This document shows positions 1 through 40,504 of a stretch of 40,504 nucleotides of DNA, piece by piece. The notes under the pieces are model-generated. The model did no database searches. It saw nothing but the letters and a program-made list of their open reading frames with translations, and had not been told where the DNA came from. The position numbers and the translations under genes were made by a program. Source of the DNA: Cyanobacteria bacterium GSL.Bin1. GTDB lineage: Bacteria; Cyanobacteriota; Cyanobacteriia; Cyanobacteriales; Rubidibacteraceae. The stretch is taken from positions 1 through 40,504 of the forward strand of contig JAAANX010000088.1 of the NCBI GenBank assembly GCA_009909085.1. Reading direction: 5' to 3'. The stretch's first letter is position 1. Every line of letters starts with the position of its first letter.

Positions 1-2
1 AA

Positions 3-98
3 ATTCGTTCAGTTCTTTCTACAGCTAGAAAACAAGGTCGCAATCTTCTGCAAGTTTTAACCCAGGTTCTCCGAGGTGAGGTCATTATTTTCGTCTAG
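3..98 (+). CDS. C-terminal end of a transposase (IS66-like), 5' part outside the window
   Basis: An open frame enters from the left edge and stops with TAG at 96-98, giving 31 residues that begin IRSVLSTARKQGRNLL and end GEVIIFV. The STARKQGRNLLQ-type ending resembles the C-terminus of IS66-family transposases in cyanobacteria, but only the tail is visible. Family is tentative. Its presence fits the disturbed neighbourhood just to the right, with a ychF fragment and a Uma2 gene. Confidence 0.45.
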   Translation: MRSVLSTARKQGRNLLQVLTQVLRGEVIIFV

Positions 99-116
99 AT
101 TCGACTACCTCGGCAG

Positions 117-205
117 TTACATATTAAATTGAAACTCAATCACATCTCCTTCTTGCACCCCATAATTTTTCCCTTCTGAGCGCACTAGCCCTCTCTTCAA
201 ATTAG
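117..205 (-). pseudogene. Decayed duplicate of the 3' end of ychF
   Basis: The minus strand reads KRGLVRSEGKNYGVQEGD, then VIEFQFNM and a stop at 117-119. The intact ychF product about 950 bp away ends EKGLVRSEGKDYVVQEGD then VIEFRFNV. Only about the last 27 codons are present, homology fades near 197-205, and there is no start codon. It is therefore a remnant of a second ychF 3' end, not a gene. It lies directly beyond the stop of the Uma2 gene, so that gene is bracketed by two ychF ends. Confidence 0.85.
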
Positions 206-224
206 ATCTATCGGAAGAGCAATA

Positions 225-878
225 TCATTGCAAAAATTGTTGATGTTCTTTACTGGTTAATCCCTCTTGTAGCGTCATCATGACCTGTTGCATTTCCCCA
301 GCAATTAAAGCGACTTGATTTAACCATAAGCCTGGAAAAACTTGGCTGTAAACAATTCCTTTGTCATTAGGAGTCACAGACAAATAATTTCCTTGTTGCA
401 AGTAAAACCAATCCAACTGTTGTTCCATCACTCGCCACACTAGATATTCTTTAACCCCATTACGACGATAAACTTGTTTTTTTTCATAGAGATCGATAGA
501 AGCGCTACTGGCTGCAATTTCGATCACCATCTCTGGCGCACCAACAATATAACCCTCTTCATCAATGGAAGTTTGACCGCCACGGTTAGAATCAAAGAGC
601 AAAACAGCATCAGGTTGAGGTTCATTGTCTAAATCTAGTTTAATCGTGGCGTTATCTCCTAAACGAACCCCAGGTGTTGCAATTTTATAGTTCCAAAGCC
701 ATCCGATTAGATTGGCGTGAGGTTCAGCATGAGGTTCAAATCTGAGAGGAGATGCCATGTAAACTTTTCCTTCGATTAATTCTGCCTTTTTGAGGTGAGG
801 CATTTTTTGATAATATTGCTCAAATTCATAACGGGAAAGTCGATCTCCGTTTTCTAAAATGGGAGTTGAAATATTCAT
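225..878 (-). CDS. Uma2 family endonuclease-like protein (DUF820)
   Basis: A 217-residue protein of the Uma2/DUF820 family, which is greatly expanded in cyanobacteria and has a PD-(D/E)XK nuclease-like fold. Recognisable elements are AELIEGKVY (Glu36), the catalytic-type Asp90 in EPQPDAV, Glu120 in EMVIEI, and Lys133/134 in YEKKQVYR, in the family order and spacing. Length is normal (180-220 residues). The biological role of the family is poorly known; it is often abundant near mobile elements. The gene stands alone between a ychF fragment and the ychF terminator. The ATG start at 878 is followed by a typical N-terminus. Family assignment is firm, activity is inferred. Confidence 0.9.
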   Translation of the reverse strand: MNISTPILENGDRLSRYEFEQYYQKMPHLKKAELIEGKVYMASPLRFEPHAEPHANLIGWLWNYKIATPGVRLGDNATIKLDLDNEPQPDAVLLFDSNRGGQTSIDEEGYIVGAPEMVIEIAASSASIDLYEKKQVYRRNGVKEYLVWRVMEQQLDWFYLQQGNYLSVTPNDKGIVYSQVFPGLWLNQVALIAGEMQQVMMTLQEGLTSKEHQQFLQ

Positions 879-932
879 AGATGACAGTGTTCTTGCCAGG
901 TCATACTTTCATTTTAGTGACGATCGCGCTGC

Positions 933-966
933 CAAAAAAAGACCAGCCAAGGGGAGTGGTTGGTCT
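933..966 (-). terminator. Rho-independent terminator of ychF
   Basis: Read on the minus strand, AGACCAACC and GGCTGGTCT form a 9-bp stem with one G-T pair around a 9-nt loop, followed at once by a run of seven T. It lies about 100 bp past the ychF stop codon in the ychF direction, and upstream of the Uma2 start. It should separate the two transcripts. Confidence 0.8.
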
Positions 967-1064
967 AGCTGGCTGCATTGGAAGGAGAAAATTTAAGTTG
1001 CACCAAGACCGTCTGACGCTGCTGTAGAAATCAGTTTAGTGCTTGGCTTTCAGCAGACCCTAAT

Positions 1065-2156
1065 TTAAACATTAAAGCGAAACTCAATCACATCGCCTTC
1101 TTGCACCACATAATCTTTCCCTTCTGAACGCACTAGACCTTTTTCTTTAGCTGCGGCTAGAGATTTTAATTCTGCTAATTTTTCATAACTAATCGTTTCA
1201 GCACGAATAAATCCGCGTTCAAAGTCAGAGTGAATCACACCGGCTGCTTGGGGAGCTTTCATTCCCGCACGAATCGTCCAAGCGCGCGTTTCAGTTTCGC
1301 CGGTTGTGAGATAGGTACGAAGTCCTAATAACTCATAGGTTGCCCGAATCAGAGACTGTAATCCTCCTTCTTGAACACCGAGAGACTCTAAAAAGTCTGT
1401 TTTTTCTTCTTCTGACAATTCAATGAGTTCTGATTCGACTTGTGCAGAAATCACAACGACTGATGCCTTTTCTTGCTGTGCTAATTCTCGTACTTGTTCC
1501 ACCCATTGATTGCCAGTGGCTAAATCATCTTCGGAAACATTCGTGGCGTATATAATCGGTTTTTTGGTTAGTAAACCAAGGGGTTTGATGATCGCTTCTT
1601 CATCTTCTGTGAGTTCGACTTGGCGAACGGTTTTTCCTTCATTAATTACAGCTGCCAGTTTTTCTAACAGTTCTAATTCAATTTGTGCGTCTTTATTTTT
1701 CTTCGCTTCTTTACGCGTGCGAGTAAGGCGTCGCTCAATTTGCGCTAAATCAGCTAAAGCCAATTCTAAATTAATCACTTCAATGTCACGCACCGGATCC
1801 ACCGAACCCGAAACATGGACAATATCATCATTTTCAAAGCAACGCACCACATGAACAATGGCATCCACTTCGCGGATATTGGCCAGAAACTGGTTCCCCA
1901 GTCCTTCCCCTTGACTCGCCCCTTGCACTAACCCAGCAATGTCTACAAATTCGATGCGGGTGGGAACAATGCGCTGGGAATTGGAAATTTCAGCCAGTAC
2001 GTCTAGACGTTCATCAGGAACAGCAACCACTCCCACATTCGGTTCAATCGTACAGAAGGGGAAATTAGCTGCTTCTGCTTTTGCGTTGGCAACAAGGGCG
2101 TTAAAAAGGGTTGATTTACCGACGTTTGGGAGTCCGACAATTCCTGCTCTAAGCAT
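1065..2156 (-). CDS. ychF: Redox-regulated ATPase YchF (Obg-family P-loop protein)
   Basis: A 363-residue protein, full length for YchF/OLA1, a ribosome-associated ATPase of the Obg-related P-loop group involved in translation and stress responses. Visible motifs are the P-loop GLPNVGKST (8-16), the G3 motif DIAGL (72-76), and NVSE (206-209) in place of the NKxD of true GTPases. That replacement is the family signature for ATP preference. A helical insertion covers about 130-200, and a C-terminal TGS domain ends with GDVIEFRFNV. The ATG start lies directly before the P-loop strand. A terminator lies downstream at 933-966. A degraded second copy of its last codons lies at 117-205. Confidence 0.97.
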   Translation of the reverse strand: MLRAGIVGLPNVGKSTLFNALVANAKAEAANFPFCTIEPNVGVVAVPDERLDVLAEISNSQRIVPTRIEFVDIAGLVQGASQGEGLGNQFLANIREVDAIVHVVRCFENDDIVHVSGSVDPVRDIEVINLELALADLAQIERRLTRTRKEAKKNKDAQIELELLEKLAAVINEGKTVRQVELTEDEEAIIKPLGLLTKKPIIYATNVSEDDLATGNQWVEQVRELAQQEKASVVVISAQVESELIELSEEEKTDFLESLGVQEGGLQSLIRATYELLGLRTYLTTGETETRAWTIRAGMKAPQAAGVIHSDFERGFIRAETISYEKLAELKSLAAAKEKGLVRSEGKDYVVQEGDVIEFRFNV

Positions 2157-2463
2157 TTTTGTTATTGGTTATTGGTTGTTAGAAACATCTTTACATTATT
2201 CGTTCTTTGTCCTTGGCCTAAGTAACCAATGACGAGTGACCAATCGTAATCTATTATCCATTATCACTACTTCCATGATCAATTGATGGACAGCAAAAAA
2301 ACTGACACAGGTTCTTTACAGGGGTTAAGTCTGTTTACGGATAATGCCTCTGGCAGGTTTTTTGACATTTTTCGCGGAATTTTTGCTTAATCTGGGGTAA
2401 AACGTTTATTCTGCTAGAGAAACTAAAGTTTTTTGTTATTTGTGTGGTGGAGGATTTTTTTAC
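2157..2463. other. Intergenic region with short ATTGGT-type repeats
   Basis: About 300 bp between the divergent ychF and oxidoreductase genes, so it should hold both promoters. The ychF-proximal part (2160-2250) has repeated TTATTGGT and ACCAATGA/ACCAATC units, the short tandem repeat type seen again at 15421 in this window. No further gene is visible. A GGAGG ribosome binding site for the next gene lies at 2449-2453. Confidence 0.6.
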
Positions 2464-3600
2464 GTGAGTCATCAAAATGGGGTTTCGCAAGAAGAACTAG
2501 AGACGGATCATTCGTCTCGTCATGGCAATCAGTCATTGCGAGTCGGAGTGATTGGGGTTGGCAATATGGGACAACACCATACTCGGGTTCTAGGTTTACT
2601 CAAGGATGTGGAGTTGTATGGGGTTGCTGATATTAATGTGACTCGTGGACTCGATATTGCCAGTAAGTACCGGGTGCGCTTTTTTGAAGATTATCAGGAT
2701 TTGTTAGCTTGTGTGGATGCAGTTTGTATTGCTGTGCCTACCCGATTACATTATCAAGTGGGATTGCACTGCTTAAATGCCGGGGTTCATGTTTTAATTG
2801 AAAAGCCGATCGCGGCGAGTATTGAAGAAGCTGAATTCTTGGTCAATGCAGCGGCAGAAAATAATTGTATTCTACAAGTGGGCCATATTGAACGCTTTAA
2901 TCCTGCGTTTCAAGAATTGAGTAATGTTTTGAAAACGGAAGACTTGCTAGCGGTAGAAGCCCATCGCATGAGTCCTTATTCCCAACGGGCCAATGATGTT
3001 TCAGTTGTCCTCGATTTAATGATTCACGATATTGATTTATTATTAGAGTTAACCGCTAGCCCAGTGGTCAAGTTAACCGCAACCGGGACGAAAGCGGAAG
3101 AGGATGGTTATTTGGATTATGTCACTGCCACTTTAAGATTTGCTAATGGCGCGATCGCGACATTAACTGCGAGCAAAATTACCCATCGTAAAATTCGCAA
3201 TATTTCTGCCCATTGTAAAAATGCCTTAATTGAAGCCGATTTCTTAAATAATGAAATTCTGATTCATCGTCAAACCACTGCCGATTACACCACCAACTAT
3301 GGACAGGTTTTATATCGTCAAGATGGACTTATTGAAAAGGTTTATACCAGTAAAATTGAACCGCTTCATGCAGAATTAGAGCATTTTGTCAGTTGCGTTC
3401 GCGGGGGAAACCAACCCTCTGTTGGTGGAGAACAAGCGTTAAAAGCCCTGCGTTTAGCCAGTATTGTGGAAAAAATGGCAAAGGAAAGTCAGGGCGGGGA
3501 AAAAAACTTTCAAGAATTAACCCTGAAGGATTATCCACTACTCGCGAATAATGGCAAAGTGGAGAAACTAACCGAATGGAGTCAATCACAATGGCAGTGA
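2464..3600 (+). CDS. Gfo/Idh/MocA family NAD(P)-dependent oxidoreductase
   Basis: A soluble dehydrogenase of the Gfo/Idh/MocA family, which oxidises or reduces sugars and sugar-like compounds with NAD(P). With the GTG start at 2464 it has 378 residues. That start is chosen because GGAGG lies 10 bases upstream; a TTG at 2440 in the same frame would put the GGAGG inside the gene. The Rossmann motif GVGNMGQHH starts near residue 31, the family EKP motif is at 113-115 (VLIEKPIA), and HDIDLLLEL in the middle matches the substrate-binding region. The roughly 25 residues before the Rossmann fold are low in structure. The substrate cannot be told from the sequence, and neighbours give no pathway hint. 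Confidence 0.88.
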   Translation: MSHQNGVSQEELETDHSSRHGNQSLRVGVIGVGNMGQHHTRVLGLLKDVELYGVADINVTRGLDIASKYRVRFFEDYQDLLACVDAVCIAVPTRLHYQVGLHCLNAGVHVLIEKPIAASIEEAEFLVNAAAENNCILQVGHIERFNPAFQELSNVLKTEDLLAVEAHRMSPYSQRANDVSVVLDLMIHDIDLLLELTASPVVKLTATGTKAEEDGYLDYVTATLRFANGAIATLTASKITHRKIRNISAHCKNALIEADFLNNEILIHRQTTADYTTNYGQVLYRQDGLIEKVYTSKIEPLHAELEHFVSCVRGGNQPSVGGEQALKALRLASIVEKMAKESQGGEKNFQELTLKDYPLLANNGKVEKLTEWSQSQWQ

Positions 3601-3610
3601 ACAGAGATCA

Positions 3611-4828
3611 TTATACACTTCTTAGGGCCACAATCGGATCCAGTTTGGCGGCTTGACGAGCCGGAATCACCCCAAAGGATAAACCAATTCCCGCCGAAAC
3701 ACTCACGGCAACAATAACTGCCGGGACAGAAATTTGTGCCGGTAAAGGAGAAATACTGCCGGCAACAATGACAATTCCACCGCCAATGACCGTCCCAAAG
3801 AAACCCCCTAAAACAGCCAGAACGGTTGCTTCAATCAAAAATTGAGTGAGAATATCTTTTTCTCTGGCCCCTAATGCTTTACGGAGTCCAATTTCTTGGG
3901 TGCGTTCCGAAACAGAAACCAGCATAATATTCATCACCCCAATGCCACCGACTAAAAGAGAAATTCCCGCGATCGCAGCTAGCATCGCCGTTAAACCACC
4001 CGTAACCGTTCCGACGATATTGAGAATATCTTGCTGAGTTTGGACGGTAAAATCATTTTCTCCGGTAAGATTGTGTCTGAGTCGGAGTAAATTTTCAATT
4101 TGAAATTGAGCCGCCCGAATACTGCTTTCATTCTTAGCAGATACAGCAATAAAGGTCAAATTCATCCCATAAACAGATCGACTGCCCACAATTTGATTTG
4201 CCATTGTAGTAAGAGGAATATAAACCGTATCATCTTGATTATTCCCTAAAAATGCTCCTTTCGGTTCCATTACACCAATTACTTTAAAGCTTGAATTCTT
4301 AACCCGAATTTGCTTCCCGATGGGATTATCTAAACCAAAAAACTGTTCGGCAATTTCTGATCCTAAGACGGCAACACGACTATTTTTATCTAAGTCCATC
4401 TCTCGAAGGAAACGGCCCTTGTCAATTTCAAAACTGCGAACACTTAAAAATTCTGGTGTCACCCCAAAAACAGAATCACTACTATTTTTATCTTGGTACG
4501 TAATCACTTCATTACTGCTAATTTGAGGCGCAACGCCTTCAATACTAGGCACTTGTTCAGCAATCGCTTTTGCATCTTCGTAAACTAGGGTTTGTGGAAG
4601 ATCAAAGGTGGTTTGACGTTCTTCCCGAGAACCGGGTGTAATAAATAAAGTATTGGGACCAAGAGATTGAAACTCATTTTTGGCTAATTCCTGTGCGCCC
4701 TGTCCAATGCCAACCATAGCAATCACAGAGGCATTGCCAATCACAATCCCCAACATCGTGAGGCTGCTACGGAGTTTATTGGCTGTCAGTGTCGCAGTGG
4801 CCATGCGAATGGTCTCGATCAGTTGCAT
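3611..4828 (-). CDS. MacB/FtsX-type ABC transporter permease
   Basis: A permease subunit of the MacB/DevC-like type, usually paired with a MacB-type ATPase and a membrane-fusion protein for export. An N-terminal membrane helix (about 20-42, LTMLGIVIGNASVIAMVGIG) is followed by a large extracytoplasmic MacB_PCD domain. The C-terminal FtsX domain has three more helices and the typical GGIGVMNIMLVSVSERTQEI segment. I use the ATG at 4828 (405 residues); a TTG 24 bases upstream is possible but has no better ribosome site. No ATPase or fusion protein gene is next to it, so its partners must be encoded elsewhere. It ends 10 bp from the convergent oxidoreductase gene. Confidence 0.9.
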   Translation of the reverse strand: MQLIETIRMATATLTANKLRSSLTMLGIVIGNASVIAMVGIGQGAQELAKNEFQSLGPNTLFITPGSREERQTTFDLPQTLVYEDAKAIAEQVPSIEGVAPQISSNEVITYQDKNSSDSVFGVTPEFLSVRSFEIDKGRFLREMDLDKNSRVAVLGSEIAEQFFGLDNPIGKQIRVKNSSFKVIGVMEPKGAFLGNNQDDTVYIPLTTMANQIVGSRSVYGMNLTFIAVSAKNESSIRAAQFQIENLLRLRHNLTGENDFTVQTQQDILNIVGTVTGGLTAMLAAIAGISLLVGGIGVMNIMLVSVSERTQEIGLRKALGAREKDILTQFLIEATVLAVLGGFFGTVIGGGIVIVAGSISPLPAQISVPAVIVAVSVSAGIGLSFGVIPARQAAKLDPIVALRSV

Positions 4829-5009
4829 GGTGATATTTCTTAAATTTGTCAATGATTAATAGTGAGAAGAGAGGTGTTCTCTTTCTGAGAAGGCATCATC
4901 TCTAACACGATACTATTATAGATAATCGTTATTTTCCCTCAATCCGCAAGAGGGATGGAATGAATAATAATGTCTTGTTGCTAGACAATAGTTCCACCCA
5001 TCAAAAATC

Positions 5010-5351
5010 ATGCAGAATACCCGCTTAAATTTATTATTAAGTAATCTCTCTGGTCAAGTTCGTCAGTTTTTTATCAATCCCTGGCGCAAAATAACATCGT
5101 TATTAATTAGTTTACTTCTCGGAATTTTTATGGGAATTAGTATTGTCACGAGTGCTGGTCAGGAAGGACGTTTAGATATTGTTGTTGCGGCGCTTTTACT
5201 CATTTTAACTGAAGTGATTAGTTGGTTGGTTTATCGGCAAACTTCTGGACAGAATAGTGAAAACCGATCCGGATTGATTGAAGTGGTAAATACCTTCAAA
5301 ATTGGCTTAGTTTACAGTTTATATATTCAAGCCTTTATTTTAGGATCTTGA
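5010..5351 (+). CDS. ycf20: Ycf20-like membrane protein (DUF565)
   Basis: A 113-residue protein of the Ycf20/DUF565 family, found in cyanobacteria and plastids. The NPWR motif (residues 24-27) is followed by a hydrophobic helix (SLLISLLLGIFMGISIVTSA), then LDIVVAALLLILTEVISWLV as a second helix, and a third at the C-terminus. In plants and algae the family has been linked to photoprotection; its biochemical role is not established. It is transcribed alone, divergent from the ABC permease and convergent with the WD40 gene. Confidence 0.88.
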   Translation: MQNTRLNLLLSNLSGQVRQFFINPWRKITSLLISLLLGIFMGISIVTSAGQEGRLDIVVAALLLILTEVISWLVYRQTSGQNSENRSGLIEVVNTFKIGLVYSLYIQAFILGS

Positions 5352-5385
5352 TCTTGACTCTTAATTCCTCTTTATCAATTAACTC

Positions 5386-8300
5386 CTAATGACTACTGAA
5401 ATTGTGACAGACTGACAAGGCCTCCCGTTGACTGTTGTCTAAAGTTTCTAGATAATCTTTCAACCAAGAACAAGCGTAGTCAAGGGGATTCAAATTCATT
5501 ACTTTGTCTAAATTCCATAAAATTAAGGTCGTACCGTCTCCGCCAGAGGCTAAGTGCAACCCGTCTGGACTAAAACTAACTTCCATGACGCTTGCGCTAT
5601 GACCATAAAGCGTGGTGAGATATTGCCCTTGCGATGACCATAAGGTGACTGTTCCATCCACCCCCCCAGCAGCAATCATCTTCCCGTCAGGGTTAATATC
5701 AACGGAACTAAAACGCTGATTGTGTTTCCCTTCTAATTTGTGTAATAATTCTCCTTCAGGTGTCCAGAGTTGAACCGTTCCATCTTGACTCGCAGAGGCA
5801 ATCATTTCACTGTCAGGAGAAATGGCAACGCCCCAAATCCCCCTTTCATGCCCTTCCCAAATCTGCAACACTTCCCCTGCGCGATCGCGCACCCAAACGG
5901 TTCCATCTTGACTGGCGGAGGCAAAAAACTGACGGTTCGGGCTATAAGCCAAGCGCCAAACCCGACTTTCCTGTCCCTCTAAAATGTCGCGAAATGTGCC
6001 ATCCATCCCCCAGCGCTCGATGGTGCCATCTTCGGAACCAGACAAAATTTCTTTACCGTCAGGATCGGCAAGCAATATGAAAGAGGAAGCAAATAAGGGA
6101 CCGATTGTGGCTTGAACTGAACCATCCAATCCGAAAACTGTGATTTCTTTTTTGTTATTTGTGGTCAGAATAGATTGACCGTCAGGGGTAAACTGCGCTG
6201 ATCCCCCATAATCTTCTGTTAAGCGCCGAGGTTGAGTTAAAGCGTTTCCTTCCCGTTTCCACAGTCGGAGCAGTTCTGCTTCTGTTGTAACCCATTTGCC
6301 ATGGGGACTAAAATTAATTTCCCAAATCGTCCCTTGATGATCGTAGTTGCGAGTTAAGAATTCCGACTCTGATCGCCATAGCCGTGCGGTTCCATCCGCA
6401 CTCACCGACGCGATCGCGCTTTCATCATCACGCCAAGCAACACTGCGTCCCCCTGCTTGATGACCAAGAAATGATCGCAGCAAAGCGCCATCCTCTTGCC
6501 AAATTTTCACCGCGCCATCTAAACTGACCGAAGCGATTTTTTTGCCGTCAGCCGTTAAATCAATGCCCCACACTTCTCCCTCATGGGCGGGAATGGTTTT
6601 CAGCAGTGTGCCGTCAAGTTGCCAAAAGCTAATCGTTCCCTGAGCGTCAGCAGAGATAATTTCTTGACGCAGGGGATGAAATTTGATGTCCCACGCGCCC
6701 CCAGGATGAACGGAAAATTGATGCAACAATTTCCCTGAACGTTCCCAGATAAAAACCGTTGCTTCCCGCGACATACTCCCTGCAACTAATTCCCCGGTGG
6801 AATTAAAATCCACACTCCAGAGTGGATTGTTAGGCTCTGTAAACGTTTGCAGCAACTCCCCTGATCGCGAAAAGAGTTTAACCTCAGTGTCCGAGGAAGC
6901 GGTGGCAATGGTTTGATTGTCTGGACTCCATCTGACTTTCCAAATTGGGTCTTGATGGGCTTTAATCATCCATTCCTGCTGCACTGCGTTTAAATCTTCA
7001 ATATTCCACAACGCCAGGTTTCCCACCAGATCAACGGCTACCAAGCTCCGACCGTCTGGGCTAATATCAACGCTAAATGTTGTTACTTCCATTGGTAAGG
7101 TTGTGATTAAGGTGCCATTGGGTTGCCAAAGTTTAACGTTTCCCTCAACGCTAACCGTTGCCAGACAGCGATGCCTACGGCTCGGTCTCCGACCTACGCG
7201 AGGACAGAAAGCCACATCCAGCGCTTCTCCATCATGAAGCAGACGGTTAAACTCATCTATGCCAAAAATCGCGGTCTGAAAAGCCCGATCTAAGTCAGTT
7301 GCGAGGCTTGGGTCAAGATTGGCTCCTTGGGCTTGAACGGCTGCTTGAATGGCTGCTAAAAGTGCATCTAAACGGCGTTCTGAGGCAAACAATCCTTCTG
7401 AGGCGGAAACCAGAGAACGGATATTGCTGACCACAGCGCGACGATATTGAGAGGACGCGATCGCGCCTAATCCTGCCACAAAAATCAGGGCAAGACTAAT
7501 CCCGCCTAGGGCAAAACGTTGCCAACGATTCACCCGCTTTTGTTGGTGCAGGGCGGTTTGGGCTGCTTGCGCTCGTTCTGCTTCCAACTTTAACTGAAGT
7601 TCTTGGCGATCAACGGTTTGACTAGCGCTTAAAAACTCATAGTCGAGATCGCTCAAACTTTTTCCCTGCGCCCAAGTTTGAGCATCAATCAGGGCTTGAC
7701 CGCGCAATAAGCGAGAGGTATCTTGATAATTGGAAGTTTCCCACGCCTGCAAGTTTTCTGCATAGGGACGCAGTTGCGACAGTTGTCGGGCCACCCAATC
7801 TTCATTAAACACGGCTCGATAGATCGGATTTCTAATTTTTAAGGTTCCCGCTTTTCGGACTAATAAACCGCTTAAGATCAGGTCGATTTGTTCTCGACTG
7901 TTATCGCTAGCAATGGGTTCTCCAGCAAGCAGTCTTTGATAGATGCCTAAGATGCGTCCCACTCGCTCTGAGTTCCGCAACAAACGATCGGCAATCGTTC
8001 GCAGATGTTCCGGTTCGTCTTGGGATTCCCAACGTTCAATCAGGCGCGATCGCGCTATGGTTTCAACCCCGGCTTGTTCTTCCCCTGCTGATACCATGTC
8101 TGGATCAACTGTTATGAGAAGTTTGCAGAGTTTTTGCGTGAGAAACGGTTGTCCCCCTGTTTGTTGTAAAACAGCTTTAATGATGGTTTTTGGATTTTGC
8201 CACCCTTGAAAACCGGTGAGCAACGGTTGAACTTCTTGCCACTGGAATCCAGTTAAGGCAATGGAACGTCCGATATTAAACGGAGTACGTTTGGGGTCAT

Positions 8301-8877
8301 TAATCAAATCGCCGGGAACCGCAACTCCAAATAGAGCAAAGGTTAACCGTTGATAGTTCCGATTAATTGCTCGTTGGTTATAGCAAAAGCGAATTAAGGC
8401 AAAAAAGTCAGTGACCGGAAAGTCTAGGGCTAAAATGCTATCGACTTCATCAATAAAAATAATGAGGGCTTGCTGGGGATAATGGGGTAAAACAACCTGT
8501 TCTAAAATAGCTCTCAATTTCTGCACGGGAGAAAGCGTCTCTTGTTCTTGCCACCAACTGACGAGGTGAACCGCACCGAACAGATCAAACTGTAACCAGA
8601 GTTCGCTGGCAATGCCGAGATACCATCGTTCCGGCGTAATATTTTCAGTGCCGATAATGCTGAGATCCAGCCAGACGCAACGGCAGCCTTCTTTTTCCAA
8701 GCGCGATCGCGATCGAACCAATAAAGAAGACTTCCCCATTTGTCGGGAATCAAAGATATAACAATATTCCCCTGCCTTCAGGGCTTGCAACAGTTGATGA
8801 TCAGCGTTTCGCTCAATATAACAAGGAGCTTGTGTCGGTAAAGCCCCACCCACTTGATAAAAAAAATCACTCCCCAT
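5386..8877 (-). CDS. AAA-like ATPase fused to a membrane helix and 14 WD40 repeats
   Basis: A 1163-residue protein of the cyanobacterial AAA-like (AAA_35) plus WD40 type, which resembles STAND signalling ATPases. Order of parts: an ATPase with Walker A DSRQMGKSS (43-51) and Walker B LIIFIDEVD (138-146); a helical region to about 445 with a short coiled coil; a single membrane helix at about 454-474; and from about 545 to 1135 fourteen WD40 blades. I counted fourteen blade ends of the type KLWQPNG, ALWNIED and QLWTPEG, enough for two seven-bladed propellers. One blade near residue 560 has a short in-frame insert (7168-7206). The start is 6 bp after the stop of the upstream AAA-like gene, so the two are very likely co-transcribed. 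A ligand-sensing scaffold role is inferred. Confidence 0.88.
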   Translation of the reverse strand: MGSDFFYQVGGALPTQAPCYIERNADHQLLQALKAGEYCYIFDSRQMGKSSLLVRSRSRLEKEGCRCVWLDLSIIGTENITPERWYLGIASELWLQFDLFGAVHLVSWWQEQETLSPVQKLRAILEQVVLPHYPQQALIIFIDEVDSILALDFPVTDFFALIRFCYNQRAINRNYQRLTFALFGVAVPGDLINDPKRTPFNIGRSIALTGFQWQEVQPLLTGFQGWQNPKTIIKAVLQQTGGQPFLTQKLCKLLITVDPDMVSAGEEQAGVETIARSRLIERWESQDEPEHLRTIADRLLRNSERVGRILGIYQRLLAGEPIASDNSREQIDLILSGLLVRKAGTLKIRNPIYRAVFNEDWVARQLSQLRPYAENLQAWETSNYQDTSRLLRGQALIDAQTWAQGKSLSDLDYEFLSASQTVDRQELQLKLEAERAQAAQTALHQQKRVNRWQRFALGGISLALIFVAGLGAIASSQYRRAVVSNIRSLVSASEGLFASERRLDALLAAIQAAVQAQGANLDPSLATDLDRAFQTAIFGIDEFNRLLHDGEALDVAFCPRVGRRPSRRHRCLATVSVEGNVKLWQPNGTLITTLPMEVTTFSVDISPDGRSLVAVDLVGNLALWNIEDLNAVQQEWMIKAHQDPIWKVRWSPDNQTIATASSDTEVKLFSRSGELLQTFTEPNNPLWSVDFNSTGELVAGSMSREATVFIWERSGKLLHQFSVHPGGAWDIKFHPLRQEIISADAQGTISFWQLDGTLLKTIPAHEGEVWGIDLTADGKKIASVSLDGAVKIWQEDGALLRSFLGHQAGGRSVAWRDDESAIASVSADGTARLWRSESEFLTRNYDHQGTIWEINFSPHGKWVTTEAELLRLWKREGNALTQPRRLTEDYGGSAQFTPDGQSILTTNNKKEITVFGLDGSVQATIGPLFASSFILLADPDGKEILSGSEDGTIERWGMDGTFRDILEGQESRVWRLAYSPNRQFFASASQDGTVWVRDRAGEVLQIWEGHERGIWGVAISPDSEMIASASQDGTVQLWTPEGELLHKLEGKHNQRFSSVDINPDGKMIAAGGVDGTVTLWSSQGQYLTTLYGHSASVMEVSFSPDGLHLASGGDGTTLILWNLDKVMNLNPLDYACSWLKDYLETLDNSQREALSVCHNFSSH
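7168..7206. repeat. Small palindromic repeat inserted in frame in a WD40 blade
   Basis: The segment GCGATGCCTACGGC...GACCTACGCGAGG looks like the small palindromic insertion repeats of cyanobacteria. It adds about 13 residues (PRVGRRPSRRHRC) between VAF and LATVSVEGN, where the other blades run straight from the SPDG-type turn into the next strand. The composition is arginine-rich and unlike the rest of the protein. The reading frame is kept. Confidence 0.5.
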
Positions 8878-8883
8878 AACCCT

Positions 8884-10233
8884 CTAGGCAATTCCTAATA
8901 ATTGTTGTTCAAAATACTGACGGTATAAGGTACAACTGATTTGACTTTTATGACCTTGAATGGTGATTAATCCTAACCCTTCGAGTTGGTAAGCTGCGAT
9001 CGCGTCCAGTTCTAAACTCTGATCCGTTTTTAACAGTTGTTCCATTGCTTCTCGCAAAGCGCGATTCTGCTTTAGAATGGTCAAATATCCCTGTAGATGA
9101 TGGCGAAAAATACCATTGAGATCTTCAGCTTGCTTTAAAAGATGAGTCAAATTGAGGTCCCCCCGAGACAAGTGGTAGAAGGCAACATTTAGCAAATAGG
9201 GGTGTCCGTTTAAAAAGTCAAGGATTTGTTGTGCCTGATCGATCCTCCACTCTTCAAAACCATAACGTTTTGCCAACTCTAATGTCTGTTCTAGATTGAA
9301 AGGAGACAGTTGAATCGGTAATCCCACATTAAAAGGAGATTTTGACCAGTGAAGGGGGATATACATTTCTGTAGAATAAGACAAAACGAGGCGTATTTTT
9401 TGCCACCCTTGATTACTTTTTGAAAGTTCATAGCAGGAACGCAGTAATGGTAAAAAATCTTGCACTACTGTTGGGTACTTAAAAACTCGATCTAGTTGAT
9501 CGAAAATCAACAGGAAAGGGGTTTGGATCTGGGATAAAACTCCTTTTTCTAGAAAATAACGATAGCTAAACGTACTTCCTAAGGTATCTTCCCAATAATC
9601 TTCCACATATACAGGGAGTTGTAATTGCTCAATCAAATTACAACAAATCCAATAGAGTAACCGATCCAAAGAAGCGAGAATTTCAGTCTCTGCTGCTTGG
9701 AAATCAAGAAAAACTTGGCCATAATTTAAGTTTTGACCTTCATTCATTACCCGTAGCAGTAATGATGTTTTTCCCATTTGCTGCGGACCCTTAATCCGTA
9801 CTAAGTAATTAGCATCGTAAATTGCTTCCCAAGCAAGGCTTTCCACTGGAGGACGTGTAATATATAACTTGGAATTAACGGATAAAACGCCTCCCGGAAA
9901 AAGCATTTCTCTAGCCTGTTGTGAACAAGAGTCTGTTGTCAAAGCACTCAAGGATGAGGCTAGTTCATTTTCTCTTTGTTGAGAAAGCTCATATTCTCTC
10001 AAGACAAACCCAAAGTTTCCTTTGGAAACTCGTTTCCCTAGCCTTTGTGAAAGTTCGTGCCATAACTGAGATCCCACATCTTTGAGATAACATTCACTAT
10101 AACCACTGAGCGCTTCCATCTGTTTATAGTTATATCCTTGCCAACTTTGTTCAAGGACTTTGGTTTCAGCTACTGTGAGGGGTCGACATAGCAGCGATCT
10201 TTGGATCAGAAAGAGTAAACGATTAAATTCCAT
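8884..10233 (-). CDS. AAA-like ATPase with N-terminal winged-helix (vMAP-type HTH) domain
   Basis: A 449-residue protein. Residues 1-85 match the helix-turn-helix found at the start of many cyanobacterial signalling ATPases (vWA-MoxR associated N-terminal type), with WQGYNYKQMEALSGYSECYL and KDVGSQLWHELSQRLGKRVS. An AAA-like (AAA_35) ATPase follows, with Walker A GPQQMGKTS (149-157) and a Walker B FLLIFDQLD that has Asp-Gln where the downstream paralogue has Asp-Glu. The last 150 residues are helical. No effector or repeat sensor is attached here. The next gene on the same strand begins 6 bp downstream and carries a second AAA-like domain plus WD40 repeats, so the two may act together. Family is clear, function unknown. 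Confidence 0.85.
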   Translation of the reverse strand: MEFNRLLFLIQRSLLCRPLTVAETKVLEQSWQGYNYKQMEALSGYSECYLKDVGSQLWHELSQRLGKRVSKGNFGFVLREYELSQQRENELASSLSALTTDSCSQQAREMLFPGGVLSVNSKLYITRPPVESLAWEAIYDANYLVRIKGPQQMGKTSLLLRVMNEGQNLNYGQVFLDFQAAETEILASLDRLLYWICCNLIEQLQLPVYVEDYWEDTLGSTFSYRYFLEKGVLSQIQTPFLLIFDQLDRVFKYPTVVQDFLPLLRSCYELSKSNQGWQKIRLVLSYSTEMYIPLHWSKSPFNVGLPIQLSPFNLEQTLELAKRYGFEEWRIDQAQQILDFLNGHPYLLNVAFYHLSRGDLNLTHLLKQAEDLNGIFRHHLQGYLTILKQNRALREAMEQLLKTDQSLELDAIAAYQLEGLGLITIQGHKSQISCTLYRQYFEQQLLGIA

Positions 10234-10562
10234 TGAATCAATAATAATCAGTATAAATATTGATTGCTGAATGTATATTAGTGTATAGCGCTACTGGTTC
10301 AGGTTAGGACATTACAAAAAGCTAGCAACCGAGACAGTCGTACTACTAATTCACTTAAAACGTCCTAACCTCCTTGCGTACTGCTATATAAGTAATCACC
10401 TAATCAAGATTTACTATAATCTGAGAATAATACTTTGGCTAGTCCTGAATCGACTTGGGAATAATGCTTGTAACGAATTACTTGTTTCAGCTTTCAAAAA
10501 TCAAGTTCTATGATGTTATTGGATATGAGATCTCAGTTTCAATGCTGTAAAAGGATGAACTA
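10234..10562. other. Intergenic region between AAA gene and mgtC
   Basis: This region separates divergently transcribed genes and should hold both promoters. It contains a MITE-like element at 10284-10388 (listed separately). The remaining AT-rich part shows no open frame of note. An AAAGGA ribosome site for mgtC lies near 10550. Confidence 0.6.
10284..10388. mobile_element. MITE-like element with 27-bp imperfect terminal inverted repeats
   Basis: The left end (10284-10310) starts TATAGC and ends AGGTTAGGAC. The right end (10362-10388) is its imperfect inverse, beginning GTCCTAACCT and ending GCTATA; 19 of 27 positions pair. The element is 105 bp, has no coding capacity, and has TA at both borders as expected for IS630/Tc1-type insertion into TA. 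The family is inferred from the ends and the TA borders. Confidence 0.65.
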
Positions 10563-11000
10563 ATGATCGCTCCCGTAATTGCGGTACTTTCTCCTCTTCC
10601 TTGGTCTGAGGTTGCTGCTCGTTTAATACTTGCTATCGCTTTAGGAGGAATGATTGGTTGGGATCGTGAATTTGAAAGTAAATCAGCTGGTCTGCGAACG
10701 AACATGTTGGTGAGCTTAGGGGCAGCTTTAGTGATTTTAGGCGTGTTACAGAGTGGAATTGGTCAGCAAGATGAAAGCCTAGTGGGGCGGAGTATTCAGG
10801 GAATTTTAACCGGTGTCGGATTTGTGGGTGCAGGGGCAATTTTACAACGAGATAAAGTGCATGGACTGACTACCGCAACTGCAATTTGGATTTCTTCCGC
10901 TTTAGGGATTGTCAGTGGATTGGGGCTTTGGCAACTAGGATTAATGGGCTTGGGGTTGACCATGATCATTTTGCGGGTTATGAAATTATTAGAAAAGTGA
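10563..11000 (+). CDS. mgtC: MgtC/SapB family membrane protein (short form)
   Basis: A 145-residue inner-membrane protein of the MgtC/SapB family. It has the family core GGMIGWDREFESKSAGLRTN followed by MLVSLGAALVILG, with about four or five membrane segments. It lacks the C-terminal cytoplasmic ACT-like domain of Salmonella MgtC, so it is the short form. Salmonella MgtC is known to bind and restrain the F-type ATP synthase. Here the gene ends 162 bp before atpD of the N-ATPase on the same strand, which makes a link to that enzyme worth considering but unproven. The ATG at 10563 has AAAGGA upstream. Confidence 0.9.
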   Translation: MIAPVIAVLSPLPWSEVAARLILAIALGGMIGWDREFESKSAGLRTNMLVSLGAALVILGVLQSGIGQQDESLVGRSIQGILTGVGFVGAGAILQRDKVHGLTTATAIWISSALGIVSGLGLWQLGLMGLGLTMIILRVMKLLEK

Positions 11001-11120
11001 ACCTTAATCAGAAGAATTACTCTCATATTGCTCTGGTGCTGATTGATAAATTTTAATTTTCATAACTTTCTTGCAATGACTGAAAGTCGTTATTTTTATT
11101 TAAGCATTTAACGCAACTAG

Positions 11121-12958
<1,838 letters not shown>

Positions 12959-12960
12959 CC

Positions 12961-13296
12961 ATGAATACAGAATCCCATAGCAAACCGTCTGGAAAATCCC
13001 GCAAACAGTTTCAGGAAAAAATTAAACAAAAATTATTGCAACGCCGTCGCGCCCGCGAACAGGAAGAACGACAAGGCATTTGGTTCGGACTGGCCATGAT
13101 GGGAATTGTGGGCTGGTCGGTTGCCATTCCCACGCTCATTGGCGTTGCCATTGGGATTGCTTTAGATGCTGCTTTTCCCCAATTGTCCCCAGGAATCCTC
13201 CTGATTTCTATTTTGATTGGGCTCGTCTGTGGTTGCCTCATTGCCTGGTTTTGGGTGCAACAAGAAAGCGAAAGTGAAGAAGAAGATTCAGAATAG
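12961..13296 (+). CDS. atpQ: N-ATPase accessory membrane protein AtpQ (AtpI/AtpZ-like)
   Basis: A 111-residue protein with a basic, helical N-terminus (residues 1-37, many Lys/Arg) and two membrane helices (about 42-66 and 78-100). An acidic tail ends ESESEEEDSE. Its position between atpC and the 96-residue gene is that of atpQ in atpDCQRBEFAG operons. Two helices fit AtpQ and three fit AtpR. AtpI/AtpZ-type proteins are thought to help assemble the c-ring or assist ion supply; the exact role of AtpQ is not established. AGGAGG lies about 7 bases before the ATG. Confidence 0.85.
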   Translation: MNTESHSKPSGKSRKQFQEKIKQKLLQRRRAREQEERQGIWFGLAMMGIVGWSVAIPTLIGVAIGIALDAAFPQLSPGILLISILIGLVCGCLIAWFWVQQESESEEEDSE

Positions 13297-13334
13297 TTTA
13301 AGGATAGATCAGAATTGTTTGTTGAGGAGTCATA

Positions 13335-13625
13335 ATGGTAAGCGAATTTGTGGAAAAAATCGTGGCAATCCCTTTTGGGTTTGTTCTCGGGAGTCTCTAT
13401 TTCTGGGGGCTTTGGCAGACAACCCAACGACTCACAATGACACGCGCGCCCCTGCGATTATTTCTAGTCAGTTATTTTGGTCGTTTAATACTGGCCAGTC
13501 TAGGATTTTACTGGATCGCGCAAGGGGGTTGGGTTAACGTTCTGCTTTGCTTGTTGGGGTTTTTAATCGCGCGATCGCTGCTGATCCGACGCTGGGAACC
13601 GAAACCCTATCAAGAGGAAAATTAA
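13335..13625 (+). CDS. atpR: N-ATPase accessory membrane protein AtpR
   Basis: A 96-residue protein with three membrane helices (about 9-29, 39-58 and 64-82). Basic residues lie between helices 2 and 3 and at the C-terminus (RSLLIRRWEPK). This matches AtpR, the small membrane protein encoded before subunit a in N-ATPase operons. AtpR has been proposed to interact with subunit c carboxylates through its arginines during assembly. The ATG at 13335 has GAGGAG upstream. Assignment rests on size, topology and operon position. Confidence 0.85.
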   Translation: MVSEFVEKIVAIPFGFVLGSLYFWGLWQTTQRLTMTRAPLRLFLVSYFGRLILASLGFYWIAQGGWVNVLLCLLGFLIARSLLIRRWEPKPYQEEN

Positions 13626-13662
13626 AGTTTGACGGCTGCACCTAACAGCGAGGGATCACCCG

Positions 13663-14358
13663 ATGGAAATTAGTCCCGACAATATTATATTTTGGCAACA
13701 AGATTGGCTGGTGATTAACGCCACTTTGGTCTATAGCTGGCTGGTGATGCTGATTTTAGTGATTGCCTCTTGGCTTGCCACTCGTGATTTAGTGGTGGAT
13801 CCCAATCGCGTTTCCCGGTGGCAAAATACTTTAGAAATTATTGTTGAGCAACTGAACACGCAGATCCGAGAAGGCATTCGTCAAGAACCGACACAGTTTT
13901 TACCGTTTATTGGCACACTCTTCTTATTTATTGGCGTGTCCAATGTTTTGACGCTCTTTCCTTACTACGAATCGCCGGCGGGATCCTTATCCACCGCTGC
14001 TGCCTTAGCGATTTGTGTTTTAGTCGCTGTCCCGTTTTACGGAATTAAAAATGTCGGGATTGTGAACTATCTCAAAACTTACATCTCGCCGCTGCCAATT
14101 ATGTTGCCCTTCAATATCATGAGTGAGCTTTCCCGAACCTTATCCCTAGCGGTGCGTTTATTTGGGAATATCATGAGTACCAGTTTGCTGGTTGGCATTT
14201 TAGTGGTTCTTGTTCCTTTAATATTCCCGGCAATTACTCGCGCCTTCGGGATGCTGGTTGGGGTCATTCAAGCCTATGTCTTCTCGATTCTCGCCTTAGT
14301 TTACATTGCTTCGGGAATGCAGGCACAACGCACAACAAAACATCAAGAAGAGGATTAA
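13663..14358 (+). CDS. atpB: N-ATPase subunit a
   Basis: The 231-residue stator subunit a of the membrane part, which forms the ion half-channels. The essential arginine is Arg165 in SLAVRLFGNIMS, the best conserved segment of the family. About five hydrophobic helices are visible, and the last (GVIQAYVFSILALVYIASGM) has the usual QAYVF motif. The ATG at 13663 follows a moderate GAGGG site. There is a 37-base gap after atpR and an 8-base gap before atpE. Confidence 0.95.
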   Translation: MEISPDNIIFWQQDWLVINATLVYSWLVMLILVIASWLATRDLVVDPNRVSRWQNTLEIIVEQLNTQIREGIRQEPTQFLPFIGTLFLFIGVSNVLTLFPYYESPAGSLSTAAALAICVLVAVPFYGIKNVGIVNYLKTYISPLPIMLPFNIMSELSRTLSLAVRLFGNIMSTSLLVGILVVLVPLIFPAITRAFGMLVGVIQAYVFSILALVYIASGMQAQRTTKHQEED

Positions 14359-14366
14359 AGAAGACG

Positions 14367-14645
14367 ATGAGCGATCTCAGTTTAATTGGCATTGCATCGA
14401 TTATTAGCGCTGGACTGACGATTGGTCTCGGCGCAATTGGACCCGCGATTGGGGAAGGGTTAGCCCTAGCAAATGCCTTAAGGGCGTTGGCGCAACAACC
14501 GGATAAAGCGAATACCATTACACGAACCTTATTTGTGGGGATGGCATTTGTAGAATCAACGGCAATTTACTGTTTTGTTATTTCCATTATTCTGATTTTC
14601 GCCAACCCGTTCTGGAATCATTTTCTGAACCAAGCAGGGGGGTAA
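14367..14645 (+). CDS. atpE: N-ATPase subunit c with two-glutamate sodium site
   Basis: The 92-residue rotor-ring subunit c. Helix 1 holds GPAIGEG with Glu30. A polar loop with QQPDKA (43-48) follows. Helix 2 holds V62-E63-S64-T65 and Tyr68. The E-S-T-x-x-Y set is the sodium-binding signature known from Na+ ATP synthases. A second carboxylate in helix 1, in place of the glutamine of the Ilyobacter type, is typical of N-ATPases and is thought to keep Na+ bound at high salt. The enzyme is therefore predicted to move Na+ rather than H+. The site is seen in the sequence; direction and ion use are inferred from known relatives. Confidence 0.95.
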   Translation: MSDLSLIGIASIISAGLTIGLGAIGPAIGEGLALANALRALAQQPDKANTITRTLFVGMAFVESTAIYCFVISIILIFANPFWNHFLNQAGG

Positions 14646-14649
14646 CAGC

Positions 14650-15420
14650 GTGTTATTCGATTGGTTTACGTTCTTCGCGCAAATTGTTAACTTTATCATC
14701 TTAGTGTATTTGCTCTGGCGGTTCTTGTATCGACCAATTAATCAGGTGATGGATGACCGCCAACGGCAACTGCAAGAACGCTGGGATGATGCGCGTGAAC
14801 AAGAAGAAAAAGCCCAACAAGAAGCCCAGAAATATCGGGATCAACAAGCGGAACTCGAAGCACAACGCGATGCTTTAATCTCGGAAGCGAAAGCAGAAGC
14901 GGAACAAAAGCGTCAAGAGTTGCGGCAATCGGCACGGGAGGAAATTCAACAACGGCGGGAACAATGGCAGGAAGCCCTGCGCCAAGAACAGAACTCTTTT
15001 TACGCGCGATCGCGCCAAAAACTCCGAGAAGAAACCATTGCCATCTGTCGGCGCGTCCTGCGAGATTTAGCCGATGCTGATTTAGAACAACAGGCGATCG
15101 CGCTATTTCTAGAACGCTTGAAAGAACAGAGTAATGATGAAAAGAGTGAACTGTCTAACCTCAAAAATGGGGAAATTCAGGAAGTGGTGGTTTGGAGTGG
15201 CTTTGAGCTATCTTCAACCCAACGCCAAAAAATTGCCCTTGCCTTTGAACGACAAAACCTCACCCAAAGTAACGCCATTGAGTTTCAAACGAATCCTGAT
15301 TTAATCTTTGGCATTGAAGCGCGATTTGGCGATCATGAGGTGGGATGGAATGTTGACGATTATCTCCAAAATTTAGACCGTACCTTTTCCCAACTGTTTG
15401 CAAATAATATTAGTCATTAG
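14650..15420 (+). CDS. atpF: N-ATPase subunit b with delta-like C-terminal part
   Basis: The 256-residue peripheral-stalk subunit. One N-terminal membrane helix (about 5-25) is followed by a long charged coiled coil from about 30 to 150, rich in Gln, Glu and Arg. The last 75 residues (from WSGFELSSTQRQKIALAF on, with LIFGIEARFGDHEVG) resemble the C-terminal part of subunit delta. The operon has no separate delta gene, as in other N-ATPases, so this subunit probably serves both tasks. It starts with GTG at 14650, with a run of G just upstream at the atpE end. It is followed by a repeat-filled gap before atpA. Confidence 0.93.
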   Translation: MLFDWFTFFAQIVNFIILVYLLWRFLYRPINQVMDDRQRQLQERWDDAREQEEKAQQEAQKYRDQQAELEAQRDALISEAKAEAEQKRQELRQSAREEIQQRREQWQEALRQEQNSFYARSRQKLREETIAICRRVLRDLADADLEQQAIALFLERLKEQSNDEKSELSNLKNGEIQEVVVWSGFELSSTQRQKIALAFERQNLTQSNAIEFQTNPDLIFGIEARFGDHEVGWNVDDYLQNLDRTFSQLFANNISH

Positions 15421-15559
15421 TTATTAGTTATTAGTCATTCGTCATTGGTCATTGGTCATTGGTTATTAGTCATTTGCGCACTTGGTCACTGGCTACTGGT
15501 AACTGGTCACCCTCTTCCCACAAGTAATTTATAGTAAATCTCCATCCAACGATTAAGCC
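15421..15559. repeat. Short tandem repeats (TCATTGGT/TTATTAG type) inside the N-ATPase operon
   Basis: Directly after the atpF stop the sequence is built of 7-bp units such as GTCATTA, GTTATTA, GTCATTG and GTCACTG up to about 15512. These are the short tandemly repeated sequences known from cyanobacterial intergenic DNA. They make this by far the largest gap in the operon (139 bp) and leave atpA with a poor ribosome binding site. No terminator-like T run follows them. Confidence 0.8.
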
Positions 15560-17134
15560 ATGAGTGAAGATGATTCCTCCCTAACTCGCCTAGTTGAAAG
15601 CACTTTCTCCCAATGGGAAAGCGTGCTGGATCAGTATCGATTTCCCTTACAAACCCATGAAGTGGGAATCGTTAAATCGGTTTCCAGTGGCATTGCCACC
15701 GTCAGCGGGCTATTTGGGGCACGCCTTGATGAATTGATTGAATTTCCTAACGGTTTACTGGGCATTGCCTTTAACTTGGATGCTGAAGAAATTGGCGTGA
15801 TTCTCCTCGGCGAAAGTGAAAATGTGCAAGCGGGAGATAAAGTGTACCGTTTGGGTCGCATTTTAGATGTGCCGGTTGGCGATGCACTGTTGGGTCGTGT
15901 CGTCGATGGCTTAGGTCGCCCCTTGGATGATCAAGGTGAGGTTAAAACCGGTGAGCGCTGGCCCACAGAACGTCCAGCGCGAGGGATTATGGAGCGTGAT
16001 CCGGTAGAAGTCCCTTTACAAACTGGGATTAAAGTGATTGATGCCTTGATTCCTGTCGGACGGGGACAACGGGAACTCATTGTCGGGGATCGGCAAATTG
16101 GGAAAACTGCCATTGCAGTGGATACAATTCTCAATCAGAGAAATGCCAATGTCATTTGTATTTACTGCGCGATCGGGCAACGAGGGGCAGCAGTTGCAAA
16201 AGTGATTGATCGCTTACGACAGTACAAAGCAATAGATTACACGGTTGTGGTGGTTGCCCCTGGGGAATCTCCGCCCGGCTTGAAGTATATTACCCCCTAT
16301 GCCGCAACAACCATTGGCGAATATTTCCGCGATCAGGGTCGGGATGTCCTGATTATTTATGATGACCTCACCCAGCACGCTTGGGCCTACCGTGAACTGT
16401 CCCTCCTTTTACGACGACCACCCGGTCGAGAAGCCTATCCCGGCGATATTTTCTACATTCACTCCCGACTCCTAGAACGATCTACCCATCTGCGAGCGGA
16501 ACTTGGGGGCGGTTCCCTTACGGCACTCCCCATTGTGGAAACTCAAGCCCAGAATATATCCGCTTATATTCCGACGAATTTGATTTCCATTACCGACGGT
16601 CAGATTTATCTCTCCCCCAATTTGTTTCAACAAGGGATTCTGCCAGCAGTTGATGTGGGGAAATCGGTCTCCCGTGTTGGCGGAAAAACCCAACTTCCCG
16701 CTTACAGACGAGTGGCTTCTGATTTGCGCTTGTCTTACTCCCAGTTCCAAGAAGTAGAAGTCTTTGCCCGTTTTGGCACCCGTTTAGACGAACAAACCCG
16801 TCATACCCTCGAACGCGGTCGTCGGGTGCGAGAAGTGCTCAAACAAAAAGAATCAAAATCTCTCACGCCAGCGGAACAAGTTGCCATTTTGTTTGCAGTC
16901 AATAATGGGTTATTTGATGACATTGCCTTGGATCAGATTAAAGCAGCAGAAGCAGAGGTACAAGCAGTGATGAACGGGGAATTATCTCCAATGCGCGATC
17001 GAATTCAAAATGGAGAAAAGTTGAATGACGAAGATATTGATGCCTTATCTCAAGCATTAGAAGATATTGATGCCTTATCTCAAGCATTAAAGGAGGCGAC
17101 AACCCAACTGCAACAGGAGACCAACCATGACTAA
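15560..17134 (+). CDS. atpA: N-ATPase subunit alpha
   Basis: The 524-residue non-catalytic alpha subunit. Walker A is GDRQIGKT (176-183), [20 protein letters not shown]-type sequence follows (here [17 protein letters not shown]), and the arginine-finger region has [15 protein letters not shown]. The C-terminus is extended by an exact 30-bp tandem duplication (17030-17089) that repeats [10 protein letters not shown]. The ATG at 15560 has only a weak ribosome site, and the 139 bp before it are filled with short repeats. It overlaps atpG by 8 bases. The rest of the protein is regular. Confidence 0.96.
17030..17089 (+). repeat. Perfect 30-bp tandem duplication in atpA
   Basis: Two identical 30-bp units (17030-17059 and 17060-17089) each encode [10 protein letters not shown] near the alpha subunit C-terminus. 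The lack of any base difference points to recent slippage. The frame is kept, so ten residues are added in the tail that normally continues into KEATTQLQQ. Confidence 0.95.
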
Positions 17135-18038
17135 TGCCCAGTCACTGCAAGCCACGATTCATCATGTGGAAGATTTACAAGCAGTTGTGAAAACGATGAA
17201 AGCCCTAGCTGCGGTGAGTATTCGTCAATACGAACGCGCTGTCGATGTTTTAGGGGAATACAGTCGCAGTATTGAAACGGGATTTCAAATTCTCCTCCAA
17301 CAACGGCATTTTGCCAGTCAATCCCTGATTCCTCCTGTTCTGGAATCTCATCCCTTAGCCTTTCAGCGGGTGGCAGCGATTATTTTTGGCTCAGATCGCG
17401 GATTGTGCGGACAGTTCAACGAGCGAATTGCCTCTTTTGCCCTGTCGGAGTTAGAAGAGTTGGGATTGGAAAATGAACCCTTAATCGCGATCGCGGGAGA
17501 ACGGTTACTTCCCTCTTTAGAAAGCGCAAATTACCCGATTAATCAACAATTTGCCGTTCCTGCTGCTGTTGATGGCATTGTTGACCTCACCACAGAAATT
17601 TTATTAGCCATTGAAGAATGGCAAGTGCGCGAGGGGATTGATCGCGTGATCCTCTTTTACAACGAACCCAGCACCGGAACCACCTATCATCCCCGTCAGT
17701 TTCAACTCCTACCGCTGGACGTCAACTGGTTGCAATCCCTGAGTCAACGTAATTGGCCCACTAACGAAATTCCCCTCGTAACCATGGATGAAGAGGAATT
17801 TTTATCAGCTTTGATTCGCGAGTATCTCTTTCTCTACCTCTTTCGCGCCGCCGCTGCCTCTCTCGCCAGTGAAAATTCCAGTCGCTTATCTTCTATGCAG
17901 TCAGCCGAGAAAAACATTCAAGATCGCATTGGTGATCTCACTTCCGAATATCGTCGTCAACGTCAAAGTGCAATTACCTCTGAGTTACTGGATGTCGTTT
18001 CCGGATTTGAAGCATTAAGTGATAATCCCTCATCCTGA
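17127..18038 (+). CDS. atpG: N-ATPase subunit gamma
   Basis: The 303-residue central shaft subunit. The N-terminal helix ([20 protein letters not shown]) and C-terminal helix ([15 protein letters not shown]) form the coiled coil that turns inside alpha3beta3. The conserved [14 protein letters not shown] lies near 90. The start lies within the atpA end, with CAGGAG just upstream. It is the last gene of the operon. A partial, decayed copy of its second half lies 3 kb downstream (20867-21221), beyond a toxin-antitoxin island. Confidence 0.95.
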
Positions 18039-18070
18039 AAGAAGGAAAAAACATTTGTTCTCGTCTGTTC

Positions 18071-18103
18071 CTAAGCTAAATATGAATCCGTTTCTACATA
18101 ATT
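18071..18103. repeat. Left copy of a 33-bp direct repeat bracketing the toxin-antitoxin island
   Basis: The 33 bases starting CTAAGCTAAATATG and ending CTACATAATT recur without change at 21273-21305. In both places they follow an atpG 3' end by 30-55 bp. The perfect match contrasts with the roughly 10% divergence of the two atpG ends. Confidence 0.85.
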
Positions 18104-18106
18104 GGT

Positions 18107-18199
18107 ATGACAACATTCACTGCTGTTATTGAAAGAGATATGGAAACTGATCTTTATGTGGGATGTGGGGGATGTTCCCAGATTACATGAGCGACCTTA
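18107..18199 (+). pseudogene. Remnant of a HicB-type antitoxin gene
   Basis: An ATG at 18107 opens MTTFTAVIERDMETDLYVG, which matches the start of HicB-family antitoxins (usual continuation YVPGFPGAHSQG). A small duplication (TGTGGGGGA) then breaks the frame, which stops at 18190. The other frame shows VPRLHERP before a stop at 18199. The remaining 40-50 residues and any hicA gene are missing. Confidence 0.65.
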
Positions 18200-18204
18200 A
18201 CCCT

Positions 18205-18618
18205 TCATTGATCCAGTTCCCGAATGATACGCTGAAATAGAGAAACAGAAATAATCGTCGTCTCAATCAACTCTTGTGCCTCACGCAACTCTCGATCTCC
18301 TGTAATTAAAAAGTCAGCTTCACTCGCCACTGCACAACTTAAAAATTTCACGTCTTTTTGATTTCTGGGAAAATGAGTCTTGATATTAACACTCACTAGG
18401 GTGGTTGCTTCCTCTAAAACCTGAGACCAACTTTCCTGTTGCACAGCAGTTAACTTGAATCGCGGGCGCGATAAAACTCCCTTATACTCGCTTAAAATTG
18501 CTTCTGAAACAATCCAATGCACATCTCGACGATCAATCAGCCATAAAATAATTGCTTCTGGCTTTCTTCCAGAAATGGCAGCGGAGATTAAAACGCTCGT
18601 GTCAATAATAACCTTCAT
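18205..18618 (-). CDS. PIN-domain toxin (VapC-like ribonuclease)
   Basis: A 137-residue PIN-domain protein of the type II toxin class, expected to cut RNA with a Mg2+-dependent acidic site. The acidic residues are in place: Asp6 (VIIDTSVL), Glu44 (ILSEYKGVL), Asp89 (NQKDVKFL) and Asp108 (LITGDREL). Length is normal. Its ATG overlaps the stop of the upstream 79-residue gene by 4 bases, the standard antitoxin-toxin coupling. The pair lies in a run of minus-strand TA genes inserted after atpG. The gene looks intact; target unknown. Confidence 0.9.
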   Translation of the reverse strand: MKVIIDTSVLISAAISGRKPEAIILWLIDRRDVHWIVSEAILSEYKGVLSRPRFKLTAVQQESWSQVLEEATTLVSVNIKTHFPRNQKDVKFLSCAVASEADFLITGDRELREAQELIETTIISVSLFQRIIRELDQ

Positions 18619-18854
18619 TCACCCCGACGATAAGCTTCAATTTCTGCTTGCACCTCTTCTTCGGTTAAGGGGGATAGCACATGGATCGCTTGCGTTTCTT
18701 GAAACAACTTTTGGCAGCGATCAGTTAAACTTTCTGGTTCATCCTCCTCAGCAATCACGATTACCTCCACGCGTTGTCCAGGGGAGAATGGCAAATCTGA
18801 TAAGATGACTTGCTTGGGATCTTCTATTGTTAAATATTTTTTATACGCTTCCAT
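18615..18854 (-). CDS. Antitoxin of the PIN toxin
   Basis: A 79-residue, acidic protein. The N-terminal part (VILSDLPFSPGQRVEVIVIAEEDE) has the beta-rich look of an AbrB/MazE-like or DUF-type DNA-binding start. The C-terminal part (LTDRCQKLFQETQAIHVLSPLTEEEVQAEIEAYRRGE) should wrap the toxin. It is placed directly before the PIN gene with an ATGA overlap, so the antitoxin role comes mainly from position. The bases upstream contain a short remnant reading frame (GKLTGIVSNPDLAEAQWKR) that runs into its start, another sign of decay in this island. Confidence 0.78.
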   Translation of the reverse strand: MEAYKKYLTIEDPKQVILSDLPFSPGQRVEVIVIAEEDEPESLTDRCQKLFQETQAIHVLSPLTEEEVQAEIEAYRRGE

Positions 18855-18958
18855 TGTGCTTCTGCCAAATCGGGATTAGAAACAATTCCTGTAAGCTTCC
18901 CATTTCCATATTTTAACCAACGCTAACGGGAACGCAGTTGACAATTATGTGATCATCT

Positions 18959-19830
18959 TCACTCTTTAATTTTTTCAATATTCTTTTCAAGATCATATAT
19001 GATTGTCTCAAGAATTTGGAGACATATTTTTGCTGTCTGGTCTCGTGGTTCAAACCCAGATTTAACCTGTAGAAATGGATGAATATAGTTTCTAAAATCT
19101 TTCAAGGTATGACTAAATTGTTGCATATCATGCTCAATTAAATTCAATTCTTTTCCTACCTCTATAAAATTACTGAGAGACCATTCATTAAATTTTCTGG
19201 GTTTCTCATCCTTGTCTTTCGGAGCTGATTTGGCTGAATTAAACTGTTTGGGATATTTATTTGCAAGACCAAAAAAATGCCTTCGAGAGTGCTACCAGTG
19301 AGGAGAATAGTTGCAAGCGGTACATTTTGAAAACAACATATTTCGATCTCTTTGATCCGATGTTTTAAAACATCCAAAACTCTACCTTCAAAGCCGAGAT
19401 GTGAGACTATTATATTAGTTATTTCAGGATTAATGAATTCATTCTCTGATGTTTTTTTCTCAGCATAATCATCAATTTCAACTTTATCGAGTTTTTGAAA
19501 GGTTACGTTCGCTTGGTTACGGACAATTTTCCATTTATCAAAAACTAAATAGCGATTAAAATCATCGATATGTTCATCTAATTGTTCAAATCGCTTGATA
19601 AATTTTGCAGGATTAAAAACAGATTTAATACAGTCCTCGATTTGAGATGTTCCATTAATTTCCTGAAGTTTATCATCTGTATATTGCCATCGTGAAGGAA
19701 AACCTCGCTCGGAACAATCCTCAAAACCGAGCTCATTAAAAAATTCTACAAGCTGCTCTCCAGAACGATGATCTGTTTCCTCATTAATCAGTTTCCTCAA
19801 TTTTTCTAAGCTAGCTTGTGAAAGCAACAT
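18959..19830 (-). pseudogene. Frameshifted HEPN-like / AbiJ-like gene
   Basis: Two frames, 19830-19162 (222 residues) and the part ending at 18959, join into one protein of about 290 residues if the minus-strand T7 tract (19271-19277 on the plus strand) is read in the -1 frame. GSTLEGIF then continues as GLANKYPKQFNSAKSAPKDK and KFNEWSLSNFIEVGKELN. The joined C-terminal domain, with FSHTLKDFRNYIHPF, resembles C-terminal domains of AbiJ-like and HEPN proteins. The putative active-site RNYIHP lies after the shift, so the unshifted product would lack it. The gene sits 29 bp after the YhaV remnant on the same strand. Family is tentative; the frame break is clear. It could be a mutation or slippage-dependent expression, because T TTT TTG is a possible -1 slippery site. 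Confidence 0.6.
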
Positions 19831-19859
19831 AAATAAAAGTCTTGCTAATCCAAATGTTA

Positions 19860-20356
19860 TTAACCCGTTAAATTTGGGTTTTGACGAAGTTTCTCTAAAC
19901 GTTTTGTTTCACCTTTTGCTTCCTTCAGTAAATCATCCCAATCATCAGGAGGATACCCACTTTCCAGCACAGGGGCTACGCATCTAAATGACTCTTGTAA
20001 GCTCGCTTAGAGGTTTCATCATTGACCCAAGCAAAAACAATAATTTTACTCTGTTGATGGTATCGGAAAAACAATCGATACTGCTGAAAAAACTTAGCCC
20101 TAAACCAATGCTTGTACTCATTACCTAGGGTCGTTCCTTGGCGATATTCGCTACGGGTCGGATCTTCAGGGATGACTTCAAAGGCGAGCTTAATAATTGC
20201 AGCAAGACGTTTTGTCGGGTTTTTCTTTTTGTAGTCTTGGGAATACTTTTGGCGCAGCTTTTCGACTTGAGTTATCAGTTCTTCCAACTGATTCAGAAAG
20301 AGCGGATGAGCAAAGATACGCCACCCATTAATCACTAACGGTTGATTGACAGACAC
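19860..20356 (-). pseudogene. yhaV: YhaV-family toxin, C-terminus frameshifted
   Basis: The first 126 residues are clear YhaV toxin sequence (NGWRIFAHPLFLNQLEELI, KRLAAIIKLAFEVIPEDPTR, HWFRAKFFQQYRLFFRYH, FAWVNDETSKRAY), a RelE-like ribonuclease paired with PrlF. The frame stops at 19976-19978. The expected ending appears in another frame as VLESGYPPDDWDDLLKEAKG and runs to a stop at 19860. About ten bases seem to be lost at the junction after SHLDA. The truncated protein keeps the RelE-like core but lacks the usual last 30-40 residues; activity is uncertain. It starts with GTG at 20356, 2 bases after the antitoxin stop. Confidence 0.82.
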
Positions 20357-20358
20357 GC

Positions 20359-20691
20359 TTATTCATCCTCATCAGAGAGGGGTGCATCTAAATCCACTTC
20401 CACATCAGCAACTAAAGATTGAGCACGATTGACTAAATCAGAAGGAATCCCTTGTATCTGCTGAGGATTTTTTTCCATATCTTCTGCAATAAAATCCAGA
20501 AACTTGTCTAATATGGGATCACTTTCTTCTTGCTCAACGCGGGAAATAACTACTCGACCCTCAGATTCAATGATGTAGCAAATTTTATCCCGCTTCTTTA
20601 AGCCTAGCGCTTTGCGAACTGGCTCAGGGATTGTTGTTTGATACCGATTGGTGAGTGTAGATTCTGAGCAGGGAGCCGATGTTGCAGCCAT
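20359..20691 (-). CDS. prlF: PrlF/SohA-type antitoxin (AbrB fold)
   Basis: A 110-residue antitoxin of the PrlF type. Residues 9-50 form a SpoVT/AbrB swapped-hairpin DNA-binding domain (SESTLTNRYQTTIPEPVRKALG, then DKICYIIESEGRVVISRV). The acidic C-terminal region (DPILDKFLDFIAEDMEKNPQ, ending DLDAPLSDEDE) is for toxin binding. It comes before yhaV with a 2-base gap, the standard order. It looks intact while its toxin is truncated. It is expected to repress its own promoter in the 20692-20760 region. Confidence 0.92.
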   Translation of the reverse strand: MAATSAPCSESTLTNRYQTTIPEPVRKALGLKKRDKICYIIESEGRVVISRVEQEESDPILDKFLDFIAEDMEKNPQQIQGIPSDLVNRAQSLVADVEVDLDAPLSDEDE

Positions 20692-20866
20692 TGCGATGTC
20701 TCAACTTATTGATTCAGTTCTATTCTTAAGGTAATGCAGATGCATTGTCTTGGCAATTATTATAAAGGTTCAGAAGCCAATTTATCGTTTGCTCATTGAA
20801 CTGTTGGCGATCGCAGCCGTCTTCACATCCGTCTTTCGACAATGAATTGAAGAAAATGCGATTTTA

Positions 20867-21221
20867 AGCGCGATCGCGCTTACTCCCCTCTTTAGAAAGT
20901 GCAAATCACCTGATTGATCAACAATTTGCCGTTCCTGCTGCTGTTGATGGCATTGTGGATCTCACCACAGAAATTTTATTAGCCATTGAAGAATGGCAAG
21001 TGCGCGAGGGGATTGATCGCGTGATCCTCTTTTATAACGAACCCAGCACCGGAACCCCCTATCATCCCCTATCTTCCATGCAATCAGCAGAGAAAAACCT
21101 TCAAGATCGCATTGGCGATCTCACTTCTGAATATCGTCGTCAACGTCAAAGCGCAATTACGTCTGAATTACTGGATGTCGTTTCCGGATTTGAAGCATTG
21201 AGTGATAATCCCTCGTCCTGA
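20867..21221 (+). pseudogene. Decayed partial copy of atpG (gamma subunit)
   Basis: This matches the second half of intact atpG (from about 17490) with roughly 90% base identity: [20 protein letters not shown] and the ending [20 protein letters not shown] both recur. It begins at a HIP1 site, lacks about nine bases near the start, and has an in-frame loss of 64 codons between YHP and LSSMQ. It has no N-terminal coiled coil and no ribosome site; an ATG-initiated 88-residue frame exists but cannot give a working shaft. Downstream bases, including the 33-bp repeat, also match the atpG downstream region. Confidence 0.93.
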
Positions 21222-21272
21222 AAGAAAGAAAAACCCTGATTGGATGAAGTCTTTTTTGATTTTGGTCGATTG

Positions 21273-21305
21273 CTAAGCTAAATATGAATCCGTTTCTACA
21301 TAATT
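21273..21305. repeat. Right copy of the 33-bp direct repeat
   Basis: Identical to 18071-18103 at all 33 positions. Together the copies enclose about 3.2 kb with the HicB remnant, two TA pairs, the frameshifted HEPN-like gene and the atpG fragment. Confidence 0.85.
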
Positions 21306-21373
21306 TAGATGGGGAAGAGCAAAGGGGAACTTTTGGTATGCAGTTTCTTCCCCTTGGCTACGCTCGGCATTGA

Positions 21374-22036
21374 CTAGCAAGCTCCTTCTTTTTTGAACAC
21401 CACCCAGATTGTTTTCCAGATCAGTTGGCAGTCGTAAAGTAGAGACCACTTTTGCTGGTAAAGAAGGTCCATTTTCACTACCTCTTCAAAGTCTTTGACG
21501 CTGGAGCGTCCATTGACTTGCCATTCTCCAGTTAACCCCGGCTTAACATGCAAGCGTTGGTAATGATGAGGCAGATATTGAGACACTTCTTCAGGCGTTG
21601 GCGGACGGGTTCCCACTAGACTCATTTCTCCTTTAAGGACATTGAAAAATTGAGGGAGTTCATCTAAGCTAGTCCGCCTGAGAAAATGACCCAACCGCGT
21701 AATTCGAGGATCATTTTCATTTTTAAAGATGTGCCCTTGCGCTTCGTTAGCGACTAGATGCTTACGCTTTTCGGCATCTTTAACCATTGAACGAAATTTC
21801 CAGATGCGAAAGGTTTGACCATGAAGTCCGACTCGGGTTTGGCGGAAAAAAATCGGACCAGGATCATCTAAATAAATCGCTGGCGCAATAAAAATATAAA
21901 GGAGGGCAGTGAGACTCAGTCCTACCAGAGCACCGAAGATATCGATCACTCGTTTAGTTTTACTGTTTACACAAGGTAAGTTGGGAATTAAGTTTCCTTG
22001 TTGTGCTTTTATTTTTACACGTGTGCTCGTAATCAC
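21374..22036 (-). CDS. Sugar transferase for exopolysaccharide/lipid carrier (WcaJ/PglC-type)
   Basis: A 220-residue monotopic phosphoglycosyl transferase that moves a sugar phosphate from a nucleotide sugar to a polyprenyl phosphate, the first step of exopolysaccharide or O-antigen repeat synthesis. Motifs in order: one N-terminal membrane helix (about 30-53), DDPGPIFFRQTRVG, FRIWKFRSM, DPRITRLGHFLRR, TSLDELPQ, GEMSLVGTRPPTPEE, and VKPGLTGEWQVNGRS. It is the short form with only the catalytic domain. No other glycan genes are next to it. The ATG at 22036 gives about 30 residues before the helix. Confidence 0.93.
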   Translation of the reverse strand: MITSTRVKIKAQQGNLIPNLPCVNSKTKRVIDIFGALVGLSLTALLYIFIAPAIYLDDPGPIFFRQTRVGLHGQTFRIWKFRSMVKDAEKRKHLVANEAQGHIFKNENDPRITRLGHFLRRTSLDELPQFFNVLKGEMSLVGTRPPTPEEVSQYLPHHYQRLHVKPGLTGEWQVNGRSSVKDFEEVVKMDLLYQQKWSLLYDCQLIWKTIWVVFKKEGAC

Positions 22037-22771
22037 TTTCTTATTTAGTAAAGAACACTGAATTTAGATTAACTGCCCCCAGTTTAGCAGATTTTATTTA
22101 GTATATCCACTGAATCACGATTTAATTTTTAATTTTAGGCTAAACTTCTGAGTTATAGGGATAAACAGCGTCTTCTCGAAGAAGTTTCCTCCTGCAAGAA
22201 TTGTTAGCTTTTAAATTTGGATAATCATCATAAAACTACAGAAGACTTGTTTGAAGGCAAATTCCACTTTGACATCAATGACATGGCTAACTTATCCAAT
22301 GAGAACGCACCTCGTATATTTTTAAGTGACAACGAATAATACTTAAATGTGTTCTTTTAAGTATAAATATTGTTAAAAAATACAATATTACTTATGATGT
22401 TTAAATCAGCGAAATAAATAATTTATTGATGTTGGCTGCGATCGCGCGATTGGTAACGGTCATTGGAAATGAGACCCCCCGCCCGATGCGGATTGCCATC
22501 ACTGTCGCTTCTGGAAAAAATTAGAGTAAAATCCTCTGTTGAGGAAAATTTAAACGGGGTTGTCAATTCAACTCTTTCGTTTGTCCCTCTAGAACCAGGA
22601 TCGCGAGTTCGCCATTTAAAATAAGACTAGCTATGATGGAGAGGCTTAACTTCCTTGTGTCAAAACCAAAGTGAGTTCTCATCACTAAAAAGTAACTCAA
22701 CAATTACCTGACACTCACCGCCCCCTAAAATAGCATTTTTCTTAAATACTGTTAAGCATGGAGAAAAGGTA
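22037..22771. other. 735-bp region without a clear gene
   Basis: AT-rich DNA between the divergent sugar transferase and P-ATPase helper genes. No start-to-stop gene is convincing. There are two stretches that look like decayed coding DNA: 22423-22626 on the minus strand (listed separately), and around 22225-22340 on the plus strand (TTEDLFEGKFHFDIND and onward to a stop). The end (22680-22760) should contain the promoter of the 203-residue gene, whose GGAG site is at 22760-22763. Confidence 0.5.
22423..22626 (-). pseudogene. Possible gene remnant, 67 codons without a start
   Basis: The minus-strand frame is open from 22626 to the TAA at 22423-22425. It reads with protein-like composition (RTNERVELTTPFKFSSTED, FTLIFSRSDSDGNPHRAGG) and ends across a HIP1 site. 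There is no ATG, GTG or TTG in a useful place and no family was recognised. It may be the tail of a lost gene. Confidence 0.3.
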
Positions 22772-23383
22772 ATGACACAGCAATCAAATGGAGAAGATCA
22801 AGAGGATCAACCTTTAAGCAGTTTTGAAGATATCGCTGCACTTTTTTTCGCACCGGTTTGGGTGGCAACGGCAGAAAGTGTTGAACAGCCCTTGGTTAAG
22901 GATGTCTTAAAGGCAGCGATCACGCTGCAAGAACGAGGAAAAGAATCTTTTGCCCATTTAGAAGAGGTGATTGCGGATCTCCGTGCAGAAGTCGAAGCCG
23001 AGTTAGCCCAAGAACAGGAAACGAGTTCTCAGTCCGAAAATACGGCTGCGGTGTCTGATCAAACTGATTCGGTCCTAGCAAAAACGGTTCTCAAAGGAAT
23101 GTCGGAGTTTGATACTCGTATCCGGGAGGCGACAAAGGGGACCGTTGATGCGCGATCGCTGATGCCAATTCTTTTCGGAGGATTAGCGCTGCGACAATTA
23201 ATTTTCAAAGGTCCACAACTGGATGATGTGCCCTGGTATGTCTTAGCTTGGTATAGCTTCGATAGCTTTATGAAGTTCCATGATCGCCATCGGTCATTAC
23301 CGAAAGCTGATGCTACAGTGACAGGGGAAGAAAATGGGAATTCCCCTACCCCAGTTCAGGACGTTCAGGACTCTCAAGAATAG
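22772..23383 (+). CDS. PacL/DUF5132-like helper of a P-type ATPase (putative)
   Basis: A 203-residue protein of uncertain family. Residues 40-80 (PLVKDVLKAAITLQERGKES then FAHLEEVIADLRAEVEAELA) follow the pattern of DUF5132/DUF1490 (PacL-type) proteins, which accompany HMA-containing P-type ATPases: a basic helix and then an acidic, AEA-type helix. A poorly conserved acidic linker is followed at 125-170 by a hydrophobic segment (SLMPILFGGLALRQLIF, then DDVPWYVLAWYSFDSFMKFH) that could be a membrane anchor. The tail is acidic and low in complexity. It is 30 bp upstream of the P-ATPase in the same frame and strand. In mycobacteria PacL proteins act as scaffolds for such ATPases; a like role here is inference. 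Confidence 0.55.
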   Translation: MTQQSNGEDQEDQPLSSFEDIAALFFAPVWVATAESVEQPLVKDVLKAAITLQERGKESFAHLEEVIADLRAEVEAELAQEQETSSQSENTAAVSDQTDSVLAKTVLKGMSEFDTRIREATKGTVDARSLMPILFGGLALRQLIFKGPQLDDVPWYVLAWYSFDSFMKFHDRHRSLPKADATVTGEENGNSPTPVQDVQDSQE

Positions 23384-23413
23384 AATGTCAATTGTGATGC
23401 ACGAATAGCGAAA

Positions 23414-26383
23414 TTGGTTAGCACTTTAGCAATACATAGTGTCAAAGGAAGAATTCGTTACCAAATTGAGGGACTTTATCGGTCTCGAAAATTGGCGGAT
23501 TATCTCCAGCAAACGTTAAGTCAGCAAACTGGAATACAGCAAGTCCAAGCGAATGCCTTGACGGGTAATTTGTTGGTTCGATTTGATCCTACTCGTCCGG
23601 CTTCAGAGATTCGATCCCTGGTTGAAGATACTCTTGCCAGTTACCAATCGGGAAAGAAACCAACGCCACCAGATCAGGATCAGGAACCCCCTCCACCGGC
23701 AACCCATGAGGAAACCAGTGATTGGCACGTTTTAACGGTAGAAACCCTATTGCAGCGGTTAGGAACGTCCCAAACTACGGGGTTATCGGCAGAAGCCGTG
23801 ACGCAAAGTGCGCAGCAATATGGTTGGAATACATTTGCAGAAGCCAAGGTTCGCGAAGACCTCGAAATTATCCTCGAACAATTTAATTCCCTGCCGGTGA
23901 TGTTATTAGGAGTAGCCGCGGGAATTTCTCTGGTCACTGGCGGGGTTGCGGATGCCTTAACCATTGCCGGTGTGGTGGGATTGAATGCCGTGATTGGTTA
24001 TGTGACCGAAAGTCAATCAGAACGGATTATTCAATCGTTGAAAAGCCAAGGGAAACCTGTTGCGGTGGTGATTCGCGATGGTAGTGAGGAAACTATTAAT
24101 TCGGGAGAAGTCGTGGTCGGCGATCTGTTAATTTTGCGCACCGGCGATCGCGTTGCTGCCGATTCCCGTTTACTGAGTAGTGATAATCTGCAAATTGATG
24201 AGTCTCCCCTAACCGGAGAAAGCCTCCCCGTGACAAAAATTGCCACACCACTAGAACAAAGAGAGGTTCCTCTCGCCGAACGAGAAAATATGGTTTATCG
24301 GGGAACCCTTGTTACGGGTGGACAAGGACGGGCAGTTGTTGTCGCTACCGGTAATCAAACGGAAATTGGCAAGATCCAAGCCATGGCAGGAGAAGCAATT
24401 GTGCCGGAAACACCCCTGCAACGACAACTGGATGAGGTGGGCGGACAACTGGTTTTAATTGGATCAGTTGTTTGTGCTTTAGAGTTTGGCATTGGCGTTT
24501 TACGTGGACAAGGCTGGTTAACCATGCTCAAAAGTGCCATTTCTCTGGCGGTGGCGTCTGTTCCCGAAGGCTTACCTGCGATCGCGACCACAATTTTAGC
24601 ATTAGGCATTCAAGAAGCCCGTCGCCAAGGGGTTCTGATTCGGGGGATTGATGCGGTGGAGTCCTTGGGTTCCCTACAAACCATCTGCCTGGATAAAACC
24701 GGCACTCTCACTTGTAATCAGATGGTGGTTAAAGATGTGCGAGTAGGTCTTAAGGGCGCTCGATTCGAGGATGACCGGTGCTGGCATTTCGGAGACCGGG
24801 AAATTGCGCCTTTGCATGATCAAGAAGCTTCTTGGTTACTCCAGGTGGGAGTGCTGTGTAGCGAAACAGAAGTGACGCGGTCTGGGGAAAGCTATACCCT
24901 TGCGGGTTCGGCAACGGAAAATGCCCTCGTACAAATCGCAATTGATGCGGGGATTGACCCGATCGCGCTACGAGAAAGGTTTCCGCTACTGACAACGAAT
25001 GCGCGATCGGCTAATCATGAGTTAATGAGTACCCTGCACCGTTTTGGCGATGAAAAATGCCTGGTTGCAGTGAAAGGGAATCCTCATGAAATTATCCGGC
25101 GCTGTGAGTATCGAGCACAAGAGGGGGAAGTCTTGCCTTTGACGAAACAAGAGCGGCGATTGCTGGAAAATATGAATCAGCAAATGGCAGGAAAAGCCTT
25201 GCGAGTGTTGGGCTTTGCTTACCGCATGGCAGATAGCGGGATTAGCGAAAGTGAAATGGAAGAACATTTGGTCTGGTTAGGCTTAGCCGGGATGGCCGAT
25301 CCAATTCGAGAGGGGGTGATTGATGTGATTGCCCGCTTCCATAGCGCCGGCATTGATACAGTGATGATTACCGGCGATCAAGGTCCCACTGCCTATGCCA
25401 TTGCGCAGGAATTACACTTAGGGCGCGATGGTCGCCTCGAAATTTTAGATTCCTCGGCGTTAGGAGAACTCAGTAGCGAGAAATTAGACGCCCTCGCCAA
25501 TAAAGTGGATGTCTTTGCCCGGGTTAGTCCTGCCGATAAACTGAATATTGTGCAAAGCCTACAAGCAACGGGGAAAATTGTTGCCATGACCGGAGATGGC
25601 ATTAATGATAGTCCCGCTTTGAAAGCAGCTAATGTCGGGATTGCCATGGGAAAAGGCGGGGCAGATGCTGCGCGGGAAACGGCAGATGTCATCCTTGAAG
25701 ATAATGCCCTAGAAACGACTATCGCCGCGATCGCGCAAGGGCGCGCCATCTACAGTAATATTCGCAAATCCCTACACTTTCTCCTCGCCACCAACCTCAG
25801 CGAACTCGCGGTGATGATTGTCGGTACAGCAGCGGGTTTTGCCGAACCCCTAAACACGATGCAACTCCTCTGGCTGAATTTAGTAACGGATGTTTTTCCG
25901 AGTTTGGGGCTAGCCTTAGAAGCACCGGAATCGAATATTCTCGATCAGCCACCCCGCGATCCCGATGAACCCATTTTAAGCAAGTCTGACTACGAACGGA
26001 TCGGACTCGAAGCAGCCGTCTTATCAGTCAGTGCCTTGGGGGCTTATGGTTATGCCCTCACCCGCCATGGACCCGGACCTCGCGCCAGTACAGTCTTGTT
26101 TATGGGGTTAACGATCGCGCAGATTCTCAATGCCTTGAATGCCCGTTCTACCCAACCTTCATTAATCGGCGGCGAACCGCGTCCGGATAATCCTTATTTT
26201 GATGCGGCAGTGATTGGATCTCTTGCCCTACAACTTTTACCCCTGTTTTTACCGCCCCTACGGCAGTTGTTAAAGTTGGGTCCGCTTGATCCCCTGGATA
26301 CAGCAGTGATTGCAGGGTGCGCCCTCCTCTCTCTGGCAGTGAATGAAGGAACGAAAACCATTGAATTCAGTGAGGCGAAATGA
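23414..26383 (+). CDS. P-type cation ATPase with N-terminal HMA-like domain (P2-type core)
   Basis: A 989-residue ion pump. Residues 1-75 form an HMA-like ferredoxin fold without the CxxC metal site, then a proline-rich linker (about 80-96). The P2-type core has TGES (267-270), PEGLP in helix M4 (384-388), the phosphorylated Asp in DKTGT (427-431), KGNPHEII in the nucleotide domain, TGDGIND (726-732), and NLVTD in M6. PEGLP plus NLVTD fits Ca2+/Mn2+-type pumps more than heavy-metal pumps, so the HMA-like domain is unusual and may be regulatory. The start is TTG at 23414, since the frame back to the previous stop has no ATG or GTG. Its stop overlaps the metK-like start (ATGA). Confidence 0.9.
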   Translation: MVSTLAIHSVKGRIRYQIEGLYRSRKLADYLQQTLSQQTGIQQVQANALTGNLLVRFDPTRPASEIRSLVEDTLASYQSGKKPTPPDQDQEPPPPATHEETSDWHVLTVETLLQRLGTSQTTGLSAEAVTQSAQQYGWNTFAEAKVREDLEIILEQFNSLPVMLLGVAAGISLVTGGVADALTIAGVVGLNAVIGYVTESQSERIIQSLKSQGKPVAVVIRDGSEETINSGEVVVGDLLILRTGDRVAADSRLLSSDNLQIDESPLTGESLPVTKIATPLEQREVPLAERENMVYRGTLVTGGQGRAVVVATGNQTEIGKIQAMAGEAIVPETPLQRQLDEVGGQLVLIGSVVCALEFGIGVLRGQGWLTMLKSAISLAVASVPEGLPAIATTILALGIQEARRQGVLIRGIDAVESLGSLQTICLDKTGTLTCNQMVVKDVRVGLKGARFEDDRCWHFGDREIAPLHDQEASWLLQVGVLCSETEVTRSGESYTLAGSATENALVQIAIDAGIDPIALRERFPLLTTNARSANHELMSTLHRFGDEKCLVAVKGNPHEIIRRCEYRAQEGEVLPLTKQERRLLENMNQQMAGKALRVLGFAYRMADSGISESEMEEHLVWLGLAGMADPIREGVIDVIARFHSAGIDTVMITGDQGPTAYAIAQELHLGRDGRLEILDSSALGELSSEKLDALANKVDVFARVSPADKLNIVQSLQATGKIVAMTGDGINDSPALKAANVGIAMGKGGADAARETADVILEDNALETTIAAIAQGRAIYSNIRKSLHFLLATNLSELAVMIVGTAAGFAEPLNTMQLLWLNLVTDVFPSLGLALEAPESNILDQPPRDPDEPILSKSDYERIGLEAAVLSVSALGAYGYALTRHGPGPRASTVLFMGLTIAQILNALNARSTQPSLIGGEPRPDNPYFDAAVIGSLALQLLPLFLPPLRQLLKLGPLDPLDTAVIAGCALLSLAVNEGTKTIEFSEAK

Positions 26384-27564
26384 AAAAAGACTTTATGTTC
26401 ACCTCCGAGTCGGTGACTGCTGGTCATCCCGATAAACTGTGCGACCAGATTAGCGATGCCATTCTTGATCGCTGCTTGCAACAGCAACCGCAATCGCGCG
26501 CGATCGTTGAGTGTGCAATTTCCGCTGCGATTCTGTTTATTGCTGCTCGCTTTGAACCGAACCTCAGCGTGGATTTCACCACGGTTGCCCGTGATGTCAT
26601 CGACAGCGTCGGCTACCATCGCACCGGTTTCAGTGGTAAACATTGCTCAATTTTGACCAGTTTAGAAAAAATGTCGCCTCAAGACAACTTTAATGAAGAA
26701 CAACTGTCCGATGAGGAGATTGAGAAAATTGCCGCCCGCGATCAAGCAACCGTTTTTGGCTTTGCTTGCGACCAAACGCCGGTTTTAATGCCGATGCCGA
26801 TTTGGTTGGCCCACCAACTGGCGCGACGATTGCATGAAGTTCAACTCCAGAAGCTACTCCCCTATCTTTCTCCGGATGGGAAAACGCTAGTGGGCGTTGA
26901 ATATAATAACCGCCAACCGAAACGGATTCACAGCATTACCATTCTCGCCAGTCAGAATGACCCTACCACTCCTAATTTGAAGCAACTGCGAGATGAGATT
27001 CGCCAAACTGTCATTGAACCGGTTTTTGCCGAAGCCCCGATTCAACCCGATGAGCAAACGCGCATCTATATCAACCCAGAAGGCATTCTTAGTCCTGGGG
27101 GTCCCGAATCACACGCAGGGTTAACCGGGCGCAAAAACGCGATCGATACCTATGGGGAATATGCCAAACACAGTGGGGCAGCCCTCAGTGGAAAAGACCC
27201 CACTCGCATTGATCGGGTGGGGGCTTATGCGGCTCGTTATGCAGCTAAAAACGTGGTGGCAGCGGATCTAGCGCGGGAATGCGAAGTGCAACTGAGCTAT
27301 TCTCTAGGATTATCCCGCCCCGTAAGTGTGCAAGTGGAAACCTTCGGCACCGGTCAAATTTCAGAAGAAGAAATTGCTACCCGCTTAGAACAACAGTTTG
27401 AGTTTCGTCTAGCGGGTATCATCAAGCAACTCCAGCTGCGATCGCGCCCTTCCTTGTCTGATGACGGCTTCTTTCAAAAACTCGCTGCCTACGGTCATGT
27501 TGGTCGCACCGATCTCGATTTACCCTGGGAAGCAACGGATCGCGCTGATTTATTACGGGACTAA
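26380..27564 (+). CDS. Divergent S-adenosylmethionine synthetase homologue, coupled to a P-type ATPase
   Basis: A 394-residue protein aligning end to end with MetK (E. coli, 384 residues): FTSESVTAGHPDKL at the start, GLTGRKNAIDTYGEYAKHSG, SGKDPTRIDR, NVVAADLARECEVQLSY, and AAYGHVGR near the end. ATP/phosphate residues such as His16, Asp121, Arg251, Lys252 and Lys272 are kept. Positions that contact methionine in known enzymes are changed by my alignment: E. coli Gln98 is Met98, Asp238 is His245, and Glu55 is Arg57. The loop GAGDQG reads AARDQA. It is translationally coupled to the P-ATPase by ATGA, an odd partner for a housekeeping enzyme. It may be a specialised MAT with another substrate or a non-catalytic relative. 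Family firm, function open. Confidence 0.85.
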   Translation: MKKDFMFTSESVTAGHPDKLCDQISDAILDRCLQQQPQSRAIVECAISAAILFIAARFEPNLSVDFTTVARDVIDSVGYHRTGFSGKHCSILTSLEKMSPQDNFNEEQLSDEEIEKIAARDQATVFGFACDQTPVLMPMPIWLAHQLARRLHEVQLQKLLPYLSPDGKTLVGVEYNNRQPKRIHSITILASQNDPTTPNLKQLRDEIRQTVIEPVFAEAPIQPDEQTRIYINPEGILSPGGPESHAGLTGRKNAIDTYGEYAKHSGAALSGKDPTRIDRVGAYAARYAAKNVVAADLARECEVQLSYSLGLSRPVSVQVETFGTGQISEEEIATRLEQQFEFRLAGIIKQLQLRSRPSLSDDGFFQKLAAYGHVGRTDLDLPWEATDRADLLRD

Positions 27565-27568
27565 AACC

Positions 27569-28021
27569 TTATTCGGCATCTGTTGTCGCTGCTGGCGGTT
27601 CGGCTTGCGCTTGTCGTTCTTGGTAAAGCTGATCGCAATGCAGGGCCCACAATGCGCCAATGGTTGCCGTCAGAGAACTAGCAATAATAGCAGAAACGCC
27701 CCAACCCGAAGGTCCAAGCCAATTAGAAATTTCCCGCGCGATCGCTGCTGTAGCTTCGGCGACTAAATAAGCGGCACCGGTTGCTGTCACGGTGACTAAT
27801 CCCAACTCGGCCAGGATTTCTAATAATTCTTTTTGGGCTAAATCTTCTTCAAAATAAATCTTCCAAATCGTGCCATACATCAGCACGTCAGAAACTGCGA
27901 GGAGGACTTGTTTTGGCACTTCCACACCCGGAGTCGCTGCCATCGAAACTGCCCCACCGCCAGTGGCGTATCCGGCAATGGTCCATGCCGCTTCTAATCG
28001 TTTTTTGCCTAAATCGTTCAT
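27569..28021 (-). CDS. Small membrane protein of unknown function
   Basis: 150 residues from the ATG at 28021, which has GAGG seven bases upstream; a TTG 21 bases earlier is less likely. The first 20 residues are hydrophilic (MNDLGKKRLEAAWTIAGYAT). Then come hydrophobic, Ala/Gly-rich segments: PKQVLLAVSDVLMYGTIWKI, about 75-100 (LGLVTVTATGAAYLVAEAT) and about 110-130 (WGVSAIIASSLTATIGALW). The tail is Gln/Ala/Glu-rich. It is faintly like DUF697-type membrane helpers, but I do not recognise the family. It is convergent with the metK-like gene, only 4 bp apart. Confidence 0.7.
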   Translation of the reverse strand: MNDLGKKRLEAAWTIAGYATGGGAVSMAATPGVEVPKQVLLAVSDVLMYGTIWKIYFEEDLAQKELLEILAELGLVTVTATGAAYLVAEATAAIAREISNWLGPSGWGVSAIIASSLTATIGALWALHCDQLYQERQAQAEPPAATTDAE

Positions 28022-28090
28022 TGTTACCTCATCAATCAACAACAGTAAAAAATTTATTTAAAGCTGACTTTTAATTCCAGAAGGTAACGA

Positions 28091-30121
28091 TTAATTAACA
28101 GTTGTTTCTACAAACTCTCGGAAGCGAATGAGATCCTGATGGGGATCGGCAGCTACAACTTCTACCTCCACGCGATCGCCCAGTTCAACATTAGTTTGGA
28201 AGCGATGGGGTAACTCTAACCCTAAATCTTCTAATAAAATAATGCCCAGATTATCCTCTTGTCGTAACCAACGCAGCACGATCGCGCTCCACCGTTGTTC
28301 GCCATGCCGACGCAAATATTCTAATGCCCAATAGCGCTTGGTTTGTCGTTCCACCAGCGTCGCTTCGTAAGCGGCACTTCCTGCACTATAAGCAATTTCT
28401 TGTACTTGTTCTGGCGAAAACGGGCAAGGTTCACCGCGCAAATAGGCTTTGATTTGAAAATGACCTAACAAATCCACATAACGGCGAATGGGGGAGGTGA
28501 CTTGGGTATAAACCTCTAGTCCCAAACCGGCATGGCGGGCAGGAGTCGTACTCATTTCACTGCGAGGCATACACCCGCGGATCGCACAATAGCGAACCGG
28601 TCCAGCTGGTAATTGTAATAACTCTTCGTCTGGTGGCAGTTCCGGCTGGGGTTGTGAGCGAAAAGGCAAGGGAATTTCCTTATCAATGGCAAATCGCCCC
28701 GCCACTTCACCCGTGAGAATCATCATTTCCGCCACCAGTTGACGGGCAACCGAGTCGTCTAACAGTTCAATCTCCACTTCCTCATCCTGAGTTACTTTAA
28801 TGACCGCTTCCGGCAAACTAATACTAATTGACCCTTGCGACTGGCGCCATTGTTTCCGTTGTTCTGCCCAGTAAGCAAGATGGGCAATTTCGGGTTCAGC
28901 CGTAACTCCCAACTCCAGCATTTCATCCACATCATCATAAGTGAGGCGATAGGTGGGTTTCACCCAACTTGCTGCAATCGTATAATCGGCAATTTCTCCG
29001 TTCGCCGCTAAAGTAACCCCAAAACTCATTGCCGGACAGACTTGCCCTTGCACCAAACTCATCGGACCCGTTGCCAATTCTGAGGGAAACATCGGAATCA
29101 TCCCTGTCGGGAGATATAAGCTGGTACTACGCCGACGCGCTTCTTGATCCAGTGCATCGTCGGGTTGCAGCAAGCGGGTGGGATCGGCAATATGAATCCA
29201 AATCCGATGTTGTCCATCAGATAAAGTTTCCAGACTCACCCCATCATCAATTTCTGTTGTACTTTCATCATCAATGGTGTAAACCTTTTGCTGAGTTAAG
29301 TCTACGCGATTAGGCTCACTATCGTCAGGCGGGGAATCTAAGTATTGCTGCGCCACATCTAACACCTTCTTCGGGAACTGTTTAGGATAGGAGCTACGGC
29401 GCAAGAAAAGGTTTTCATGGCGACTCCATAAGCCGAGGTCAACCAGCAAGCGAAACGCTGCATCAGGGGTCTGTTCCCGTCCAATTTCCGCTAGGGTGTC
29501 TTGGGCGAGACGGACCTCTTGTTCCGGTTGGAGAACGTAACGTTCTAAAGCTTCAAAACGGGCACGATGCTTTTCGTAAAAACCGGCAAAGCCCTCGCTG
29601 CCTTGCCACTGAATGGACTCACCCGTTAAAGCTTGCTTCACTCGACGAATAAATTCTGCTTTTTCTTGATTCCGTTGTTGCTCAACTTCCAGTTGGTGTT
29701 TAATTTCCGCGACTTGTGACGATGACCGCGGTTCAAAGACATTTCCTTTACGCTTAAAGTAAATTTTATCTTCGGCTAACAAAGAATAGGCGGCGTAGCA
29801 CGGTGCTGCACTTTGATCCGAAAATAGCACTTCCGCCATCTGTTCTGGTGTAACGGTTTCTCCCTCTTCCACCAGCAATTCCCAAGCCACTTCTAGACTA
29901 GACGGATCTAAATAGGATTCAACTTCTCCTAGAAAAGCTGAAATTTCTTGGGGGCGTTTGGGGTCGCCTCCCACTTCATACTCCACTTGTCGGGGATGTA
30001 GGGTGTGAGACTGACCCCATTGATCCAAAACAATCCAATGTTTTTTTCCTTCTGGTCGCTCTGCAACCGCAAGACGACGCTCGCCTTGAGCTTTAAATTC
30101 GATTAACGTTCCCTTTTCCAC
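28091..30121 (-). CDS. rnr: Ribonuclease II/R family exoribonuclease
   Basis: A 676-residue 3'-5' exoribonuclease of the RNB family. An N-terminal OB/cold-shock-like region is followed by a helical segment. The RNB catalytic domain begins with TIDDESTTEIDDGVS around residues 281-295, whose aspartates bind Mg2+, then HIADPTRLL. A central RSEMSTTPARHAGLGLEVYT, TSPIRRYVDLLGH and a C-terminal S1-like domain (LGDRVEVEVVAADPHQD) follow. It is shorter than E. coli RNase R and matches the single RNase II/R of cyanobacteria. It starts with GTG at 30121. rpsR and rpmG lie upstream on the same strand, the usual cyanobacterial order. The symbol could equally be rnb. Confidence 0.93.
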   Translation of the reverse strand: MEKGTLIEFKAQGERRLAVAERPEGKKHWIVLDQWGQSHTLHPRQVEYEVGGDPKRPQEISAFLGEVESYLDPSSLEVAWELLVEEGETVTPEQMAEVLFSDQSAAPCYAAYSLLAEDKIYFKRKGNVFEPRSSSQVAEIKHQLEVEQQRNQEKAEFIRRVKQALTGESIQWQGSEGFAGFYEKHRARFEALERYVLQPEQEVRLAQDTLAEIGREQTPDAAFRLLVDLGLWSRHENLFLRRSSYPKQFPKKVLDVAQQYLDSPPDDSEPNRVDLTQQKVYTIDDESTTEIDDGVSLETLSDGQHRIWIHIADPTRLLQPDDALDQEARRRSTSLYLPTGMIPMFPSELATGPMSLVQGQVCPAMSFGVTLAANGEIADYTIAASWVKPTYRLTYDDVDEMLELGVTAEPEIAHLAYWAEQRKQWRQSQGSISISLPEAVIKVTQDEEVEIELLDDSVARQLVAEMMILTGEVAGRFAIDKEIPLPFRSQPQPELPPDEELLQLPAGPVRYCAIRGCMPRSEMSTTPARHAGLGLEVYTQVTSPIRRYVDLLGHFQIKAYLRGEPCPFSPEQVQEIAYSAGSAAYEATLVERQTKRYWALEYLRRHGEQRWSAIVLRWLRQEDNLGIILLEDLGLELPHRFQTNVELGDRVEVEVVAADPHQDLIRFREFVETTVN

Positions 30122-30177
30122 CAGCTTTGCGCTTGTTAAACAACTCGTCCTCTAGTGTAACTTTCACTGGTAGTAAT

Positions 30178-30218
30178 TCAACATTGGAGTCATTCGTCAT
30201 TCGTCATGAGTTATTCAT
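30178..30218. repeat. Short CATTCGT-type tandem repeats
   Basis: Between rpsR and the RNase gene the units GTCATTC, GTCATTC and GTCATGA follow each other. This is the same class of short repeats as at 15421. They widen the gap between rpsR and the RNase gene to about 150 bp. Confidence 0.6.
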
Positions 30219-30270
30219 ATCCAACAACAGGAACAAAGGATCAATGACAAACCACAAAAGACCCATTGAT

Positions 30271-30486
30271 TTAACTTTCTGCATCCACATAAGGCAGTAA
30301 CGCTAGCATCCGAGCATAATTAATGGCTCGAGTTAAATCCCGTTGTTGCCTTGCAGTTAAGCCCGTAATCCGACGCGGTAAAATTTTCCCGCGCTCGGTA
30401 ATAAACTTTCGTAGAAGTTCGACATCTTTATAATCGATGGGATCTCCCGGTTTAATTGGAGAGAGACGTTTGCGATAATAGGCCAT
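30271..30486 (-). CDS. rpsR: Ribosomal protein S18
   Basis: 71 residues, full length for bacterial bS18 of the small ribosomal subunit. The [20 protein letters not shown] motif and LLPYVD ending are diagnostic. The segment [20 protein letters not shown] matches the S6-contacting region. The gene follows rpmG by 23 bp on the same strand, so the two share a transcript. Confidence 0.98.
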
Positions 30487-30509
30487 AATTTCCTGGTTCG
30501 ATTGGTGTG

Positions 30510-30704
30510 CTACTTCGTTTCCTTGTGAACAGTATGTCGGTTACAGTAAGGGCAATATTTCTTAAATTCAACCCGTCCTGAATGATTCCGACGATTTTTT
30601 TCCGTGGTGTAACGAGAAACACCTTTTTTACGCTTATCTGTGCTGGTCCGACATTCAGTACACTCTAACGTGATAATAATCCGGACACCCTTTTTACTTG
30701 CCAT
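30510..30704 (-). CDS. rpmG: Ribosomal protein L33
   Basis: 64 residues, bL33 of the large ribosomal subunit. It keeps the zinc-type cysteine pairs (LECTECRTS and YCPYCNRHT), so it is the C+ form. The [18 protein letters not shown] block is the typical cyanobacterial/plastid sequence. It is the first gene of the rpmG-rpsR-RNase set. Confidence 0.98.
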
Positions 30705-30764
30705 AGTTGGGGATTAATGCAATGGTTAGTTCAGTTTCTTCAATAATGAAGACACAGCCCACTA

Positions 30765-31313
30765 TTATCTCACACGATCTAAAAAAAGATCAACCCAACG
30801 GCGAATCCGAAGATCAAGGGAGTAACCCCGACGACTGGGAACAATCACCGTATCAAAAAACCGATCATGAATCGCTTGCTGGTTTTCTTCATCCCCAATG
30901 GCAACGACTAAATCAACTAACATCGGGGAAAGTAAGAGGATAATGGAGAGAAAATTTGGAAATCCATACTGTAAGCCCACCAACCCCATAAACGCAATTA
31001 AACTCAGCCCTCCTTCGCGCTTCGTTAACAAAGTCACATCAGGAAATCGCCCCCGTCGCCCATCAATAATTTGGATATCAAATGCCCAACGTCCTAAACT
31101 TTGCCCTTTAAAGCGAGAGGCACCGAAAACCCGCAGTCCCCACCAAGCAGCAACAAACACAATCAATTGCAAAAGGGCAACTCCCACTAAAGCACTAACA
31201 AACCATGCCACCGCAAAATCTAGCAAAAAGGCATAGATACGGCGTTGAATCGGAACACGAGGATAACGGCGAGGGAGCGGTTCTTTCGACATGAGGGCTG
31301 TTGTTTTTTCCAT
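30765..31313 (-). CDS. RDD family membrane protein
   Basis: 182 residues with an RDD domain: the family arginine and aspartates appear as RRIYAFLLDFAVAWF near residue 26 and in a GQSLGRWAFDIQIID segment. Membrane helices are at about 30-58 and 115-140. The family is widespread and may take part in ion exchange (some members give Na+/H+ antiport), but the role here is unknown. An in-frame ATG at codon 8 is an alternative start. It lies 16 bp after tatA on the same strand, likely one operon. Confidence 0.88.
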   Translation of the reverse strand: MEKTTALMSKEPLPRRYPRVPIQRRIYAFLLDFAVAWFVSALVGVALLQLIVFVAAWWGLRVFGASRFKGQSLGRWAFDIQIIDGRRGRFPDVTLLTKREGGLSLIAFMGLVGLQYGFPNFLSIILLLSPMLVDLVVAIGDEENQQAIHDRFFDTVIVPSRRGYSLDLRIRRWVDLFLDRVR

Positions 31314-31329
31314 TGAGTACAGCTACAAA

Positions 31330-31512
31330 TCACAAATCTGATTTCCGATCAAACTCTGAGTCATCTTCTTCTTGTGGGGCATTCATTTCATTACGAAACC
31401 CTTTCAAGGTTTTGCCCAGAGCATTGCCCATTTCGGGTAGTTTTTTTGGTCCAAAAATTAAGATGGCAACACCTAAAATGACACTTACTTCGAGCCAGCC
31501 TAAACCCAACAT
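31330..31512 (-). CDS. tatA: TatA/E-type twin-arginine translocase subunit
   Basis: 60 residues: a single membrane helix (LEVSVILGVAILIF), the FGPKKLPEMG hinge, and an amphipathic helix (NALGKTLKGFRNEM) with an acidic tail. This is the standard TatA/E layout for exporting folded proteins across the cytoplasmic or thylakoid membrane. It is on the short side for TatA. It is divergent from pcyA and upstream of the RDD gene. Confidence 0.95.
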   Translation of the reverse strand: MLGLGWLEVSVILGVAILIFGPKKLPEMGNALGKTLKGFRNEMNAPQEEDDSEFDRKSDL

Positions 31513-31554
31513 ATTACCTCAGTTGATTATTAAATCTTTTTTACAGAGATTCGC

Positions 31555-31592
31555 CAAACAATTGACAATTGACTATGAACAACTGACAATTA
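31555..31592. repeat. Short repeats (CAATTGACAATTGA / CAACTGACAATTAG)
   Basis: In the tatA-pcyA intergenic region the unit CAATTGA or CAACTGA recurs three to four times, with CAATTGACAATTGACTATG followed by CAACTGACAATTAG. It belongs to the short tandem repeat class common in cyanobacteria. Confidence 0.55.
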
Positions 31593-31697
31593 GGGCTTGT
31601 CACCTCTCCTGGAGCGAAGTCATGATTAGAGATGGCTTCGGAAGAGGGGAATCATCTTCAGTATATCTTGAGAAACACTGTTTCTAGCGAGGGAATT

Positions 31698-32453
31698 ATG
31701 TCTGAACCGTCATCGTCTTTGCGTTCTGAGCAACATCCTCTGATTCGAGCGCTAGCCAATACAATCACTACGGTATGGCAAGAGCAATTACAATTATTGC
31801 CTTATCATTTACCTGAAGATCTCGGCTATATCGAAGGACGACTCGAAGGGGATAAACTCACCATTGAAAATCGCTGTTACCAAACCCAAGCCTTTCGGAA
31901 ACTGCATTTGGAATTAGCGAAGGTGGGGAATAATCTTGATATTCTCCATTGTGTGGTTTTCCCGCGACCCGAATATGATTTGCCCATTTTTGGTTGTGAT
32001 TTAGTGGGCGGACGAGGTCAAATTAGTGCGGCGATCGCGGATTTATCCCCAGTTAGTCAGAACGGTGAGTTACCAGCAACCTATACAACAGCCTTATCAA
32101 AGCTGCCTCCGCTCAACTTTTCCCAACCCCGGGACTTACCCCCCTGGGGGGATATCTTTTCGGAATTTTGTCTATTTATTCGTCCTGAAGATCAGCAAGA
32201 GGAAGAACAATTCTTAGGACGAGTGCGGGATTTTTTAACCCTTCACTGTCAACAAGGGCAGATGGCAAACCCCGTGTCTCCCGAGCAACAAAAAGCCAAT
32301 TTAGCCGGACAACAACGGTACTGTAGCCAACAGCAAAAAAATGACAAAACCCGCCGTGTGCTAGAAAAAGCCTTTGGTGAAGCCTGGGCAGAGCGTTATT
32401 TCAGTACTGTCTTATTTGATGTACCAGAAGAAGACGCTAACCGTTGTCCTTGA
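31698..32453 (+). CDS. pcyA: Phycocyanobilin:ferredoxin oxidoreductase
   Basis: 251 residues from the ATG at 31698, which has GAGGG five bases upstream; a longer frame from 31632 lacks such a site. The enzyme reduces biliverdin IXa by four electrons from ferredoxin to phycocyanobilin, the chromophore of phycobilisomes and phytochromes. The known catalytic residues are present: Glu72, His84 and Asp101, matching Glu76, His88 and Asp105 of the Synechocystis enzyme. They lie in [31 protein letters not shown] and [19 protein letters not shown]. It is single-copy and typical in length. A weak stem with a T run lies near 32503-32545. Confidence 0.97.
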
Positions 32454-32588
32454 ATTTTCTTTTTCAAAATTTAGCAGTTCACCCTTATTATGCAACAATA
32501 GTAAAGCTATATTCGCTAATTGCGGCTTTAGCAACCCCTTTTTTATTTCAATCATCGATCAATAAGAGTAAACGTTAAGATAAGTTAT

Positions 32589-32822
32589 ATGAAACCTGGC
32601 GATCGCGTTCGCGTTACCGAATCCGTTATTGTTTATCACCATCCCAAGCATAAAAAAGAAGCCTTTGATATTAAAGGGATGGAAGGAACAATTCAAGAAA
32701 TTGTTACCGAATGGCAAGGCAGACCGATTAGTGCCAATCTTCCAGTGAAGGTGAAATTTGAAAAAAAGTTTACGGCTCACTTGCGTGAAGATGAAGTGGA
32801 AGTCATCGCCAGTGAGGAGTAA
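32589..32822 (+). CDS. ftrV: Ferredoxin-thioredoxin reductase variable chain
   Basis: 77 residues, the SH3-like beta-barrel variable subunit (FTR alpha) that supports the Fe-S catalytic subunit FtrC in light-driven thioredoxin reduction. Recognisable are MKPGDRVRVTESVIVYHHP, IKGMEGTIQEIV and VKFEKKFTAHLREDEVEVI. Length matches the cyanobacterial family. The catalytic subunit gene is not in the window. It is followed 18 bp later by the MOSC gene. Confidence 0.95.
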   Translation: MKPGDRVRVTESVIVYHHPKHKKEAFDIKGMEGTIQEIVTEWQGRPISANLPVKVKFEKKFTAHLREDEVEVIASEE

Positions 32823-32840
32823 GCGACTGAGCAGTGGTAA

Positions 32841-33659
32841 ATGAACAACGCACTGTTAATGATAATGGTTGCTCAAATTGGGAAAATCTTAATCTATCCA
32901 ATTAAAGCGTTAGATGGAATATTGTGTGATTACGCGACGGTAATTGCTCCAGGAACGCTAAACTTTGATCGCAGATGGGCAATGTTTGATGGCCAAGGGA
33001 AGTATGTGAACGGGAAAAATAATCCCAAAGTCCATCAATTGCGCACGGCATTTGACCTGAATCAACTGAGTGTCACTTTCAATCCCGATTCAGCTTCTAC
33101 TTCCTTTCACTTACCCACAGAAACTGAGGCGATTAATCAGTGGTTAAGCCATTATTTTCAACAGCCCGTCTTTCTCCGAGAACAACCCGCCGGCGGCTTT
33201 CCCGATGATACAGAAGCCTATGGTCCCACTGTGATTAGCACGGCGACCTTAGAAACGGTTGCCAGTTGGTTTCCGCCCTTGACAGTAGAGAACGCGCGAT
33301 CGCGCTTACGAGCAAATTTAGAAATCAGTCATGTTCCTCCTTTCTGGGAAGATCAACTCTTTGCCGAGGCCGGAACAGCTGTTCACTTTTCCGTTGGGTC
33401 GGTTGCCTTGGCAGGAGTCAATCCTTGTCAACGTTGTGTCGTACCGACTCGTGACCCTAACACGGGAGAAAAATATCCTCACTTCCAGCGCATCTTTACT
33501 CAACAGCGCCAAGCAACGCTTCCGTCATGGACAACACGGAGTCGTTTTAACCATTACTATCGCCTCAGCGTTAATACTCGCATTCGGTCCTCCCAAGCCG
33601 GTAAAGTAATCAATATTGGAGATAAAGTCACTAAAGAATTTGATTCTTCTCTGAATTAA
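32841..33659 (+). CDS. MOSC domain-containing protein
   Basis: 272 residues (264 if translation starts at the ATG at 32865, which fits the family start MVAQIGKILIYPIKALDG better). An N-terminal MOSC_N beta-barrel is followed by a MOSC domain with NPCQRCVVPTRDPNTGE, which contains the conserved cysteine involved in sulfur or molybdenum-cofactor chemistry. Related proteins include YcbX and mARC, which reduce N-hydroxylated compounds. No molybdenum genes are nearby. The substrate is unknown. Confidence 0.9.
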   Translation: MNNALLMIMVAQIGKILIYPIKALDGILCDYATVIAPGTLNFDRRWAMFDGQGKYVNGKNNPKVHQLRTAFDLNQLSVTFNPDSASTSFHLPTETEAINQWLSHYFQQPVFLREQPAGGFPDDTEAYGPTVISTATLETVASWFPPLTVENARSRLRANLEISHVPPFWEDQLFAEAGTAVHFSVGSVALAGVNPCQRCVVPTRDPNTGEKYPHFQRIFTQQRQATLPSWTTRSRFNHYYRLSVNTRIRSSQAGKVINIGDKVTKEFDSSLN

Positions 33660-33735
33660 GATTAAACCGATAGAGGAGAAATCTACTTTTATTCGTTGTT
33701 GCCTCATTTTGGTCTCTTTTTGATCACTATAAAAG

Positions 33736-34548
33736 ATGCGTTTAATCCCAAAAGTTTCTCCGTCCACTTGGCATTATTTCCTGCTTCCCAGCTTAGATGC
33801 ACTGACGTTTCTAGCTTGGGGGACTTTATTATTTAAGTATTGGCTAAATGGTGAAATTAGACTCTTAATTCATCCGAATTATATTGGTCTGGTTGTCGTA
33901 ACAGGAGGGGTGTTATTACTACTTGGAATCATAAAACTATTGCAGCTTTATTTTCTGCAAACGGTTAAGAGAGGTAGGGAACCCCTTTTCCAGCATGTGA
34001 CGCTGTTTCCGGTGGGATGGAGTACTTTTTTTTTGTTAGGAACCGCCATTTTAGGGTTCCTGATGCCGCCGAAAATTTTAGGCAGTGAAATTGCCTTACA
34101 ACGAGGGATTAGAGAAACCCTTCCCATGACCCAAACGGCACCCCAACAATTCCGTGTCAAGGTTCAACCTGAAGAACGATCGCTGATTGATTGGATTAAA
34201 ACGATTAATACTTATCCGGAACCGGATGCTTATCAAGGGCAGAAAGTGAAAGTGCAGGGCTTTGTGATTCAAAAAGAGCAATTGCCTTCTAATTATTTTT
34301 TACTGGCGCAGTTTATTATTACCTGTTGCGCGATCGATGCTTATCCCGTTGCCTTACCCGTCCAACTTGCAAATACTAAGGAGCAGTATCCGGCTGATAC
34401 TTGGTTAAAAGTAGAAGGAGAAATGATCACTGAGCAGCTGATTTCAACAATAACCCAAGACTCAGACAAGCAAGTAAAACGCCAAGTTGTGATTCGTGCC
34501 GAGCAAGTCACTGAAATTCCTACCCCCCGTAATCCTTATGGTTCCTAG
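33736..34548 (+). CDS. TIGR03943 family membrane protein
   Basis: 270 residues. Three hydrophobic helices in the first 120 residues (about 17-36, 45-68 and 90-110) are followed by a soluble domain with QFIITCCAIDAYPVALPVQL, the double-cysteine motif of TIGR03943 proteins. Relatives usually sit next to a UPF0718-type permease; here that permease is missing and the next gene is an Ig-like/propeller protein overlapping by 11 bases. Its role is not known, though metal handling has been suggested for the pair. Confidence 0.85.
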   Translation: MRLIPKVSPSTWHYFLLPSLDALTFLAWGTLLFKYWLNGEIRLLIHPNYIGLVVVTGGVLLLLGIIKLLQLYFLQTVKRGREPLFQHVTLFPVGWSTFFLLGTAILGFLMPPKILGSEIALQRGIRETLPMTQTAPQQFRVKVQPEERSLIDWIKTINTYPEPDAYQGQKVKVQGFVIQKEQLPSNYFLLAQFIITCCAIDAYPVALPVQLANTKEQYPADTWLKVEGEMITEQLISTITQDSDKQVKRQVVIRAEQVTEIPTPRNPYGS

Positions 34549-36019
34549 TCGTCGCTTCAAACCCATTGATCGCATTTCAATCCTGTTCATTATTCTGCTG
34601 AGTCTGCTCTTATCGGCACTCATTTTAGCTGAAACGCTTTGTGGAGAAAATTGTTGGTTTAAGGCAAAAGCGAGAGTTCAAGATTTTACTTGGCAAGGGG
34701 AAAAAATTAGTGCTGACGATCGCGCTTTTCTGATTCGCTTTAGTCGTCCCATGGATCAAGAAAGCGTCGAAAATAACTTAAAAATTAAACCGGAATTGCC
34801 GGGAAAGATCAGTTGGTCGGGGAAACGGATGGCTTATACCTTAGAGCAACCTGCCCCTTATGGTACAGAGTATCAACTAACCATTAATGGGGCAAAAGAA
34901 CGGTTAGGTAGTGAAATTAGACCCTTTCAAGACACCTTTCAAACTCGCGATCGCGCCTTTGTTTATTTGGGAGTACAAGGGGAACAAAAAGGACGATTAA
35001 TTTTATATAACTTAACCCAACAAGAAAAAACGATCCTGACACCGCCGAACTTAGTTGTTAATGAATTTACCAGTTATCCCCAGCGCGATCGGATTTTATT
35101 TAGCGCCACTTCCCGCGATCATTGGGAACAAGGAAAACTCGAACAACAACTCTATACAGTAACGACAGGAATTAATGAGACCAAAGCCCCACTAGGAAAA
35201 ATTGAGCAGGTTTTAGAAAATGATACCTATCAAATTCTTGAATTTGATCTGTCGCCTGATGGCAAAAAAATTATTGTCAGACGAGCCCAAAAAGAGGATG
35301 CAGGAGAAACAAGTCTTTGGTTACTCGAAGAAGAAACCGCTCCTCAACGTCTTGATAATGTAGAAGGAGGAGAATTTATAATCCCTCCTGATAGTCAGAG
35401 CCTCGCTATTGCTCAAGGACAAGGGGTTGCTTTAATTCCCCTCGAAGAAAATAGTAATCCTTCTAACTTTTTACCCCAATATGGTCAAGTTTTGACCTTT
35501 TCCCCCGATGGTCGAGCCGCCGCCATGGTGAACTTTAACACTCAAGATCCTGAAAAACGATACACTCGTTCTCTCTACGTCGTCACCAACCAGGGGGTAG
35601 AAAAAAATCTGCTGAATACTGAAGGGTCAATTCTCAATTGTCAATTTAACCCCACCGCTACGGATCTCTACTGCTTACTTACGGAATTAATTGATAGCGA
35701 ACAATATCGAGAACAACCGTATTTAGTGAGTATCAACCTCGAAAGCACAGAAATTATTCCTTTGTTAACCTTACCGGAATATCAGAATATTACCATGAGT
35801 CTGTCTCCTGATGGTCTAGCGTTATTATTTGACCAAACCATGAGCGTTAACAGTGCTGACAATTCTCATCCCACCTTACGGAGTAATTCTGGCGAAGCCA
35901 TTATTGACAGCCGTCTTTGGTTATTAGTGCCGACCCCAACGCTGACTGACAACCCAGCTCAACAACCAGAGTTAGAGGAATTACCGATCTCGGGATTAAC
36001 GCCTCTGTGGCTACCGTGA
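34538..36019 (+). CDS. Membrane-anchored Ig-like and beta-propeller protein
   Basis: 493 residues from the ATG at 34538, which gives a start right before a positively charged N-terminus and a membrane helix (about 12-34, ISILFIILLSLLLSALILAE); a longer frame from 34496 is less likely. Residues 55-135 look like a bacterial Ig-like (SbsA/Big_5) domain: FLIRFSRPMDQESVENNLKI and YGTEYQLTING. The rest is a TolB/PD40-like propeller with repeated LSPDGKK, FSPDGRA and LSPDGLA turns. The protein probably faces the periplasm. The 11-base overlap suggests co-translation with the TIGR03943 protein. Confidence 0.8.
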   Translation: MVPSRRFKPIDRISILFIILLSLLLSALILAETLCGENCWFKAKARVQDFTWQGEKISADDRAFLIRFSRPMDQESVENNLKIKPELPGKISWSGKRMAYTLEQPAPYGTEYQLTINGAKERLGSEIRPFQDTFQTRDRAFVYLGVQGEQKGRLILYNLTQQEKTILTPPNLVVNEFTSYPQRDRILFSATSRDHWEQGKLEQQLYTVTTGINETKAPLGKIEQVLENDTYQILEFDLSPDGKKIIVRRAQKEDAGETSLWLLEEETAPQRLDNVEGGEFIIPPDSQSLAIAQGQGVALIPLEENSNPSNFLPQYGQVLTFSPDGRAAAMVNFNTQDPEKRYTRSLYVVTNQGVEKNLLNTEGSILNCQFNPTATDLYCLLTELIDSEQYREQPYLVSINLESTEIIPLLTLPEYQNITMSLSPDGLALLFDQTMSVNSADNSHPTLRSNSGEAIIDSRLWLLVPTPTLTDNPAQQPELEELPISGLTPLWLP

Positions 36020-36116
36020 CAACGGGATAACTGTCCTGACATCCTACCAAAATAGGGCAATATCACTTACAGTAGTAATTAGCATCCCCCACCTTTGCAT
36101 TCTCTTGCCTTAACTC

Positions 36117-36857
36117 ATGCCCGATATTACTGTTTCTCCCTGGTTAAGTCGTATCGTTTATCCTTTAGGGTGTTACCTGCTTCTCCCTGCATATTTTGGC
36201 AGACTGGAGGTGTTCGGACGAGAAAATCTGCCGCGCACGGGACCCGTGCTACTGGCGCCGACTCATCGCTCGCGTTGGGATGCGTTGATTATACCCTATA
36301 CAGCAGGACGTTGGAAAACTGGTCGTGACTTAAGATACATGGTGTCCGAGAATGAAATGCGAGGCTTGCAAGGTTGGGTGATCAGCCATATGGGCGGCTT
36401 TCCCGTTGATCCGAAACATCCCGGTTTAAGCACGATTCGTCAAAGTATTGAGGTGTTGTCTCAGGGAGAAATGCTAGTTATCTTTCCTGAGGGCGATATC
36501 TATCGACAGCAGACGATACAGCCCTTAAAAGCGGGGATTGGTCGGATTGCCATCCAAGCGCAAGTACAACGCCAAGTCAAAGAAAGTGTAAAAGTCGTTC
36601 CGATTAGTATTCATTATTCGCAACCCTATCCGAACTGGGGAACAAAAGTGCAAGTGAAAGTGGGAACTCCCATTGATGCTGCCGATTATCCTTCCAGTCA
36701 AACGAAAAAAAGCGCACGATGTTTGATTAAAGATCTAGAAACCGCCTTGAAAGATCTGTATGAGAAAGATCAACCTTGGCAACAAGTCTATTCCAGTGAC
36801 TGTTCAACTGAGAGTCAATATCATCGCTCAGAGCAATCGGCTTCGGTTCACCATTAA
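36117..36857 (+). CDS. plsC: 1-acyl-sn-glycerol-3-phosphate acyltransferase family protein
   Basis: 246 residues of the PlsC/LPLAT family, which acylates lysophosphatidate in membrane lipid synthesis. The catalytic HX4D box is HRSRWD (His50, Asp55), and the glycerol-phosphate site is FPEGDIYR (123-130). A hydrophobic N-terminal stretch (IVYPLGCYLLLPAYF) attaches it to the membrane. Cyanobacteria often have more than one PlsC-like protein, so the exact acceptor is not certain. Its 3' end overlaps the convergent aminotransferase gene by 30 bp. Confidence 0.88.
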   Translation: MPDITVSPWLSRIVYPLGCYLLLPAYFGRLEVFGRENLPRTGPVLLAPTHRSRWDALIIPYTAGRWKTGRDLRYMVSENEMRGLQGWVISHMGGFPVDPKHPGLSTIRQSIEVLSQGEMLVIFPEGDIYRQQTIQPLKAGIGRIAIQAQVQRQVKESVKVVPISIHYSQPYPNWGTKVQVKVGTPIDAADYPSSQTKKSARCLIKDLETALKDLYEKDQPWQQVYSSDCSTESQYHRSEQSASVHH

Positions 36858-37592
36858 GTCACTAGTTTCCGTGATTACTGTATGAATGGGAATTACTTGC
36901 ACGACACAGTTACTGTAACCTAGGGCTTGTAAGGTATTGACAAATTCGGGGGTCCAAATGGTTTCTTGGACGGGGATGTTTTGTGCTTTTAGTAGAGAGA
37001 GGAGGCGCGATCGCGCAATGCCAGATAACGCATCATTAACTGGCGGAGTCCACCAAATCCCCTCTTTCCACCCCCACAAATTGCCAGTACTGGTTTCTAA
37101 CCAATTCCCCGCTTCATCCACCAAAATGGCTTCTTGCGCCCCTTTTGCTTTCGCTGTTTGCAACGCCAGCCAACTGCTTAAATAATTACCCGTTTTGTGG
37201 GTGGGAAAACTCCGTCGAAAGGGTTCCGCATTCGCTAGCCAAGCGACAATTCCTACTTCCTGTTTTTGTTCTAGATCCGGTGGTAACGGACGCCCGGTAA
37301 TGAACTCTCGTCCATCCGGGAAAATCGTCAGGCGTAAAACCGGGAAATGTAAGCTTAATTGTTCTGCCCCTTTTCTGAGTTGATACCAGTTGGGTTGCTG
37401 CCAAGCAAAGGCTTGCAGGGATTGCTGTAAGCGATCACAGTGGTCATGCCACTGGGTTAACTCATGGTCTAAATCATGGTTATAAACGCGGAGGGTGGTA
37501 AAAACAGTTGCCCCATACAATAAGCCGGGGTCATTAATAGCAAGGGGAATGGTGGCTTGATTATAGAGTTGACCCTCGTACCAATACAGCAT
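36828..37592 (-). CDS. Class IV aminotransferase (PabC/IlvE-like)
   Basis: 254 residues of the fold-type IV PLP enzymes. The PLP lysine is Lys133 in THKTGNYLSS, and the cofactor-binding glutamate is in GNWLETSTGNLW. Members include 4-amino-4-deoxychorismate lyase (folate synthesis) and branched-chain or D-amino acid aminotransferases. The length and lone position suit an ADC lyase, but the specificity residues cannot be judged here. The start ATG at 37592 abuts a decayed gene. Confidence 0.85.
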   Translation of the reverse strand: MLYWYEGQLYNQATIPLAINDPGLLYGATVFTTLRVYNHDLDHELTQWHDHCDRLQQSLQAFAWQQPNWYQLRKGAEQLSLHFPVLRLTIFPDGREFITGRPLPPDLEQKQEVGIVAWLANAEPFRRSFPTHKTGNYLSSWLALQTAKAKGAQEAILVDEAGNWLETSTGNLWGWKEGIWWTPPVNDALSGIARSRLLSLLKAQNIPVQETIWTPEFVNTLQALGYSNCVVQVIPIHTVITETSDLMVNRSRLL

Positions 37593-37761
37593 GAAGTTCC
37601 TGATGCAATCTTTGCCGATCCTAGCAAGGGAAAGAGCTTTGAGAGGGCTGTCGGATCCATCTTTTAGAGTAATCCAAGAAAATGATCATCCAGTAGCTAT
37701 AGGCTGCTTAGGGAAATTTCAAGACATTATGGATGGTTTATTTGTTGCAGCACTCTTATAG
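37593..37761 (+). pseudogene. Decayed gene fragment of unknown family
   Basis: Frame one reads EVPDAIFADPSKGKSFERAV then GSIF and stops. One base later the other frame continues FRVIQENDHPVAIGCLGKFQ then DIMDGLFVAALL with a stop at 37759-37761. Together they make one protein-like sequence of about 55 residues broken by an extra T in a T4 run. No start is visible, and the fragment begins exactly at the aminotransferase gene start. I do not recognise the family. Confidence 0.5.
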
Positions 37762-37775
37762 GAATCGCCGTAAAA

Positions 37776-37796
37776 CCAACGTGCTTTAGCCGTTGG
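37776..37796. mobile_element. IS200/IS605 left-end hairpin
   Basis: CCAACG and CGTTGG pair around the 9-nt loop TGCTTTAGC, about 75 bp before the tnpB start. Subterminal hairpins of this look are recognised by the Y1 transposase TnpA of IS200/IS605 elements. It fits the left end of the element that carried the tnpB at 37872. No tnpA is present. Confidence 0.6.
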
Positions 37797-37871
37797 ATCT
37801 AAGGCGGGTGAGTCGAAGACGAACAAACTTTTAACGTGCTAAAATAAGTTTAGTCACTCACTAGAGCATAA

Positions 37872-38687
37872 ATGTTTGTTTTAGAGTACAAAATTAGAGC
37901 CAAGCAAAAGCAGTTTTCTGCCATAGATGAGGCGATCCGCACCATGCAATTTGTGCGGAACAAGTGCCTTCGCTATTGGGAAGATACTCCTGGCGCTAGC
38001 AAGTACGATCTAAACAAATACTGTCGTGTGCTGTCTCACCAGTTCAGTTGGGCGGGTAAGCTCAACTCACAAGCGAGACAGGCAGCAGCTGAAAGAACGT
38101 GGGCAGCTATTAATCGATTCTACAAAAATTGTCGCAATCAAATAAAAGGGAAAAAGGGCTATCCCAAATATCAAAAAGACAACCGATCAGTTGAATATAA
38201 AGATACGGGTTGGAAGTTAGACCCCAACACGAAAAAGCACATCACTTTCACCGATAAGAATGGAATTGGTCGTGTGAAATTAGTGGGAAGTAGAAACATC
38301 TATTTCTACTCACCCGACCAAATTAAGCGCGTTCGGATCGTTCGTAGAGCAGATGGGTACTACTGCCAATTCTGTATCAATATTGAAGTGAAAGAAGAGA
38401 TGGAGCCAACCAAGCGTGTGATTGGGCTTGATGTGGGGCTAGCCCACTTTTTGACTGACAGCAACGGGGAGAAAGTAGAAAACCCTCGTTTCCTCCGAAA
38501 AGGAGAACAGGAGCTTAAACGGTTTCAACGACAACTTTCTCGAAAAGAAAAAGGTTCATCTAATCGCAAAAAAGCCAGAAAGCGGTTGGCTAGAAAACAC
38601 CTGAGCATAAGTAGGCAGCGTCTTGAACACGCCAAGAGAGTGGCGCGTTGCGTATGTCAGTCTAACGATCTGTTATGTCGCTTATAA
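37872..38687 (+). pseudogene. tnpB: Truncated IS200/IS605 TnpB (RNA-guided nuclease ancestor family)
   Basis: The 271-residue frame matches the first two thirds of TnpB: the N-terminal helix-turn-helix region (MFVLEYKIRAKQKQFSAIDE), the WED-like beta part, and the first RuvC aspartate Asp187 in VIGLDVGLAHFLTDSNG, then LSRKEKGSSNRKKARKRLA. It ends at CVCQSNDLLCRL, exactly where normal TnpB goes on to the second catalytic acid (a YEDL-type motif), the zinc ribbon and the last aspartate. It cannot be an active nuclease. The right end of the element is not recognisable, so downstream DNA has replaced it. Confidence 0.9.
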
Positions 38688-38773
38688 TATCCACAACGTA
38701 TATCTTATAAGCATTCTACGTCATTACTACTTTCTACAACATTCATAGAGGATTCCTGCACTCTGAGTAAGAA

Positions 38774-39499
38774 CTACATTTTTCTCCAAAACTCACTCGC
38801 AACAAATCTGTGATGATCCAGAAGAATATCTAGTGAAAAAACCGATTTTTCAAGTAATTTATTAGTATTAAAAATAATTATTTTAGAAGCATTAAGTAAT
38901 TCTTTTGCGTCATAAAAACTAATACTAATATCATTATCTGCCACATCAAAAAACCTACGTTCATCATCTATTTGCCTGACTTCTTTGTGAGCAAATATTT
39001 TATCTCTTGCTTTTTTTATCCGTGAAGCTAAATCTGATTTCTCAAGATGATCGTAATCTTCAATGACTTTTCTATGAAGACACTCAAATTCTTTTCCTAG
39101 CTCTTGTTTTTGTTGCTTTTGAATTGTCTTAATCATGTCTGCAATTTCTTCTTCTGAATGATTACCAACAAAATGAATTTCATCTGGCGTAGAAAAGACA
39201 TCCTTTAAGTATTGTTTGACATTTTTATCCCCTAAATCATCAATTATCTTTTTGAGACTTCCGCTTTTGTTGTTCTTATCAAAAAGGCTCGCGTGCATAT
39301 CCACAATTATGCTAGTGAATAAAGCCATACGTAAAACTTTAGCACCCATAACACCTTCACTATAATTCCATCTTGAATATACATTTGGATCGTCAAGTAA
39401 TGGAGATAAAATTTGCCAATATTGTTCAGCAATAAAAAAGGAGCTTATAATCCCTTGATTTATTACTTTAAGTTTTTTAATTTTTTCGGTAATTGTCAT
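38774..39499 (-). CDS. HEPN-domain protein, AbiU2-like
   Basis: 241 residues, all-helical in appearance. The segment RIKKARDKIFAHKEVRQ holds Arg165 and His171 in the R-x5-H arrangement of HEPN ribonucleases, and the layout resembles the AbiU2 group of abortive-infection proteins. No nucleotidyltransferase (MNT) partner gene is visible beside it. It is AT-rich compared with the core genes. It sits between the truncated tnpB and a Tn554 TnpC-like gene, so it looks like cargo of a mobile element. RNA cutting and a defence role are inferred. Confidence 0.65.
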   Translation of the reverse strand: MTITEKIKKLKVINQGIISSFFIAEQYWQILSPLLDDPNVYSRWNYSEGVMGAKVLRMALFTSIIVDMHASLFDKNNKSGSLKKIIDDLGDKNVKQYLKDVFSTPDEIHFVGNHSEEEIADMIKTIQKQQKQELGKEFECLHRKVIEDYDHLEKSDLASRIKKARDKIFAHKEVRQIDDERRFFDVADNDISISFYDAKELLNASKIIIFNTNKLLEKSVFSLDILLDHHRFVASEFWRKM

Positions 39500-39576
39500 T
39501 TTTCTGTAAGTAGGGGTAAAATATCTAAATCATAAAAATTATAAATGATATCATCATAGAATTAGAATTTTTATCT

Positions 39577-40503
39577 TTATCTTTTAGCTCGTTCTTCTAA
39601 ATACTCCAATGTCCAGCCTCTTTTAACGATTTCTTCATAAGGAGTCCATTCTCCTGTTGGCTCTAAGACGATAATCCCTTCTTTCGTTCCCATACTGGCT
39701 TGGACAAGACCTTCATTCTTAGCCAGTTTGTACCATTTACCAAAGGATTCTTTTACTTGATTGAATTGGCGTTCTTCATCGGTTAAATTGGGAGTCCAAT
39801 TTTCTTCTAAGGCTTTTCTAAATAACCCTGCCTTTGACTTAACCTTTTTTCCTGTAGATAAGTATTCTTCAACCGCAGATAAAGCATTTAGCACGTCTTC
39901 TTTTTGGAGGAAGTCGATTAATTCATTTAACTTTTTACTAAGTCTAATTCCTACTTCTTTCAAGCGAGGTTTAATTAGATTATGGATGGATTCTTCAGGG
40001 TTAGATACTTCTTCCTCTTCTAGAGAGCTAGGAGATGGGTTACACATCTCTTCTTGAGAAGTCGCTTTTCTTAAGGAGTCAATAGAAACGACTTTAGGAT
40101 TGGCATTTCTCAACTCAGTTTTACACTCTTCTAATTCTTCTCTAGTTGAAGTAAGTTCTGATTGAAGACGTTTATTTTCCTCTACTAATCTTGCGTTTTC
40201 CACCTTAAGACGTTCCGCTAGATTACTGCTTTCTTGAAGTTGATAGAGTCTTCCTGTTAGAGATTCATTCGCTTTTCTAAACTGTTCTATCTGACCTTTA
40301 AGTTTCTTGTTCTCCTCTCTGAGATTATAAATAATTACTGATTTAGAATCATCAGAGGCAGAAGGAGCTTTCTTCGGTTTAGGTTGATTTTTCTGTTGGT
40401 CACGAAGAGTTTGAATACGATGTTTAATCTCAGGGTACTTATAGAGATAAGCCGTAGAAACATTAGCTACATGAGCAACCGTCTGGAAATTAATCTTTTG
40501 GTT
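39577..40503 (-). CDS. Tn554 TnpC-like (DUF6262) protein, start outside the window
   Basis: The frame is open from the stop at 39577 to the right edge, 308 codons. It begins, as far as visible, with NQKINFQTVAHVANVSTAYL and YKYPEIKHRIQTLRDQ. This is the helix-turn-helix pattern of DUF6262/TnpC proteins, which accompany the paired tyrosine recombinases of Tn554-like transposons. A long coiled coil follows (ENKKLKGQIEQFRKANESLT to TSTREELEECKTEL). A C-terminal domain (DVLNALSAVEEYLSTGK, LFRKALEENWTPN) recalls replication-type proteins of cyanobacterial elements. A GTG at 40203 would give a 208-residue form without the helix-turn-helix, which is unlikely to be the true start. Recombinase genes would be expected to the right of the window. 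Confidence 0.7.
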   Translation of the reverse strand, partial: NQKINFQTVAHVANVSTAYLYKYPEIKHRIQTLRDQQKNQPKPKKAPSASDDSKSVIIYNLREENKKLKGQIEQFRKANESLTGRLYQLQESSNLAERLKVENARLVEENKRLQSELTSTREELEECKTELRNANPKVVSIDSLRKATSQEEMCNPSPSSLEEEEVSNPEESIHNLIKPRLKEVGIRLSKKLNELIDFLQKEDVLNALSAVEEYLSTGKKVKSKAGLFRKALEENWTPNLTDEERQFNQVKESFGKWYKLAKNEGLVQASMGTKEGIIVLEPTGEWTPYEEIVKRGWTLEYLEERAKR

Positions 40504-40504
40504 C

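What the first reader, a model, noticed from the sequence alone, without database searches (positions are those of the whole stretch)
38774..40503. HEPN gene next to a Tn554 TnpC-like gene: possible defence cargo of a site-specific transposon
An AbiU2-like HEPN protein with R-x5-H lies 77 bp downstream of a DUF6262/TnpC-like gene on the same strand, at the edge of a disrupted tnpB. Tn554-like elements carry cargo beside tnpABC, so this HEPN gene may be mobile defence cargo. The TnpC-like protein also has a long coiled coil and a C-terminal domain not usual for short TnpC.
Basis: partly seen in the sequence, partly recalled or inferred. Interest (0 to 1): 0.52.

Follow-up and report, generated by a model that had tools for sequence, protein, structure and literature searches.

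The report
HEPN cargo in a tnpB-targeting transposon
A probable anti-phage RNase gene in a cyanobacterium rides inside a Tn554-type jumping element that has landed in a gene for an RNA-guided DNA cutter (tnpB), and relatives of this element have landed in tnpB genes again and again.

Summary
In detail: an AbiU2-type HEPN gene (38774-39499, -) lies 77 bp downstream of a DUF6262/TnpC gene (39577-40503, -) beside a broken tnpB. tnpB paralogs match up to 38672; at 38673 begins a terminal motif found at the tnpC side of related tnpABC elements (0 of 116 shuffles). In 13 cargo-less loci that end lies 64-167 bp after the tnpC match; here it lies 904 bp away, and the HEPN gene fills the gap. So HEPN is internal cargo of a Tn554-family element inserted in tnpB. 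The contig ends inside tnpC and no tnpA/tnpB ortholog was found in the assembly, so completeness is open. Defence is inferred only. Beyond the window, 12 of 23 insertions with a defined tnpC-side end are in tnpB (8 of 19 counting five identical Calothrix copies once; tnpB is 0.65% of this genome). All 9 two-sided joins made are open across the joint (8 tnpB). The long TnpC is usual here: its C-terminal domain occurs in 62 of 96 TnpC and in stand-alone proteins, one DnaD-like; 18 of 96 loci have DnaB-like sequence beside tnpC. This hints at replicative transposition.

The parts
37872..38672 (+). 5' part of an IS605-type tnpB (RNA-guided nuclease gene), interrupted after codon 267, just before the I/V-A-Y-E codons of its paralogs (taken as RuvC-II; motif name recalled)
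   Evidence: NF040570 7.8e-45; paralog matches end at 38672; paralog translations; TnpB homology touches the boundary with 0 bp gap
38673..38747 (-). tnpC-side (right) terminal region of the Tn554-like element; terminus reads ...CGACATAA| on the tnpC strand
   Evidence: 80% identical to the start of contig C26 over 66 bp; same motif at the tnpC side of relatives; only 2 places in the own genome, 0 for the reversed-pattern control
38774..39499 (-). HEPN_AbiU2 gene, 241 aa, R165-x5-H171; cargo
   Evidence: PF18734 5.8e-19; motif alignment; lies between tnpC and the element end
39500..39576 (-). 77-bp spacer between tnpC and the HEPN gene; no antitoxin ORF
39577..40503 (-). tnpC (DUF6262), cut by the contig end at its 5' side: helices 6-39 (HTH-like, by eye), long helix 51-134 (coiled coil), C-terminal domain 173-308
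   Evidence: PF19776; AlphaFold2 model from 28 sequences, mean pLDDT 89.5, pTM 0.38; C-terminal domain HMM E=2.3e-18

Best explanation
The last 1.8 kb of the contig is the tnpC-proximal part of a Tn554-family transposon (order tnpA-tnpB-tnpC-cargo, as in relatives) inserted in a tnpB gene. Its cargo is a single HEPN_AbiU2 gene. Mechanism: the paired tyrosine recombinases, helped by TnpC, recombine a 6-bp core between the element ends with a core in a conserved stretch of a target gene, leaving a 6-bp footprint (shown by comparison in relatives, inferred here). The insertion separates the 5' part of tnpB from the codons of its later catalytic motifs, which inactivates this nuclease copy (inferred). 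The HEPN protein most likely is an RNase of the abortive-infection type, silent until infection and then stopping growth (inferred from family; about 0.55 for this function).
For: Family assignments. Paralogous tnpB genes end their match at 38672. End motif at 38673 shared with relatives and with contig C26; 0 of 116 shuffled sequences. tnpC-match-to-end distance 64-167 bp in 13 cargo-less loci against 904 bp here, filled by the HEPN gene; no nearer end motif in the window. Relatives have tnpA-tnpB-tnpC in this order. The two flanks read open across the joint in 9 of 9 insertions joined, 8 of them tnpB. Left and right 6-bp cores differ in L158, L159 and L123, as described for the brought-in core of Tn554-related elements (PMC10214605 and PMC12486829, passages). 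No relative of this HEPN protein in 59 related genomes; G+C 30% against 44% for the window.
Against: No tnpA or tnpB ortholog was found in the assembly and only one tnpC, so the element may be truncated or dead, or its core was not assembled. The other half of the broken tnpB was not located for certain: C46 starts with a 3' half of the same tnpB type but inside a short repeat, and the region after pabC in four related genomes does not support the link. A HEPN profile built here found nothing in 6551 frames from 130 collected loci, duplicates included, so cargo status rests on one locus. PADLOC lists no match for the HEPN protein.
Confidence: 0.87

Rival explanations
1. The HEPN gene is not cargo but an older resident of the tnpB neighbourhood, and the element end lies between tnpC and the HEPN gene.
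For: In 13 cargo-less relatives the end lies 64-167 bp after the tnpC match, about where the HEPN gene starts here.
Against: The only end motif found downstream of tnpC in the window is at 38673, beyond the HEPN gene. tnpB homology runs up to that motif with 0 bp gap. No relative of this protein in 59 related genomes.
Confidence: 0.06
2. The HEPN protein is an addiction toxin that stabilises the element, not a phage defence; its antidote is an RNA or TnpC itself.
For: HEPN RNases are often toxins of toxin-antitoxin pairs (recalled). The gene is close behind and co-directional with tnpC.
Against: No antitoxin ORF; the only Rfam hit is a chance-level one below its gathering score. The table passage read in PMC3710099 lists AbiU2 with Sel1-repeat genes and R-M operons and names no MNT partner for it. 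The other collected elements show no HEPN gene.
Confidence: 0.25
3. The tnpC locus is a decayed fragment with no active element; the insertion in tnpB is old.
For: No tnpA or tnpB ortholog in the assembly; a second element end at C26 although the assembly shows only one tnpC.
Against: The tnpC and HEPN frames are open. The tnpB 5' part is 91% identical to that of C119 over about 900 bp, which suggests that it has not decayed for long. The contig end inside tnpC may be an assembly break.
Confidence: 0.3

Closest known systems
Tn554 (Staphylococcus aureus) and Tn554-related elements such as Tn552-II
   Same: Two tyrosine recombinases plus TnpC/DUF6262, insertion in a gene, a short core with a brought-in copy (6 bp here and in PMC10214605; 7 bp in Tn552-II, PMC12486829; passages)
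   Different: Tn554 targets radC (recalled); the elements here lie in tnpB and other genes; most of the cyanobacterial TnpC collected are about twice as long with an extra C-terminal domain; cargo here is a HEPN gene, not drug resistance
[quoted passage not shown]
   Same: Ordinary plus large recombinase, target specificity, 6-bp footprint, a TnpC counterpart (Srap/GinD), movement tabled as 'copy-out copy-in?' (PMC10214605, passages)
   Different: SEs have a fourth gene (tfp); no helicase-loader-like domain or DnaB partner is mentioned in the passages read
Actinobacterial Tn554-like elements (PMC3414803)
   Same: One long and one ordinary recombinase gene plus tnpC in one direction, sometimes two or more identical copies per genome (passages)
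   Different: Insertion targets in tnpB and a TnpC C-terminal domain are not described in the passages read
HEPN AbiU2 family (Lactococcus AbiU2, Pfam PF18734)
   Same: Family match and R-x5-H motif
   Different: Stands alone behind tnpC; no Sel1-repeat, R-M or other partner gene between tnpC and the element end

Membership tests
Tn554 family | tnpC (DUF6262) gene | tested here: met
   PF19776 29.4 bits, just over the cut-off of 29; 28 of 28 aligned members match it at E<=0.01
Tn554 family | two tyrosine recombinase genes (tnpA, tnpB) upstream of tnpC | tested here: inconclusive
   Contig ends inside tnpC; no ortholog elsewhere in the assembly; present next to tnpC in relatives
Tn554 family | site-specific insertion with a short core and no target duplication | tested here: inconclusive
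   Window: only one junction is available. Relatives: 9 of 9 joins open across the joint
Tn554 family | cargo between tnpC and the tnpC-side end | tested here: met
   HEPN gene between 39577 and 38673
HEPN_AbiU2 | family profile over cut-off | tested here: met
   68.8 bits against 26.8
HEPN_AbiU2 | R-x4-6-H active-site motif | tested here: met
   R165-x5-H171
HEPN_AbiU2 | HEPN fold in a structure model | tested here: inconclusive
   single-sequence AlphaFold2 model has mean pLDDT 36.5 and is of no use
HEPN_AbiU2 | RNase activity and phage protection | not testable with these tools
   needs a bench test
HEPN-MNT toxin-antitoxin | adjacent MNT antitoxin gene | tested here: not met
   between the element end and tnpC the only other frames of 25 aa or more are four of 29-49 aa that overlap the HEPN gene, and the ends of two frames (the broken tnpB and a 41-aa frame) that run in over the element end
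guided TnpB (IS200/IS605) | profile over cut-off | tested here: met
   153.8 bits against 100; truncated to model 2-286 of 389
DnaD-like helicase loader (TnpC C-terminal domain) | sequence homology to a DnaD-like protein | tested here: inconclusive
   HMM of five stand-alone cyanobacterial proteins hits window TnpC at 2.3e-18; of three of these scanned, L294 matches PHROG DnaD-like helicase loader at 2e-15 over residues 20-289, only part of it in the shared domain, and L292 and L295 match nothing; scanned directly, none of the 21 PHROG families matched by the 28 TnpC is a helicase loader
DnaD-like helicase loader (TnpC C-terminal domain) | YxxxIxxxW motif of the DDBH2 domain | tested here: inconclusive
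   27 of 28 TnpC have a hydrophobic residue, then I/L/V four and W eight residues on (one has an X), but the Y is L or F; two of the five stand-alone seeds, L292 and L293, do not show the pattern; motif taken from passages of PMC5295017 and PMC6393240
DnaD-like helicase loader (TnpC C-terminal domain) | DDBH2 fold | tested here: inconclusive
   no PDB match at E<=0.001; VIA rows over about 170-263 are mostly AAA+ small-domain bundles at Z 4-6, a common arrangement

The most novel reading that the evidence does not exclude
A branch of the Tn554 family uses genes for the RNA-guided nuclease TnpB, a multi-copy and itself mobile target, as its landing site. By splitting catalytic or zinc-ribbon codons it disarms a nuclease that could cut competing mobile DNA, while it carries its own defence gene (here HEPN). 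Its TnpC is fused to a helicase-loader-like domain, and some members bring their own DnaB helicase, so the element replicates during transposition (copy-out), a step still open for Tn554.
Probability: 0.35. Interest if true: 0.78.

Novelty: new variant of a known kind. Interest (0 to 1): 0.62.

Why it matters
It shows one mobile element repeatedly using another element's RNA-guided nuclease gene as its landing site, and ties a probable defence gene to it as cargo. The TnpC C-terminal domain and the DnaB genes make the open question of how Tn554-type elements move (conservative or replicative) directly testable. Precise ends, cores and targets for many members now allow their cargo to be delimited in genomes.

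Tried and rejected
Looked for the rest of the element in the same assembly: 7 integrase-domain matches, none a close TnpA or TnpB. Looked for the contig that carries the other half of the tnpB: C46 is possible, but tblastx of four related genomes' pabC regions does not support it; the one C46 match, in L275, lies about 12 kb away. Looked for HEPN relatives: no genome contigs locus, no plasmid, none in 59 related genomes; with the family profile 13 of 386 cyanobacterial genomes, the own one included, and no tnpABC or TnpB in the other 12 loci, which hold about 1.5 kb on each side. HEPN profile in the collected loci: 0 of 6551 frames, no positive control run. Rejected that tnpB is hit by chance: tnpB-like sequence is 0.65% of the own genome. 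The HEPN structure model was useless, so no fold search was made with it. TnpC fold search: no PDB match at E<=0.001, one BFVD match at 7.5e-4 to an unnamed protein with TM-score 0.21; a DnaD chain was not among the rows shown.

Dropped or doubtful rows: L179 was left out of the 23 insertions, because its motif hit has 6 substitutions and lies 1.5 kb off without tnpB next to it. L169 was kept although its hit also has 6 substitutions, because TnpB homology stops 3 bp away. The tnpB breaks of L128 and L179 lie in the C-terminal tail and were placed by eye. L109, with a tnpB piece between remnants of tnpC and tnpA, was not counted as a tnpB insertion. The right boundary of L191 was found by searching for the expected tnpB residues, not by an end motif, so that join is a weaker test. 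Names of TnpB motifs (RuvC-I, -II, -III, zinc ribbon) are recalled and placed by eye.

Literature: nothing on Tn554-type elements landing in tnpB was seen in the searches. Searches returned no paper. Of the 6 papers I saw passages of three and only the listing of the rest;'s 4 papers passages of one; of the 422 papers only the first 20 in the listing. Tn554 with HEPN: no paper. DUF6262: 2 papers, listing only. The library holds open-licence papers only.

Full report
What is in the sequence. The window is a whole contig, C88 of 40504 bp, of a cyanobacterial draft genome of 210 contigs. At its right edge a 241-aa HEPN_AbiU2 gene (38774-39499, minus strand) follows a DUF6262/TnpC gene (39577-40503, minus strand, cut by the contig end) after 77 bp. 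To the left is an IS605-type tnpB on the plus strand.

Where the element ends. A search of the own genome with 37650-38780 gave several tnpB paralogs. C119, C188, C194, C208 and C32 match up to query position 1023, that is window 38672, and no further; C128 stops at 1019. Their proteins go on with I/V-A-Y-E (C119 then runs into a frameshift). So tnpB is cut after codon 267. From 38673 the sequence matches the start of contig C26 (80% over 66 bp), which there interrupts a different tnpB at its DRDIN codons. A pattern for this end occurs at only these two places in the genome, with none for the reversed pattern. A looser pattern finds such an end downstream of tnpC in the window and in 22 other rows, of which I keep 21 (L179 dropped), and in 0 of 116 shuffled sequences. 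In 13 of these loci the end lies 64 to 167 bp after the tnpC match. In the window it lies 904 bp after tnpC, and the HEPN gene fills the difference. L146, L150 and L111 have 2.8-3.0 kb of other cargo in the same place. This makes the HEPN gene internal cargo.

The family. Relatives of the window TnpC were found in 51 of 291 genomes of the order; a TnpA alignment brought 80 named loci, the best of 160. Loci with enough sequence show tnpA, one or two recombinase genes of the tnpB kind, then tnpC. All 28 aligned TnpC match DUF6262. This is the gene set of Tn554 (PMC3414803 and PMC10214605, passages).

tnpB as a landing site. Calothrix sp. PCC 7716 carries five identical copies of 3938 bp, each in a tnpB at the same place, by eye the second zinc-ribbon cysteine pair. 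I joined the two flanks of 9 insertions: the five in Calothrix, L152 (Mastigocoleus), L123 (G206, Chondrocystis by its plasmid record), L191 (Proteobacteria MAG), all in tnpB, and L146 (Rivularia) in a P-loop ATPase gene. In all 9 the frame is open across the joint. For the 8 it is so with or without one 6-bp core, since 6 is a multiple of three. With one core removed the match to TnpB improves in 6 of 7 tnpB cases; in L157 it is slightly worse. In L160 and L152 the open frame is short (175 and 129 aa), so these tnpB copies are themselves partial. In L158, L159 and L123 the right core differs from the left one, the brought-in core known from Tn554-related elements.

How often. Of 23 insertions with a defined tnpC-side end (the window, 21 rows, and C26), 12 are in tnpB: window, C26, L144, L150, L152, L156-L160, L169, L111; 8 of 19 if the Calothrix copies count once. 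tnpB-like sequence is 0.65% of the own genome; even at 5% the binomial chance of 8 in 19 is 2e-6. The loci come from searches for relatives, not from a random draw, so these figures are a guide. TnpB homology comes within 3 bp of the boundary on at least one side in 10 of the 12 (in L158 only by a weak match, E=0.039; in L150 by the second-best match); in L159 and L160 it stops 31 and 37 bp away, but the join is open. Break points differ: RuvC-I (L123, L111), before RuvC-II (window, L169), GLNKS (L144, L150), zinc ribbon (L152, Calothrix), RuvC-III (C26, L191, and L205 by its left side), tail (L128, L179). In L150 the left flank shows no tnpB, and in L111 it looks like a group II intron protein, so those two copies are rearranged or placed otherwise. 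Other elements lie in other genes; by eye, left flanks look like recQ, comM, RES-domain and phospholipase D genes, so tnpB is one recurrent target among several. That Tn554 itself uses radC is recalled.

TnpC. The AlphaFold2 model (28 sequences, mean pLDDT 89.5, pTM 0.38) has an N-terminal helical part, an 84-residue helix and a C-terminal domain at 173-308. An HMM made only from five stand-alone cyanobacterial proteins finds this domain in the window TnpC (2.3e-18) and in 62 of 96 distinct TnpC, window included, at E<1e-3. The 24 named non-cyanobacterial TnpC (77-208 aa) lack it, as do 10 cyanobacterial ones. Of three stand-alone proteins scanned, one matches a DnaD-like helicase-loader family (2e-15), two match nothing; the TnpC themselves match no such family. 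18 of 96 loci have a DnaB-like match within 1.5 kb downstream of tnpC, 16 of them starting 25-161 bp after the tnpC match; Pfam confirms DnaB for L150. The window has no DnaB gene there. The PDB fold search gave no significant match. The loader idea is therefore an inference from sequence and gene neighbours.

Function of the HEPN gene. Shown: family and active-site motif. Inferred: RNase, abortive infection. There is no antitoxin ORF, no RNA family above chance and no PADLOC match. AbiU2 is tabled as a family with the motif conserved, found with Sel1-repeat genes and in R-M operons (PMC3710099, passages).

Limits. The left half of this element was not seen. The own assembly shows no tnpA or tnpB ortholog and no second tnpC, so I cannot say that the element is complete or active. 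HEPN as cargo rests on this single locus.

Noticed in passing
L145, L150, L151, L179, L185, L187, L111, L116, L120, L122, L123, L125, L127, L128, L129, L139 (downstream of tnpC): A DnaB-like replicative helicase gene starts 25-161 bp after the tnpC match in these 16 cyanobacterial loci. In most of them TnpC matches only about half of the C-terminal domain HMM, and L139 does not match; the short match also occurs in some loci without DnaB.
   Followed up: partly
G000:C26:1-102 (L102): A second copy of the element end interrupts a different tnpB at its DRDIN codons in the same genome; the contig stops about 100 bp into the element.
   Followed up: partly
window 37660-37764: A stretch of about 95 bp just upstream of tnpB has 11 copies of 95-100% identity elsewhere in the genome; it looks like a small dispersed repeat.
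   Followed up: no
G000 contigs C128, C188, C119, C46 (L104, L105, L103, L254): tnpB paralogs of this type share a short insertion right after the YED codons (in frame in C128 and C188, frameshifted in C119), inside which contig C46 starts.
   Followed up: no
L146:9721-12599: A Rivularia element in a P-loop ATPase gene carries 2.9 kb of cargo; three of its ORFs have no Pfam match, among them a 405-aa protein with a P-loop-like GKTGVGKTR stretch.
   Followed up: no
L111 left flank: The left flank of this element reads like a group II intron protein while its right flank is tnpB, so it may be rearranged.
   Followed up: no
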